Assembly: GCF_013385985.1 (NCBI RefSeq)
Contig: NZ_JACAOY010000006.1
Location: forward strand, 333,121-391,731
Direction: 5' to 3'
From: Pseudomonas sp. B6002
GTDB lineage: Bacteria > Pseudomonadota > Gammaproteobacteria > Pseudomonadales > Pseudomonadaceae
DNA: 58,611 nucleotides
The notes under the pieces were generated by a model that saw only the letters and a list, made by a program, of their open reading frames with translations, was not told where the DNA came from and ran no database searches. The position numbers and the translations under genes were made by a program. Position 1 is the first letter of the stretch. Every line of letters starts with the position of its first letter. Below are positions 1 through 58,611 of the stretch, in pieces.

Positions 1-55
1 CCGCCGTAAGGGCGGAACCAATTTCAGCCGTTACCGCAGCAACGGATATGTACTC
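1..55 (+). repeat. Dispersed 55-nt element, copy 1
   Basis: It begins CCGCCGTAAGGGCGGAACC and ends ACGGATATGTACTC. An inverted copy of the same length lies at 58488-58542, with 46 of 55 positions identical; the differences cluster in the middle. The first 15 bases (CCGCCGTAAGGGCGG) form a small hairpin. It ends 70 nt before the lexA2 start. It resembles dispersed repeats common in P. fluorescens genomes; its function is unknown. Confidence 0.6.
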
Positions 56-118
56 AATCCCCACGATCCCAAAAAACCCACCCCGACTGATGGCTATTGT
101 CAGAAATTTCCCACAGGA

Positions 119-130
119 GTACAAATGTAC
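119..130 (+). promoter_or_regulatory. LexA2-type operator GTAC-N4-GTAC
   Basis: A perfect palindrome GTACAAATGTAC overlaps the ribosome-binding site (AGGAG, 115-119) and the first codons of lexA2. From memory, Pseudomonas LexA2 proteins recognise a GTAC-N4-GTRC-type box instead of the enterobacterial CTG-N10-CAG box. No CTG-N10-CAG site is seen upstream of this cassette. Autorepression of the whole cassette is the likely role. Confidence 0.6.
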
Positions 131-742
131 TCCATGACAACCCTAACCCCCCGCCGCACCGCCATCCTGACCTTCATCCGCGACCGCATCGCGCAACAAG
201 GCCAACCCCCCAGCCTCGCCGAGATCGCCGAGGCGTTCGGCTTCGCCTCCCGCAGCGTCGCACGCAAACACGTGGTGGCCCTGACCGAAGCCGGCTTCAT
301 CGAGGTCAACCCCAACCAGGCCCGTGGCATCCGCCTGCTCAACCAACCCACACGCCCCGAATGGCTGGACATCCCCGTCCTCGGCCGCGTCGCCGCCGGC
401 CTGCCCATCGGCGCCGACGCCGAAGTACACAACCGCCTGCAACTGGACCCCGCCACCTTCGCGAAAACCCCCGACTACCTGCTGCGCGTCCAGGGCGATT
501 CGATGATCGAAGACGGCATCCTCGACGGTGATCTCGTAGGCGTCCGCCGCAGCGCCGAAGCCTTGAACGGGCAGATCGTGGTCGCACGCCTGGATGGCGA
601 AGTCACCATCAAGCGTTTCGAACGCCACGGCGAGCATGTGCGCTTGCTGCCCCGCAACCCTGCGTACCAACCCATCGTGGTCGGGCCTGATCAGGACCTG
701 GCCATCGAAGGGGTGTTCTGCGGCCTGGTGAGGCAAGGCTGA
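125..742 (+). CDS. lexA2: LexA2, SOS repressor of the mutasome cassette
   Basis: A LexA-family repressor of 205 residues. Seen: an N-terminal winged helix-turn-helix (about residues 8-70), the self-cleavage pair Ala91-Gly92 in VAAG, the catalytic Ser126 in GDSM and Lys163 in VTIKRF. AGGAG at 115-119 lies 5 nt before ATG 125 and favours that start; the second ATG at 134 would give the more usual LexA N-terminus but sits too far from the ribosome-binding site. In Pseudomonas a second LexA heads the imuA-imuB-dnaE2 cassette, and that is the arrangement here. It should repress the cassette until RecA filaments trigger cleavage. Its stop codon overlaps the imuA start by one base (TGATG), implying translational coupling. 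Confidence 0.92.
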   Translation: MYSMTTLTPRRTAILTFIRDRIAQQGQPPSLAEIAEAFGFASRSVARKHVVALTEAGFIEVNPNQARGIRLLNQPTRPEWLDIPVLGRVAAGLPIGADAEVHNRLQLDPATFAKTPDYLLRVQGDSMIEDGILDGDLVGVRRSAEALNGQIVVARLDGEVTIKRFERHGEHVRLLPRNPAYQPIVVGPDQDLAIEGVFCGLVRQG

Positions 743-1356
743 TGGGCGCCGTGGTTGCCCTGGACTCGCTGTTCAATGGCGGGCGAGTCTGGAAGGGCCG
801 GCCCGCCGCGCCTCCCGCCAGCGTGCACCCCACAGGGCTGGCGGCGCTGGATGCGGTGCTGCCCACGGGCGGCTGGCCGGAGTCGGCGTTGAGTGAAATC
901 CTCATGGCGAAGGAGGGCGTGGGCGAATTGCAACTGGTGTTGCCGACCCTGGCGCGTTTATCTGCGGCAGGCGAGCGCATCGTACTGGTGGCGCCGCCCT
1001 ATACGCCGTATCCCCACGCCTGGCAGAACGCCGGGGTGGACCTGCGCCAACTCTCGGTGATCCAGGCCGAGGAGCGCGATGCCCTGTGGGCCGTTGAACA
1101 GTGCCTGCGTTCCGGCAGTTGCGGCGCGGTGTTGTGCTGGCCGCGCAAGGCCGATGACCGGGCGTTGCGGCGCTTGCAGGTGGCGGCGGAAACCGGGCAG
1201 ACCCTGGCATTTGCCTGGCGCGCCTTGAGCGAGGCGGTCAATGCGTCGCCTGCTGCGTTGCGTCTGGCGGTGGAGGCCAGGCCCGCGCAGGTGCGGGTGC
1301 TCAAGTGCCGGGGCGGCCTGGCCCACCCGGCGCCGATCGCGCTGGCGGGGCACTGA
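742..1356 (+). CDS. imuA: ImuA, RecA-like mutasome accessory protein
   Basis: A 204-residue protein of the ImuA (SulA2-like) family. Seen: a RecA-like core beginning with the LDAVLPTGGWPES stretch near residue 36, similar to the RecA region before Walker A, without a classical GxxxxGK[ST] P-loop. In other bacteria ImuA supports ImuB and DnaE2 in damage-induced mutagenesis and is thought to link them to RecA. It starts on the last base of lexA2 and ends 7 nt before imuB. Identification rests largely on sequence resemblance plus the diagnostic gene order lexA2-imuA-imuB-dnaE2. Confidence 0.9.
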   Translation: MGAVVALDSLFNGGRVWKGRPAAPPASVHPTGLAALDAVLPTGGWPESALSEILMAKEGVGELQLVLPTLARLSAAGERIVLVAPPYTPYPHAWQNAGVDLRQLSVIQAEERDALWAVEQCLRSGSCGAVLCWPRKADDRALRRLQVAAETGQTLAFAWRALSEAVNASPAALRLAVEARPAQVRVLKCRGGLAHPAPIALAGH

Positions 1357-1363
1357 GGTTGCC

Positions 1364-2776
1364 ATGCGCTGGGTGTGTATTGTCTTCCCGCAATTGGCGC
1401 TGGACGGGGTGCAGCGTGTGCACCCCGAGCCGGACCAGCCCCTGGCCCTGCTGGCCGGTACGCCGCAGCGGCGGGTGCTGCAAACCGTCAATGACGCTGC
1501 CCGCGCCCTGGGTTTGCGCCCCGGCCAATCCCTGACGGCCGCCCATGCACTGGCCAAGACCTTTGCCTGCGCCGAATACGACCCCGCCGAAATCGAGCGC
1601 TGGCAGCAGTTTTTGGCGGCGTGGGCCTATCGGTTCAGTTCCCAGGTCAGCGTGTACTACCCACGGGCGCTGCTGTTCGAGATCGAATCGAGCCTGGGCC
1701 TGTTCGGGCCCTGGCCGGCGTTTGAAGCGCGGTTGCGCAAGGAGTTGAGCGAGCTGGGGTTTCGCCATCGCATCGTGGCCGCGCCCAACCCGGCAGCGGC
1801 CCGGGTGTTGGCGAATCTCTATGATGGCCTGGCAGTTCAGGACGATGCCTTGATGCAAGCCCTGGCGCCGCTGCCCATCGACCGTGCCGGCCTTGACTCA
1901 CAGGCCGCCACCGCGTTGTCACGCATGGGCCTGCGCACCCTGGCCCAGGTGCAGGCGTTGCCCCGGCACACCCTGGCGCGGCGGTTCGACGCGGGCTTGC
2001 TCAAGCACCTCGACGCCCTGGCCGGGCAGCGGCCGTTGGCGCTGGCGTTCTACCAGCCGCCGGACCGTTTTGATGTGCGCATCGAGCTGAATTTCGACGT
2101 GCAATCCCACCAGGCCCTGCTGTTTCCGTTGCGTCGTTTGACCGCTGACCTGTCGGCCTTCCTGTGTGGCCGCGACAGTGGCGTGCAGCGTTTTGACCTG
2201 CACCTGGAACATGCCCAGGCGCCCGACAGCGTGATCAAGGTGGGCCTGCTCAGCGCCGAGCGCGAACCGGCGATGCTGTTCGAACTGGCCCGGGGCCGCC
2301 TGGAGCAGGTGCACGTCACCTCGCCGGTGCGCGGCTTTCGCCTGGTGGCCCAGGACCTGCCGGTCTTCGTCCCGCAACGCCAGGACCTGTTCGACGACCG
2401 CCCGCAACAGACCTTGCCCTGGGAGCAATTGCGCGAACGCCTGCGCGCACGCCTGGGGGATGAGGCGGTGCAGGGCCTGCGCTTTCACGCCGACCACCGC
2501 CCCGAGTGCGCCTGGCAAGCGGCGACCGACCCCCGCGCCTGCCAAGGCCTGAACAAGGTGCAACGCCCTGGCTGGTTGTTGAACGAACCTACGCTGCTGG
2601 CCGAGCACGGGGTGCAGATCCTCATGGGCCCGGAGCGCATTGAATCCGGCTGGTGGGATGGCGCCGACATCCGCCGCGACTACTACCTGATCCAGACCCG
2701 CGCCGGCCAGCAAGGCTGGGCCTTCCGCACCGTAGGCCAAAACGACGGGCTGTGGCTGCAAGGCTGGTTTGCATGA
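1364..2776 (+). CDS. imuB: ImuB, non-catalytic Y-family polymerase homologue
   Basis: A 470-residue Y-family DNA polymerase-like protein that acts as the hub joining DnaE2 to the beta clamp during translesion synthesis. I chose ATG 1364, which has GAGG 6 nt upstream and gives the expected N-terminus (MRWVCIVFPQLALD). The catalytic acidic residues of active Y-family enzymes are missing: the usual DxD near the N-terminus is replaced by CIVFPQLALD, and the SxDE-type motif is absent around VYYPRALLFEIESS. A likely clamp-binding motif QTLPW lies at residues 349-353 (nt 2408-2422). The stop codon overlaps an ATG at 2773 (ATGA), which opens the repeat-derived frame leading to dnaE2. Confidence 0.92.
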   Translation: MRWVCIVFPQLALDGVQRVHPEPDQPLALLAGTPQRRVLQTVNDAARALGLRPGQSLTAAHALAKTFACAEYDPAEIERWQQFLAAWAYRFSSQVSVYYPRALLFEIESSLGLFGPWPAFEARLRKELSELGFRHRIVAAPNPAAARVLANLYDGLAVQDDALMQALAPLPIDRAGLDSQAATALSRMGLRTLAQVQALPRHTLARRFDAGLLKHLDALAGQRPLALAFYQPPDRFDVRIELNFDVQSHQALLFPLRRLTADLSAFLCGRDSGVQRFDLHLEHAQAPDSVIKVGLLSAEREPAMLFELARGRLEQVHVTSPVRGFRLVAQDLPVFVPQRQDLFDDRPQQTLPWEQLRERLRARLGDEAVQGLRFHADHRPECAWQAATDPRACQGLNKVQRPGWLLNEPTLLAEHGVQILMGPERIESGWWDGADIRRDYYLIQTRAGQQGWAFRTVGQNDGLWLQGWFA

Positions 2777-2979
2777 AACCCCCACACACCCTCGCAATCA
2801 CCGTTGAAACCCTACCTTGTAGGAGCCGGCTTGCCGGCGAAAAACCCCAGCCCGCCGCGCTCATCCAGGCACCCCGCGTTATCGTTGGCGACCATCGCCG
2901 GCAAGCCAGCTCCTACAAGAGCCGGCTTGCCGGCGAAAACCCCGAGCCCGCCGTGCTCATCCAGGCACACCGCCCATGA
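2773..2979 (+). CDS. REP-derived 68-codon frame bridging imuB and dnaE2
   Basis: An open frame of 68 codons starts in an ATGA overlap with the imuB stop and ends in an ATGA overlap with the dnaE2 start. It consists largely of REP sequence, and its peptide contains an imperfect 32-residue-period repeat ([17 protein letters not shown], then [17 protein letters not shown]). It matches no family I know and may not make a functional peptide. Its plausible value is to carry ribosomes from imuB to dnaE2, which has no good ribosome-binding site of its own. The exact fit at both ends could still be chance. Confidence 0.35.
2819..2973 (+). repeat. REP cluster with 96-bp-period tandem repeat
   Basis: A forward REP (GTAGGAGCCGGCTTGCC, from 2819), a reverse REP (2895-2916) and a third, partial forward REP (from 2919). 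About 55 nt starting at 2823 are repeated from 2919, differing only by a few substitutions. The period of 96 is a multiple of three. Confidence 0.9.
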
Positions 2980-5900
2980 ATTACGCCGAACTGCATTGCC
3001 TGTCCAACTTCAGCTTCCAACGCGGCGCCTCCAGTGCGCTGGAGCTGTTCGAGCGCGCCAAGCGCCAGGGCTACAGCGCGCTGGCGATCACCGATGAGTG
3101 CACGCTGTCGGGCATCGTCCGGGCCTGGCAGGCGGCGAAAGCGGTGGAGCTACCGTTGATCATCGGCAGTGAAGTGCGCATCGAGAACGGCCCGAAACTG
3201 GTGCTGCTGGTGCAAGACCTGACCGGCTACCAGCACCTGTGCCGCTTGATCACCCTGGCCCGGCGCCGCGCCGAGAAGGGCAGTTACCGCCTGCTGTTTG
3301 AGGACTTCGAACAACCGTTGCCCGGCCTGCTGGCGCTGTGGGTGGCCGAAGACAGCGACACCCAGGCCTCGATCCAGTGGCTGCGCCGCACCTTCACCGA
3401 GCGCCTGTGGCTGGCGGTGCACCTGCACTGTGGCCAGGACGATGCACGGCATCTGGAGCAACGCCTGCAATTGGCGGCCAGCCTGCACATTCCCGCGGTG
3501 GCCTGTGGCGATGTGCACATGCATGCGCGCGGTCGCCGGGCCCTGCAAGACACCATGACCGCCATCCGTCATCACGTGCCGGTGGCCGAAGCGGGCACGC
3601 GCCTGCACCCCAACGGCGAGCGGCATTTGCGCAGCCTCGACGCCCTGGCCGCGCTGTACCCGCAAGGCCTGCTCGACGAAACCCAGGCCATCGCCCGCCG
3701 TTGCAGCTTCGACTTGAGCCAGTTGCGCTACCACTACCCACGTGAACTGGTGCCTGCCGGCCATGACGCCAAGTCCTGGCTGCGCGTCGTGACCGAAGAG
3801 GGCATCGCCGCACGCTGGCCCAACGGTGTCGAGGCCAAGACCCTGAAGCAGATCAACGACGAACTGGAGCTGATCAGCGAGCTGGGTTACGAGAGTTACT
3901 TCCTCACCGTTCACGACATCGTGCAGTTCGCCCGCAGCCGCTCGATCCTGTGCCAGGGCCGGGGCTCGGCGGCCAACTCGGCGGTGTGTTTTGCCCTGGG
4001 CATCACCGAGATCCACCCCGGCCTGACGAGCATGCTGTTCGAGCGCTTCCTGTCTCGGGAGCGCAACGAACCCCCGGATATCGATGTCGACTTCGAGCAT
4101 GACCGCCGTGAAGAAGTGCTGCAGTACGTGTTTCAGCGCTACGGCCGCACCCGCGCAGCGCTGACCGCCGTGGTCAGTTGCTACCACGCGGCCGGCGCGG
4201 TGCGGGATGTGGCCAAGGCCCTGGGTTTGCCGCCCGACCAGATCAACGCGCTGGCCGACTGCTGCGGGCGCTGGAGCGACGATGCGCCGCCGCTGGCGCG
4301 CTTGCGTGAAGGCGGCTTCGATCCCGAGAGCCCGATCCTGCGCCGCGTGCTCACGCTCACCCAACAACTGATCGGTTTTCCCCGGCACCTGTCCCAGCAC
4401 CCAGGCGGCTTCGTGATTTCCGAATACCCCCTGGACACCCTGGTGCCAGTGGAAAACGCCGCCATGGCTGAGCGCACCATCATCCAGTGGGACAAGGATG
4501 ACCTCGACGCCGTCGGCCTGCTCAAGGTGGATATCCTCGCCCTGGGCATGCTCAGCGCGATCCGCCGTTGCTTCGACCTGCTGCGCCGCCACCGCAACCG
4601 TGACCTGGCCCTGGCGACGATCCCCAAGGAAGACCCTGCCACCTACGCCATGATCAGCAAGGCCGACACCATCGGCGTGTTCCAGATCGAGTCGCGGGCG
4701 CAGATGTCGATGTTGCCCCGACTCAAGCCGCAAACCTTCTATGACCTGGTGATCGAAGTGGCAATTGTGCGGCCGGGGCCGATCCAGGGCGGCATGGTGC
4801 ACCCGTACCTGCGCAGGCGGAACAAGGAAGAGCCGGAGACCTATCCATCGCCTCAACTGGAGGCCGTGCTTAAACGCACACTGGGCATTCCGCTGTTCCA
4901 GGAGCAGGTGATGCAGATCGCCATGGTCGCCGCCGATTATGGCCCCGGTGAAGCCGACCAGTTGCGCCGCTCCATGGCCGCCTGGAAACGCCACGGCGGC
5001 CTGGAGCCGCATCAGGAACGCCTGCGCACCGGCATGCTGAAAAACGGCTACAGCGAGGCATTTGCTGCGCAGATCTTCGAGCAGATCAAGGGTTTTGGTA
5101 GCTATGGTTTTCCCGAGTCCCACGCGGCCAGTTTTGCCTTGCTGACCTACGCCAGTTGCTGGCTCAAATGTCATGAACCCGCCGCGTTCGCCTGTGCGCT
5201 GATCAACAGCTGGCCCATGGGCTTCTACAGCCCGGACCAGATCCTGCAGGACGCGCGGCGCCATCGTTTACAGATCCGCCCGGTGGACGTGCAGGCCAGC
5301 GACTGGGATTGCAGCCTGGAGCCCATCGAGGGTGAGCAGCCGGCGATTCGCATGGGGCTGCGCATGATCGCGGGGTTTCGTGAAGAGGATGGGCGCCGTA
5401 TCGAAGCGGCCCGCCAGCACCGGGCTTTCAGCGATATTGCCGACCTGGACGCCCGTGCCGGGCTGGATGCGCGCACCCAGGCACTGCTGGCCGATTCGGG
5501 CGCCTTGCGTGCCTTGGCCGGCAACCGCCACAAGGCGCGCTGGGAAGTGGCCGGGGTGCAAAAACAGCTGGGGCTGTTCGCCGGGGTGCCCAGCCCCGAT
5601 GAAGCGGTGGTCGAGCTGCCGGCGCCCACGGTGGGCGAAGACCTGCAGGCCGACTACGCCACCGTCGGCACCACCCTTGGCCCACACCCGCTGGCCTTGC
5701 TGCGTGCCGAGTTGCGCAAGCGGCGCTGCCGCAGCTCCCACGAGTTGCTCGCGGTGGAGCATGGGCGCAACGTGAGCGTGGCGGGGCTGGTGACCGGCCG
5801 TCAGCGCCCGGGCACCGCCAGCGGTGTGACGTTTGTCACCCTGGAAGACGAGTTCGGCAACCTCAATGTGGTGGTCTGGCGCGACCTGGCCGAGCGTCAG

Positions 5901-6047
5901 CGCCAGGCGTTGGTGGGCTCGCGGCTGCTGAAGGTGGACGGGCGCTGGGAGGCGGTGGGTGAAGTGCGGCACCTGATCGCCGGGCGCCTCACCGACTTGT
6001 CGCCCCTGCTGGAAGGCATTCATGTGCGCAGTCGGGATTTTCACTGA
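2976..6047 (+). CDS. dnaE2: DnaE2 error-prone DNA polymerase III alpha-type subunit
   Basis: A 1023-residue C-family DNA polymerase, the catalytic part of the ImuA/ImuB/DnaE2 mutasome. Seen: an N-terminal PHP domain (about residues 1-200, starting [13 protein letters not shown]), palm acidic motif PPDIDVDF (about residue 365), a third acidic site in [11 protein letters not shown] (about 519), fingers and helix-hairpin-helix regions, and a C-terminal OB fold (about 925-1010, [17 protein letters not shown]). The length fits DnaE2 (about 1020-1080) rather than the replicative DnaE (about 1170). It should bypass lesions at the cost of mutation. Expression should follow LexA2 cleavage through read-through from the upstream genes across the REP insertion. 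Confidence 0.95.
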
Positions 6048-6156
6048 GGCCAGTGGTTTCTGCTGTAATTACCCCCTAACGTATATGCGTTGAAACGATC
6101 TACCGCTGGTGTGCTCAAAACCTTGCCGATGTTTTCTTTTCGCACAGAGCCAACCG

Positions 6157-7869
6157 ATGCAATTTTTATCCAACCCCCACGGCTGTGAAGGCTGGGCCGG
6201 TGAAATGGCCCAGCGGATCCGCGCGTTCGATTGGTCGGCCACCGACCTTGGCCCGATCGACAGCTGGTCCACCAGCCTGGCCTGTACCGTACAGATGATG
6301 CTGGCGTCACCCGTGCCGATGGTGATGTTGTGGGGGCGGGCGGGGTACATGATCTACAACGACAGCTACTCGACGTTCGCCGGCGGCCGCCACCCCTATT
6401 TGCTGGGCACGCCGGTGGAACTGGGCTGGCCGGAAGTGGCCGACTTCAACCGGCATGTGGTCGACACCTGCCTGGCCGGTGGCACCTTGTCGTTCAACAA
6501 CAAGGACTTGGTGCTGCTGCGCAACGGCAAGCCGGAAGAGGTGTGGCTGGACCTCTACTACAGCCCGGTCGCTGGTAACGACCAGCAGCCAGCCGGGGTG
6601 CTGGCGATTGTGGTGGAGACCACCGAGCACGTGCATTCCGAGCGCTTGCGCCAGGAACTCACCCATAACCTGGAGCAACGCGTGGCCGCCGAAGTGCAGG
6701 CCCGTTCGGCGGCCGAAGACCAGTTGCGCCAGTCGCAGAAGCTCGAAGCCATTGGCGGCCTCACCGGTGGCGTGGCCCATGACTTCAATAACCTGTTGCA
6801 GGTGATCGCCGGCAACCTGCACCTGCTGGCCCGGCACGAACCGGACAACGCCCAGGTGCAACGCCGCGTCAGCGCGGCCATTGCGGCGGTGGAGCGCGGG
6901 GCCAAGTTGTCGTCGCAGTTGCTGGCCTTTGCTCGTCGCCAACCGTTGTCGCCGGCGGTGTACAACCCGCAACGCATTTACGCCGGCCTGGGCGAGCTGT
7001 TGCAGCGGGCGCTGGGGGAAACCATCCATATCGATGTGCAATTGCCCCAGGATTCCTGGTGCATCAATGTCGACCGCAACCAGTTGGAAAATGCGCTGCT
7101 CAACCTGGCGATCAACGCCCGGGACGCCATGAAAGGCGAGGGCGTGATTCGCATCACTGGCGAAAACATCATCCTCAACCCCGCCGATTGCGTGGGCAAA
7201 AGCATCAAGCCCGGCGAGTACGTACGCTTGGCGGTCACCGATACCGGTGTGGGGATGTCGCAGACCGTGCTCAAGCGCGCCTTCGAACCCTTCTTCACCA
7301 CCAAGCGCGAGGGCCAGGGCACTGGCCTGGGCCTGAGCATGGTGTTCGGCTTTGTGCGCCAGAGCGGCGGGCATGTGGAGATGTGGAGCGAGGAGGGCAA
7401 GGGCTCGGTGGTGCAGATGTATTTCCCCCACAGCCTGGAGCCGGAAAGCCTCGACATGCACAGTGAACTGGCGCTCCACAGCGGCGGCCAGGAGACCGTC
7501 CTGGTGGTGGAGGACAATGAAGGCGTGCGCCTGACGGTGGTCGAGTTGCTGGAGCAGTCGGGCTACACCGTGCTCACCGCCGAAGACGGCGACCGCGCCA
7601 TGCAGGCATTGCTAGGCGGTGTGCGCCCGGACCTGATTTTCACCGACGTGGTCATGCCCGGCCGCGTCAAAAGCACCGACCTGGCCGACTGGGCCCGGGC
7701 GCAGCAACCACCGGTGGCGGTGCTGTTCACCTCGGGCCACACCCGTGACATTCTCTCCAGCAATCACCTGCTGAGCCCCGACATTCACCTGCTGAGCAAG
7801 CCCTACAGCCCCGAAGCCCTGACGCAACGGGTGCGCAGCGTGCTCACCGCAAGACAAGGTTGCCCATGA
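6157..7869 (+). CDS. Hybrid sensor histidine kinase (PAS-HisKA-HATPase-REC)
   Basis: A soluble 570-residue hybrid histidine kinase with no membrane segment. Seen: a PAS-like input domain (about residues 15-160), a short coiled coil, a dimerisation/phosphoacceptor helix with His208 in GGVAHDFNN, an ATP-binding domain with N box (NLAINARDAM) and G boxes (GTGLGLSM), and a C-terminal receiver with Asp497 in IFTDVVMPG. I start at ATG 6157; an in-frame GTG at 6109 would add 16 unconvincing residues. The stop codon overlaps the uvrA-like start (ATGA), so the two genes are translationally coupled. The N-terminal domain is homologous to that of the kinase at 43549-46044. Signal and output partner are unknown. 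Confidence 0.88.
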   Translation: MQFLSNPHGCEGWAGEMAQRIRAFDWSATDLGPIDSWSTSLACTVQMMLASPVPMVMLWGRAGYMIYNDSYSTFAGGRHPYLLGTPVELGWPEVADFNRHVVDTCLAGGTLSFNNKDLVLLRNGKPEEVWLDLYYSPVAGNDQQPAGVLAIVVETTEHVHSERLRQELTHNLEQRVAAEVQARSAAEDQLRQSQKLEAIGGLTGGVAHDFNNLLQVIAGNLHLLARHEPDNAQVQRRVSAAIAAVERGAKLSSQLLAFARRQPLSPAVYNPQRIYAGLGELLQRALGETIHIDVQLPQDSWCINVDRNQLENALLNLAINARDAMKGEGVIRITGENIILNPADCVGKSIKPGEYVRLAVTDTGVGMSQTVLKRAFEPFFTTKREGQGTGLGLSMVFGFVRQSGGHVEMWSEEGKGSVVQMYFPHSLEPESLDMHSELALHSGGQETVLVVEDNEGVRLTVVELLEQSGYTVLTAEDGDRAMQALLGGVRPDLIFTDVVMPGRVKSTDLADWARAQQPPVAVLFTSGHTRDILSSNHLLSPDIHLLSKPYSPEALTQRVRSVLTARQGCP

Positions 7870-10385
7870 CGTCACAGCGCAGCATCCCGCCGATAACCGC
7901 CCACCCCACCGGTTTTGTCCGCGTACGCGGCGCCCGTGAACACAACTTGCGCAACGTCGATGTGGACATTCCCCGGGATGCCCTGGTGGTGTTCACCGGG
8001 GTCTCCGGGTCGGGCAAGTCGTCCCTGGCGTTTTCCACCGTGTATGCCGAGGCACAACGGCGCTACTTCGAGTCGGTAGCACCCTATGCGCGGCGGCTGA
8101 TCGACCAGGTCGGCGTTCCGGATGTCGACTCCATCGAAGGCCTGCCACCTGCGGTGGCCCTGCAACAACAACGCGGTACACCGAGTGCACGCTCATCGGT
8201 GGGCAGCGTCACCACCTTGTCGAGCCTGATCCGCATGCTGTATTCCCGTGCCGGCAGCTACCCGCCGGGGCAGGCGATGCTGTATGCCGAGGACTTTTCG
8301 CCGAACCTGCCCCAGGGCGCCTGCCCGCAATGCCACGGCCTGGGCCGGGTGTACGAAGTGACCGAAGCGCTGATGGTGCCCGACCCTTCGCTGACCATTC
8401 GCCAGCGCGCCGTGGCGTCCTGGCCGTTGGCATGGCAGGGCCAGAACCTGCGCGACATCCTGGTAACCCTGGGCTATGACGTCGACATCCCGTGGCGCGA
8501 CCTGCCGAAAAAGCAGCGCGACTGGATCCTGTTCACCGAAGAAACCCCTACGGTGCCGGTGTACGCAGGCTTCACCCCGGCGCAGACCCGCGACGCGTTG
8601 AAACGCAAGCTGGAGCCGAGCTACCAGGGCACCTTCAGCGGCGCGCGGCGCTACATCCTGCACACCTTCACCCACACCCAGAGTGCGCTGATGAAAAAGC
8701 GCGTGTCGCAGTTCATGCAGGGCAGTGCCTGCCCGTTATGCCAGGGCAAGCGCCTGACCCAGGCGGCGCTGTCGGTGAAGTTTGCCGGGGTGGATATTGG
8801 TGAGCTGTCACAATTGTCGTTGACGCAGTTGGCCGAGTTGCTGCGGCCAGTGGCGGCGGGGCAGGACCGCATAAAGCTGTCGGTGGAGAAACGCCTGGCA
8901 GCCCAGCGTATCGCCCAGGATCTGTTGGAGCGGGTCAGCACCTTGACCGAGCTGGGGCTGGGCTATTTGTCCCTGGAGCGCAGCACGCCGACCTTGTCGT
9001 CCGGCGAGTTGCAGCGCTTGCGCCTGGCCACGCAATTGGGTTCGCAATTGTTTGGCGTGATTTATGTGTTGGACGAGCCGTCGGCGGGCCTGCACCCAGC
9101 GGATGGCGAGGCGTTGTTCACCGCGCTGGATCGTTTGAAGGCGGCCGGCAATTCGTTGTTCGTGGTGGAGCATGACCTGGAAACCATGCGCCGCGCCGAC
9201 TGGCTGATCGACGTCGGCCCGGCCGCCGGCGAGCATGGCGGGCAGGTGCTGTACAGCGGCCCGCCTGCGGGGTTGGCGCACATCGAAGCATCGCAAACCC
9301 GCGACTACCTGTTTGCCGAGCGCCAGCCGTCGACACAGTCGCGACGTGAGCCGCGTGGCTGGTTGAAGCTCGAAGGCGTGACCCGTAATAACCTCAAGGG
9401 CTTGAACGTCGACTTCCCGTTGGGCTGCTTCACGGCGGTCACCGGTATCTCCGGTTCGGGCAAGTCCAGCCTGGTCAGCCAGGCGCTGCTGGAACTGGTG
9501 GGCGCTGGCCTCGGCCGCGTGGTGGAAAGCGACGAAGAACCGAGCCTGGAAGACGACGCCCCACAGGCTAGCGGTGGGCATATCAGCAGCGGCCTGGAGC
9601 ACATCCGCCGGCTGGTGCAGGTGGACCAGAAGCCCATCGGCCGCACGCCGCGCTCCAACCTGGCGACCTACACCGGGCTGTTCGACAACGTGCGCAAGTT
9701 GTTCGCCGCGACACCGGCGGCCAAAAAGCAGCAGTACGACGCAGGGCAGTTCTCGTTCAACGTCGCCAAGGGGCGTTGCCCCCACTGCGAGGGCGAAGGG
9801 TTTGTCAGCGTGGAATTACTGTTCATGCCCAGCGTGTATGCGCCGTGCCCTACCTGCCATGGGGCGCGCTACAACCCCGAAACATTGGCGATCAAATGGC
9901 AGGGCCTGAGCATCGCCCAGGTGTTGGGCCTCACGGTGGAGCAGGCGGTGGAGGTGTTTGCCGAACAGCCGGGGGTGTTGCGTTCATTGCAGGTGCTGCG
10001 AGACATCGGGCTGGGTTACCTGCGCCTGGGGCAGCCGGCCACCGAGCTGTCGGGCGGCGAGGCGCAGCGCATCAAGCTGGCGACCGAGCTGCAACGCAAT
10101 GCGCGGGGCGCCACCTTGTATGTGCTGGACGAACCGACCACCGGCTTGCACCCACGGGACGTGGACCGCTTGCTCAGCCAGTTGAATCACCTGGTGGACG
10201 CGGGGCACACGGTGGTCGTGGTGGAGCATGAAATGCGCGTGGTGGCCCAAAGTGATTGGGTGATCGACATCGGGCCGGGGGCCGGGGATTTGGGCGGCAA
10301 AGTGGTGGCGTGCGGCACACCGCAGAAAGTCGCCAAGAGCAAGACCAGCCGCACAGCTCCCTTCCTTGCGCGAGAGCTGACCTAA
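7866..10385 (+). CDS. UvrA-like ABC ATPase (UvrA2 type)
   Basis: An 839-residue paralogue of excinuclease subunit UvrA, about 100 residues shorter than classical UvrA. Seen: two ABC modules with Walker A GVSGSGKSSL and GISGSGKSSL, signatures LSSGELQRLRLA and LSGGEAQRIKLA, and Walker B runs VLDEPSAGLHP and VLDEPTTGLHP. Cys pairs of UvrA-type zinc modules are also present (CPQCHG, CPLCQG, CPHCEG, CPTCHG). Start ATG 7866 has AAGG 6 nt upstream and overlaps the kinase stop. UvrA2 proteins are linked in some bacteria to tolerance of DNA-damaging drugs; they are shorter than UvrA, and whether this one binds UvrB cannot be told here. The neighbouring mutasome suggests a DNA-damage role, which is inference. 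Confidence 0.88.
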   Translation: MTSQRSIPPITAHPTGFVRVRGAREHNLRNVDVDIPRDALVVFTGVSGSGKSSLAFSTVYAEAQRRYFESVAPYARRLIDQVGVPDVDSIEGLPPAVALQQQRGTPSARSSVGSVTTLSSLIRMLYSRAGSYPPGQAMLYAEDFSPNLPQGACPQCHGLGRVYEVTEALMVPDPSLTIRQRAVASWPLAWQGQNLRDILVTLGYDVDIPWRDLPKKQRDWILFTEETPTVPVYAGFTPAQTRDALKRKLEPSYQGTFSGARRYILHTFTHTQSALMKKRVSQFMQGSACPLCQGKRLTQAALSVKFAGVDIGELSQLSLTQLAELLRPVAAGQDRIKLSVEKRLAAQRIAQDLLERVSTLTELGLGYLSLERSTPTLSSGELQRLRLATQLGSQLFGVIYVLDEPSAGLHPADGEALFTALDRLKAAGNSLFVVEHDLETMRRADWLIDVGPAAGEHGGQVLYSGPPAGLAHIEASQTRDYLFAERQPSTQSRREPRGWLKLEGVTRNNLKGLNVDFPLGCFTAVTGISGSGKSSLVSQALLELVGAGLGRVVESDEEPSLEDDAPQASGGHISSGLEHIRRLVQVDQKPIGRTPRSNLATYTGLFDNVRKLFAATPAAKKQQYDAGQFSFNVAKGRCPHCEGEGFVSVELLFMPSVYAPCPTCHGARYNPETLAIKWQGLSIAQVLGLTVEQAVEVFAEQPGVLRSLQVLRDIGLGYLRLGQPATELSGGEAQRIKLATELQRNARGATLYVLDEPTTGLHPRDVDRLLSQLNHLVDAGHTVVVVEHEMRVVAQSDWVIDIGPGAGDLGGKVVACGTPQKVAKSKTSRTAPFLARELT

Positions 10386-10403
10386 CCGACACTGACGATC
10401 AAC

Positions 10404-10470
10404 TGTAGGAGCCGGCTTGCCGGCGATGGCGTCCTCAAGGGCCCCATCGCCGGCAAGCCGGGCTCCTACA
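10404..10470. repeat. REP doublet (REPIN), GTAGGAGCCGG type
   Basis: Two inverted REP copies face each other between the convergent uvrA-like and transketolase genes. The structure could stop transcription from either side; no separate terminator is seen there. Confidence 0.9.
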
Positions 10471-10478
10471 AATGTGGG

Positions 10479-12527
10479 TCAGGGCTGCTGGACCTGTTGC
10501 TTGGCTTGTTTCACCACATTTTCGACGGTGAAGCCAAACTTCTCCTGCAACTTGGCCAAGGGCGCCGATGCGCCAAAGCTGTTCATCACCACCTTGGCCC
10601 CGGTCTGCCCGACATAACGGTCCCAACCCAAGGGACCGGCCTGTTCCACCACCACCCGCGCCTTGATCGCAGGGGGCAGCACGCTGTCGCGGTAGGCCTG
10701 GTCCTGGTCTTCAAACAACTCCCAGCTGGGCATGGACACTACCCGCGCGGCGATGCCTTCGGCTTTCAGCTGCTCATACGCTGCCACGGCAAGGCTCACT
10801 TCGCTGCCTGTCGCCATCAGGATGACGGTGGGGTGGTCGTCACTGGCCAACACATAGGCGCCCTTGGCCGCGCCGGACGCCGCCGCGTACTGCGTGCGGT
10901 CCAGTGTCGGCAGCGCCTGGCGCGACAGCACCACGCAACTGGGGCGATGGGTTTGCGCCAGGGCCACTTTCCACACTTCCAGGGTTTCATTCGCGTCGCC
11001 CGGGCGCAGGGTCAGCAACCCTGGCGTGGCGCGCAACTGCGTGAGGTGTTCGATGGGTTGGTGCGTCGGCCCGTCCTCACCCACGCCAATCGAGTCATGG
11101 GTAAATACGAAGACCACCGGCAACTCCATGATTGCCGCCAGGCGAATCGGTGGCTTCATGTAGTCGCTGAACACCAGGAACGTCGAGGTGTAGGGCCGCA
11201 GGTACGACAACGCCATGCCGTTGGCAATCGCGCCCATGGCATGTTCGCGAATGCCAAAGTGCAGGTTACGCCCACTGTAGTCGTCGGCACTGAAACGCCC
11301 GGCAGCGTCAAAGGTGAGGTTGGTCTTGGTGGACGGTGACAGGTCGGCCGAGCCCCCCAGCAACCAAGGGATGTGTTGTGCGAAAGCATTCAACACCTCG
11401 CCACCGGAAGCACGGCTGGCGACGCCTTTGGCGTCTGTGGCGAACGTGGGCTGTCCCGCCTGCCACTGCTCGGGCATTTCCCCGGCGCGCATGCGCTGCA
11501 GCTCATCGGCCAGTGTCGGCTCAAGCCTGGCCATGGCTTGGTTCCATTGCGCGTACAGCGGCTCGGCGCGTTCGTGCAGCGCATCACGCAATACCGTGCG
11601 CGCGTCGTCGGGCACCAGGAAGCTGGAGTCCTGCGGCCAGCCATAAGCGGCTTTGGTCAGGCGGATTTCTTCCTCACCCAGCGGCTCACCGTGGGCAGAG
11701 GCGGTGTTGTGCTTGTGGGGCGAGCCGTAGCCGATCACGCTGTCGACCACGATCAGGGTTGGCGCGCCGGTGTTCGACTGGAAGGTGTGCAGCGCCGTGC
11801 TCAGGGCCTGCAAGTCATTGGCATCGGTGACGTGCAGCGTGTGCCAGCCGTAGGCCTGGAAGCGCTTGATCACGTCCTCACTGAACGCCAACTCGGTGTG
11901 GCCTTCGATGCTGATGGTGTTGTTGTCGTAGATCCAGCACAGGTTATCCAACTTCAAGTGCCCGGCCATGGAGGCGGCTTCGCTGCTGATGCCTTCCATC
12001 ATGTCGCCGTCGCCGCACAGGGTGTAGACGTTGTAATCGAACAGCACCTGGCCGTCACGGTTGAAGCGTTCGCCCAGCCAGCGCTCGGCCATCGCCATGC
12101 CCACGCTGTTGGCGCAGCCTTGGCCCAGTGGGCCGGTGGTGGTTTCCACGCCGGTGGTCATACGGTATTCAGGGTGGCCCGGGGTCTTGGAGCCCATCTG
12201 GCGGAACTGCTTGATGTCGTCCAGGCTCACCGCCGGCAGGCCGGAACGCTTGCCGTGCGCGTCAATCTCCACCACACCCGCCAGGTGCAGCAGCGAATAC
12301 AGCAGCATCGACGCGTGCCCCACCGACAGTACAAAACGGTCACGGTTGGGCCAGTCGGGATGGTCGGGGTGGTAGCGCAGGAACCGGCTCCACAGCGTAT
12401 AGCCCACTGGCGCCAGGCCCATGGGCGTGCCCGGGTGGCCGGAATTGGCCTTTTGCACGGCGTCCATCGCCAGGGTGCGGATCGTGTTGATGCATTGGGT
12501 GTCGACAGCGGTGGCAGCGTGAGTCAT
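10479..12527 (-). CDS. tkt: Transketolase
   Basis: A 682-residue thiamine-diphosphate enzyme of the non-oxidative pentose phosphate pathway, moving two-carbon units between sugar phosphates. Seen: the N-terminal TIRTLAMDAVQKANSGHPGTPMG block with cofactor-site His, the GDGDMMEGISSEAASMAGHL thiamine-diphosphate/metal motif, and the pyrimidine-binding region GIREHAMGAIANGMAL. The chosen start (ATG 12527) follows a GAGGGAGA ribosome-binding site and gives the family's normal N-terminus; further upstream extension lacks support. Many Pseudomonas carry tkt beside epd and pgk; that context is absent here, so this may be the second copy. Confidence 0.93.
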   Translation of the reverse strand: MTHAATAVDTQCINTIRTLAMDAVQKANSGHPGTPMGLAPVGYTLWSRFLRYHPDHPDWPNRDRFVLSVGHASMLLYSLLHLAGVVEIDAHGKRSGLPAVSLDDIKQFRQMGSKTPGHPEYRMTTGVETTTGPLGQGCANSVGMAMAERWLGERFNRDGQVLFDYNVYTLCGDGDMMEGISSEAASMAGHLKLDNLCWIYDNNTISIEGHTELAFSEDVIKRFQAYGWHTLHVTDANDLQALSTALHTFQSNTGAPTLIVVDSVIGYGSPHKHNTASAHGEPLGEEEIRLTKAAYGWPQDSSFLVPDDARTVLRDALHERAEPLYAQWNQAMARLEPTLADELQRMRAGEMPEQWQAGQPTFATDAKGVASRASGGEVLNAFAQHIPWLLGGSADLSPSTKTNLTFDAAGRFSADDYSGRNLHFGIREHAMGAIANGMALSYLRPYTSTFLVFSDYMKPPIRLAAIMELPVVFVFTHDSIGVGEDGPTHQPIEHLTQLRATPGLLTLRPGDANETLEVWKVALAQTHRPSCVVLSRQALPTLDRTQYAAASGAAKGAYVLASDDHPTVILMATGSEVSLAVAAYEQLKAEGIAARVVSMPSWELFEDQDQAYRDSVLPPAIKARVVVEQAGPLGWDRYVGQTGAKVVMNSFGASAPLAKLQEKFGFTVENVVKQAKQQVQQP

Positions 12528-12701
12528 GAAACCGGTCTCCCTCGGGTGGCGATCTACAGTGGAGGGCAGGGCGACGCAAAGGTTTGATCGCGTTGCCGGT
12601 GCCGCGACGAACGGAGGGAATTGACCTCGAACATGACAAGACCCACTGCAATGGGCTAGCTTCAAGAGCGTAGGCCATTGATCAACGTGCGGAGGTTTTC
12701 C

Positions 12702-12926
12702 ATGCCAGTGAAACACGACCTGTATCAGGACTTGGGGTTGAGCAAGGCAGTCGTTCACGAACGCAGGACGAGCGACAAACGCCTGGACTCACTGCTCACC
12801 CAATACGACGCAGCCGATGGGGAGGTGCTCAAGGCAGAGTCGGCCAGCGCCAGCGATGAGGACGTGGAAAAACTGAAGAAAAAACGGCTGTTGATCAAAG
12901 ACAAGATCGTGGAACAGTTGGGCTGA
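12702..12926 (+). CDS. YdcH/DUF465-family small protein
   Basis: A 74-residue, charged, helical protein. It starts at ATG 12702 behind a strong GGAGG 6 nt upstream. The sequence (MPVKHDLYQDLGL, then a long helix ending LKKKRLLIKDKIVEQLG) fits the YdcH/DUF465 family of small coiled-coil proteins, whose biochemical role is not settled. It is transcribed away from tkt and followed by a strong hairpin terminator, so it is probably a single-gene unit. Confidence 0.8.
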   Translation: MPVKHDLYQDLGLSKAVVHERRTSDKRLDSLLTQYDAADGEVLKAESASASDEDVEKLKKKRLLIKDKIVEQLG

Positions 12927-12930
12927 AGGG

Positions 12931-12962
12931 ATGTCCGCGCCTACACGGCGCGGACATATTTG
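12931..12962 (+). terminator. Rho-independent terminator after the DUF465 gene
   Basis: A perfect 10-bp stem (arms 12931-12940 and 12948-12957, ATGTCCGCGC) with a 7-nt loop, followed by ATTTGTT. It begins 4 nt after the stop codon. A second, weaker hairpin (TTCAGA/TCTGAA) follows at 12963-12978. Confidence 0.8.
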
Positions 12963-13014
12963 TTCAGAATTGTCTGAAGGACAGGGCGCTTTTGACTCTC
13001 TATGATGCGCCCCG

Positions 13015-13071
13015 CCCACCTGGCTCTGGGGACTGTTGCGGCGCAAGGATTGCGCTGGTGAGCCAGGTGGG
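13015..13071 (-). other. Nested hairpin just downstream of hglS
   Basis: Outer arms of 12 bp (CCCACCTGGCTC at 13015-13026 and its complement at 13060-13071) enclose a second perfect 6-bp hairpin GCGCAA/TTGCGC (13041-13046 and 13050-13055). It lies 10 nt past the hglS stop on the minus strand and lacks a U-tract. It could protect the mRNA 3' end or form part of a small RNA. Confidence 0.55.
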
Positions 13072-13080
13072 CACCTCTCT

Positions 13081-14457
13081 TCAAGCCAGCAGCGCCCGCG
13101 CGCATTCATCGATCGAGCGCTGCTGCGTTTCGCCATACAGCTTCAATTCATCAATCGTCTGACGGCCCAGCGCCTTTTCGAATTCCACCTGGTTGGAATT
13201 GGCCGCGTAGTGACTCTGCGCCGCATCCCCCAGGTTGGACTGGAAGATCCCCGCCGCGCTCACCGGCAAGAAATCCTCGTACACCAACGGTTCCACATCA
13301 ATGTGGCCGGCCGCAATCAGCGCCTCCAACGTACGCGGCTGGTCGGCGTTGCCACGGGCGGCCACGCCCTGTTCGGTGGCGAAGTAGCGGAAGTACGCCA
13401 GGCCCTGTTCACGCATCTGCGCATGGTTGTCGGGGAAGGCCTGGAAGTGTTGCTCCATCAATGCCATATAGCGCGCCGCGTTGCCCTCGTTCGGGAAAGC
13501 ACCCAGCTCATCACGCGCCGCATTCAGCAACTGGTCGTACAGCGCTCGGCCCTTGGGGGTCAGCGCAACGCCGCGTTGTTCGATCTCGCCGAAGCGTGCG
13601 CTGTGGCTGCCTTGGGCGTCGGTGAAGGCGATGGGTTCATCCAGGGCCTTGAAGCTGGTCTGGCGCAGCAGGATCGGGCACTCGCGGCGCGGCGGGCCTT
13701 CGATCACCGCCTTGGGGGTGATGCCTTTGCCGGGCATGGCGGCCTGCACCTGGTCGATGTCCAGGGTGCGCGGGGTGAGGTGGTTGATGTGCGGGCCCTT
13801 GAAGGCCACGACATCGGCGATCAGGCGGTGCTGGTCGCTCAGTTGTTGGTACTGCGCGCCGGTCACGGTCGCGGTGTGGTGCCAGCGGAAGGTTTCCAGG
13901 GCCTGGCGGATGAACTCATCGGCGTCTTCGGCGTTGAGGCCGCCGTGCGTTTCGGCTTTCTCGATCAGGGCCAGGGCGCCAGGGGTGAAGATCGAGCGCT
14001 TGGCCAGGGCGGTTTCGGCGAAGCTGCGCAGTTCGAGGTTTTCGATCAGCTCCAGGCGCAGCAACGAGGTGAACACGCGGAACGGGCTGGTTTGCAGCGC
14101 ACGCTCATGCACCGCGCGAAAGGCCGTGGAATGCACGGGCACACCGGCTGGCGTCAGGTCGTAGTAGCCCACCGGCTGCATGCCCATCACGGCAAACAGG
14201 CGGCCGATGGTGGCCAGTTCAAAGGCGGTGCCCAGGCGGATGGCACCGTGGCGTTCCATGTCCAGGCGCTGGATTTCGCCGGTGCGCTGCAGCTGTTGCG
14301 CCAGGCCCGGTTCGCGGTCGAGGACGTGGGTATTGGTCTCGGCCACCAGCTCCATCAGGGCGCCGTAAAGTGGAACTTCATCTCGGTACATGTCGGACAT
14401 GGCCCTGGAGAAGCCTTTGCGGATGTCGTCGGGGCTGACATGTGCGGTGGTCGGCAT
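13081..14457 (-). CDS. hglS: 2-oxoadipate dioxygenase/decarboxylase (HglS, DUF1338)
   Basis: A 458-residue DUF1338 protein. The characterised P. putida homologue HglS converts 2-oxoadipate to D-2-hydroxyglutarate in D-lysine catabolism, with Fe(II) and oxygen. With ATG 14457 as start, the metal ligands fall at His70 (MERHGAIRLG) and His226 (PHINHL), matching the numbering I recall for the P. putida enzyme, with Arg74 nearby. The third acidic ligand is probably Glu291 or Glu293 in FGEIEQRG. The ribosome-binding site is AGGA, 9 nt upstream. An in-frame ATG at 14490 would add 11 residues. No other lysine-catabolic gene or dedicated regulator lies alongside. Confidence 0.88.
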   Translation of the reverse strand: MPTTAHVSPDDIRKGFSRAMSDMYRDEVPLYGALMELVAETNTHVLDREPGLAQQLQRTGEIQRLDMERHGAIRLGTAFELATIGRLFAVMGMQPVGYYDLTPAGVPVHSTAFRAVHERALQTSPFRVFTSLLRLELIENLELRSFAETALAKRSIFTPGALALIEKAETHGGLNAEDADEFIRQALETFRWHHTATVTGAQYQQLSDQHRLIADVVAFKGPHINHLTPRTLDIDQVQAAMPGKGITPKAVIEGPPRRECPILLRQTSFKALDEPIAFTDAQGSHSARFGEIEQRGVALTPKGRALYDQLLNAARDELGAFPNEGNAARYMALMEQHFQAFPDNHAQMREQGLAYFRYFATEQGVAARGNADQPRTLEALIAAGHIDVEPLVYEDFLPVSAAGIFQSNLGDAAQSHYAANSNQVEFEKALGRQTIDELKLYGETQQRSIDECARALLA

Positions 14458-14744
14458 AGAAAAATTCCTGAACACGGTGGAGTGGGGCATGGCCTATGTC
14501 TGGATTTTGTTGGGCTGGGCCTGGCCGTGCAAACGAAGAATCCTCAGGACTTCATGCTGAAAATGAATGAAATGACGCAAATATGACAAAAAACGACAGC
14601 TTGAAAATTTCATTTTTCGAGTACTTTCCTAACTAATTCTTCACGAGGAGCGCCCCGGTCCTCATGAAACAATCGTCACGTTTGTAGGGATGAAAGCTGT
14701 TCTGCACACACCGCACATAAAAATATGTTTAGGGGCTGTCGTTA
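14458..14744. other. Divergent intergenic region hglS / oprD
   Basis: 287 nt without a gene. It holds the promoters of hglS (minus) and the porin (plus). The plus side is AT-rich and includes the palindrome TGAAAATTTCA (14602-14612). No promoter or riboswitch stands out clearly enough to call. Confidence 0.4.
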
Positions 14745-16154
14745 ATGAAAATTTCTACACTGGCGTTATCCATCACCGCCGCCTTGCTTGCACACCAAGC
14801 CAGCGCCGATGATTTCGGGCTCGGTTCGCTGGGCACGGGGAACGGTCACAGCGGCTTTCTGGAAGACAGCCACGCGGCTATCAGCTCGCGAACCATGTAC
14901 TACAGCGCAGACAACCGCTCGGGGACGGCGAATGATCTGCGTGAAGCGGCCACCTTGCTGCGCTTCGACTACAAATCCGGCTACACCCAGGGCACCCTCG
15001 GGGTCGGTTTTGATGTGATGGCCTTCGGTGCCTTGCGTCTGGACGGTGGCGATGGCCACACCGCAGGCCCAGGCCTGGCCGGTAACGGCAACAGCTTTTT
15101 CCCAACCAAGAACAACGGCACTGAACCGGCCGACAGTTTCGGTCGCGCTGCGGGTAACGTGAAGTTCCGCATCTCCCAGACCGAATTGCACGTGGGTGGC
15201 GGTTTGGCCCCGGTGTTGCCGATCCTGGTGTCCAACGACAGCCGTGTGGCGCCGCAGACCTTTGACGGCGGCATCCTGACGTCCAGCGACATTCCCAACG
15301 TGACCTTCACCGGCGGTGAGCTGAACCATGCCCAAGGGCGTGCTTCCAGCAACTCTACTGGCCTGAGCGTTGCCGGCGCGACCCGTGACAGCAACAGCTT
15401 CAAGTTTGGCGGCCTGGACTACAAACCGTTCGGTTCTTCCGACAATGCCATCGCTAAAAACCTGACGTTGCAGTACTACTACGCCGACCTGGAAGACTTC
15501 TACAAACAGAACTACTTCGGCTTGGTACACGTGCTGCCCCTGGGCAACGACCAGTCGTTCAAGACCGACCTGCGCTACTTCGACAGCACCAGCGACGGCA
15601 AGAACGGCTCGGCCGGCTACGCGTTCAACAACAACGGCGGCTATGCCAAGCACGCCGGCGAAGTGGACAACAAAACCTACAGCGCCGCGTTCACCTATCA
15701 GCTGGGTGGCAGCAGCCTGATGCTCGGCCACATCGGCGTGAGTGATGACGGCGGCTTCGTCTGGGTCAACCAGGGCAGCATCGCGGACCCGAATGCCCAA
15801 GGCGCAGGCGGCAGCGACTTCTACCTGTTCACCGACGCCGTGGTCGGCCAGTTCTCCCGTGCGGGCGAGCAGGTCAATTTCGGCCAGTACTCGTATGACT
15901 TCAAAGCCTACGTGCCTGGCCTGAAAGCCTCCATCGCTTACCTGGACGGTACTGATATCAAGTCCAAGGTAGCCGGCGGTGCTGACCAGAAAGAAAACGA
16001 AACCGACTTCCGTCTGGACTACGTTGTGCAGGAAGGCCCGCTGAAAGGCTTTGGCACCACCTTCCGTACCGGTACTTACCACGGTCACAACACCGGCACG
16101 GCCGATCAGGACCAAACGCGCCTGATCTTCAACTACACCTACGCGATCTTCTAA
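14745..16154 (+). CDS. OprD-family outer-membrane porin
   Basis: A 469-residue outer-membrane porin. Seen: a signal peptide (about residues 1-21, cleavage after QASA), the FLEDSHAAISSRTMYYSADNR start typical of OprD/OccD-type porins, alternating beta-strand pattern, and a terminal aromatic residue (NYTYAIF). OprD porins take up basic amino acids, peptides or carboxylates; the substrate cannot be read from the sequence. AGGGG lies about 9 nt before the ATG. The divergent hglS suggests, weakly, a role with lysine-pathway compounds. A strong hairpin terminator follows. Confidence 0.88.
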   Translation: MKISTLALSITAALLAHQASADDFGLGSLGTGNGHSGFLEDSHAAISSRTMYYSADNRSGTANDLREAATLLRFDYKSGYTQGTLGVGFDVMAFGALRLDGGDGHTAGPGLAGNGNSFFPTKNNGTEPADSFGRAAGNVKFRISQTELHVGGGLAPVLPILVSNDSRVAPQTFDGGILTSSDIPNVTFTGGELNHAQGRASSNSTGLSVAGATRDSNSFKFGGLDYKPFGSSDNAIAKNLTLQYYYADLEDFYKQNYFGLVHVLPLGNDQSFKTDLRYFDSTSDGKNGSAGYAFNNNGGYAKHAGEVDNKTYSAAFTYQLGGSSLMLGHIGVSDDGGFVWVNQGSIADPNAQGAGGSDFYLFTDAVVGQFSRAGEQVNFGQYSYDFKAYVPGLKASIAYLDGTDIKSKVAGGADQKENETDFRLDYVVQEGPLKGFGTTFRTGTYHGHNTGTADQDQTRLIFNYTYAIF

Positions 16155-16199
16155 GAACGCGCGAGGAAACTGCGCAATTACGCAGCGCTAAAAAACTGC

Positions 16200-16229
16200 A
16201 GGCCGCCTAATCAGCGGCCTCAGTCTTTT
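16200..16229 (+). terminator. Rho-independent terminator after the porin gene
   Basis: A 7-bp stem AGGCCGC/GCGGCCT (16200-16206, 16214-16220) with a 7-nt loop, followed by CAGTCTTTT. A small hairpin CTGCG/CGCAG lies just before it (16170-16185). Confidence 0.8.
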
Positions 16230-16313
16230 CTGGGCCAGGGTTGAGTCTTCATGTGCATCGGGGCGCGAATGGGTTCTACACTGCCCGTCACCGCGCCAGT
16301 GATGGAGGACCCG

Positions 16314-18956
16314 ATGACGGCCACGCCCGTAACAGACATCCTTGCAACGATTGAAGGCCAACGCCTGGCCAACCCGGACGCCGAACGCTGGCGCGAGTGG
16401 GGCCCTTACTTGAGTGAACGCCAATGGGGCACCGTGCGCGAGGACTACAGCGCCGACGGTGATGCCTGGGCGTATTTCCCACACGAACATGCCCGCAGCC
16501 GCGCCTACCGCTGGGGCGAGGACGGCCTGGCCGGTTTCAGTGACAAGGCACAACGCTGGTGCCTGGGTCTGGCGCTGTGGAACGAGCGCGACAGCATCCT
16601 CAAGGAGCGCCTGTTCGGCTTGAACAACGCCGAGGGCAACCACGGTGAAGACGTCAAGGAGCTGTACTTTTTCGTCGACGGCGTACCGAGCCATGCCTAC
16701 CAGCGCATGCTCTACAAGTACCCCCATGCAGCCTTTCCCTATGCCGACCTGATCTCCGAAAACGCCCGGCGTGGCTTGGGCGATGCCGAGTACGAGGTGC
16801 TCGACACCGGGGTGTTCGAAGACAACCGCTACTGCGATGTCAGCGTCGAATACGCCAAGCACACGCCCGACGATATCTTCATGCGCGTCACCGTGCACAA
16901 TCGCGCGGACCAGCCGACCCGCCTGCAGGTACTGCCCCAGCTGTGGGCGCGCAATGACTGGAGCTGGACGGTTGATGCGCCCAAGCCACAGCTGACCCTG
17001 GCCGGTTCTCACGTGCTGGCCCGTCATCATGAACTGCCCGACCGCCACCTCAGCGCCTGGGGCCAGGACGGCGTGGAATGGCTGTTCTGTGAAAACGAAA
17101 CCAACTACCCGAAGCTCGACGCCCAACCGGCGCCGGGGCCGTTCAAGGACGGTATCAACGATTACGTGGTCGACGGCGTTCAGTCGGCGATTCGTCGCGA
17201 TGCCGGCACCAAGGTGGCGGCACGGTTCATCCTTGAGCTGGAAGGCCAGCAGAGCAAAACCCTTTACCTGCGTTTTGCACCCACCGATGCGCCTGAGGTC
17301 AATGCGCGCAAGCTGTTTGAACAACGCCGCGAGGAGGCCGATGACTTCTACGCGGCCCTGCAACACAACATTCCCGACGCAGATGCACGCAATGTGCAAC
17401 GCCAGGCCCTGGCCGGTTTGCTGTGGTCCAAGCAGCTCTATTATTTCGACGTCAACCAATGGCTCGACGGCGACCCGGCCCAGCCTGCGCCACCGCCTGA
17501 GCGCCTGCATATCCGCAATACGCATTGGCGGCACCTGTCGAATTTCGACATCCTGTCGATGCCCGACACTTGGGAATACCCGTGGTACGCCTCCTGGGAC
17601 CAAGGCTTCCAGGCCGTGGCCATTGCCCTGATCGACCCGGGCTACGCCAAGCAACAGTTGCTGCTGTTGGTGAAGGACCGCTTCATGCACCCCAATGGCC
17701 AGTTGCCGGCGTATGAGTGGCGGTTCGACGACGCCAACCCTCCGGTGCATGCGTGGGCCAGTTGGCGTGTGTACCAGCAGGACAAGGCGCTGACGGGCGT
17801 AGGCGACATGGACTTCCTGGAACGGATCTTCCACAAGCTGCTGCTGAATTTTTCCTGGTGGGTCAACCGCAAGGACGCCGAAGGCCGCAACCTGTTCCAG
17901 GGCGGGTTCCTGGGGCTGGACAACATCGCCTTGTTCGACCGTTCGGCCACGTTGCCACCCGGCTATCAGCTGGATCAGGCCGACGGCACCGCATGGGTCG
18001 CCGCGTATGCGCTGGACCTGATGCGCATCGGCCTGGAGCTGGCCAAGCGCAATGCCGTGTACGTGGATATCGCGGTGAAGTTCTTCGAGCACTTCCTGTA
18101 CATCGCGGGCGCGATCAACCGTGTCGACGACAGCGCCGAAGGCCTGTGGGACGAGCAGGACCAGTTTTTCTACGACGTGCTGCACCGGCCCGACGGTCAG
18201 AATGAACCGGTGCGCCTGCGCTCCATCGTCGGCCTGATGCCGCTGTTTGCGGTGCTGGTACTGGAACAGCGCGAACATGAAGGCTTGGAAGGGCTGCGCG
18301 AGCGTCTGCTGGGGTTCATGAAGCACCGGCCGGACCTGGCGAAGTTGGTTTCACGCTGGAACGAACCGGGGCAGGGCAACCGCCTGTTGCTGGCGTTATT
18401 GCGGGGTGAACGCACCAAGGATCTGCTACGGCGCATGCTCGACGACAACGAATTCCTCTCGGCCTTTGGCGTGCGCTCCTTGTCCAAGGCCTTCGCCGAA
18501 CAGCCCCTGGCGCTGAAGATGAACGGCGACACGCTTTGCGCGCGCTACCAGCCGGGGGAGTCCGACTCACGCCTGTACGGCGGCAACTCCAACTGGCGCG
18601 GGCCGCTATGGATGCCGGTGAATTACATGCTGATCGAGTCGCTGCGTGAGTTTCACCGCTACTACGCCGACAACTTCTCGGTGGAATACCCGACGGGCAG
18701 TGGTTATCTGTCGTCGCTTGAGGAAGTGGCTGACAGCCTCAGCCAACGCCTGACACGTTTGTTTCTGCGCGACGAAAATGGCCTGCGGCCGTCGATGGCG
18801 GGGTATGCGCAGTTGGAGGCTGACCCGCTGAGCCGTGACCTGGTGTTGTTCCACGAGTATTTCCACGGGGAAACCGGGCGTGGGTTGGGGGCGTCGCACC
18901 AGACGGGGTGGAGCGCGTTGGTGGCGTTGCTGTTGAGTGTTCCGCCAACGGCGTGA
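16314..18956 (+). CDS. GH63-type glucosidase (MGH1-like hydrolase)
   Basis: An 880-residue cytoplasmic protein (no signal peptide) related to family GH63 glycoside hydrolases, inverting alpha-glucosidases with an (alpha/alpha)6 barrel. Seen in the C-terminal half: YPWYASWDQGFQAVAIAL with a candidate acid Asp, YEWRFDDANPPVHAWAS, GGNSNWRGPLWMPVNY, and a base-Glu region LFHEYFHGETGRGLG followed by HQTGWSALV. ATG 16314 has GGAGG 5 nt upstream. Bacterial members are usually annotated simply as glucosidase; some act on glucosyl- or mannosylglycerate. I cannot tell the substrate here. It stands alone between the porin and an unknown gene. Confidence 0.8.
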   Translation: MTATPVTDILATIEGQRLANPDAERWREWGPYLSERQWGTVREDYSADGDAWAYFPHEHARSRAYRWGEDGLAGFSDKAQRWCLGLALWNERDSILKERLFGLNNAEGNHGEDVKELYFFVDGVPSHAYQRMLYKYPHAAFPYADLISENARRGLGDAEYEVLDTGVFEDNRYCDVSVEYAKHTPDDIFMRVTVHNRADQPTRLQVLPQLWARNDWSWTVDAPKPQLTLAGSHVLARHHELPDRHLSAWGQDGVEWLFCENETNYPKLDAQPAPGPFKDGINDYVVDGVQSAIRRDAGTKVAARFILELEGQQSKTLYLRFAPTDAPEVNARKLFEQRREEADDFYAALQHNIPDADARNVQRQALAGLLWSKQLYYFDVNQWLDGDPAQPAPPPERLHIRNTHWRHLSNFDILSMPDTWEYPWYASWDQGFQAVAIALIDPGYAKQQLLLLVKDRFMHPNGQLPAYEWRFDDANPPVHAWASWRVYQQDKALTGVGDMDFLERIFHKLLLNFSWWVNRKDAEGRNLFQGGFLGLDNIALFDRSATLPPGYQLDQADGTAWVAAYALDLMRIGLELAKRNAVYVDIAVKFFEHFLYIAGAINRVDDSAEGLWDEQDQFFYDVLHRPDGQNEPVRLRSIVGLMPLFAVLVLEQREHEGLEGLRERLLGFMKHRPDLAKLVSRWNEPGQGNRLLLALLRGERTKDLLRRMLDDNEFLSAFGVRSLSKAFAEQPLALKMNGDTLCARYQPGESDSRLYGGNSNWRGPLWMPVNYMLIESLREFHRYYADNFSVEYPTGSGYLSSLEEVADSLSQRLTRLFLRDENGLRPSMAGYAQLEADPLSRDLVLFHEYFHGETGRGLGASHQTGWSALVALLLSVPPTA

Positions 18957-18999
18957 ATCGGGTAGATTCGCCGGCCCGACCCTTACAAGGATGTAGATC

Positions 19000-19623
19000 A
19001 TGGCGAATACCGCCACTGCTTCACGCCCAGCGAACCTGCTGGTAGCCCTGCTGATGGGCGCCGGTGTGTTTACCTTGAGCCTGTATGCCAGCAGCGCCAG
19101 CGCAGCCTCAATGAGGGCCGCCTGTGTGCAATGCCCATCGGAGACTGCCGATGCGTCCAAATGGGTTAAAAATGGCACGTATCGCCTCGAACCCGTGACT
19201 CTGTCGATTGACGATGAGGTCAGAAATGCGGACCCTGACTCGCTTCGCAAAATGACCCGGCTCAAGCCGCGGGCGCTTGGGGCTGATGAAAATGATCCCT
19301 TGGTCGATGAAGTCGTCCGCGCGATTGATATCGTCGGTGAGGCCGGTGATGTCGATATATTGAGGGCGCAGTGGCCCGAGCTGACGCGCCGATCGCGTTA
19401 CGCGTACAGTCTTTTCATTAACGAAGGGCAAATAGCCGATTTCTATAACGTCTACGTGCGCGTGGGGCCCAACAAGTATTTGATCGTCATTGGCCGGGAC
19501 GTGGAGTCCGGGGAGTTCCACGAGCGGCCGGGTGAGGGGTACCTCATCAACCGCCGTGGTACAGAGGGCCATTCCAGGGAGCTTGAGCAGTTTAGAGTTG
19601 TGGAGGCCGCAGCGGGCCGCTGA
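19000..19623 (+). CDS. Unknown secreted protein
   Basis: A 207-residue protein I do not recognise. Seen: an N-terminal signal peptide (hydrophobic LLVALLMGAGVFTLSLYASS, likely cleavage after SASA), a CVQC cysteine pair soon after it, then a mixed alpha/beta domain with two strand-rich stretches near the end (FYNVYVRVGPNKYLIVIG). The ribosome-binding site AAGGA precedes the start. Codon use in the second half looks less GC-biased than in its neighbours. It follows the glucosidase by 43 nt and could be co-transcribed. No function is proposed. Confidence 0.65.
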   Translation: MANTATASRPANLLVALLMGAGVFTLSLYASSASAASMRAACVQCPSETADASKWVKNGTYRLEPVTLSIDDEVRNADPDSLRKMTRLKPRALGADENDPLVDEVVRAIDIVGEAGDVDILRAQWPELTRRSRYAYSLFINEGQIADFYNVYVRVGPNKYLIVIGRDVESGEFHERPGEGYLINRRGTEGHSRELEQFRVVEAAAGR

Positions 19624-19682
19624 CAGATCCTCATGAGCCAGAAATGAAATCGCCTCAGGTGCGCGGTTTGCCGCGGTGGTTG

Positions 19683-19775
19683 CTGTAGTGAGCGGGCTTG
19701 CCCCGCGCCGCGGTCTACAGGGCCCCCTATATCGACCTGACACACCGCCGCGCGGGGCAAGCCCGCTCACTACAG
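19683..19775. repeat. REP doublet, GTAGTGAGCGGG type
   Basis: Inverted copies of GTAGTGAGCGGGCTTGCC (19683-19708 and 19750-19775). This is the only member of this subtype in the window. Confidence 0.85.
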
Positions 19776-19790
19776 GTCGGGGTTTTGGGC

Positions 19791-19819
19791 AAAAAAAATC
19801 CCGCCTCGAGAGGCGGGAT
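19791..19819 (-). terminator. Rho-independent terminator of the SCP2 unit
   Basis: On the minus strand a 9-bp stem ATCCCGCCT/AGGCGGGAT (arms 19798-19806 and 19811-19819, loop 4 nt) is followed by a run of T residues (the A-run at 19791-19798 on the plus strand). It lies 17 nt past the SCP2 stop. Confidence 0.9.
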
Positions 19820-19836
19820 CCGGGACCGTCCGTGAA

Positions 19837-20151
19837 TCAAGCCGGGAACAGTTCGCTCAGCTTCATGGCCAGCATCATGTCGCCTTCGGTGCGCAGTTTG
19901 CCGCTCATGAAGGCCTGCATGCCGTCGGTGTCACCGCTGACGATGCCTTCCATGGTTTCGCCGTCGGTGACCAGGGTCACTTGGGCGTCAGGGTTTTCGC
20001 CTTCCAGCAGTTCGCAGGTGTTGTTTTTCACCACCAGCGAGAAGTTCTGGGTGTCGTCGATACGGAAACCGAACACCAGGTCCAGGCCGTCGGCAGCGGC
20101 TGGGTTGAATTTGGCTTTCATTGCTTCTACAGCTTTGGCTACGTCAGTCAT
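19837..20151 (-). CDS. SCP2 sterol-binding-domain protein
   Basis: A 104-residue stand-alone SCP2 (sterol carrier protein 2) domain, a small lipid- or acyl-CoA-binding fold. Seen: the family pattern LVFGFRIDD, FSLVVKNNTCELLEG, PDAQVTLVTDGETMEGIVSG and FMSGKLRTEGDMMLAMKLSELF. It lies 55 nt after the histidine phosphatase gene on the same strand, is probably co-transcribed with it, and ends the unit at a strong terminator. Such pairs often sit near acyl-CoA dehydrogenase genes in Pseudomonas, suggesting a lipid-metabolic role, but no such gene is in this window. Confidence 0.88.
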   Translation of the reverse strand: MTDVAKAVEAMKAKFNPAAADGLDLVFGFRIDDTQNFSLVVKNNTCELLEGENPDAQVTLVTDGETMEGIVSGDTDGMQAFMSGKLRTEGDMMLAMKLSELFPA

Positions 20152-20206
20152 GGTTTCGATCCTTTAGGGTGAGTCCAGTGACCTTGGGGTCACGGTTGGC
20201 CGCCAT

Positions 20207-20917
20207 TCATCGGAAGGTGATGAGGTGCGGCGCCTTCAACAGTTGCAAGTGGGTGTGACTGTTGAAGGAAGCCAGTGCCACCTCGCGACCGCGGAATTTC
20301 AGCTGGTTGAGCGAGGTGTTAACAATTTGCCAGTTCAGCTCGAACGCCTGGGCTGCCGGCATTCGGGTGATCAGGTGGAGCAGGGCGGTGATGGTGCCGC
20401 CGGAGGTGAACACGGCGATCTTCTGCGTGTTGTCGGCTGCTTCGAGGATGCGTTGCAGGCCGCCTTGTACGCGCTCCACGAACCCCAGCCAGCTTTCCAG
20501 CCCGGGCGGGTCGTAGGTGCCGGCCAGCCAGCGCTCGATGATCAGGGCGAAGATGCGTTGGAATTCGCTGCGGTTCTGCGCGGCATTGCGCAGGATGTCC
20601 AGGGCCTCGGGCTCGGTCGTCAGCAGGTCGGGCAGCAGGGCACGGATGATCGCGTCGGCATCGAATTCGTTGAAGGCGCTGTCGACTTCAAGCGCCGGCA
20701 CCGGCAGGCCGAGGGCTGCATAGTGCTCGAAAGCGGCGGTGGCGGTGTGCTGCTGGCGACGCAGGTCACCGGCGACACAGCGGTCGAACGTGAGGCCCAG
20801 TTCTGCCAGGTGGCGACCGAGCACGTGCGCTTGTTCCACGCCGACGGGCGACAGGACGTCATAGTCGTCTGCACCGAAGGAGGCCTGGCCATGTCGAATC
20901 AGGTAGATGCTGCCCAC
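20207..20917 (-). CDS. Histidine-phosphatase-superfamily protein with altered second site
   Basis: A 236-residue protein of the phosphoglycerate mutase-like histidine phosphatase superfamily. Seen: the phosphoacceptor motif LIRHGQAS near the N-terminus. The second conserved His, normally in a SHGG motif near the C-terminus, is replaced: the sequence reads VFTSGGTITAL. This may change or weaken phosphatase activity, or mark a subfamily; which is not clear. It is the first gene of a two-gene unit with the SCP2 protein and has a good sigma-70-type promoter at 20950-20978. Confidence 0.82.
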   Translation of the reverse strand: MGSIYLIRHGQASFGADDYDVLSPVGVEQAHVLGRHLAELGLTFDRCVAGDLRRQQHTATAAFEHYAALGLPVPALEVDSAFNEFDADAIIRALLPDLLTTEPEALDILRNAAQNRSEFQRIFALIIERWLAGTYDPPGLESWLGFVERVQGGLQRILEAADNTQKIAVFTSGGTITALLHLITRMPAAQAFELNWQIVNTSLNQLKFRGREVALASFNSHTHLQLLKAPHLITFR

Positions 20918-20949
20918 GTCCGTTTTCCCGGTACGTTGAAAGTCTGGCG

Positions 20950-20978
20950 AGGTTATGAGGATGCCGAAGAGCTGTCAA
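20950..20978 (-). promoter_or_regulatory. Sigma-70 promoter of the phosphatase-SCP2 unit
   Basis: On the minus strand a perfect -35 TTGACA (20978-20973) is separated by exactly 17 nt from a -10 TAACCT (20955-20950). It lies 33 nt upstream of the phosphatase start. Confidence 0.6.
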
Positions 20979-20982
20979 TGAA

Positions 20983-21000
20983 AAAACATACGCTTGTTTT
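20983..21000. promoter_or_regulatory. Inverted repeat AAAACA-N6-TGTTTT, candidate operator
   Basis: Perfect 6-bp arms spaced by 6 nt, just upstream of the -35 box of the minus-strand promoter and in the divergent region shared with sohB. Size and symmetry would suit a TetR-type regulator of lipid genes. This is inference. Confidence 0.4.
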
Positions 21001-21111
21001 AAAAGCTCGTTAGAGGCCCATTGCTGGCGGTTTGAGCACTGGCCCGAAGGCAATGCCGTCGGTATGCTGGGGCCATCCGCGCCCGGCGCAGTGCATTTTT
21101 TAAGGAGTCAT

Positions 21112-22137
21112 ATGGATTTTCTGGCTGAATACGCGAGTTTCCTGGCGAAGACCGTCACCCTGGTGGTCGCCATTCTGGTGGTATTGATCAGCTTCGCGGC
21201 CCTGCGCAGCAAAGGCCGTCGCAAATCGGCCGGCCAATTGCAGGTCAGCAAACTCAATGATTTCTACAAGGGCCTGCGTGAGCGTCTGGAGTCGACCCTG
21301 CTCGACAAGGACCAACTCAAGGCGCTGCGTAAATCCGAAAGCAAATCCGAAAAGAACAACAGCAAGAAGAAACCCGAGGCCAAGCCACGGGTGTTCGTGC
21401 TGGATTTCGACGGCGATATCAAGGCCTCGGCCACCGAGAGCCTGCGCCATGAAATCACCGCCTTGCTGAGCCTGGCCACGCCAAAGGACGAAGTGGTGCT
21501 GCGCCTGGAAAGCGGCGGCGGCATGGTGCACAGCTACGGCCTGGCCTCTTCGCAACTGGCGCGCATTCGCCAGGCGGGCGTGCCGTTGACTGTGTGCATC
21601 GACAAGGTCGCGGCCAGCGGCGGCTACATGATGGCGTGCATCGGCGAGAAGATCATCAGCGCCCCGTTCGCCGTCCTCGGATCCATTGGTGTGGTCGCGC
21701 AGTTGCCCAACGTCAACCGCCTGCTGAAAAAACACGACATTGACTTCGAAGTGCTGACGGCCGGCGAGTACAAGCGCACCCTCACGGTGTTTGGCGAAAA
21801 CACCGAGAAGGGCCGGGAGAAATTCCAGGAAGACCTGGACATCACCCACCAATTGTTCAAGAACTTCGTGTCGCGCTATCGCCCGCAACTGGCGATCGAT
21901 GACGTGGCGACCGGCGAAGTGTGGCTGGGTGTTGCAGCCCTCGACAAACAACTGGTCGATGAACTGCAGACCAGCGACGAATACCTGGCCACGAAGGCCA
22001 AGAGCGCCGACGTGTTCCACCTGCACTATGCCGAGCGTAAAAGCCTGCAGGAGCGCGTGGGCCTCGCCGCCAGTGGCTCGGTGGACCGTGTGTTGCTGAC
22101 CTGGTGGAGTCGCTTGACCCAGCAGCGGTTCTGGTAA
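21112..22137 (+). CDS. sohB: SohB, inner-membrane S49 serine protease
   Basis: A 341-residue S49-family (SppA-like) protease. Seen: an N-terminal membrane segment (about residues 10-32), a lysine-rich linker (KSESKSEKNNSKKK), then the protease domain with nucleophile Ser in VAASGGYMMAC and general-base Lys in EYKRTLTVFGEN. The length matches E. coli SohB (349). ATG 21112 follows AAGGAG. S49 enzymes form ring-shaped oligomers degrading signal peptides or misfolded envelope proteins. It is divergent from the phosphatase unit and separated from the following convergent transporter by a REP doublet. Confidence 0.93.
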   Translation: MDFLAEYASFLAKTVTLVVAILVVLISFAALRSKGRRKSAGQLQVSKLNDFYKGLRERLESTLLDKDQLKALRKSESKSEKNNSKKKPEAKPRVFVLDFDGDIKASATESLRHEITALLSLATPKDEVVLRLESGGGMVHSYGLASSQLARIRQAGVPLTVCIDKVAASGGYMMACIGEKIISAPFAVLGSIGVVAQLPNVNRLLKKHDIDFEVLTAGEYKRTLTVFGENTEKGREKFQEDLDITHQLFKNFVSRYRPQLAIDDVATGEVWLGVAALDKQLVDELQTSDEYLATKAKSADVFHLHYAERKSLQERVGLAASGSVDRVLLTWWSRLTQQRFW

Positions 22138-22193
22138 TCGCCGGCGCTTCTACGTGTTGCATGGGCATACATTCCGTGATGCTCCGCACCACC

Positions 22194-22261
22194 TGTAGGA
22201 GCCGGCTTGCCGGCGATGGCGTCCCTGAGATCGCCATCGCCGGCAAGCCGGGCTCCTACAG
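22194..22261. repeat. REP doublet, GTAGGAGCCGG type
   Basis: Inverted REP copies between the convergent sohB and DHA2 transporter genes; its right end overlaps the transporter's last codons by 6 nt. It may serve as a bidirectional stop. Confidence 0.9.
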
Positions 22262-23785
22262 GGCTGGTTTCGTCAGTATGGGTGCGTTGGGTATAGGGTT
22301 TCGCATCAACGTCCCCACCACCAGCGCCCCCAGCAACCCCAACACGCCCGCCACCCACAACACCCCGCTGAAGCCACCCACAAATGCTTGCCGCGCCAGC
22401 GGTTGCACCACCGCCCGAGCCGATTCCGGCAACAACCCCATGGCCGCCGGCATATCGCCCGCCACCACCCGCGACGCAATGCCCGCCACCTGCGCCTGCC
22501 ACTGAGCGTCAATGCTTGCCCCCAGCAGCTGTTCGCTGTGACTGCTCAACAACGCCCCATACACACCAATCGCCAGCATGATCGCGCTGAAGCGCATGGT
22601 CGTGCTCATGCCCGACGCCATGCCGGCGCGGTCGCGGGGCACGCAGGCCATGATGTTCTTCTGGGTATCGCCATTGAGCAGGCCCGCACCGGCCCCCGTC
22701 ACGGCAATCGCCAGGGCAAAGGGTAGATAGCCGCCCACATTGACCGCCCAGGCGCTCAGCAGATTGCCGCCACCCACCAGGGTCAAGCCGGTCGCCATCA
22801 TCGTTGCGGGCGCAAAACGCCCGGCCAGGCGTGCGCCGATGCGGGGGCAAATCAGCATGGTCAGGGCAAAGGGCAGCATGCCCAGGCCCGAAGCAATGGC
22901 GGAAAAGCCCAGGCCGTTCTGCAGGTAAAACGGCAGCAGCGTCATCATCACCTGAGCGCACCCGGCGTAGGCGAACATGCCGAGCAGCGCGCCGATAAAG
23001 CGCGGGTGACGAAACAACTGCAAGTCCACCATGGGACGCTGCTGCATGCGCTCGACCAGGACAAACACCACCAGCAATAGCGCGCCACCGATCAGGCGTG
23101 CGTAGGTCAGCGGGTTATCCCAGCCAATGCGATTGGCCTCGATCAGCCCCCAGATCAAGCACAGCAAGCTGGCACTGAATGCCAGGCTGCCCCACGGGTC
23201 CAGCCGTGCGGCCTGGGTATCGCGCGATTCGGGAATGGCGCGCAGCACCAGCAGCATCAAGCCCAGGCCCACGGGCAGGTTGAGGTAGAAGATCCAGCGC
23301 CAGCCCAGGTACTGGGTGATCACGCCGCCCAGGGTCGGCGCGGCCGTCATTGCCACGCCCATGCACGCGCCCCAGAAAGCCCAGGCCTTGGCCCGCTCCA
23401 CTTCATCGTGAAACGTGTGGCCGATGGAGGCCAGTGCCGACGTTAGCAACAACGCTGCGCCCACACCTTTGACCGCCCGGGCGATATCGAGGAACAGTGC
23501 GTTCGGCGCCGCCCCACAGCCCAGTGAGGCCAGGATGAAAATACCCAGGCCCCACACCAACGAACGCTTGCGGCCGAAGCGGTCGGCAATGCTGCCGGCC
23601 GGAAGCAAGAGCGCAGCAAAGGCCAGCATGTAGGCACTGACTACCCACTCGATATCGGCGAAATTGGCGCCCAGGTCGCGGGCGATACTCGGCAGGGTCA
23701 CTGCGACAATATTGGTGTCGAGCACGATCAGCGAACAAACGCCCGAAGCCGTGAGCATCGTCAAGCGCGGACTGACCCGGCTCAT
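22256..23785 (-). CDS. DHA2-family MFS drug exporter
   Basis: A 509-residue major facilitator of the 14-helix DHA2 (EmrB/QacA) family, a proton-driven exporter in the inner membrane. Seen: motif C/D1-type LDTNIVAVTLPSIARDLG in helix 1, motif A GSIADRFGRKRSL between helices 2 and 3, and motif B-like ARAVKGVGAALLLTSALASI. The substrate is unknown. It is divergent from a LysR regulator across 150 nt, the usual layout for a regulator-controlled efflux gene. Its 3' end runs into a REP doublet. Confidence 0.88.
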   Translation of the reverse strand: MSRVSPRLTMLTASGVCSLIVLDTNIVAVTLPSIARDLGANFADIEWVVSAYMLAFAALLLPAGSIADRFGRKRSLVWGLGIFILASLGCGAAPNALFLDIARAVKGVGAALLLTSALASIGHTFHDEVERAKAWAFWGACMGVAMTAAPTLGGVITQYLGWRWIFYLNLPVGLGLMLLVLRAIPESRDTQAARLDPWGSLAFSASLLCLIWGLIEANRIGWDNPLTYARLIGGALLLVVFVLVERMQQRPMVDLQLFRHPRFIGALLGMFAYAGCAQVMMTLLPFYLQNGLGFSAIASGLGMLPFALTMLICPRIGARLAGRFAPATMMATGLTLVGGGNLLSAWAVNVGGYLPFALAIAVTGAGAGLLNGDTQKNIMACVPRDRAGMASGMSTTMRFSAIMLAIGVYGALLSSHSEQLLGASIDAQWQAQVAGIASRVVAGDMPAAMGLLPESARAVVQPLARQAFVGGFSGVLWVAGVLGLLGALVVGTLMRNPIPNAPILTKPAL

Positions 23786-23935
23786 GATTGAATTACCCCA
23801 CAGGCAATACGGAAATGACAGTTGACGATCATCGCAAGGGCTCTCTAATGTTCAGGTATCACGAGCTTATCCCCGGCTGCGAAGACCTTTGTTAGCTGCC
23901 GTGAAGCACTTCATTACCTTTGAGCTAATCCTGCT
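23786..23935. promoter_or_regulatory. Divergent control region, exporter / LysR gene
   Basis: A 150-nt region. It contains inverted arms TTAGCT (23892-23897) and AGCTAA (23923-23928) flanking a compact palindrome TGAAG-CA-CTTCA (23902-23913), close to the LysR start. These are candidate binding sites for the LysR protein; none has been shown. Confidence 0.35.
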
Positions 23936-24832
23936 ATGGAAATCCGCCATTTCCGCTACTTCCTGGCCGTTGCCCGGCAACGCAACTTCACCCGCGCGGC
24001 TGAGCAATTGGGCATCGCACCGCCGACCCTGAGCCGGCAGATCCAGGACATGGAAACCGAGTTGGGCGCACGTCTGTTTGTCCGCCAGCAGCGCGAAGTC
24101 AGCCTCACCGAGGCCGGCGCGGCGTTGTTGATCGAGGCGCAAGCCACCGTGCGCCAGTTCGAATTCGCCCAGCGCAATGCCCAGCGCGCTGGGCGCGGCG
24201 AAATCGGCCATATCGAATTGGGTTACGTCGCGTCGGCGGTGTATTCCGGGCTGCTGCAAAAGCAGATGCAGGCGTTCAGCCAGGCGTTTCCCGACGTGAG
24301 CGTGAATGTGCGCGAATGCGCGATGGCCACGCTGCCTGGCGCCGTGGCGGAGGGACGCTGTGACATCGGCTATATCCGTTCACCCATGACCCTGCCCGAA
24401 GGTGTCGAGGCCGTACGCCTGGACAGCGAAGGCTTTGTGCTCGCCTTGCCCCAGGGCTCCTGGCTACTGGGGTTGAAAGCCATCGCCTGCGAACACCTGC
24501 AAAACGAAACCTTCATCTTGCCCGAGCAGATCAGCGGTACCTTGCACGTGGCTGCCCAGGGCGGTTTTGCACCGCGCCTGGGGCCGCAACCGGGCGGGCT
24601 GGTCGCGGTGGTGGCGTTGGTCTCGCTGGGGCAGGGCGTGGCGGTGGTGCCGGCGTCGATGGTGGGGCATGTGAGCCTGCCGGGCGTGGTGTACCGCAAC
24701 ATCCAGGGCAATGACGCGTCGTCGTGGCTGTCGCTGATTCACCGGCGCTTCGAGAAAGCGCCGGCGGTGGCGCGGTACATCCAGCAGGTCAAACACTCAA
24801 CCGCGGCTGCACCGAGTCTGCCAGCCGGGTAA
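23936..24832 (+). CDS. LysR-family transcriptional regulator
   Basis: A 298-residue LysR regulator. Seen: an N-terminal helix-turn-helix (MEIRHFRYFLAVARQRNFTRAAEQLGIAP starts it, then PTLSRQIQDMETELGARLF), a linker helix, and a periplasmic-binding-protein-like effector domain (about residues 90-290). It is divergent from the DHA2 exporter and most likely controls it. The last 44 nt, encoding the low-complexity HSTAAAPSLPAG tail, overlap a remnant of a dihydroxyacetone kinase gene on the other strand. Confidence 0.9.
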   Translation: MEIRHFRYFLAVARQRNFTRAAEQLGIAPPTLSRQIQDMETELGARLFVRQQREVSLTEAGAALLIEAQATVRQFEFAQRNAQRAGRGEIGHIELGYVASAVYSGLLQKQMQAFSQAFPDVSVNVRECAMATLPGAVAEGRCDIGYIRSPMTLPEGVEAVRLDSEGFVLALPQGSWLLGLKAIACEHLQNETFILPEQISGTLHVAAQGGFAPRLGPQPGGLVAVVALVSLGQGVAVVPASMVGHVSLPGVVYRNIQGNDASSWLSLIHRRFEKAPAVARYIQQVKHSTAAAPSLPAG

Positions 24833-24962
24833 GGATCAGGCAGCACGACACCGCCCCCGCATCCAGTACCCCCAGCGAGCGCTCGCCCAGGCGGCTGGCT
24901 CGGCCGATTTTTGCCACCAGGTCCTTGGTGGAATCGCGCCCCCGAGAGACGGCGGTTTTCAT
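24789..24962 (-). pseudogene. C-terminal remnant of a DhaL/DAK dihydroxyacetone kinase
   Basis: On the minus strand a 57-codon open frame reads GRDSTKDLVAKIGRASRLGE, then RSLGVLDAGAVSCCLILTRLADSV and a stop. This is the C-terminal signature of DhaL-type ATP-binding domains (compare [21 protein letters not shown] in E. coli DhaL). The domain normally has about 200 residues and the whole enzyme about 580; everything upstream is gone, replaced from 24963 by a REP doublet. The remnant overlaps the 3' end of the lysR gene. It is best read as the scar of a deletion. Confidence 0.8.
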
Positions 24963-24967
24963 TCCTC

Positions 24968-25055
24968 TGTGGGAGCTGGCTTGCCTGCGATAGCATCACC
25001 TCGGTCTACCGGATGTACCGAGTCGCCTGCATCGCGGGCAAGCCCGGCTCCCACA
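24968..25055. repeat. REP doublet, GTGGGAGCTGG type
   Basis: Inverted copies of GTGGGAGCTGGCTTGCC and a variant (24968-24993, 25031-25055). It abuts the kinase remnant, so the deletion endpoint probably lies at or within this repeat. Confidence 0.85.
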
Positions 25056-25332
25056 GGGGCAGCAGGGGAGTTGAGAGGGCGGTTTACAGATCTTGTAATA
25101 GTTTTGCGTTGTAGGAAATTTGTGTTTCGACTGTACGATTCAAGTCCTTTTGTCATTTCAGGACTTGCATGAACACCCTCTCGGAGCCTCCCAGTCGTCT
25201 TTCCCCAAGACATCCACTGTTGCTGTTCCCGCTCAAACACCCCGTATTCCGCCTGCTAACCTTGTCCCGGTCCACTGATCGCGCATTGCCGTGCCCGGCA
25301 TTCTGAACACCTTGAACACAGAGACTCTATAA
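25056..25332 (+). promoter_or_regulatory. Leader region of the TerC gene with hairpin and upstream ORF
   Basis: 277 nt. A perfect 8-bp hairpin (CAAGTCCT 25141-25148, AGGACTTG 25160-25167) contains in its right arm AGGA, 5 nt before ATG 25169 of a 45-codon frame (25169-25306; begins MNTLSEPPSRLS). That frame ends 26 nt before the terC start, which itself has only a weak ribosome-binding site. TerC genes elsewhere can be under a yybP-ykoY manganese riboswitch; I do not see that motif here. Confidence 0.35.
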
Positions 25333-26889
25333 ATGGAATGGTTAGCGGATCCAACGGCCTGGCTCGGCCTGTTGACCTTGATTGTGCTGGAATTGGTACT
25401 GGGCATCGACAACCTGGTGTTTATCGCGATCCTGGCGGACAAACTGCCACCGGAGCAGCGTGACCGTGCGCGGTTGATCGGTTTGTCCCTGGCACTGCTG
25501 ATGCGCCTGGGCCTGTTGGCGAGTATTTCCTGGTTGGTGACCCTCACCCAGCCACTGTTCGAGGTGTTCGACAAGAGCTTCTCCGGCCGTGATCTGATCA
25601 TGCTGTTTGGTGGTGTGTTCCTGTTGTTCAAGGCCACCATGGAATTGCACGAACGTCTTGAGGGCCATGTGGCCCAGCGCACGGGTAACGTGGCTTACGC
25701 GATGTTCTGGCCGATTGTGGCGCAGATCGTGGTGCTTGACGCGGTGTTCTCCCTCGACGCGGTGATTACCGCCGTGGGCATGGTGGACGAACTGGCGGTG
25801 ATGATGATCGCGGTGATCGTGTCCATTGGCCTGATGATCGTGGCGAGCAAGCCGCTGACCCGTTTCGTCAACGCCCACCCGACGGTGATCATGCTGTGCC
25901 TGGGCTTCTTGATGATGATCGGTTTTGCCCTGACCGCCGAAGGCCTGGGTTTCCATATTCCGAAGGGCTACCTGTACGCGGCCATCGGTTTCTCGATCCT
26001 CATCGAAGGCTTCAACCAGATTGCCCGCGCCCGTCGCAAGAAATCTGCTCAAGGCGTGTTGCCGGTGCGTGAACGTACCGCCCACGCAGTGATGCGTTTG
26101 CTGGGCGGCCGTAGCCTGGCGGTGGAAGAGGTGGGTGAGGAGGTGGCCGACCTGCTCGGCGAGCCGGATGCTGCGCAAGGCCCGCTGTTCGACCGACGCG
26201 AGCGCGTGATGATCAGTGGTGTGCTGCAACTGGCGGAACGCCCGATCCGCACGCTGATGACGCCGCGGGCCAAGGTCGACAGTATTGATCTGGCAGACGA
26301 TCCGGAGACGATCCGACGCAAATTGATGCACTCGTCCTACTCGCGATTGCCGCTGATCCGCAACGGTGCCGTGGACGAGCCCTTGGGCTTCGTGCACAAA
26401 AAAGAGTTGCTCAAGGAATACCTGGCCGGCAATGAACCGAACCTGGAGCACCTGGCACGTCGTGCGGTCAACCTGTTGGAGAGTTTCTCGGTGCTCAACG
26501 CCCTGGAGCAGATGCGCCAGGAATCCACCCACATCGCCTTCGTGATCAACGAATTCGGTGACTTCATGGGCGTGTTGAGCATGACCGACATCCTTGAATC
26601 CATCGCCGGTGAGTTGCCCGACGCCAGCGAAATCGAAGGCCCGGACATCGTCGAGGAAGGTGAAGGTTTTCGTGCCAATGGCGCATTGACCCTCAACCAG
26701 GTGCGCCAACGTACCGGCTTCCAGGCCGTGGCAACCGAGGACTACCAGACCCTGGCCGGCCTGGTGATGAGCCTGCTCGATCGCCTGCCGGTGGTGGGCG
26801 ACAGCCTGGTGCACGAGGGCTGGCGCCTGACCGTGGCGGCGGTGGAAGAGCGGCGCGTAACCCAAGTGCTCATGGCGCGTGAAACGTAA
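25333..26889 (+). CDS. TerC-family membrane protein with CBS and CorC domains
   Basis: A 518-residue inner-membrane protein. Seen: an N-terminal TerC domain (about residues 1-235, seven hydrophobic segments, with conserved acidic [12 protein letters not shown] and [15 protein letters not shown] motifs), a pair of CBS domains (about 295-420), and a CorC/HlyC transporter-associated domain (about 430-515). The architecture matches E. coli YoaE/YegH. TerC proteins are linked to manganese export or envelope metal supply; direct function here is unproven. The 3' end overlaps the convergent GGDEF gene by 20 bp. Confidence 0.9.
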
Positions 26890-27949
26890 ACCGGTCCTTG
26901 CCCTCATGCTTTGAAATATAGAGCGCCTGATCCGCCTTGATCAGCGCCTGGTTCAATGTCTCACCGTCCTCCACCCGGGCCAGGCCGATACTGATGGTCA
27001 CCGGGTGTTGGGTCGGTTCTTCGCGCACGCGGCGGCAGAGCAAGGTGGCCAACTGCTCGACGTCGCTTTTGCGCACGCCTGCCAGGTAGATGCCGAACTC
27101 TTCGCCGCCCAGGCGCGCGTAGTCGAAGTCAACCATCACCGCTTTGATGTCCTGGGCCACACGTTTGAGTACTTCGTCGCCGATGTCGTGGCCGTATACG
27201 TCATTCACTTTCTTGAAATTGTCGATGTCGATCATCGCCAGGTAGTGATCGTGGGCCTTGGGCTGTTGGCTGAGTTTCTTGCCGGCGCTGGTCATGAAGG
27301 CGCGACGGTTGGGGATTTCGGTGAGAGTGTCGAGGTAGGCCTGGTCCAGCAGCAACTTGGCCATGATGAAGTTGTACAGCTTGGCCTGGCGCAGTTTCAA
27401 AAAGCTGTAGAGGGTCAGGAAGGTGAGGAACGCCGCGTAGAAAAACACCATGGTGCCTTTGAATTCCAGCAGCGACGTATGGGTCAGGTAAAACGGGTTG
27501 AGCAGCACCCAAGTGATCACCATCGCCGTGATGAACGACCAGTGTTTGAGCGGCAGCACCGAGGCGCTGTAGAGAATGCTCGATGCCGCCAGGATCAACC
27601 AACTGGGGTGCAAATCGATCGGCAGCCCTTCGATCAACAGGCGCGTGCCGAGGGTGATCACCAGTACGAAAACCAGGTTGATCCACTGGAAGTGCCGGCC
27701 GTCGCGGGTGAATGCCAGGGTGATGGTGTTGATGGTCAGCAGTGTGAGAAACAACATGGACAGCCCGGTAAAGCCCTGGCCTCCGGGAAAGCTGACAATC
27801 AGGTCGAACACCAGCCAGATGCTGATGCTGGCGATGTAGATCAGCAGGCAGAAGGGTTTGAGGCGTTCGAAATCATGCTGGGCAAATTCGCGCTTGAGGG
27901 ATTCCGGGACGGTTTTTTTCAGCACGTCGGCTTCAATGGTTTTGAACAT
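26870..27949 (-). CDS. Membrane diguanylate cyclase (GGDEF), last gene of the nfr operon
   Basis: A 359-residue diguanylate cyclase making c-di-GMP from two GTP. Seen: about five or six hydrophobic segments (residues 30-185), then a complete GGDEF domain with [33 protein letters not shown], active-site RLGGEEFG and [15 protein letters not shown]. The inhibitory RxxD site is not recognisable before GGEEF. Start ATG 27949 has AAGG 6 nt upstream and lies inside the 3' end of the DUF4434 gene (17-nt overlap), so it belongs to that operon. The likely job is to supply c-di-GMP to the MshEN modules of NfrB. Its 3' end overlaps terC by 20 bp. Confidence 0.92.
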
Positions 27950-28814
27950 TATCGACCTTGGCGGCACGCAGGTTGTCGAGGAGCGGCTTGCCTTGTGGCA
28001 AGTAGCGCAGGGCAAAGACGGCGTTTGGATGACAACCGGCAGCCGGTGCAGGCGTCGCGGGCTCGGCGCGGAACGGCTGGCCTTCGGCGCTGGTCTGGCG
28101 GAAGGCTTCACGCACCACACCCACCGGGCAGGGCAGTGCGCTCAGGTAGGTGTTTCGCACGAGCAGCGGCAGGCGCCCCGTGCCAGCACCGTCCTGGGCC
28201 CAGGGCTGGATGCCAGCGGTTGCCAGCTCCCCCAGCCACTGGCCAAAGACGGCGGGTGCCAACTTGCCGGCGCTGAACGCGCTGATGTGCAGTGGCGCGT
28301 CCAGTTGCCTGCGCAAGTCCAGCAATTGACGCTGCAACTCGGTGCGGCGATCGGCGGCCTGGAAGTGCAGGTCGTCCAGCTCCATCGGCAGGTACCAGCC
28401 CGTCGCCGGTAACTTCCAGTCCTCGCGCAGGCGTTGGTACTGCTGCAGCGAACGCCCCAGTTGCGCACGCCAGTAAGCCGCAAGCCCGGCGCTGTCCAGT
28501 TCCTGGATGCGCTGGTAATAGGCCGGGTCCATGTACAAACCCAGCACCAGCTTCAAACCCTGGGCCTGGGCCTGGCGCAGGCTGTTGGCCAGCCAGCCTT
28601 GTGCACCACCAAAACGCGCATCGTCGCCGTAGGCGGTCCATTGCACGATCACGGTGTCGACCCCGCTTTTGGCACTGGCCTGCCAGATTTGCTGCCATTG
28701 CCGGGGTGTGAGGGCCGCATCGCTGTTGAGGGGTTGATAGAACACGCGCTCGGCGGCGAACAGCGTTTGCGCGCTGATCATCAACAAACAAAAAACCAGC
28801 ATCAGTCGTTTCAT
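27933..28814 (-). CDS. YbcH-like periplasmic DUF4434-type protein
   Basis: A 293-residue exported protein. Seen: a signal peptide (MKRLMLVFCLLMISAQTLFA), then a TIM-barrel-like pattern with FYQPLNSDAALTPRQWQQ, GVDTVIVQWTAYGD, LKLVLGLYMDP and WYLPMELDDLHF, as in DUF4434 proteins, some of which resemble glycoside hydrolases. Size and position, directly after nfrA, match E. coli ybcH. It starts on the last base of the nfrA stop (TGATG) and overlaps the GGDEF gene. A role in trimming or modifying the exported polysaccharide is inference. Confidence 0.78.
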   Translation of the reverse strand: MKRLMLVFCLLMISAQTLFAAERVFYQPLNSDAALTPRQWQQIWQASAKSGVDTVIVQWTAYGDDARFGGAQGWLANSLRQAQAQGLKLVLGLYMDPAYYQRIQELDSAGLAAYWRAQLGRSLQQYQRLREDWKLPATGWYLPMELDDLHFQAADRRTELQRQLLDLRRQLDAPLHISAFSAGKLAPAVFGQWLGELATAGIQPWAQDGAGTGRLPLLVRNTYLSALPCPVGVVREAFRQTSAEGQPFRAEPATPAPAAGCHPNAVFALRYLPQGKPLLDNLRAAKVDNVQNH

Positions 28815-31800
28815 CAGAAATTCAGCTCCACACCCAACAACACGCCATTGCCACCTTCATACAGGTTGCCACCCAGGGACTGCTGGTACTCGGTGCGAAC
28901 GGTCAGGTGCGCACGATAGGCGTTGTACTTGTCGTCATCGAACCAATATTGCCAGCGCAGGCCGACGCCGGTGCGCAGGTCCTGGCGCCAGGCGTTGCGC
29001 GGGTCCTGCGCGGAGAACTCGACAAAGCCATAGGGCATGATGGTTTGCGGGCTGCTGTAGGGCAGTTTCCACACATGGCCTTGTTGGTAGCGCGACAGCC
29101 ATTGGTGGTCACCGGCCTTGGTCCACCAGGCCGCATCGAGGTACAAAAAGCGCTCGTTCCACTGGCTTTCATCCACCCGCCAGTCGTTGCGCCATTTGCC
29201 CTGATCAAGGAACGAGGCGGTGCTGCGCAGCAGGTAGTCGGTGCTGGTGCGGCCGTCCTTGCGATGGTCGTTGAGCTGGTCCCAGAGGTGGCCGGGATCC
29301 AGCATCTGGCCAAGGCTCAGCCCGTGATTGTTATCGGCATCGAACTGGCTCTGTTTGTAGATTTCGCCATAGAAGTTGATGTTCGCGTTGCCCCACGGTT
29401 TGTAGCGCAGGCCCACACCGGTGGCCAGGGACTGTGCGTAAGTGGAGCGCCCTTCACCCCCCAGCAATACGCGACCGTACACCGACAGGGTGCTGCCGGC
29501 GCGGCTGGGTTCTTCGCCCAGCGCATGATCCCACATGGCAATTTGCACGTTCTGCGACGCGGCGCGGCGCTGGCCGCTGCGCTCGTCCGGGCGGAAATTG
29601 TCGTTGGTCGCCACGCCGGCCGGTGACCAGGTGCTGGCGATTGTCACGCTGTCACGCCGCGACAAGCTTTCGTGGGCACGGCGCTGGCGATAGCGACGGG
29701 CTTCGAGGCTGCCGTCCTCGTCATCGCCGGCGACCGGGTGCTGCTCCAGGTCTATCACCCGGCGCAGCTCTGCACGGGCCGACGCGCTGTCGGCGATTTC
29801 GTCGTAGCGCCAGGCCAGGGTCTCACCCAGGCTGTAATCCTCCGGGTAATCCCGGGTGGCTTGTTGCAGGAAAGGGATCGACAAACGACGCTCTTCAGGC
29901 GTTTGCGCGCCGGCGAGGCGCATGCCGTAGTCGGCGCGGTAACGCGGGTTGCGCTGGTCGCGGCGTACGGCTTCGGCGAGCCACGCGGTGCTTTGCGGCA
30001 AGTCACCGGCTTTTTGCGCAGTGACCGAGGCGGCGTAGAAGTTGTCCGCGTCCGGCGCTTGTTGCAGTGCGTGGCGTTGGCGTTCCAGGGCCTGTTGAAA
30101 GAGGTCGCGGCGTTCAGCGATGGCGGCGCCCAGCGCCCATTCCTGGGTACCACGGGTTTTACTGAGTTGCCAGTAATGTTCGGCCGTTTCTGTGTCATTC
30201 ACATTCAGGGCACTGCGGCTGGCGGTGAGCAGGGCGTTGTCGCTCAGTTGGCCCGGCGGCACGCTGCGCCACAGCCGCAGGGCGCCGGCCGAATCCCCGG
30301 CCGCTTCCAGGGCGTAAGCCAGTGGCAATGGATCCTGGCGACCGTCCAGCTGTTGCGCGGCCTGGTAATACGCGACAGCGGCGCCGGGTTGGGTCGGCAT
30401 CGCGCAACGCCCCAGTGCCCGCAGTGACCCGGCATCGTTGGGCGAGGGGCCGACGGCAGCTTGCACCGTGGTGCACTGGCCGTTCTCTGCCAGTTGTGCA
30501 AGCAACTGACCACGGGTGGCGGGGTCGACCTGATTGAGCAGACGGCTCATGCGTTGCAATTGCGCGGCATTCAAGGGGCCGCTGCCATAGAAAGCAGCCA
30601 GGCGTTGCAACAACGGCGTGGGCAGACGTGGCTGGCGGTCGTAAGCCTCTTCAAGCAAGGCTTGAGCCTGGGCTTGCCGGCCTTGCTGGACCAGCAGGTA
30701 CGTAGCTTGGTCGAGGGCGACCAGATTGCCGCTTTGCCGGTAGCTGCGCTCCCACAGTTGCGCCGCTTCGGCAGTGCGGCCACTGGCTTGCAGCAGCTCG
30801 GCGCGTTTCTTCAGCACGGCCGGGGTTTGCGGTTGATGGGTCAGCCAGTCCATTGCCTGGCCGCGCTGGCCGGTGGCTTGCCAGGCATCCAGCAAGCTGT
30901 CGCGTCGCGCGCTTTCCCAAGGTTCGGGCAGGCGTTGGCTTTGCAACAGGTCGACGGCTTGCAGGCGTTGCGCCAGCACCAGCCAGGTGTGTGGATCCTG
31001 CTGGGCGTCACAGCGTTTGAGCTGGGCGAGGGCTGCTTCCGGGTCATGGCGTGACAGCCACTCAGTGGTTTCCAGGCAAGGCCGCTGCAGTTGCTCGCTC
31101 AGGCGCTGCACGGTCGGCGCGTCATCGGTTTGCCGCGCCAGCTCCCACAACCGCTGGCGTTGTTGTGGATTGGCGAGGTCATCGGCCGGCAACGATTGCA
31201 GCCAACGCTGGGCCTGGGCAACGTGGCCGACGGCGACGGCGCGGTCGACCATGGCCAGGCGGGCCTGTCGGGCATCTTCCGCGTTCGGGGCCTGTTTCAA
31301 CAGGCCCGTCAGGCCCGGCTCATCCAGGCGTTGCACATAGGCATTGGCCAGGCGCTGCCAGCCCGCTCGGTCCAGCTGTTTGCGCTCGGCCAGCGGCGCC
31401 AGTTGGCGGATGGTGTCGTCCCAGTCATGCAGTTGCTCGGCCCAGTTGGCGCGGGCCAGGCGCAACACGGTGTCGTCGCCTTGGGGTGGCAGTTGGGCCA
31501 GCCAGTCGTGGGCGCGGGCTGCGCCACCGAACTTGGCCAGGCTCAGGCTATAGGCCTGCCATAAACGGATGCGCTGGGGCAGGGTGGCCTGGGCTATCCA
31601 GCTTTCCACCTGGGCGTTGCCTGGCGGGTCCTGTTCGATCCAGGTCAGGTGCAGCTCCAGCAGGGCGTCGCTACCGGCCGGTTGGCCGGCCAGCACCTGG
31701 GCGGCGTCCTTGTAGCGCCGTTGTTTGGCCAGGGCTTGCACCAGCAGGTCGCGAGCTTCCTCGTTGTTCGGCACGCGTTCGAGCAGGTGGCGGGTCAGTC

Positions 31801-31963
31801 GCTCGACTTCCCGCCAGTTGCCTTTCTTGGCCTCGCGGTAACTGCGGTCCATGAAGGGGTAGCTGCGAAATTGTTCAAAATCGGTCAACGGGGCGGCCAG
31901 CAGAGGCGCGCTGTACAGCCCCAGGAGCAGGCTGGCGATGGCCAGGCGCGGGGTGGGTGTCAT
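28814..31963 (-). CDS. nfrA: NfrA-type outer-membrane protein (phage N4 receptor family)
   Basis: A 1049-residue outer-membrane protein. Seen: a signal peptide (about residues 1-23, ending LLAA), a long run of TPR-like helical repeats (to about residue 770), and a C-terminal region of alternating strands (about 800-1049) ending in VELNF, typical of a beta-barrel. E. coli NfrA (990 residues) is the receptor of phage N4 and the proposed exporter of a ManNAc-containing glycan made by NfrB. Here too it follows nfrB, with an ATGA overlap. The TPR-plus-barrel plan resembles AlgK/AlgE, PgaA and BcsC export proteins. Confidence 0.9.
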   Translation of the reverse strand: MTPTPRLAIASLLLGLYSAPLLAAPLTDFEQFRSYPFMDRSYREAKKGNWREVERLTRHLLERVPNNEEARDLLVQALAKQRRYKDAAQVLAGQPAGSDALLELHLTWIEQDPPGNAQVESWIAQATLPQRIRLWQAYSLSLAKFGGAARAHDWLAQLPPQGDDTVLRLARANWAEQLHDWDDTIRQLAPLAERKQLDRAGWQRLANAYVQRLDEPGLTGLLKQAPNAEDARQARLAMVDRAVAVGHVAQAQRWLQSLPADDLANPQQRQRLWELARQTDDAPTVQRLSEQLQRPCLETTEWLSRHDPEAALAQLKRCDAQQDPHTWLVLAQRLQAVDLLQSQRLPEPWESARRDSLLDAWQATGQRGQAMDWLTHQPQTPAVLKKRAELLQASGRTAEAAQLWERSYRQSGNLVALDQATYLLVQQGRQAQAQALLEEAYDRQPRLPTPLLQRLAAFYGSGPLNAAQLQRMSRLLNQVDPATRGQLLAQLAENGQCTTVQAAVGPSPNDAGSLRALGRCAMPTQPGAAVAYYQAAQQLDGRQDPLPLAYALEAAGDSAGALRLWRSVPPGQLSDNALLTASRSALNVNDTETAEHYWQLSKTRGTQEWALGAAIAERRDLFQQALERQRHALQQAPDADNFYAASVTAQKAGDLPQSTAWLAEAVRRDQRNPRYRADYGMRLAGAQTPEERRLSIPFLQQATRDYPEDYSLGETLAWRYDEIADSASARAELRRVIDLEQHPVAGDDEDGSLEARRYRQRRAHESLSRRDSVTIASTWSPAGVATNDNFRPDERSGQRRAASQNVQIAMWDHALGEEPSRAGSTLSVYGRVLLGGEGRSTYAQSLATGVGLRYKPWGNANINFYGEIYKQSQFDADNNHGLSLGQMLDPGHLWDQLNDHRKDGRTSTDYLLRSTASFLDQGKWRNDWRVDESQWNERFLYLDAAWWTKAGDHQWLSRYQQGHVWKLPYSSPQTIMPYGFVEFSAQDPRNAWRQDLRTGVGLRWQYWFDDDKYNAYRAHLTVRTEYQQSLGGNLYEGGNGVLLGVELNF

Positions 31964-34137
31964 GAGGCAAGCTCCTCCGTGAGCTGGTACGCGGCGCGCT
32001 GTTCCTGTTGCTGGTCGGCCAGGGCTTGCTCCAGCACCTGGGCCGTGATGATGCCGCGCTCGATCAGGTACTCGCCAAGGGAGGCTTGCTCGGCGTTGAA
32101 ACCAATCAGCGCCTGGTTGAACAGCGTTGGCGGGACCAGCCCGCGCACCTGCAACAGGTTGCCCAGCAACACCTGATGGCGGCTGACCCGCTCGATCAAC
32201 GCCTCGTCATCGGCATGCCGCTCCAGCACGGCGAGCATCTGGCGTGTTTCGTCATTTTGCCTCGGGCTGGGATACCAATAGCGAATGCCCAGGGTCACTC
32301 GGCCTTGAGGGGCAAGGCGGCAGCGCACCTGGCGCTTGAGTTGGCGGCTGATGGCGCCCTGGGACACATGGCTGAGCGACCCCTCGCAGGCCAGCACCAG
32401 GGTGGCACCTTCTTCCGCCACCGGCAGCACGCCGTAGTGCACGGCCACTTTGCGCGGCACCGAGCGAATCAGTTCTTCATTGAGCTTGAATGGGTTGAGC
32501 GGCGCCCATTCCAGCTCCAGTTGCTCGGCCAGGGCCTGCACCAGCTGCGTGCTGTTGATGAAGCCGCGCAACAGCAGCTCGCGCCCCAGTCGCCGACGCA
32601 CCGGGCTGGTGAGTGCCTGAGTCAGTTGCGCCTCGGTGAGCAGGCCTTGTTCCACCAGGCGGCTGCCCAGGGGCGTGCGCTGGGCCTTGGCCAGGGCCGG
32701 GAACTCGTGGGTGGTCTTGTCCCAGGCCACGCGGCGCGAGTCGCCCATTTCCATGACCTGGCGCAGTGCCCGCAGGTTGGCGAAGAAGTTGACGAAGTTG
32801 CTCCACATCATCCGTGGCGCCGAGAGCAACCCCTCGAAAATCCCGTAGAACCGCGTGACGAACCACGCCCGCTGAAACAGACGGTTGAACAGCATCAAGC
32901 CGTTGAGCCACAGCAGCGCCGAGAGCAACGCGCTGTCGGCCAGGATCGACTGGAAGCGCCAGGCATCCGGCAACAGCAGGGTGGTCAGCCACATGGCCAC
33001 CAGCACCAGGAACAGCAGGTTCACCAGAAAACTCAGCAGGTAGGCAATCAGCCCGCGACGGTCACGCCACAGGAAGTAATTGAGCAGGCCCTTGCGGCTC
33101 CAGCCCAGGTTGGTGGTGCCCTGGAACACAATGCCGACGATCCAGCGCGACTTCTGGCGGATTGCGTGCTGCCAGTCGCGGGGGAAGTGCTCGCGCACGC
33201 AAATCACTTGGGAAAACGCGCGGTTCATGCCGATGACCCACGGCTGTTCCAAGGCGAGCTTGGGGTCGGAGATTGAGTAGCGCGCAAAGATGCATTTCAT
33301 GCCTTTTTGCTTCAGGCGGAAACCGATGTCGTAATCTTCGGTGAGGCTCTGCACATCGAAGGCAATGCCGTCGCCGTCTTCCAGCAGGGCACTGATGGCC
33401 TTGCGGCTGAAGCAGGTGCCCACGCCGGCGCTGGGCACCTGGCCGGTCAGGGCCTCGCGCACGATCACGTCCTTGCCATGGTTCTCGGCGAACTCGTCGA
33501 CGTAGTGCCCCGCGGTAAACCCGTGCCATTCAGGGGCGTAGGGGTACACCGGAATCTGGATCAGGTCCTTGGCCGGCAGCAGGTAGTTGAACAGCCGCAG
33601 TTCCATGGGCGAGATGACGTCTTCGGCGTCGTGCAGGATGAACCCGGCGAACTCGATTTTGGCGTCGGCTTCAAAGCGCAGGATCGCGTCGATGATGTTG
33701 TTCAGGCAGTCGGCCTTGCTGGTGGGGCCGGGCCGCGCGCACACCACTTTATGCACATTGGGGTAATGCAGGCACACAGCGTCGACGTCGGCCTGGGTGT
33801 CCGGGTCGTTGGGGTAGGTGCCGACGAAGATCTGATAGTTCTCGTAGTCGATGGTCGAGGCCGCCAGCCGCGCCATCTCACCGATCACGCCGACCTCGTT
33901 CCAGGCCGGCACCATGATCGCCAGTGGCTGCTCGGTGCGCTCGAACAGGCGCTGCTCGTCGGCGCGGTCGAATTTCTCGTAGATGCGCCAGCGCCGGATG
34001 AGCTTGCGGGTCCAGTAGACCAGGTCGATGAACAGGTCATCCAGGCCCAGGATAAACATCAGCAAGGCCAGGGTGATTGCCAGGTATTTGAGGCCGAACA
34101 GCACATAGGTGATGAAGTCGATAGCGGTCAGGCTCAT
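31960..34137 (-). CDS. nfrB: NfrB-type glycosyltransferase with MshEN-like c-di-GMP modules
   Basis: A 725-residue inner-membrane glycosyltransferase. Seen: N-terminal membrane segment(s), a GT2 domain with MVPAWNEVGVIGEM, the acidic HDAEDVISP motif and the QxxRW motif (QKSRWIVG), further membrane helices (about residues 375-450), then C-terminal MshEN-like repeats (LGSRLVEQGLLTEAQLTQAL, RRLGRELLLRGFINSTQLVQ; again LLGNLLQVRGLVPP and SLGEYLIERGIITAQVLEQA). MshEN modules bind c-di-GMP, and E. coli NfrB is reported to be activated by it. Start ATG 34137 overlaps the wecB stop (ATGA). Expected substrate: ManNAc-type sugar nucleotide from WecB. Confidence 0.92.
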   Translation of the reverse strand: MSLTAIDFITYVLFGLKYLAITLALLMFILGLDDLFIDLVYWTRKLIRRWRIYEKFDRADEQRLFERTEQPLAIMVPAWNEVGVIGEMARLAASTIDYENYQIFVGTYPNDPDTQADVDAVCLHYPNVHKVVCARPGPTSKADCLNNIIDAILRFEADAKIEFAGFILHDAEDVISPMELRLFNYLLPAKDLIQIPVYPYAPEWHGFTAGHYVDEFAENHGKDVIVREALTGQVPSAGVGTCFSRKAISALLEDGDGIAFDVQSLTEDYDIGFRLKQKGMKCIFARYSISDPKLALEQPWVIGMNRAFSQVICVREHFPRDWQHAIRQKSRWIVGIVFQGTTNLGWSRKGLLNYFLWRDRRGLIAYLLSFLVNLLFLVLVAMWLTTLLLPDAWRFQSILADSALLSALLWLNGLMLFNRLFQRAWFVTRFYGIFEGLLSAPRMMWSNFVNFFANLRALRQVMEMGDSRRVAWDKTTHEFPALAKAQRTPLGSRLVEQGLLTEAQLTQALTSPVRRRLGRELLLRGFINSTQLVQALAEQLELEWAPLNPFKLNEELIRSVPRKVAVHYGVLPVAEEGATLVLACEGSLSHVSQGAISRQLKRQVRCRLAPQGRVTLGIRYWYPSPRQNDETRQMLAVLERHADDEALIERVSRHQVLLGNLLQVRGLVPPTLFNQALIGFNAEQASLGEYLIERGIITAQVLEQALADQQQEQRAAYQLTEELAS

Positions 34138-35285
34138 GGGCGAACGCTCGCCGACTGTGCCTGCCACCACTGCATCAGGCGTTCGGTGATGCGTTCGCTG
34201 GCGTGACCATCGCCGTAAGGGGTGTGCACGCGGCTCATGCGCTCGAAGATCGCCGGGTCGTCAAACAGCTCGCTGGCATGCTTGACGATGCGGTCGGCGT
34301 CGGTGCCCACCAGCAGCACGGTGCCGCCTTCGAGCACCGAGGGGCGTTCTGTCACATCACGCAACACCAGCAACGGCTTGCCGATGGCCGGGGCTTCTTC
34401 CTGTACGCCGCCGGAGTCGGTGAGGATGAAACGCGCACGGCCCATCAGCCACACAAAGTGCTGGTAGTCCTGTGGCGGCACCAGGTAGATGTTGGGCTTG
34501 TTGGATAGCATGCGGTACACCGCGTCCTTGACCTTAGGGTTCAGGTGCACCGGGTAGACGAACTGGGCCTGGGGATAGCGCTCGGCAAGCCGGGCCAGGG
34601 CCTGGCAGATCTGGTTGAAGCCGTCGCCGAGGTTTTCCCGGCGGTGGCCGGTGATCAGCACCATGGGCCGCTGGGGTTCCAGCACCGCCAGCGGTGAGTC
34701 GGGCGCCGGCTGCCAGTGGTGGGTGTGTTGCTGGTCGCGCATCCACAGCAAGGCATCGATCACGGTGTTGCCGGTGACCTCCACATGCTCGGCAGGCACA
34801 CCTTCGCGCAACAGGTTGTCGCGGGCCTTGGTGGTGGGGGCGAAGTGCAGGTCGGCGAGCACCCCGGTCAGGCGGCGGTTGGCCTCTTCCGGCCAGGGCG
34901 CCTTGAGGTTGCCGGTACGCAAACCGGCCTCGACATGGCCGATGGGCAACTGGCGGTTGAAGGCGGCGAAACTGGCGATGAAGCTGGTGGTGGTGTCGCC
35001 GTGCACCAGCACCATGTGCGGTTGCAGGCGTTCGTAGGCGTGGTCGAGTGCGCCGAGCAATTGCTGCGACAGGCCGTTGAGGGTCTGGCCCTGGGTCATC
35101 ACTTGCAGGTCTTCATCGACCGTCAGTACAAACCCGTCGAGGACCTGCTGGAGCATTTCCCGGTGCTGGCCGGTGGAGCAGATCTTCAGTTCGATGCCGG
35201 GTGTGTGTTTGAGTACCCGGGCCAGTGGGGCCATCTTGATTGCTTCAGGGCGGGTGCCGAATACCATTGCGATCTTGAAGTTCAT
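34134..35285 (-). CDS. wecB: UDP-N-acetylglucosamine 2-epimerase
   Basis: A 383-residue non-hydrolysing epimerase that interconverts UDP-GlcNAc and UDP-ManNAc. Seen: MVFGTRPEAIKMAP at the N-terminus, HVEAGLRTGN, VTGNTVIDALLW and TDSGGVQEEAPAIGKP, all hallmarks of WecB/MnaA enzymes. In E. coli wecB lies in the enterobacterial common antigen cluster and is needed for N4 infection; here it is the first gene of the nfr operon and overlaps nfrB (ATGA). That linkage points to UDP-ManNAc as the building block of the exported polymer. Confidence 0.95.
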   Translation of the reverse strand: MNFKIAMVFGTRPEAIKMAPLARVLKHTPGIELKICSTGQHREMLQQVLDGFVLTVDEDLQVMTQGQTLNGLSQQLLGALDHAYERLQPHMVLVHGDTTTSFIASFAAFNRQLPIGHVEAGLRTGNLKAPWPEEANRRLTGVLADLHFAPTTKARDNLLREGVPAEHVEVTGNTVIDALLWMRDQQHTHHWQPAPDSPLAVLEPQRPMVLITGHRRENLGDGFNQICQALARLAERYPQAQFVYPVHLNPKVKDAVYRMLSNKPNIYLVPPQDYQHFVWLMGRARFILTDSGGVQEEAPAIGKPLLVLRDVTERPSVLEGGTVLLVGTDADRIVKHASELFDDPAIFERMSRVHTPYGDGHASERITERLMQWWQAQSASVRP

Positions 35286-35373
35286 GGGCTGATCTCTGAC
35301 TGCGAGGCCGTTTATCCAAGAACTTCATACAAGCAGCGAAACAGAGGGTTGTCCAATGCCCCTGTTGTGGTTT

Positions 35374-35387
35374 TTGACGTAGATCAA
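35374..35387. promoter_or_regulatory. ANR/FNR-type site upstream of the wecB-nfr operon
   Basis: The sequence TTGACGTAGATCAA fits the ANR/Dnr/FNR consensus TTGAT-N4-ATCAA at 9 of 10 defined positions. It lies 89 nt upstream of wecB and overlaps the stop codon of the thioredoxin gene. A possible -10 (GGATAA on the minus strand, 35316-35311) would place the site near -76. The role is predicted only. Confidence 0.5.
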
Positions 35388-35728
35388 CCGGGTTGCGCGG
35401 TGCCGGATTCCTGGGTGGCATAGCGGCTGAAGAGGGCATTGAGGGTGTGTTCCTGTTCATTCCAGGCGCCTAGTCCTTCCAGCTTTTCGACCATTTGGCC
35501 AGCACGGAATACCAATAGCGTGGGCAGGCGGATGACGTCTGGGTGTCGGGGTGTCTGGGTCGTGTCGAGGACCATGCTTTTCACCTGATTGGCGTGCTGA
35601 GCAGCGGTGCGTTCGAACAGTGGGCCGGATTCTCTACACGCCGGGCAATGAGCGGACACGAATAACAGAAACACCACGTGATGTTTCGCCAACACCCGTT
35701 GGTACTCTTCGGCGCTCGCAATACCCAT
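35384..35728 (-). CDS. Thioredoxin-fold protein with CPAC motif
   Basis: A 114-residue single-domain thioredoxin-like protein without a signal peptide. Seen: the redox motif CPAC (SAHCPACRES, about residue 28), in place of the usual CGPC, and the cis-Pro region LPTLLVFRAG. The CPAC motif and the small size suggest a specialised reductase or a bacilliredoxin/trxA-like role; the target is unknown. It is on the same strand as the downstream wecB operon, 98 nt away. Confidence 0.8.
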   Translation of the reverse strand: MGIASAEEYQRVLAKHHVVFLLFVSAHCPACRESGPLFERTAAQHANQVKSMVLDTTQTPRHPDVIRLPTLLVFRAGQMVEKLEGLGAWNEQEHTLNALFSRYATQESGTAQPG

Positions 35729-35825
35729 GACAATCTCCTTGTGCTAAAGGCCGGACTGGCACCTTTGTGTACGCTAAACCGCGAGATCAAAGCGGTCTAC
35801 TGTCAACCTTCACAGGTGTTGGCAC

Positions 35826-36074
35826 TCACGCGTCTTTGTCACGCTCGATACGTTCACGCGCCTTGCGGGCCTGGCTTGCACACTTCCTGTATTCCTCATT
35901 GTCCCGGGACGCCTTGGCCCGGCGGTAACCGTGGTGGTTCTGGCTGGTGTAGTCGGTACTGAACGCGTCCTTGAGCTTGCGCAACTCCTCTTTGCATTGG
36001 CGGCGGTCGTTGCTGGCCGACGCATTGCCTGCCACGAGAAGGGAAAGCACCAGCAGGGTAATGCCGAGTTTCAT
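35826..36074 (-). CDS. Small secreted Arg/Lys-rich protein
   Basis: An 82-residue protein I do not recognise. Seen: a signal peptide (MKLGITLLVLSLLVAGNASA) followed by a highly charged, mostly helical segment with two cysteines (RRQCKEELRKL and YRKCASQARK), which could form a disulphide. The start is ATG 36074, with AGGAACC-like pairing upstream. It lies between a thioredoxin-like gene and a REP doublet. Confidence 0.6.
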   Translation of the reverse strand: MKLGITLLVLSLLVAGNASASNDRRQCKEELRKLKDAFSTDYTSQNHHGYRRAKASRDNEEYRKCASQARKARERIERDKDA

Positions 36075-36102
36075 CAATGCAGGTTCCTCATGATTTCGTC
36101 CC

Positions 36103-36190
36103 TGTAGGAGCCGGCTTGCCGGCGAAAAACGTCTGGGCGCCGTGTGATGTCAGGTTAATTGCGTCATCGCCGGCAAGCCGGCTCCTACAG
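36103..36190. repeat. REP doublet, GTAGGAGCCGG type
   Basis: Inverted REP copies between the small secreted protein gene (minus) and the ABC transporter operon (plus), well upstream of the latter's promoter. Confidence 0.9.
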
Positions 36191-36433
36191 AGCTGGTGTG
36201 TTCAATTTGCCTTGAGGCTAGCGCAATGCGTCGATTTTTCCACGCATGCCGGTGCACCGCGATTGTGCGCGGTAACACCGTTGTGGCGCACTCGTTTGGG
36301 GCTGTCACCGGGGCGTGGGGCCTCTGGTAGCAACCGGTTGCTCGGTGCTGGCGTAACGCCTTGTCTGGCGAAGAGATTTATCTCGCTGATTTATATCGAA
36401 TTTATCCCTGACATATTTTTCTGTTACGGCGTG
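36191..36433. other. Gene-free upstream region of the ABC operon
   Basis: 243 nt without a convincing gene, turning AT-rich towards its right end. It would be the place for enhancer sites of the sigma-54 promoter at 36434; I cannot pick out a specific one. Confidence 0.4.
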
Positions 36434-36449
36434 TGGCACACTTTCTGCT
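36434..36449 (+). promoter_or_regulatory. Sigma-54 promoter of the ABC transporter operon
   Basis: TGGCACACTTTCTGCT matches the -24/-12 consensus TGGCAC-N5-TTGCW with one mismatch (CTGC for TTGC) and correct GG-N10-GC spacing. The predicted start site is about 36460, 55 nt before the first gene. Confidence 0.55.
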
Positions 36450-36474
36450 GTCTATTCCGTTGTTACATACTAAG

Positions 36475-36490
36475 TTCCGGTATAGCGGAA
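36475..36490. promoter_or_regulatory. Palindromic operator TTCCG-N6-CGGAA
   Basis: TTCCGGTATAGCGGAA is a palindrome apart from one internal pair. It sits about 15-30 nt downstream of the predicted sigma-54 start, a position suited to repression. The IclR-family protein encoded at 40106 is the obvious candidate to bind it. Confidence 0.45.
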
Positions 36491-36514
36491 TACACAACTC
36501 CTGGAGTGCTTGTC

Positions 36515-37363
36515 ATGCATCACCGACCTTCCGTGTTTAAAGCGTGTGTTTTTCTCTTCGCCGCATCGGCTTCCCTCGCCAGCATCGTGCAGGCGGCGGA
36601 CAGCAAGCTCGATGATGTGCTCAAGCGTGGGCACCTGATCGTGGGTACAGGCAGTACCAATGCGCCGTGGCACTTCCAGGGAGCGGATGGCAAGTTGCAG
36701 GGGTTTGATATCGACATCGGTCGCATCGTGGCCAAAGGGTTGTTCAACGACCCGAGCAAAGTCGAGTTCGTGGTGCAGTCTTCCGACGCGCGTATTCCCA
36801 ACCTGCTGACCGACAAGGTCGACATGAGTTGCCAGTTCATCACCGTCACCGCCAGCCGTGCGCAGCAAGTGGCCTTCACCTTGCCGTACTACCGCGAAGG
36901 CGTGGGCCTGCTGCTGCCGAACAACAGCAAGTACAAAGAGATCGAAGACCTGCAAGCCGGGGGGGATGGCGTCACCGTGGCCGTGCTGCAGAACGTGTAT
37001 GCCGAAGAACTGGTGCACCAGGCCTTGCCTAAAGCCAAGGTCGACCAGTACGACAGCGTCGATCTGATGTACCAGGCTGTGAACTCCGGTCGCGCCGATG
37101 CCGCCGCCACCGACCAGTCCTCGGTCAAATACCTGATGGTGCAGAACCCAGGCCGCTACCGCAGCCCGGTCTATGCCTGGAGCCCGCAGACCTACGCGTG
37201 TGCCGTCAAGCGTGGCGACCAGGACTGGTTGAACTTCGTCAACACCGCGCTGCATGAAGCCATGACCGGTGTGGAGTTCCCGACCTACAAGGCCTCGTTC
37301 AAGCAATGGTTTGGTGTAGACCTGCCGGAACCTGCGATCGGCTTCCCGGTTGAGTTCAAGTAA
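36515..37363 (+). CDS. ABC transporter periplasmic binding protein (polar amino acid type)
   Basis: A 282-residue family 3 solute-binding protein. Seen: a signal peptide ending IVQA before ADSKLDDVLKRGHLIVGTG, then the two-lobed SBP_bac_3 pattern (GFDIDIGRIVAKGLF; VDMSCQFITVTASRAQQVAFTLPYY). ATG 36515 has CTGGAG 8 nt upstream. It heads an operon with two permeases, an ATPase and RidA. The family binds polar amino acids and opines; the downstream enzymes suggest an amino acid or amino-sugar acid such as D-glucosaminate. Confidence 0.88.
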   Translation: MHHRPSVFKACVFLFAASASLASIVQAADSKLDDVLKRGHLIVGTGSTNAPWHFQGADGKLQGFDIDIGRIVAKGLFNDPSKVEFVVQSSDARIPNLLTDKVDMSCQFITVTASRAQQVAFTLPYYREGVGLLLPNNSKYKEIEDLQAGGDGVTVAVLQNVYAEELVHQALPKAKVDQYDSVDLMYQAVNSGRADAAATDQSSVKYLMVQNPGRYRSPVYAWSPQTYACAVKRGDQDWLNFVNTALHEAMTGVEFPTYKASFKQWFGVDLPEPAIGFPVEFK

Positions 37364-37415
37364 ATCGTAAACGCTGGGGCGTCGCTGACGGCGCCCCATT
37401 CAGGTACTGCCCACC

Positions 37416-38078
37416 ATGAACTATCAGTTGAACTTTGCCGCCGTGTGGCGCGACTTCCCCAGCTTGCTGGCGGGGCTCGGCCTGGGCCTGGAGCTGGCGC
37501 TGCTGTCCATCGCCATCGGCTGCGTGATCGGCCTGATGATGGCGTTTGCCATGCTGTCCAAGCACCGGGCGCTGCGTGTGCTGGCCTCGGTGTACGTGAC
37601 GGTGATCCGCAATACGCCGATCCTCGTGCTGATCCTGTTGATCTACTTCGCGTTGCCGTCCCTCGGGATCCGTCTCGACAAAATCCCGTCCTTCATCATT
37701 ACCCTGTCGTTGTACGCCGGTGCCTACCTCACCGAAGTGTTCCGCGCAGGCTTGCTGAACATCCCCAAGGGGTTGCGTGAAGCCGGCTTGGCCATCGGCC
37801 TGGGCGAGTGGCGTATCCGCGCCTACATCACCGTGCCGGTGATGCTGCGCAACGTGTTGCCCGCGCTGTCGAACAACTTCATTTCGCTGTTCAAGGACAC
37901 CTCCCTGGCCGCTGCCATCGCAGTGCCGGAGCTGACCTATTACGCCCGCAAGATCAACGTCGAAAGCTACCGGGTGATTGAAACCTGGCTGGTCACGACC
38001 GCGCTCTACGTGGCTGCCTGTTACCTCATTGCCATGCTGCTCCGTTACCTGGAACAGCGTCTGGCGATCCGTCGTTAA
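37416..38078 (+). CDS. ABC permease 1 (HisM/GlnP type)
   Basis: A 220-residue inner-membrane permease with about five helices. Seen: the family's conserved VIRNTPILVLILLIYFALP and the EAA loop (LREAGLAIGLGEWRIRAYITVPVMLRNVLPAL) that contacts the ATPase. It pairs with the second permease 11 nt downstream to form the channel of the polar amino acid transporter. Confidence 0.92.
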   Translation: MNYQLNFAAVWRDFPSLLAGLGLGLELALLSIAIGCVIGLMMAFAMLSKHRALRVLASVYVTVIRNTPILVLILLIYFALPSLGIRLDKIPSFIITLSLYAGAYLTEVFRAGLLNIPKGLREAGLAIGLGEWRIRAYITVPVMLRNVLPALSNNFISLFKDTSLAAAIAVPELTYYARKINVESYRVIETWLVTTALYVAACYLIAMLLRYLEQRLAIRR

Positions 38079-38089
38079 GGAGGGCTGTC

Positions 38090-38752
38090 ATGTACGAGTC
38101 CCCAAGCTGGCTGCATGAGTTGTGGATCGCCCGGGATACCCTGTGGGCGGGCTTTCAGGCCAGTGTTTATGTGTCGGCCCTGGCGATTATCTTCGGCACC
38201 CTTATCGGCATTGTCGCCGGGTTGATCCTGACCTACGGCAAGTTCTGGATGCGTGCGCCGTTTCGCCTGTACGTCGACCTGATCCGTGGCACCCCGGTGT
38301 TCGTGCTGGTGCTGGCGTGTTTCTACATGCTGCCGGCGCTCGGCTGGCAAATCACCGCGTTCCAGGCCGGTGCCGTCGGGCTGACGCTGTTCTGCGGCTC
38401 CCACGTTTCGGAAATCGTGCGCGGGGCGCTGCAAGCCATTCCCCGTGGGCAACTGGAGGCGGGCAAGGCCATCGGTCTGACGTTCTACCAGTCCCTGGGC
38501 TACGTGCTGCTGCCCCAGGCGCTGCGCCAGATCCTGCCGACCTGGGTCAATTCCTCCACGGAAATCGTCAAGGCCTCCACCTTGCTCTCGGTGATCGGCG
38601 TGGCCGAGTTGCTGCTCAGTACCCAGCAAGTCATCGCGCGCACCTTCATGACCCTGGAGTTCTACCTGTTCGCAGGCTTTATGTTCTTTGTCATCAACTA
38701 CGCCATCGAGTTATTCGGGCGCTACATTGAAAAGCGGGTGGCCTTGCCATGA
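38090..38752 (+). CDS. ABC permease 2 (HisQ/GlnP type)
   Basis: A 220-residue inner-membrane permease homologous to the preceding one. Seen: [20 protein letters not shown] and the EAA loop [37 protein letters not shown] precedes the start. The stop overlaps the ATPase start (ATGA), implying coupled translation. Confidence 0.92.
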
Positions 38753-39531
38753 ACCAACCTCAAACCAACCAACCGCTGCTGAATATCCGCGGCCTGCGTA
38801 AACAATACGGCCAGGTCGAAGTGCTCAAGGGCGTCGACCTGTCCATGCAACGCGGCAACGTGGTGACGTTGATCGGCTCCAGCGGCTCGGGCAAGACCAC
38901 GCTGCTGCGCTGCGTGAACCTGCTGGAAGAATTCCAGGGCGGTCAGATCACCCTGGACGGCGAGTCCATCGGCTACAGCGAAATCGCCGGCAAGCGCGTG
39001 CGTCACCCCGAGCGCGTGATCGCCCAGCACCGCGCGATGACCGGCATGGCGTTCCAGCAGTTCAACCTGTTCCCGCATTTGACCGCCTTGCAGAACGTCA
39101 CCCTCGGCCTGCTCAAGGTCAAGAAGATGGGCAAGGACGAAGCCGTGGCCCTCGCCGAAAAATGGCTGGACCGCGTCGGCCTGCTGGAGCGCCGCAACCA
39201 TTTTCCCGGCCAGCTTTCCGGCGGCCAGCAACAACGCGTGGCGATTGCCCGCGCCATTGCCATGAACCCGAGCCTGATGCTGTTCGACGAAGTCACTTCG
39301 GCCCTCGACCCGGAGCTGGTGGGTGAAGTGCTCAGCGTGATCAAGGGCCTGGCGGAAGAGGGCATGACCATGTTGCTGGTCACCCACGAAATGCGCTTTG
39401 CCTATGAGGTGTCCGACAAGATTGTTTTCATGAACCAGGGCCGCATTGAAGAGCAGGGCACCTCGAAGGACATCTTCGAACGCCCGCAATCGCCGCGCCT
39501 GGCGGAATTTCTCAAGAACATTCGTTTTTAA
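38749..39531 (+). CDS. ABC transporter ATPase (GlnQ/HisP type)
   Basis: A 260-residue nucleotide-binding subunit. Seen: Walker [12 protein letters not shown], signature [14 protein letters not shown], Walker [14 protein letters not shown] and the H-loop [10 protein letters not shown]. It energises uptake by the two permeases encoded just upstream. Confidence 0.95.
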
Positions 39532-39547
39532 TCAGGAGCACTTTTTT

Positions 39548-39937
39548 ATGAGCATTACTCGTTACGGCACCGGCAGCACCGCCGGCGGCGGCCAACCCCG
39601 TCCTTTCGCCCGTGCGGTGGAAGCCGACGGCTGGCTCTACGTCTCGGGCCAGGTGCCAGCGGTGGACGGTGAGATCATCAACGGCGGGATCATTGAGCAA
39701 ACCCGGCAGACCATGCGCAATGTGGTGGCGATCCTCGAGGAAGCCGGTTACGAATTGAAGGACGTGGTACGCGTCGGTGTGTGGCTGGAAGACCCACGGG
39801 ACTTCTGGAGTTTCAACAAGGTCTTCGGCGAATACTTCACCCCGGAACACGCCCCGGCGCGCGCTTGCGTGCAGGCCAACATGATGGTCGATTGCAAGGT
39901 GGAGATCGATTGCGTGGCGTACAAGAAAAAAGGCTAA
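39548..39937 (+). CDS. RidA-family enamine/imine deaminase
   Basis: A 129-residue RidA/YjgF/UK114 protein. Seen: FARAVEADGWLYVSGQVP, QTRQTMRNVVAILEEAGYELKDVVRV and the C-terminal PARACVQANMMVDCKVEIDC with the conserved Arg that holds the substrate carboxylate. RidA enzymes hydrolyse reactive enamines or imines released by PLP-dependent dehydratases to the keto acid and ammonia. AGGAG lies 9 nt before ATG 39548. Together with the PLP enzyme at 40880 it suggests an enamine-releasing elimination reaction in this pathway. Confidence 0.9.
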   Translation: MSITRYGTGSTAGGGQPRPFARAVEADGWLYVSGQVPAVDGEIINGGIIEQTRQTMRNVVAILEEAGYELKDVVRVGVWLEDPRDFWSFNKVFGEYFTPEHAPARACVQANMMVDCKVEIDCVAYKKKG

Positions 39938-39970
39938 ATTGCCCCGACCCTAAGGCCGCCAACGATCCAA

Positions 39971-40058
39971 TGTGGGAGCTGGCTTGCCTGCGATGACGGA
40001 GTGTCAGGCATCCATTTGTGACTGAACCACCGCCATCGCGGGCAAGCCCGCCCCCACA
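39971..40058. repeat. REP doublet, GTGGGAGCTGG type
   Basis: Inverted REP copies between ridA and the iclR gene; they probably mark the end of the transporter transcript. Confidence 0.85.
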
Positions 40059-40105
40059 GGGGGTCACTGTGCAGCATTACCACTATGACCGGACCGAAAA
40101 CTGCC

Positions 40106-40870
40106 ATGACCGAAGACACCATCAAACGCCGCGCCAAGGGACTGGACCGTGCGTTCGATATCCTCGATTTTCTCAAGGAAATCGGCCAGCCCCTGCGCCC
40201 GAATGATATTGCCAGCGGCATTGGCAGCCCCAAGTCCACCGTTTATGAGCTGGTTGCGTCGCTGCTTGAACGCCGCATCCTCGAGACCGTAGGCAAGGAC
40301 GGTCACGTCTACCTGGGCCGCCAGCTGTACTTCCTGGGCCAGGCGCACCTGCGCCATTTCGACCTGACCCGCGAGGCCGACCATGCCTTGCAGGAGATCG
40401 TCAGCCAGACCCACGAAACCGCGCAGATGTGCCTGCTCAACGGGCGCAAATATACGGTGGCGCTGATGCGTGAAGGCGAGCGGCATTTCCGCATTTCTTC
40501 GGACATCGGCGAAAACGCGCCGATCCCCTGGACTGCCTCCGGGCGCCTGCTACTCGGGCACTTGAGCGACCAGCAGATCATCGACCTGATCGACTACGAT
40601 GACTTCATCCTGCCGGATGGCCAGCGGTTGCCGCTGGAAACTTTCCTGGCGCAAATCCGTCAGGCCACCCTCGATGGCTTCTTTTCCTTCGACAGCGTGG
40701 CCGACACCTTTACCCATTGCTTTGCCGCCCCGGTACGGGACGCGCAAGGCATCAGCATCGCGACCCTGTGCATCGTTGCACCCCGGGCCGATGCGATCAA
40801 AAACTACAACGACTATCGCCGGGTGTTGATCGACAGCGCCAACAACCTGGCCCGTCGCATCAACGAATAG
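40106..40870 (+). CDS. IclR-family transcriptional regulator
   Basis: A 254-residue IclR regulator. Seen: an N-terminal winged helix (RAKGLDRAFDILDFLKEIGQ, then PNDIASGIGSPKSTVYELVASLLERR) and a C-terminal effector domain (about residues 85-250) with SSDIGENAPIPWTASGRLLLGHL. An in-frame ATG at 40085 would add seven residues; neither start has a clear ribosome-binding site. It sits between transporter and catabolic genes and is co-directional with both. It is the likely local repressor, possibly acting on the palindrome at 36475-36490. Confidence 0.88.
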   Translation: MTEDTIKRRAKGLDRAFDILDFLKEIGQPLRPNDIASGIGSPKSTVYELVASLLERRILETVGKDGHVYLGRQLYFLGQAHLRHFDLTREADHALQEIVSQTHETAQMCLLNGRKYTVALMREGERHFRISSDIGENAPIPWTASGRLLLGHLSDQQIIDLIDYDDFILPDGQRLPLETFLAQIRQATLDGFFSFDSVADTFTHCFAAPVRDAQGISIATLCIVAPRADAIKNYNDYRRVLIDSANNLARRINE

Positions 40871-40879
40871 GAGCATTTC

Positions 40880-42088
40880 ATGTCTGCCATCAATGCCGTT
40901 GAAAAAGGCGCCGCCGCCGTCGGTGCCCACCTGGTCCGTGACGTCAGCCTGCCGGCCCTGGTGCTGCACCGCGACGCCCTGGAACACAACATTCGCTGGA
41001 TGCAGCAGTTTGTCAGCAACAGCGGCGCCGAACTGGCGCCCCATGGCAAGACCAGCATGATGCCGGCGCTGTTCCAGCGTCAGATCGAGGCGGGCGCCTG
41101 GGGCATTACCCTGGCCAACGCCGTGCAGACCCGCGCCGCCTATGCCGGTGGCGTGCGACGCGTGCTGATGGCCAACCAACTGGTGGGCGCACCGAACATG
41201 GCGTTGATCGCCGACCTGCTGGCCGACAAGGATTTTGATTTTCACTGCATGGTCGATCACCCGGACAACGTCGCCGACCTGGGCCTGTTCTTCGCCGCCC
41301 GTGGCCTGCGCCTGAACGTGATGATCGAATACGGCGTGGTCGGCGGCCGTTGCGGCTGCCGCAGCGAGCAGGAAGTGCGCGAGCTGGCGAAGGCGGTCAA
41401 GGCCCAGCCGGCCCTGGCCCTCACCGGTATCGAAGGCTATGAAGGCGTGATCCATGGCGAGCACGCCATCAGCGGTATCCGCGCGTTCGCGGCAAGCCTG
41501 GTGCGCCTGGCGGTCGACCTGCAGGACAGCGGCCATTTTGACCTGCCCAAGCCCATCGTCACCGCCTCGGGTTCGGCCTGGTACGACCTGATCGCCGAAT
41601 CGTTCGAAGCACAGAACGCCGCTGGCCGCTTCCTCAGCGTGCTGCGCCCGGGCAGTTATGTGGCTCATGACCACGGCATCTACAAAGAGGCGCAATGCTG
41701 CGTGCTCGACCGTCGCAGCGACCTGAACGAAGGCCTGCGCCCGGCGCTGGAAGTCTGGGCCCATGTGCAGTCGTTGCCTGAGCCGGGGTTTGCGGTGATC
41801 GCCCTGGGCAAGCGCGACGTGGCCTACGACGCCGGTCTGCCGGTGCCGCTCAAGCGCTACAAGGCGGGTATTTTGCCGGCAGAAGGCGATGACGTTGGCG
41901 CGTGCAAGGTCACGGCGGTGATGGACCAGCACGCCTTCATGACCGTGGCGCCGGGGGTTGAGCTGCGTATTGGCGACATCATTTCGTTCGGTACTTCCCA
42001 CCCGTGCCTGACCTTTGACAAGTGGCAGGTGGGGTGCCTGGTGGATGAGCAGTTGCAGGTGATTGAGTCTCTGCATACCTGCTTCTAA
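40880..42088 (+). CDS. PLP-dependent D-serine dehydratase/D-threonine aldolase-family enzyme
   Basis: A 402-residue fold-type III PLP enzyme of the DSD1/D-threonine aldolase family. Seen: the PLP lysine Lys57 in APHGKTSMMP, a barrel domain, and C-terminal metal-ligand residues His and Cys in GTSHPCLTFDKW. Family members split beta-hydroxy-D-amino acids by dehydration or retro-aldol cleavage and need a divalent metal. The neighbouring RidA and 2-keto-3-deoxy sugar-acid kinase suggest a dehydratase acting on D-glucosaminate (2-amino-2-deoxygluconate) to give 2-keto-3-deoxygluconate. Similar genes are often labelled amino acid deaminase. It lies 9 nt after iclR, so is probably co-transcribed. 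Confidence 0.85.
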   Translation: MSAINAVEKGAAAVGAHLVRDVSLPALVLHRDALEHNIRWMQQFVSNSGAELAPHGKTSMMPALFQRQIEAGAWGITLANAVQTRAAYAGGVRRVLMANQLVGAPNMALIADLLADKDFDFHCMVDHPDNVADLGLFFAARGLRLNVMIEYGVVGGRCGCRSEQEVRELAKAVKAQPALALTGIEGYEGVIHGEHAISGIRAFAASLVRLAVDLQDSGHFDLPKPIVTASGSAWYDLIAESFEAQNAAGRFLSVLRPGSYVAHDHGIYKEAQCCVLDRRSDLNEGLRPALEVWAHVQSLPEPGFAVIALGKRDVAYDAGLPVPLKRYKAGILPAEGDDVGACKVTAVMDQHAFMTVAPGVELRIGDIISFGTSHPCLTFDKWQVGCLVDEQLQVIESLHTCF

Positions 42089-42100
42089 ACCGTGTCGCGG

Positions 42101-42176
42101 CCATCGCAGGCAATCCAGCTCCCACATGTTGAATTGTGAATACTTTCAACTGTGGGAGCTGGCTTGCCTGCGATGA
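42101..42176. repeat. REP doublet, outward pair, GTGGGAGCTGG type
   Basis: A reverse copy (42101-42126) and a forward copy (42151-42176) lie between the PLP enzyme and kinase genes, in the opposite relative orientation to most doublets in this window. Confidence 0.85.
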
Positions 42177-42205
42177 GGCCCTCCAAAACACCCGAGACCA
42201 TTGCC

Positions 42206-43111
42206 ATGACCACCCAACCCCGCATCGCCCTCATCGGCGAATGCATGATCGAACTGCAACACCGCGCCGACGGCAGCCTGCACCAAAGCTTCGGCGGCGA
42301 CACCCTGAACACGGCGGTGTACCTGCGCCGTGAACTGGGCAGCACCGGCAGCGTCGACTACGTCACCGCCCTGGGCGATGACAGCTTCAGCGACGCGATG
42401 TGCCAGCAATGGGCTGAAGAAGGCCTGGGCCTGGGCATGGTCCAGCGCCTGCCCGGGCGCCTGCCGGGCTTGTACTGCATCCAGACCGACGCCAACGGCG
42501 AGCGCAAATTTCTCTATTGGCGCAACGAAGCCGCCGTGCGCGACTGCTTCACCACGCCGGCGGCCGAGCCGATCCTGGCGGCGCTGCCGGGCTATGACGT
42601 GGTGTATTTCAGCGGCATCACCCTGGCGGTGCTGGGTGAAGTCGGGCGTGCGCGCCTGCTGCAAACCCTGATCGAAACCCGTCGGCAAGGCGGCAAGGTG
42701 GTGTTCGACAACAACTACCGGCCGCGCCTGTGGACGTCTGTTGAAGCCGCGCGCACGGCGTATCACCAGGTGATGGCGGAGGTGGATGTTGCCTTGCTGA
42801 CCGAAGATGACGAGCGGGCGCTGTTTGGCTATGAAGACAGCGAGCAGGTGTTTGCGGCGTACCCGGCGATTGCTGAGGTGGTGCTTAAGCGTGGGGCGGA
42901 TGAATGTTTGATCCGTTGCGCGGGGGAGCGCTTTGCGGTGCCGGCGGTGAAGGTTGAGAAGGTGGTGGACACGACGGCGGCGGGGGATTCGTTCAGTGCG
43001 GCGTACTTGGCGAGTCGGCTCAAGGGTGGTTCACCTGAACAGGCTGCATTGGCCGGGCATCAGCTGGCCAGTCGGGTCATTCAGATTCCAGGGGCTTTGA
43101 TTCCTCGTTGA
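42206..43111 (+). CDS. kdgK: PfkB-family sugar kinase, 2-keto-3-deoxygluconate kinase type
   Basis: A 301-residue ribokinase/PfkB-family kinase. Seen: MTTQPRIALIGECMIELQ, the glycine-rich substrate lid SFGGDTLNTAVYLRREL, and the catalytic motif DTTAAGDSFSAAYLASRL with its general-base Asp. These are close to KdgK enzymes, which phosphorylate 2-keto-3-deoxygluconate to KDPG for the Entner-Doudoroff pathway. It lies 117 nt after the PLP enzyme, across a REP pair. The exact substrate is inferred. Confidence 0.85.
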   Translation: MTTQPRIALIGECMIELQHRADGSLHQSFGGDTLNTAVYLRRELGSTGSVDYVTALGDDSFSDAMCQQWAEEGLGLGMVQRLPGRLPGLYCIQTDANGERKFLYWRNEAAVRDCFTTPAAEPILAALPGYDVVYFSGITLAVLGEVGRARLLQTLIETRRQGGKVVFDNNYRPRLWTSVEAARTAYHQVMAEVDVALLTEDDERALFGYEDSEQVFAAYPAIAEVVLKRGADECLIRCAGERFAVPAVKVEKVVDTTAAGDSFSAAYLASRLKGGSPEQAALAGHQLASRVIQIPGALIPR

Positions 43112-43129
43112 ATGGCCGCCTGCGGCGGT

Positions 43130-43205
43130 TCGCGGGCAAGCCCGGCTCACACAGTTGATCGGTGTACGCCGTCCAATGTGGGAGCTGGCTTGCCTGCGAT
43201 AGCGG
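43130..43205. repeat. REP doublet, outward pair, GTGGGAGCTGG type
   Basis: A reverse copy (43130-43153) and a forward copy (43177-43205) lie between the convergent kinase and ppiC genes. Confidence 0.85.
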
Positions 43206-43221
43206 TTTACAGCCAAGCCCC

Positions 43222-43497
43222 TTAGTCGCGGTAGAACACCTGCACCAGGTGATACCCGAACTTGCTCTTGATCGGCCCGTGCACCACCTTCACCGGCTTC
43301 TTGAAGATCACCGCATCAATTGCCCCCACCATCTGCCCGGGCCGCACTTCGCCCAAGTCGCCGCCACGCTTGCCCGACGGGCAGGTGGAGTACTTCTTGG
43401 CCAGCACATCAAAGGCTTCGCCCTTGGCGATGCGCTGCTTGAGCTGTTCGGCTTCTTCGCTGGTTTTTACCAGGATATGACGGGCTAGGGCTTTCAT
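43222..43497 (-). CDS. ppiC: Parvulin-type peptidyl-prolyl isomerase, PpiC-like (copy 1)
   Basis: A 91-residue single-domain parvulin in the cytoplasm (no signal peptide), catalysing cis-trans isomerisation of prolyl bonds. Seen: ARHILVKTSEEAEQLKQRI, the STCPSGKRGGDLGEVRPGQMV block with the catalytic-site Cys, and the C-terminal KSKFGYHLVQV. The length equals E. coli PpiC (93). A second paralogue lies at 57968-58249. It follows the sensor kinase gene by 51 nt on the same strand. Confidence 0.92.
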   Translation of the reverse strand: MKALARHILVKTSEEAEQLKQRIAKGEAFDVLAKKYSTCPSGKRGGDLGEVRPGQMVGAIDAVIFKKPVKVVHGPIKSKFGYHLVQVFYRD

Positions 43498-43548
43498 GCA
43501 GGTTACCTTGCAACGGTCAAACGTAAGGGCGCGCGATTATGCCTGAAC

Positions 43549-46044
43549 TCACTCGACGACGCTGATCATGCTGCGGATTTTCGTGGCCAGCAGGTCGATG
43601 GAAAACGGTTTGGCCACCATGTCCATGCCGTCTTCCAAAAAGCCTTGGCGTTCGGCGGCTTTTTCAGCGTAGCCGGTCATGAACAACACGCGCAGGCCAG
43701 GCCTGTGCTGGCGGGCGATTTCCGCCAGTTGCCGGCCATTCATGCCGGGCAAGCCCACGTCGGTCACCAGCAGGTCCACGCGCAGATCCGATTCCAGCAA
43801 CGGCAACGCCGTGCGCGCATCCGCTGCCTGGTGCGCGGTGTAGCCCAGTTCGTCGAGCACATTGACCACCAGCATGCGCACGGCGGGGTCATCCTCGACC
43901 ACCACCACGGCCTCGCCGGCCAGTGCCAGCGGCGCTTCGCTCAAATGCTCCGGCAGGTTGCTTTCCAGCGCCGTGCCATGCAGGCGCGGCAGGTACAGGC
44001 GTACGCAGGTGCCCTGGCCGGGTTCGCTGTGAATGGTCACGTGGCCGCCGGATTGCTGGGCAAAGCCGTAGATCATCGACAACCCCAGGCCGGTGCCTTG
44101 ACCGATGGGCTTGGTGGTGAAGAACGGGTCGAACGCCTTGGCGAGGATTTTCGGCGCCATGCCGGTGCCGTTGTCGCACACGCCAAGCATCACGTAGTCA
44201 CCGGCCTTCACCGGTTCCAGAGTGGTGATGTCGGTGCCGTCCAGGTAACTGTTGGCGGTTTCGATCAGCAGCTCGCCGCCATCGGGCATGGCGTCGCGCG
44301 CGTTGATCACCAGGTTGAGCAGGGCGTTTTCCAGTTGGCTGGCATCGGTGTTGACCGGCCAGATGTCGTGGCCCAGTTGCACCTTGAGCGTGATATGCGC
44401 GCCTTTGGTGCGGCGGAACAAGTCTTCAAGCGAAGCCACCAGTTGGTTCGGGTCCAGCGGCCGACGGTCCAGCGACTGGCGCCGCGAGAACGCCAGCAGC
44501 CGGTGGGTGAGGGCGGCCGCACGGTGGGCCGATGAGACGGCGGCGTCGGTAAAACGGCCGATCTCATCGCTGCGCCCGGCTGCGATGTAACGCTGCATCA
44601 GGTCCAGGCTGCCGATGATGCCGGTGAGCATGTTGTTGAAGTCGTGGGCAATGCCCCCGGTGAGCTGGCCCACCGCTTCCATTTTTTGCGCGTGGCGCAG
44701 GGCGTCTTCGGCCCGCTCGCGTTCGAACATCTCGTTCTGCAGACGCTGGTTGGCTTCGGCCAGGGCCTGGGTGCGCTGGGCCACACGTTCTTCGAGGTTT
44801 TCGTTGAGGTGGCGCAGGGCTTCTTCGGTGAGCTTGCGTTCAGTTTCGTCGATCACAAAGATGTAGAAACCGTTCACCGAGCCGTCATTGCTGAAGCGCG
44901 GCAGGTACTTCATCAACGCATGGCGCGGTCGGCCGTCGCGGTGCGGGGTGATGGTCATGAAGCTGCACGCCTTGCCCTTGAGGGCGGCGGCGATCTTATC
45001 TGCGCGCCCGGCATACACCTCGTCGCCGAGCACTTCGCGAATGGTCTTGCCGTACAGCTCCTGGGGCGTCATGCCGTACCACTCCAGGTACGCGCTGTTG
45101 TTCAGGCGAAACCGTTGCTCGTGATCCACGTAGCCGATCAACACCGGCATGGCGTTGATGATCAACTGCAATTCGGTCTGGCTTTGGCGCAGGGCCTGCT
45201 CAGTGTGCTTGCGCTCGGTCAGGTCCAGCGCAGCGCCGAGAAAACGCGCCGGGCGGCCTTGATGGTCCTTGTAGCAGCGGCCCCGGGCAAACACCCAGCG
45301 CACCTGGCCATCGGCCTGCAACAGGCGGTACTCCTCGGCGTATTCGGTGCCGAAGGTGATGCAATGCTTGATGCTGCGCGCCACCATGCCACGGTCTTCG
45401 GGGTGCACGCCTTGCAGGTAGTCGCTGATGGGCAGCAACCCGGCGCTTTGCGGGTCGACGCCATGCAGGTAGGCGAAGTGCGCGTCGGCGATGAAGCGGT
45501 CTTCGCCGATGTCCCAATCCCAGGTGCCCACTGCGTCAGTGGCAGCCAATGCGAGTTGCAGGCGTTGTTCGGTGTTGTGTTGGGCCTTGCGCCGTTCGTT
45601 GGTTTCGATGGCGGTGACGAGGATGCCGGCGACGGTGCCGCTTTCGTCGCGGATCGGGCTGTAGGTCAGGTCCAGCCAGATTTCGGTGTCGCGGTTGTTG
45701 CGCTGCAGCACGAAGCGCTGCTCGCTGAAGCTGCGCACCTGGCCGCTGAGCACCGCGTCATAGATGGGTGCGGTAAAGCTCTCGAGTTCCGGCCAGGTCT
45801 GGTGCGCCGGCTGGCCCAGCGCCTCGGGGTGCTTGTTGCCCGCCAGTTGGGCGAAGCCGTCGTTGTACAGCTGAGTGAGGTGGCTGCCCCACAGCAGCAA
45901 CATCGGCATGGGGGAATGCACGACGATATCCACGGCTGTGCGCAGGCTTTGTGGCCAATCGTTGGCCGCACCGAGTGGGCTTTGCGCCCAGTCCAGCCGC
46001 GCAATCAATGCTGCGGCCTCGCTACCGGTGGAGATGTCCTTCAT
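43549..46044 (-). CDS. Hybrid sensor histidine kinase with three PAS domains
   Basis: A soluble 831-residue hybrid kinase without membrane segments. Seen: three PAS-type domains (about residues 20-150, 165-285, 295-410), a coiled coil (about 410-450), a phosphoacceptor helix with [13 protein letters not shown], an ATPase domain with [14 protein letters not shown] and [11 protein letters not shown], and a receiver (about 705-830) with phosphoacceptor Asp in [13 protein letters not shown]. Its first PAS domain is homologous to the input domain of the kinase at 6157-7869 (shared PLG-x-W-SL opening and [16 protein letters not shown]). Signal and partner are unknown. Confidence 0.9.
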
Positions 46045-46185
46045 GAAAAAGCCCTGAGCGTAACGCTTTGAAAGATGACAACACCCATTATCCCGTGTGC
46101 CGGGCGTGAGTGACTACCCCCGAAAAATAGCATGCATTGGGGGTTTGTCTTCAAATCAGTGCATCAGAGCTGAAACCTTTCATCT

Positions 46186-48138
<1,953 letters not shown>

Positions 48139-48189
48139 AAAGCTGCCTCTTGTTCTTGTACAAGTCTACCTAACAACACAGTTCTAAAT

Positions 48190-48278
48190 TGTGGGAGCTG
48201 GCTTGCCTGCGATAGCGGTGTGTCAGTTGGCTAATTTGTTTCTGATATACCGCCATCGCAGGCAAGCCAGCTCCCACA
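48190..48278. repeat. REP doublet, GTGGGAGCTGG type
   Basis: Inverted REP copies between hbdH and aacS, within what is probably one transcription unit. Confidence 0.9.
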
Positions 48279-48298
48279 TTCAATCTTCTGTGTTTGAT

Positions 48299-49072
48299 TT
48301 ATTGGGCCAACCAACCGCCATCAATGTTCCACGCCGCACCCCGCACCTGGCTGCCAGCCTCACTGCACAGGAACAGCACCAGTTCACCCAACTGTGGCGG
48401 CGTCACGAACTCCAGCGACGGCTGCTTCTCCGCCAGCAAATCATGCTGCGCCTGCTGCGGGTCGACGCCGTTGGCCGCGCGGTCATCAATCTGCTTCTGC
48501 ACCAGCGGCGTCAGCACCCAGCCAGGGCAGATGGCGTTGCAGGTGACGTTGCTGGTGGCCGTCTCCAGGCCCACCACTTTAGTTAGCCCAATGACGCCAT
48601 GCTTGGCCGCCACGTACGCCGCCTTGCCCACCGAACCGACCTGGCCATGCACCGAGGCGATATTGACGATGCGCCCCCAGCCCTTGGCCTTCATGCCCGG
48701 CAGGCTCAAGCGCGTGCTGTGGAACACCGATGACAGGTTGATCGCGATGATCGAATCCCAACGCTCAGCCGGGAAGTCTTCCACCGCCGCCACATGCTGG
48801 ATGCCGGCGTTGTTGACCAGGATGTCCACGCCGCCGAACTCACGCTCGGCGTAGGCGATCATGTCGGCGATCTGCGCCGGGTCGCTGACGTCGGCCGGGT
48901 GGTGCCCGACCTTGCCGCCAAAGGCTTGCACCTGGGCAATCACCGCGCTGGCGTCGCCGAAGCCGTTAAGGATCAGGTTGGCGCCGGCCTTGGCCAGGCT
49001 CAGGGCAATCCCCAGGCCGATGCCGCTGGTGGAACCGGTGACCAGGGCGGTCTTGCCATTCAACGTCGTCAT
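48299..49072 (-). CDS. hbdH: 3-hydroxybutyrate dehydrogenase
   Basis: A 257-residue short-chain dehydrogenase oxidising (R)-3-hydroxybutyrate to acetoacetate with NAD+. Seen: cofactor loop TGSTSGIGLGIA, NNAGIQHVAAVEDFP, and the catalytic triad Ser (NIASVHGQ), Tyr and Lys (AAYVAAKHG). The IQHVAPVE-type segment after NNAG is characteristic of this enzyme. ATG 49072 has GAGG 7 nt upstream; a start at 49087 would overlap the permease stop. It lies 7 nt after the permease gene. Confidence 0.94.
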   Translation of the reverse strand: MTTLNGKTALVTGSTSGIGLGIALSLAKAGANLILNGFGDASAVIAQVQAFGGKVGHHPADVSDPAQIADMIAYAEREFGGVDILVNNAGIQHVAAVEDFPAERWDSIIAINLSSVFHSTRLSLPGMKAKGWGRIVNIASVHGQVGSVGKAAYVAAKHGVIGLTKVVGLETATSNVTCNAICPGWVLTPLVQKQIDDRAANGVDPQQAQHDLLAEKQPSLEFVTPPQLGELVLFLCSEAGSQVRGAAWNIDGGWLAQ

Positions 49073-49079
49073 ACAAACC

Positions 49080-50471
49080 TCACACAATGCCGGTGGCGTA
49101 GAAAGTACCGATCACCACGAACACCGCGAGGGTCTTGATGATCGTGATGCCGAAAATGTCCTTGTAGGCTTCGCGGTGCGTCAGGCCGGTGACTGCCAGC
49201 AGTGTGATCACCGCGCCGTTGTGGGGCAGGGTGTCCATGCCGCCGCTGGCCATGGCCGCGACGCGGTGCAGCACTTCAAGGGGGATATTGGCCGCATGGG
49301 CCGCCGAAATAAAGCTTTCGGACATGGCCGCCAGGGCGATGCTCATGCCACCCGACGCCGAACCGGTGATACCGGCCAGCAAGGTCACGGTAATCGCCTC
49401 GTTGACCAGCGGGTTGGGGATGCCCTTGAGCCAGTCCGCCAGCACCAGGAAGCCCGGCAGCGAGGCGATCACCGCGCCAAAGCCATACTCTGATGCGGTG
49501 TTCATTGCCGCGAGCAGCGCCCCGCTGACCGCGCTTTTGCTGCCTTCGGCGAGCTTGCTCTTGATGGCCGACCAGCCGAACACGAGCACCATCAAGATAC
49601 CCACCAGCAACGCCGCTTGCACCGCCCAGATCGCGGTGAGCTTGGCAATTTCAGTGGTCACCGGCGCGCTCATGCCGGGCAGCGCGAGGCTGTGGGTCTT
49701 GCCGTACCACTGCGGGATCCAGTGGGTGAACAGCAGGTTCATTACACCTACAAGGATCAGCGGCGACAGCGCCACCCACGGGTTGGGCAGCGCCAGGTTG
49801 TCGGCGGTTTCCGGTTCGTTGCGCAGCTCGGTGCCATACCCTTCACCGGCGCGCTGCGCCTTGTTGCGTTGGCGCGCGAGGTAGAGCATGCCGGCGCAGA
49901 ACACGAAGACCGTGCCGATCAAGCCCAGCCATGGCGCGGCCCAGGCGGTGGTGTTGAAGAAGGTGCTGGGGATGATGTTCTGGATCTGCGGCGTGCCGGG
50001 CAGGGCGTCCATGGTGAACGAGAACGCACCGAGGGCGATGGTCGCCGGGATCAGGCGCTTGGGGATGTTGCTCTGGCGGAACATCTCGGCCGCAAACGGG
50101 TACACCGCAAACACCACCACAAACAGCGACACGCCGCCGTAGGTGAGCAGGGCGCACACCAGCACGATCACCAGCATGGCCTGGCGCGTGCCCAGCAGGC
50201 GGATCGCTGCGGCCACGATGGAACGGGAAAAGCCCGACAGCTCGATCAGCTTGCCGAACACCGCGCCGAGCAGGAACACCGGGAAATACAGTTTGATAAA
50301 ACCGACCATCTTCTCCATGAACACCCCGGTAAAGGCGGGCGCCACGGCAGACGGGTCGGTGAGCAGGACAGCGCCGAGGGCGGCAATGGGGGCAAACAGG
50401 ATAACGCTATAGCCACGGTAGGCTGCCAGCATCAACAGCGCGAGGGCTGCCAGGGCAATGATCACACTCAT
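49080..50471 (-). CDS. GntP-family permease, probably for 3-hydroxybutyrate
   Basis: A 463-residue inner-membrane permease of the gluconate permease (GntP) superfamily with about 12-14 hydrophobic segments. Seen: YFPVFLLGAVFGKLIELSG, the PGTPQIQNIIPSTFF motif, and the final GSASGGMSIALAAM and HNGAVITLL stretches of this family. Its place immediately before 3-hydroxybutyrate dehydrogenase matches the P. aeruginosa PA2004-bdhA arrangement, so 3-hydroxybutyrate is the likely substrate. A sigma-54 promoter lies about 60 nt upstream. Confidence 0.9.
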   Translation of the reverse strand: MSVIIALAALALLMLAAYRGYSVILFAPIAALGAVLLTDPSAVAPAFTGVFMEKMVGFIKLYFPVFLLGAVFGKLIELSGFSRSIVAAAIRLLGTRQAMLVIVLVCALLTYGGVSLFVVVFAVYPFAAEMFRQSNIPKRLIPATIALGAFSFTMDALPGTPQIQNIIPSTFFNTTAWAAPWLGLIGTVFVFCAGMLYLARQRNKAQRAGEGYGTELRNEPETADNLALPNPWVALSPLILVGVMNLLFTHWIPQWYGKTHSLALPGMSAPVTTEIAKLTAIWAVQAALLVGILMVLVFGWSAIKSKLAEGSKSAVSGALLAAMNTASEYGFGAVIASLPGFLVLADWLKGIPNPLVNEAITVTLLAGITGSASGGMSIALAAMSESFISAAHAANIPLEVLHRVAAMASGGMDTLPHNGAVITLLAVTGLTHREAYKDIFGITIIKTLAVFVVIGTFYATGIV

Positions 50472-50529
50472 GGTGTGTCTCCAAATCGGATTGTTATTTT
50501 TGTGGGGGTGTTGCTGTGGGGAGGGCTAT

Positions 50530-50545
50530 AGCGAGATGCGTGCCA
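50530..50545 (-). promoter_or_regulatory. Sigma-54 promoter of the 3-hydroxybutyrate operon
   Basis: On the minus strand TGGCACGCATCTCGCT matches TGGCACG-N4-TTGCW with one mismatch, and has GG-N10-GC spacing. The predicted start site is near 50519, about 48 nt before the permease start. The adjacent sigma-54 activator gene supports it. Confidence 0.75.
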
Positions 50546-50595
50546 ATAATAATAACTTATTGAAAGTTAAAGATATTTTGTATTTTTTGAATGGC

Positions 50596-50611
50596 GATTC
50601 TGGATAGAATC
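50596..50611. promoter_or_regulatory. Inverted repeat GATTCT-N4-AGAATC, candidate activator site
   Basis: A perfect 6-bp palindrome with a 4-nt spacer, centred about 84 nt upstream of the predicted start site of the 3-hydroxybutyrate operon. It is a candidate binding site for the HbcR-type activator encoded next door. Confidence 0.4.
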
Positions 50612-50639
50612 TCAAATTGGAGACAGGTGAAGTTTTGGG

Positions 50640-50727
50640 GTGGGAGCTGGCTTGCCTGCGATAGCGGTGGTTCAGCTGACCATTGACCAACAGACAGGCC
50701 GCTATCGCAGGCAAGCCAGCTCCCACA
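50640..50727. repeat. REP doublet, GTGGGAGCTGG type
   Basis: Inverted REP copies between the activator gene and the 3-hydroxybutyrate promoter; they probably separate the two transcripts. Confidence 0.9.
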
Positions 50728-50760
50728 TTGGATTGTCTTTAAAATGAGATTTATGTCTCT

Positions 50761-52167
50761 TTAATGAGATTGGGCGATTCCCAGCGCCACCATCTTCTTG
50801 TACAGCGTCGACCGTCCAAGCCCCAAACGCTTGGCTGCATCGACCACATTTCCCTCGCACGCCTGCAACGCCGCTGCAATGACCTGCCGATCAAAGCGCT
50901 CCCGCGCCGCGTTGAAACTTTCGCCCTCTACCGGTACCACCGTATTACGTTCCACGGGGGTAAAGGTGCCGATGGCGGCGCGAATTTCCTCGGCATTCAA
51001 CACCAGGTCATCACTGAGCAACGCCGCACGCTCCAGCACATTGCGCAGCTCGCGGATGTTCCCCGGCCACGCGTGTTGTGCCAGCAGCGCCAAGGCCTCG
51101 CGGTCCAGTTCATGCTGGCTGCGCAGCTCCTCCAGGATCGCCTCGCTCAGCGCCGGAATATCTTCCAGCCGTTCACGCAAGGGCGGTACGTGGATGGGCA
51201 GTACATTCAGCCGGTAATACAAGTCGGCACGGAACTCGCCACGCTTGATCGCCGCTTCCAGGTCCATGGACGTGGCGGCAATCACCCGCACGTCGCTGTG
51301 CAGCATCTCGTTGGAGCCCACGGGCTCGAACTCCTTTTCCTGCAACACCCGCAGGAGTTTGCTTTGCAGCGGCAGGGGCATGTCGCCGATCTCATCAAGA
51401 AACAGCGTACCGCCCTGGGCGATCTGGAACTTGCCGGGACGGCCCTTGCGGTCGGCGCCGGTAAACGCGCCGGGCGCGGTGCCAAAGAACTCGGCCTCGA
51501 GCAGATCGCCCGGGATAGCCGCGCTGTTGATGCTGACAAAAGCCTTGTGCGCACGCGGTGAGGCGCCGTGTATCGCCTGGGCCAGCAACTCCTTGCCGGT
51601 GCCGGTTTCCCCCAGCAGCAACACCGGCGATTCGGCACTTGCACTGCGCCGTGCGCGACGCTTGACTTCAAGGCTGGCCGCGCTGGTGCCAATAAAGTGC
51701 GCAAAGTTGTACTTGCTCTGCCGTGAGCGCAGCAGCGAGCGGGTCGAGGCCAGTTCCTGTTGCATGCTCAGGTAGCGCTCGATCAACGGCGACAGGTTGC
51801 GCAGCTCGTCGAACAACGCAAAGCCGATCGCTCCGATCACCGCACCGGCATCGTCGTGAATCGGCAGGCGCATCACCACCAGCGGGCCTTTGGGCGTGTC
51901 CTGGATATCCAGCAGGATCGGCTGGTCATTGCGCACCACCTGGCGCAACAGGCTGTTGGAGATCACCTGCTCGCAGGGTTGGCCAATCGCTTCGTCGGCG
52001 CTCTTGAGGCCGAAGCGCTTGGCGTAGCGCTCGTTCATCCAGACGATATTGGCGTCGCGGTCGACAATCACCGTGCCTTCGCTGGACTGCTCGATGATCT
52101 CGAACAGCGACTGGATGGCCAGGCCGCGAACCTGCTGGTAGTCCTTGAGGCTTTCGGTGATGTTCAT
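50761..52167 (-). CDS. hbcR: Sigma-54-dependent activator of 3-hydroxybutyrate genes (HbcR type)
   Basis: A 468-residue bacterial enhancer-binding protein. Seen: an N-terminal PAS-type sensor (about residues 20-130), an AAA+ domain with Walker A GETGTGKELLA, the sigma-54 contact loop GAFTGADRKG, Walker B GGTLFLDEIGD, and a C-terminal Fis-type helix-turn-helix (NVVDAAKRLGLGRSTLYKKM). Its position upstream of the GntP-like permease and 3-hydroxybutyrate dehydrogenase equals that of HbcR in P. aeruginosa. It should respond to 3-hydroxybutyrate and drive the promoter at 50530-50545. Confidence 0.88.
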   Translation of the reverse strand: MNITESLKDYQQVRGLAIQSLFEIIEQSSEGTVIVDRDANIVWMNERYAKRFGLKSADEAIGQPCEQVISNSLLRQVVRNDQPILLDIQDTPKGPLVVMRLPIHDDAGAVIGAIGFALFDELRNLSPLIERYLSMQQELASTRSLLRSRQSKYNFAHFIGTSAASLEVKRRARRSASAESPVLLLGETGTGKELLAQAIHGASPRAHKAFVSINSAAIPGDLLEAEFFGTAPGAFTGADRKGRPGKFQIAQGGTLFLDEIGDMPLPLQSKLLRVLQEKEFEPVGSNEMLHSDVRVIAATSMDLEAAIKRGEFRADLYYRLNVLPIHVPPLRERLEDIPALSEAILEELRSQHELDREALALLAQHAWPGNIRELRNVLERAALLSDDLVLNAEEIRAAIGTFTPVERNTVVPVEGESFNAARERFDRQVIAAALQACEGNVVDAAKRLGLGRSTLYKKMVALGIAQSH

Positions 52168-52208
52168 AGTTATGCCGTCAACACAAAATCAAAATTGGAA
52201 TACGGTCC

Positions 52209-52298
52209 TGTAGGCGCCCGGCTTGCCGGCGATGGCGGTGTGTCAGTCGGTATATTCGGTACTGATAGACCGCTATCGCAGGCAAGCCAGCTCCCACA
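52209..52298. repeat. Hybrid REP doublet of two REP types
   Basis: The left half (52209-52232) is a variant of the GTAGG-type REP, GTAGGCGCCCGGCTTGCC; the right half (52270-52298) is a reverse GTGGGAGCTGG-type REP. All other doublets here pair like with like. Confidence 0.8.
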
Positions 52299-52309
52299 GG
52301 GGCAAGCCT

Positions 52310-53881
52310 TTACAAGGGAATGTGCGCGGCAGCCAGCAGCTCTTTGGTGTACGGATGCTGCGGGGCTTCGAACACCGTATGGCTCGCGCCACGCTCCACC
52401 ACCTTGCCGTCCTTGACCACGATCATGTCATGGGCCATCGCGCGCACCACCGCCAGGTCATGGCTGATAAACAGGTAGGTCAGGCCGTACTTTTCCTGCA
52501 GCTCCCGCAACAACGCCACCACTTGTTTCTGCACCGTGCGGTCGAGGGCCGAGGTGGGCTCATCCAGCAGCATCAGCGCCGGTTTGAGCACCAGGGCGCG
52601 GGCGATGGCGATGCGTTGGCGTTGGCCACCGGAAAACTCATGGGGGTAACGATGCCGGCTCTCAGGGTCGAGGCCCACATCCTTGAGCACCTGGATCACC
52701 TGGGCGTCTCGGTCGGCGAGGCTGCACGGTGCATGCACCTCCAGGCCTTCGCTGATGATCTGCTGCACCGACATGCGCGGGCTGAGGCTGCCGTAAGGGT
52801 CCTGGAACACCACCTGCATCTGCTTGCGCCACGGGCGCATCTGCTGGTGGTTCAGCGGGTCAAGGGCCTCGCCCTGGAAGCGGATGCTGCCGGTGGAATC
52901 CAGCAGGCGCAGGATCGCCTGGCCGAGGGTGGACTTGCCCGAGCCGGACTCGCCGACAATCCCCAGGGTCTTGCCACGCTGCACGCTGAGGCTGATGCCA
53001 TCCACCGCGCGCAGGTAGGTCTTGCGCTGGAACAAACCGCTGCTCAACGGGAACTGCACGGTCAGGTCGTCCACCTGCAACACCGTCTCGTGGACGTCGC
53101 TGCACAACGGTTCGCCTGCCGGTTCAGCGTCCAGCAGCAGGCGGCTGTAAGGGTGTTGCGGCGCGTTGAACAGAGCCTGGCAGTCGGCTTGCTCGACGAT
53201 CTCGCCGGCGCGCATCACGCACACCCGCTGGGCAATGCTGCGCACCAGGTTGAGGTCGTGGCTGATCAGCAGCAGCGACATGCCCAGGCGTTGCTGCAAC
53301 GACTTGAGCAACAGCAGGATCTTGCGCTGCACCGTCACGTCCAGCGCGGTGGTGGGCTCATCGGCGATCAGCAACTCCGGCTCGCACGCCAGGGCCATGG
53401 CGATCATCACCCGCTGGCGCTGGCCACCGGAGAGTTGATGCGGGTAAGCCTTGAGCCGTTCCTGGGGTTTTTGAATGCCCACCAGTTCCAGCAGTTCGAG
53501 GATGCGCGCCTGGGCGGCCTTGCCCCCCAGGCCCTTGTGCAGCAGCAGGGTTTCGCCGATCTGCTTTTCGATGCTATGCAAAGGGTTCAGGGACGTCATC
53601 GGCTCCTGGAAGATCATCGCAATGCGGTTGCCCCGCAGCTTCTGCAAGGTGGCGGCCGATGCGCCGATCAATTCCTGGCCGCGGTACTTGATGGATCCGG
53701 TCGTCGTCGTGCCGGCTTCCGGTAGCAATTGCAGGATCGAGTGGGCCGTCACCGACTTGCCCGAGCCGGACTCGCCCACCAGCGCCAGGCACTCGCCGGG
53801 GCGCACGTCCAGGCACAGGTCTCGCACCACGGTCTGGCCGCTGAAGGCGACGCTGAGGTCGCGTATTTCGATCAGGTTCAT
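52310..53881 (-). CDS. yejF: YejF, peptide ABC transporter fused double ATPase
   Basis: A 523-residue protein with two ABC modules in tandem, energising oligopeptide uptake. Seen: Walker [12 protein letters not shown] and [11 protein letters not shown], signatures [15 protein letters not shown] and [15 protein letters not shown], Walker [14 protein letters not shown] and [13 protein letters not shown]. Size and fusion match E. coli YejF (529). It is the last gene of yejABEF, 10 nt after yejE. The Yej system imports peptides including microcin C in E. coli. Confidence 0.93.
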
Positions 53882-53891
53882 AGGCGGTCAC

Positions 53892-54914
53892 TCATGAGCG
53901 TGGGTCGAAGGCATCACGTAATGCCTCGCCGATAAAAACCAGCAGCGACAGGATCAGCGCCAGTGTGAAGAACGCCGTCAAGCCCAGCCAGGGCGCCTGC
54001 AGGTTCTGTTTGCCCTGGGCGATCAGTTCACCCAGGGACGCGCTGCCGGCGGGCATGCCAAAGCCAAGGAAATCCAGGGCGCTCAGGGTAGAGATCGCCC
54101 CGGTCAAGATGAACGGCAGGTAACTCAAGGTGGCGGTCATGGCATTGGGCAGGATGTGCCGGCGGATGATCTTGTCATCGCCCAGGCCCAGGGCCCGTGC
54201 CGCCTTGACGTATTCCAGGTTGCGCCCGCGCAGGAACTCGGCGCGCACCACGTCCACCAGGGCCAGCCAGGAGAACAGCGCCATGATCCCCAGCAGCCAC
54301 CAGAAGTTGGGTTCCACGAACCCCGACAGGATGATCAACAGGTACAGCACCGGCAGCCCAGACCACACTTCCAGTACGCGCTGGCCGAGCAAGTCCACCC
54401 AGCCGCCGTAATAGCCTTGCAGCGCGCCGGCCGCGATACCGATGGCGGCGCTGATGGCGGTGAGTGCCAGGGCAAACAGGATCGACACCCGCGCACCGAA
54501 GATCACCCGCGCCAGCACATCTCGCGACTGGTCATCGGTGCCCAGCCAGTTCACCGCCGACGGCGGGCTGGGGGCAGGGCGGGTCAGTTCGTAGTTGGGC
54601 GTGTCTTCACTGAAGGGGATGGGTGGGAACAGCATCCAGCCGCCGTCGTGCTCGATCAGCTTTTTCACGTAGTCACTGCGATAGTCGGCCTGGAATGGCA
54701 GCTGCCCACCGAACTGTTGCTCGGTGTAGCGCTTGAACACCGGGAAATACAGCTCGTTCTTGAAACTCAGCACCAAGGGCTTGTCGTTGGCGATCAGCTC
54801 GCCGCCCAGGGTCAGGATAAACAGGCCGATGAACATCCACAGCGACCACCAGCCGCGGCGGTTTTTCTTGAACCGTTCGAAACGCCGACGCGCTACAGGA
54901 GACAGATTGAGCAT
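53892..54914 (-). CDS. yejE: YejE, peptide ABC transporter permease
   Basis: A 340-residue inner-membrane permease. Seen: an N-terminal membrane segment, a periplasmic region with PPIPFSEDTPNYEL and GTDDQSRDVLARVIFGARVS, then the DppC-type permease core with its EAA loop (YVKAARALGLGDDKIIRRHILPNA). It starts on the last base of the yejB stop and is followed closely by yejF. Confidence 0.93.
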   Translation of the reverse strand: MLNLSPVARRRFERFKKNRRGWWSLWMFIGLFILTLGGELIANDKPLVLSFKNELYFPVFKRYTEQQFGGQLPFQADYRSDYVKKLIEHDGGWMLFPPIPFSEDTPNYELTRPAPSPPSAVNWLGTDDQSRDVLARVIFGARVSILFALALTAISAAIGIAAGALQGYYGGWVDLLGQRVLEVWSGLPVLYLLIILSGFVEPNFWWLLGIMALFSWLALVDVVRAEFLRGRNLEYVKAARALGLGDDKIIRRHILPNAMTATLSYLPFILTGAISTLSALDFLGFGMPAGSASLGELIAQGKQNLQAPWLGLTAFFTLALILSLLVFIGEALRDAFDPRS

Positions 54915-55975
54915 CAGGCGTTCCTCGCGGCGAAGTCGATACGCGGGTCCACCAGGGTGTAGCAGAGGTCACCGATGAGTTTGATCAAGAGGCCGAACAA
55001 CGTGAAGATAAACAGCGAGCCGAACACCACCGGATAATCCCGGGAGAGGGCGGCCTCGTAGCTCATGCGCCCCAGACCATCAAGGGAAAAGATCACCTCG
55101 ATCAGCAAGGAACCGGCGAAGAACACCGCGATAAACGCCTGGGGAATGCCGGAAATCACCAGCAGCATGGCGTTGCGGAACACATGGCCATAAAGCACAC
55201 GGCGTTCACTCAAGCCTTTGGCGCGGGCGGTCACCACGTACTGGCGCGTGATTTCATTGAGGAACGAGTTCTTGGTGAGGATGGTCAAGGTCGCAAACCC
55301 GCCGATGACCAGCGACGTCACCGGCAATACCAGGTGCCAGAAGTAGTCGGCGACCTTGCCCACGGTGCTCAGTTCTTCGAAGTTTTCCGAGACCAGCCCG
55401 CGCACGGGGAACCAGTTCAACGACGTGCCACCGGCAAACACCACGATCAGGAACATCGCAAACAGAAACGCCGGCATCGCGTAGCCGATCACGATGGCGG
55501 TGCTGCTCCACACGTCAAAGCTGCTGCCATGGCGTACCGCCTTGCGGATACCCAACGGGATCGACACCAGGTAGGTGATCAAGGTGGCCCACAGGCCGAG
55601 GGAGATGGTGACGGGCATTTTTTCCAGGATCAGGTCGATCACCGTCTTGCCGCGAAAGAAGCTGTTGCCAAAATCCAGCTTTGCGTAGCTTTTGAGCATC
55701 AGCCACAGGCGCTCTGGTGCCGGCTTGTCGAAGCCGTATTGTTTTTTGATGTCCTCGATCAGTTTCGGGTCCAGGCCACGGCTGGCGCGGGACCCCGTGC
55801 CGGCACCGTCCCCGCCGGAGCCGCCGACGCCACCGCCGCCGATCCCTTGCAGGTGGGCGATGGCCTGTTCCACCGGGCCGCCGGGAGCGGCCTGCACGAT
55901 CACGAAATTCACCAGCAGGATGATCACCAGCGTCGGGATGATCAGCAGCAAACGCCGCACGATATAGGCAAACAT
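54914..55975 (-). CDS. yejB: YejB, peptide ABC transporter permease
   Basis: A 353-residue inner-membrane permease of the DppB type. Seen: [20 protein letters not shown], a glycine-rich low-complexity stretch (about residues 43-65) before [20 protein letters not shown], and the core [20 protein letters not shown] with EAA loop [20 protein letters not shown]. The glycine-rich insert also occurs, in different form, in E. coli YejB. Overlaps yejA and yejE by one base each. Confidence 0.93.
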
Positions 55976-57837
55976 CAGCGGGGCCCTCCGCGTTTTTTCA
56001 GCTCGGCTTGCATCTGTTCATTGGTCAGCGGCACTGGGCTGATTTCCCACCAGGTTTCCAGGGCTTCGTCGTTCTTGGCTTCAACGGCCGGGCGACCGAA
56101 GCGGTTCCACCAGGCAGCGGAGGTGCCGGGTGGGTAGTAGTTGGGAATCCACAGGTAATTCCATTGCAGCACCCGGTCCAGCGCATGGGCGTAGGTGAGC
56201 ATCTGCGCCTGGGTGTTGGCCTTGACCAGGCCCTGGATCAAGCTGTCGACGGCCGGATCCTTGAGCACCATGTAGTTGTTGGCGCCCGGGTCATAAGCGG
56301 CCGCCGAGCCGAAGTAGTTGTACAGCTCCATGCCCGGCGAAGTGGTGACCGGGAAACCGATGACGATCATGTCGTAGTCACGCGCCATGATCCGGTTCAC
56401 GTATTGCGACGAGTCGATGCGGCGGATATTCAGGGTGATGCCGATCTGTGCCAGGTTGCGTTTGTACGGCAGCAGCAGGCGCTCCATGCCGGCCTGGGCA
56501 TTGAGGAAGGTGAACTCCAGCGGCTCGCCGTCGGCGTTCACCAATCTGTCGCCCTTGGGTTTCCAGCCGGCCTGCTCCAGCAGCGCCAGGGCTTGCAATT
56601 GTTTATCGCGAATCATGCCGCTGCCGTCGGTGACAGGCGCCTTGAACACCTGGGTGAACACCTCGTCGGGAATCTTCCCGCGCAGCGGTTCGAGGATGGC
56701 CAACTCTTCTTTGGTCGGCAGTTGGCTGGCAGCCAGCGGGCTGTTGGAGAAGAAACTCTGCTGGCGGATGTACATATTGCGCATCATCTGCCGGTTGGCC
56801 CACTCGAAGTCCCACAGCATCGCCAGGGCCTGGCGCACGCGGCGGTCCTTGAACATCGGTTTTTGCACGTTGAACACATAACCCTGGGCCGGCTGCGGCA
56901 TCTCTTTGGCCAGGTGGTCGCGTTGCAGGCGGCCATCGTCGAGGGCCGGGCCGTTGTAGCCGATGGAATAGCCGGTGGCGGAGAACTCGCGGTTGAAGTC
57001 GTAGGCGCCGCCACGGATCACCTGGCGCGCCACTTCGGTGTCGCCGAAGTACTCCAGGCTCAGGTGGTCGAAGTTGTACAGGCCACGGCTGACGGGCAGG
57101 TCCTTGCCCCACCAGTTGGGGTCACGGGTAAAAGTGATGGTGCTGCCGGAGTCGATCTTGCTGATCGTGTACGGGCCACTGCCCAGCGGGGCTTCGTAGC
57201 CGCCGCCGTTGGCGAAGTCGCGGGTTTTCCACCAGTGCTCGGGGAACACCGGCAGGGTGGCGATATCCAGGGGCAGGGTGCGGTTCTCGTTGCTGGAAAA
57301 ATCAAAGCGGACCTGGCGCTCGCCTTCGACCTCGACGTGCTTGACGTCGGCGAACAGGGTGCGAAAACGCAGGCTGCCTTGGGTCATCAATAGGTCGAAA
57401 CTGTAGCGCACGTCTTCGGCGGTGATGGGCGTGCCGTCGGCAAAGCGCGCCTTGGGGTTCAGGTAGAAGCGCAACGACAGGCCGTCGTCGGCGCATTCCA
57501 TTTTTTCGGCCACCAGGCCGTACACCGTGTAGGGCTCATCCAGGGAGCGTTGGGCCAGGGGCGCATACAGCCAGCCGTCGACCTGGGACACGCCGATGCC
57601 TTTGTCGATATACGGCAGCACGTGGTCGAAACGCCCGATCTCGATGGCGGAGCGCTTGAGGCTGCCGCCCTTGGGGGCGTTGGGGTTGGCATAGTCGAAA
57701 TGGGTGAAACCGGCGGGGTACTTGGCCGGTTCGCCGTATACCGTGAGGTAAGTCTGCGGGGCCGCGATCACGGCCGAACTGGCCAACAGCAGGGCCAGGG
57801 CAGAGCTGAGCAGGGGGATGGAAAAAGCCAATCGCAT
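55975..57837 (-). CDS. yejA: YejA, periplasmic peptide-binding protein
   Basis: A 620-residue family 5 solute-binding protein. Seen: a signal peptide (about residues 1-25, ending VIAA), [20 protein letters not shown] (the YejA-type N-terminus), and the SBP_bac_5 body ([45 protein letters not shown]). It delivers oligopeptides to the YejBE channel. It is the first gene of a tightly overlapping four-gene operon; no clear promoter was identified upstream. Confidence 0.92.
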
Positions 57838-57916
57838 TATCAGCCTTGAGCGCCGGGTGAACAGGAATAAGGATTTGTACGCTAACGGCGTGAGCGTCGC
57901 CAGTCATCACATGCAC

Positions 57917-57942
57917 AACGGCCCACCAGAGGGCGGGCCGTT
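57917..57942. terminator. Hairpin between ppiC copy 2 and yejA
   Basis: An 8-bp stem AACGGCCC/GGGCCGTT (57917-57924, 57935-57942) with a 10-nt loop, 25 nt past the ppiC stop. It is probably the ppiC terminator, although the T-run on the minus strand is poor. Confidence 0.55.
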
Positions 57943-57967
57943 GTTTATAGCATCAATGCAGACAGGA

Positions 57968-58249
57968 TCAGTCCTGGCGGCTGGTGACTTCCAGCAGGTG
58001 GTAACCGAACTGGGTTTTCACCGGGCCTTGCACGGTGTTGACCGGGGCGCTGAACACGACGGTGTCGAATTCCTTGACCATCTGGCCTGGACCGAACGAA
58101 CCCAGGTTGCCGCCGTCGCGGCTGGAAGGGCAGCTGGAGTTGGCTTTGGCGATCTCTGCGAAATCGGCGCCGCCTTCGATTTGGGCCTTGAGTTCGTTGC
58201 ACTTGTCTTCAGTGGAAACGAGGATGTGACGGGCGGTGGCTTTGGCCAT
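57968..58249 (-). CDS. ppiC: Parvulin-type peptidyl-prolyl isomerase, PpiC-like (copy 2)
   Basis: A 93-residue cytoplasmic parvulin. Seen: MAKATARHILVSTEDKCNEL, the NSSCPSSRDGGNLGSFGPGQM block and the final KTQFGYHLLEV. ATG 58249 has AAGGAG 9 nt upstream; a longer frame to 58321 has no support. Length equals E. coli PpiC (93), which it resembles more than does copy 1 at 43222-43497. The start region contains the small inverted repeat GGAGTTACTCC, overlapping the ribosome-binding site. Confidence 0.93.
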   Translation of the reverse strand: MAKATARHILVSTEDKCNELKAQIEGGADFAEIAKANSSCPSSRDGGNLGSFGPGQMVKEFDTVVFSAPVNTVQGPVKTQFGYHLLEVTSRQD

Positions 58250-58487
58250 GGGGAGTAACTCCTTGAGTAAAAAGGGTGAGCCTACCGGATTCAGGCGGTT
58301 ATTTCCTGGCAAAGTTCCCATGGATTGTTTGAGCGGCCTTTGGCTTGCCTACAACGTTGGAGGGTGTACCGAACCTGTGGGAGGGGGCTTGCTCCCGAAG
58401 GCGATAGCATTGCCTCATCAGGATCTGGCTGGTAGGAGCCGGCTTGCCGGCGATGGCTATGTGTAGGGCGCTGGAGCTTTTTGGTCG
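58250..58487. other. Gene-free region with single REP-type fragments
   Basis: It contains a lone GTGGGAGGGGGCTTGC-type repeat (58376-58408, a fourth REP subtype) and a lone GTAGGAGCCGG REP (58432-58452), neither paired. No credible coding region is seen. Confidence 0.6.
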
Positions 58488-58542
58488 GAGTACATATCCG
58501 TTTCTTCGGTAATGACAGCTTATGGTTCCGCCCTTACGGCGG
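58488..58542 (-). repeat. Dispersed 55-nt element, copy 2
   Basis: Inverted copy of the element at 1-55, the same length and with 46 of 55 positions identical. It is followed to the window end by another sequence typical of Pseudomonas dispersed repeats (CAAAGTAAGCAAAGGGC). Confidence 0.6.
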
Positions 58543-58611
58543 CTCACTTTGGAAAAGCCGGAATGCCGGCCCAGCCCAAAGTAAGCAAAGGGCTCTTGCC
58601 CCAACACTCGG

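What the first reader, a model, noticed from the sequence alone, without database searches (positions are those of the whole stretch)
26870..35285. Self-contained c-di-GMP-controlled glycan export operon: wecB-nfrB-nfrA-DUF4434-GGDEF
Seen: five minus-strand genes, each overlapping the next (ATGA, ATGA, TGATG, 17 nt). They encode a UDP-ManNAc-forming epimerase, a GT2 enzyme with MshEN-like repeats, a TPR/beta-barrel outer-membrane protein, a YbcH-like exported protein and a complete membrane diguanylate cyclase. Known, from memory: in E. coli NfrB is a c-di-GMP-activated glycosyltransferase whose product, exported by NfrA, is the phage N4 receptor; WecB supplies ManNAc, and the cyclase and wecB lie elsewhere in the genome. 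Inference: this operon packages sugar supply, signal synthesis, polymerisation and export into one unit, so the cyclase is a dedicated local activator. It could be a little-studied Pseudomonas exopolysaccharide and phage-receptor system.
Basis: partly seen in the sequence, partly recalled or inferred. Interest (0 to 1): 0.82.

Follow-up and report, generated by a model that had tools for sequence, protein, structure and literature searches.

The report
Pseudomonas Nfr surface-sugar operon with cyclase
A five-gene set in a Pseudomonas genome that very probably makes and exports a surface sugar chain under control of the messenger c-di-GMP; the arrangement is already in print, but the messenger-making gene is also kept by Pseudomonas that lack the sugar genes, and some phages recorded on a species with this operon bear relatives of a phage N4 tail protein.

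Summary
In detail: five intact minus-strand genes (wecB, nfrB, nfrA, DUF4434, GGDEF), overlapping as stated. The system is already published: PMC8669469 reports wecB joined to nfrB and a cyclase beside nfr 'in most pseudomonads' (passages). The inference of a dedicated cyclase is only partly right. Among 299 genomes of the window's genus, 48 have both this nfrB type and the cyclase, 9 only nfrB, 17 an intact cyclase without it. The lone cyclases keep their catalytic motifs, so they probably do other work too. Two additions. NfrB carries a second MshEN-like tandem at its C-terminus, which my word searches in the two NfrB papers did not find mentioned. Relatives of N4 tail protein gp64 occur in 22 Pseudomonas-named phage records; a near-identical phage pair is recorded on E. 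coli MG1655 and on P. taiwanensis, a species with this operon. This makes a shared Nfr receptor across genera testable. c-di-GMP binding, glycan and transcripts could not be tested; no structure prediction was obtained.

The parts
34134..35285 (-). wecB: non-hydrolysing UDP-GlcNAc 2-epimerase (UDP-ManNAc supply), 383 aa
   Evidence: PF02350 1.2e-111; TIGR00236 465 bits, cut-off 210
31960..34137 (-). nfrB: GT2 glycosyltransferase with C-terminal MshEN, 725 aa
   Evidence: NF008411 1231 bits, cut-off 1170; GT motif columns compared in 153 rows
32521..32673 (-). MshEN tandem 1 of NfrB, aa 489-539
   Evidence: aligned to c-di-GMP-bound MshE 5htl, E 1.2e-10; NF053729 best stretch 489-539
32011..32169 (-). 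second MshEN-like tandem of NfrB, aa 657-709
   Evidence: hhalign of tandem 1 against tandem 2: 98.3%, E 1.8e-14; 7 control pairs at most 1.7%. Gly659, Gly688, Gln709 in 104 of 104 rows of this type. Against: no significant PDB match of the fragment alone
28814..31963 (-). nfrA: exported TPR and beta-barrel outer-membrane protein, 1049 aa
   Evidence: NfrA_C 4.1e-27; NF007302 1071 bits, below its cut-off 1223
27933..28814 (-). DUF4434 exported protein, ybcH-like, 293 aa
   Evidence: PF14488 5.2e-21; NF007404 359 bits, cut-off 344
26870..27949 (-). membrane diguanylate cyclase: about 195 aa of hydrophobic N-terminus plus GGDEF (GGEEF), 359 aa
   Evidence: PF00990 3.2e-37; catalytic residues invariant in 47 of 47 linked copies, window included; N-terminus with only weak Pfam matches in 31 members
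35384..35728 (-). thioredoxin-like gene upstream, same strand, possibly co-transcribed
   Evidence: PF00085 3.6e-10; next to the lone cyclase in five loci where the nfr genes are absent

Best explanation
This is a Pseudomonas Nfr system. WecB turns UDP-GlcNAc into UDP-ManNAc; NfrB in the inner membrane polymerises it; binding of c-di-GMP to the C-terminal MshEN part of NfrB switches it on; NfrA carries the chain through the outer membrane; the DUF4434 protein is an accessory. The membrane cyclase at the end of the operon often supplies c-di-GMP nearby, but it is a partner, not an exclusive one: some Pseudomonas keep it for other targets. Shown here: gene content, order, family membership, motif conservation, linkage. 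Inferred from E. coli work: substrate, activation, export, receptor role. Inferred only: that this cyclase feeds this NfrB.
For: Family models. Of 57 full-length loci of this nfrB type (window included), 48 have wecB and 47 the cyclase in the fetched locus, one more genome has the cyclase across a contig break. nfrB and cyclase co-occur: 48 both, 9 nfrB only, 17 cyclase only, 225 neither; odds ratio 71 (not corrected for kinship). The 9 loci without wecB lie in genomes with another PF02350 gene of 409-417 bits, in line with the rule stated in PMC8669469. GGEEF and DIDNFK-type residues intact in 47 of 47 linked copies; no RxxD at the inhibitory place (position of that site recalled). E. coli biology: PMC8669469, PMC8669472 (passages).
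Against: 17 intact cyclases without this nfrB; 9 nfrB without the cyclase. 31 of 45 linked loci measured have a gap before the cyclase, up to 347 nt, so co-transcription is not assured. The Arg9 and Gln32 places of MshEN motif I are Pro. One linked cyclase (L041) is split by a frame break. Promoter and terminator scans show nothing beyond shuffles. No binding, transcript or glycan data; NfrA falls under its curated cut-off.
Confidence: 0.8

Rival explanations
1. One reading: the cyclase is a dedicated local activator of NfrB and has no other role.
For: Linkage in 48 of 57 nfrB genomes and strong co-occurrence. E. coli NfrB is served by one particular cyclase, DgcJ, by direct contact (PMC8669469, passages). 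Other lineages have GGDEF proteins near nfr too: 4 of 25 non-Pseudomonas loci (no background rate computed).
Against: 17 of 66 genomes with the cyclase have an intact copy without this nfrB type (15 of them without any NfrB match, two with another nfrB-like type); well-supported branches of the cyclase tree force at least 6 changes between linked and lone. dN/dS in 7 pairs within lone clades is 0.055-0.29, in 5 linked pairs 0.095-0.20.
Confidence: 0.2
2. The cyclase is a general signalling gene that merely lies next to nfr, without functional tie.
For: Five lone cyclases sit at the window's own place, between the SBP/thioredoxin genes and the TerC gene, with the nfr genes missing. Cyclase absent from 9 genomes with nfr.
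Against: The link also holds in loci where no SBP or TerC match was found and in P. nitroreducens- and P. citronellolis-type loci, so it is not one shared neighbourhood. Co-occurrence odds ratio 71.
Confidence: 0.25
3. The glycan is not ManNAc-based; wecB is there for another surface polymer and NfrB uses another nucleotide sugar.
For: Product called uncharacterised in the passages read. Twelve distinct NfrB rows of this type with the cyclase have no wecB in the fetched locus.
Against: wecB lies before nfrB in 48 of 57 loci; the 9 genomes without it there have another wecB-class gene. In E. coli wecB, but neither wecA nor wecC, is needed for N4 (PMC8669469, PMC8669472, passages).
Confidence: 0.1

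Closest known systems
E. coli nfrBA-ybcH with DgcJ and WecB (NGR, the N4 glycan receptor pathway)
   Same: NfrB equivalog with GT2 and MshEN, NfrA, DUF4434/YbcH in the same order
   Different: Here wecB and a cyclase lie in the same gene run. The cyclase has a hydrophobic N-terminus in place of the dCache domain reported for DgcJ and is no DgcJ by NCBIfam (86.6 bits, cut-off 500).
Pseudomonas nfr operons of Junkermeier & Hengge 2021 (P. soli SJ10 and 'most pseudomonads')
   Same: wecB joined to nfrB; GGDEF protein after ybcH (passages)
   Different: No difference in kind seen; lone cyclases and a second MshEN-like tandem were not in the passages I read.
Second nfrB-like clusters of Pseudomonas (wecB, BcsB-like, NfrB-like, NfrA-like, AlgX-type genes)
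   Same: wecB beside an MshEN-bearing NfrB-like GT
   Different: 36-41% NfrB identity, BcsB-like protein and acetylation genes (2 loci scanned), no cyclase of this type in 19 of 19 loci examined. Like the Achromobacter and Simplicispira clusters described in PMC8669472 and PMC8669469.
BcsA cellulose synthase with DgcC
   Same: Same logic: c-di-GMP-gated synthase served by one cyclase
   Different: PilZ sensor (PMC8669472) rather than MshEN.

Membership tests
NfrB (c-di-GMP-activated glycosyltransferase) | equivalog model NF008411 over cut-off | tested here: met
   1231 bits, cut-off 1170
NfrB (c-di-GMP-activated glycosyltransferase) | processive GT motifs DxD, TED, QxxRW | tested here: met
   window has LHDAEDVI, SLTEDYD, IRQKSRWIV; TED string in 153 of 153 aligned rows, the six commonest strings at the other two places cover 152 and 145 of 153
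NfrB (c-di-GMP-activated glycosyltransferase) | binds c-di-GMP | not testable with these tools
   shown in print for E. coli NfrB 414-745 (PMC8669469)
MshEN domain | c-di-GMP contact residues of both 24-residue motifs | tested here: inconclusive
   Motif II: R516, L517, G518, L532, L536, Q539 kept. Motif I: L490, G491, L505, L509 kept, the R9 and Q32 places are P489 and P512. E. coli NfrB also departs there (own reading) and binds c-di-GMP.
WecB | TIGR00236 over cut-off | tested here: met
   465 bits, cut-off 210
NfrA | NfrA_C domain; NF007302 over cut-off | tested here: inconclusive
   PF13283 4.1e-27 met; NF007302 1071 bits against 1223 not met
active diguanylate cyclase | GG(D/E)EF and metal/substrate residues | tested here: met
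   GGEEF and DIDNFK..ND, 47 of 47 linked copies; activity itself not testable
DgcJ | NF040885 over cut-off; dCache plus GGDEF | tested here: not met
   86.6 bits, cut-off 500; no dCache match in 31 members
N4-type phage receptor system | phage adsorption depends on nfr genes | not testable with these tools
   only indirect phage records

The most novel reading that the evidence does not exclude
The Pseudomonas operon makes the same, or nearly the same, glycan as E. coli (NGR), and phages use it to cross between genera. Phage Halfdan is recorded on E. coli K-12 MG1655, and a variant 98.7% alike over 11.6 kb of its tail region is recorded on P. taiwanensis. Its 915-aa tail protein joins a part like the N-terminal region of N4 gp65 to a part like N4 gp64, and both host species have nfr. 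A second bold reading, also open: NfrB has two c-di-GMP modules, not one.
Probability: 0.3. Interest if true: 0.78.

Novelty: already known. Interest (0 to 1): 0.42.

Why it matters
The operon is an understudied Pseudomonas relative of a pathway worked out in E. coli in 2021, whose polymer is called uncharacterised in the passages I read. If the Pseudomonas product is the same polymer, the N4 glycan receptor would be a surface sugar shared across genera, which would explain how nearly the same phage is recorded on E. coli and on Pseudomonas, and soil Pseudomonas would give a second source for working out its structure. The lone cyclases warn against reading 'same operon' as 'dedicated' in c-di-GMP signalling, and give natural experiments (the same locus with and without nfr) to separate local from general signalling.

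Tried and rejected
Exclusive dedication of the cyclase: rejected as a strict claim because of the 17 lone copies. Self-sufficiency through lack of any other epimerase: the genome has a second PF02350 protein; it lies beside wbjC (NF047837, 723 bits), so it is probably the FucNAc-pathway epimerase, although at full length it scores 221.5 bits, just over the wecB cut-off of 210. At first I noted that the short nfrB-like type (about 566-592 aa) lacks MshEN (note); the alignment showed that it keeps the first tandem and lacks the later part. Promoter and terminator scans of 26600-36300 gave nothing beyond shuffles; Rfam and tRNA scans of the window were empty. The window NfrA has no PDB match; NfrB matches only MshE and PilB chains there. 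A structural test of the second MshEN-like tandem could not be made, and that fragment alone has no significant PDB match (best E 0.033; MshE 5htl 0.51).

Rows dropped: of 118 genomes matched by NfrB, 57 have the full-length close type; G221 (truncated nfrB) and G007 (degraded locus) were set apart; the about-40% types were sampled (13 of 36 genomes with the about-706-aa type, 6 of 6 with the short type); G075, a split match, was not fetched for NfrB; the rest are MshEN-only matches and were not used. In the motif table open frames outside 501-849 aa were left out; its 104 close rows are 89 distinct. In the tree (quick method), L071 is scored 'no cyclase', but its genome has one across a contig break. 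The 80 named loci overlap the unnamed set in 15 identical NfrB pairs, so the two counts must not be added. L078 has no detectable DUF4434.
Full report
What is there. Pfam and NCBIfam identify WecB, NfrB, NfrA (by its C-terminal domain), a DUF4434 protein and a GGDEF protein. The cyclase most likely starts at the ATG at 27949; the longer frame begins at an upstream GTG.

Prior knowledge. Two 2021 papers (PMC8669469, passages; PMC8669472, passages) report for E. coli that NfrB binds c-di-GMP through an MshEN domain, needs DgcJ (with DgcQ as back-up), depends on WecB and makes, with NfrA, the N4 glycan receptor. PMC8669469 also states that wecB is joined to nfrB where no other wecB exists (example P. 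soli SJ10), that a GGDEF protein is associated with nfr in most pseudomonads, and that as a fourth gene it suggests a specific role.

Gene order. Of 299 genomes of the window's genus, 57 (window included) hold a full-length nfrB at 74-100% identity. In the loci fetched around them, 48 of 57 have wecB and 47 of 57 the cyclase, in the same order; L078 has no detectable DUF4434. One more genome has the cyclase beyond a contig break. In the 80 named loci (capped list), 42 of 55 Pseudomonas loci have the cyclase and 48 have wecB; 0 of 25 non-Pseudomonas loci (Halomonas-type, Thalassospira, Vibrio, Photobacterium, Aeromonas, Enterobacterales, betaproteobacteria, cyanobacteria) have this cyclase, and 16 have wecB within the flanks held. 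On the NfrB tree (quick method) the cyclase-bearing rows lie within one clade of 88 rows, 16 of them without it. The 9 loci without wecB are in genomes with another PF02350 gene of 409-417 bits (one of these, L114, scores as wecB), as the published rule predicts. But four genomes that do have operon wecB also hold another of that class (G264, G239, G268, G269), so it is not a strict trade-off.

The cyclase. All 47 linked copies keep GGEEF and the DIDNFK...ND residues; no RxxD lies at the usual inhibitory place (position recalled from PleD). One of them (L041) is split by a frame break. The N-terminal stretch of about 195 aa is strongly hydrophobic; in 31 members Pfam gives there only weak matches (DUF2070 in 15 members, best E 0.0066). 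The window's genome has no second copy of this stretch among 36 GGDEF match places.

Against exclusive dedication. The N-terminal stretch was searched in the same 299 genomes: 66 have it. 48 also have nfrB of this type; 17 have an intact cyclase without it (15 of them with no NfrB match; G244 and G075 have other nfrB-like types); one (G088) has a 42-residue remnant. Nine have nfrB without the cyclase. All 17 lone copies keep GGEEF and D[IV]DNFK, and well-supported branches force at least 6 changes between linked and lone. Five lone copies sit at the window's own place, 68-224 nt after the thioredoxin-like match and next to the TerC gene, with no tblastn match to wecB, nfrB, nfrA or DUF4434; one (L211) keeps wecB and the cyclase only. 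dN/dS in seven pairs within lone clades is 0.055-0.29 and in five linked pairs 0.095-0.20. In the four lone loci whose neighbours were scanned these vary (HPP family, RpiR-type regulator, outer-membrane efflux protein, threonine dehydratase, histidine kinase, aldo/keto reductase). Co-occurrence is still far above chance (odds ratio 71; P 9e-32, not corrected for kinship). I conclude: a frequent partner, not a dedicated one.

Cyclases beside nfr elsewhere. Four of 25 non-Pseudomonas loci have some GGDEF protein within the flanks held. In a betaproteobacterial MAG (L187) a dCache-GGDEF protein lies directly before wecB; in Vulcanococcus (L188) one is divergent to nfrB; in Polynucleobacter L184 one lies downstream on the other strand, with two further GGDEF proteins in the flanks; L183 has a PAS-GGDEF-EAL protein after DUF4434. 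dCache-GGDEF is the architecture reported for DgcJ, but the three tested score only 90-97 bits as DgcJ, cut-off 500. No background rate was computed.

NfrB ligand sites. Aligned to MshE 5htl (contacts from PMC5013675, passages), motif II keeps all six contact residues compared; motif I keeps L10, G11, L25 and L29 but has Pro for R9 and Q32. E. coli NfrB also departs at these two places (own reading) and still binds with a Kd near 1 uM (PMC8669469), so the change is not decisive. There are two tandems: the profile of aa 484-545 against that of aa 648-715 gives 98.3% and E 1.8e-14 in register, while seven control pairs give at most 1.7%. Gly659, Gly688 and Gln709 are in 104 of 104 rows of this type. 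Against a working second site: NCBIfam's c-di-GMP motif model, on the second tandem alone, reaches 32 bits here over only half its length and 47 bits in E. coli (cut-off 38); the fragment has no significant PDB match; and its first glycine is Ala in 7 of 7 enterobacterial and 4 of 5 betaproteobacterial rows. It may be a structural copy rather than a binding site. My word searches in the two NfrB papers found no second MshEN; PMC8669472 speaks of a domain of unknown function in the C terminus.

Phage side. N4 gp64 has matches in 322 of 50,697 phage records, 22 of them named Pseudomonas phages; N4 gp65 in 118, 13 of them Pseudomonas. From the rows seen the 22 records (14 named phages; several are GenBank and RefSeq copies) are: 17 with P. 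syringae hosts, 2 with P. taiwanensis, 3 with 'Pseudomonas sp.'. One phage name, Alpheus, is recorded on both P. syringae pv. avii and P. taiwanensis. A further record, Halfdan_Juelich_variant, is named after Escherichia but has P. taiwanensis as host. It is 98.7% identical to Halfdan (host E. coli MG1655) over 11.63 kb, with 2 differences in the 915-aa tail protein, whose parts match gp65 (31%) and gp64 (55%). P. taiwanensis DSM 21245 has the full operon with cyclase (L169); the strain used for the phages was not checked. nfrB-like DNA is in 5010 of 5426 E. coli genomes. PMC7552041 (passages) places Halfdan nearest to Acinetobacter and Pseudomonas phages. Against: host fields are as deposited; Nfr dependence of these phages is unknown to me; PMC6467409 (passages) finds LPS chains to be the likely first receptor of an N4-like P. 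aeruginosa phage; PMC11990801 (passages) found no NGR dependence among its newly added phages. No paper holding 'Lebethron' is in the library. The published P. syringae nfrB marker primer (PMC6960962, passage) fits the second nfrB-like type best (L092 with 3 mismatches, L094 and L102 with 4; no locus of the window's type within 4; forward primer), so the P. syringae phages may target the product of that other cluster. The reverse primer gave only scattered weak matches.

Verdict. A well-formed member of a published system; the dedicated-cyclase inference is weakened; two testable extras (second MshEN-like tandem, cross-genus phage link). Other papers were seen as listings only. Interest 0.42.

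Noticed in passing
L090-L108 (sampled): A second nfrB-like lineage in Pseudomonas: wecB, BcsB-like protein (about 735 aa), NfrB-like GT, NfrA-like TPR/barrel protein, AlgX-type (and AlgF or MBOAT) acetylation genes; 36 genomes with the about-706-aa type and 6 with a shorter type among 299; no cyclase of the window's kind in the 19 loci examined.
   Followed up: partly
L202, L203, L214, L216, L218: Same chromosomal place as the window with thioredoxin-like gene, cyclase and TerC gene but no nfr genes: natural with/without pairs.
   Followed up: yes
L211: wecB and the cyclase remain side by side while nfrB, nfrA and DUF4434 are absent.
   Followed up: partly
L187:1283-2854; L188:8386-9867; L184:17084-18592: dCache-GGDEF proteins (the architecture reported for DgcJ) near nfr in betaproteobacteria and a cyanobacterium.
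   Followed up: partly
L198:4732-7479; L199:4765-7452: Single phage tail proteins that join a non-contractile tail sheath N-terminal domain (PF23844) to a gp64-like TIM barrel (PF23845); N4 has gp64 and gp65 as separate proteins.
   Followed up: partly
L089 and L109 (genomes G221, G007): Decayed nfr loci: G221 has a truncated nfrB; G007 has partial nfrA and DUF4434, no full nfrB, and no PF02350 match in the genome.
   Followed up: no
window 26870-26889: The cyclase and the convergent TerC/CorC-type gene (25333-26889, plus strand) overlap by 20 nt.
   Followed up: no
L003 (G000:C17): FucNAc-type gene run (wbjC, epimerase, probable glycosyltransferase frame) on another contig of the window's genome.
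   Followed up: partly
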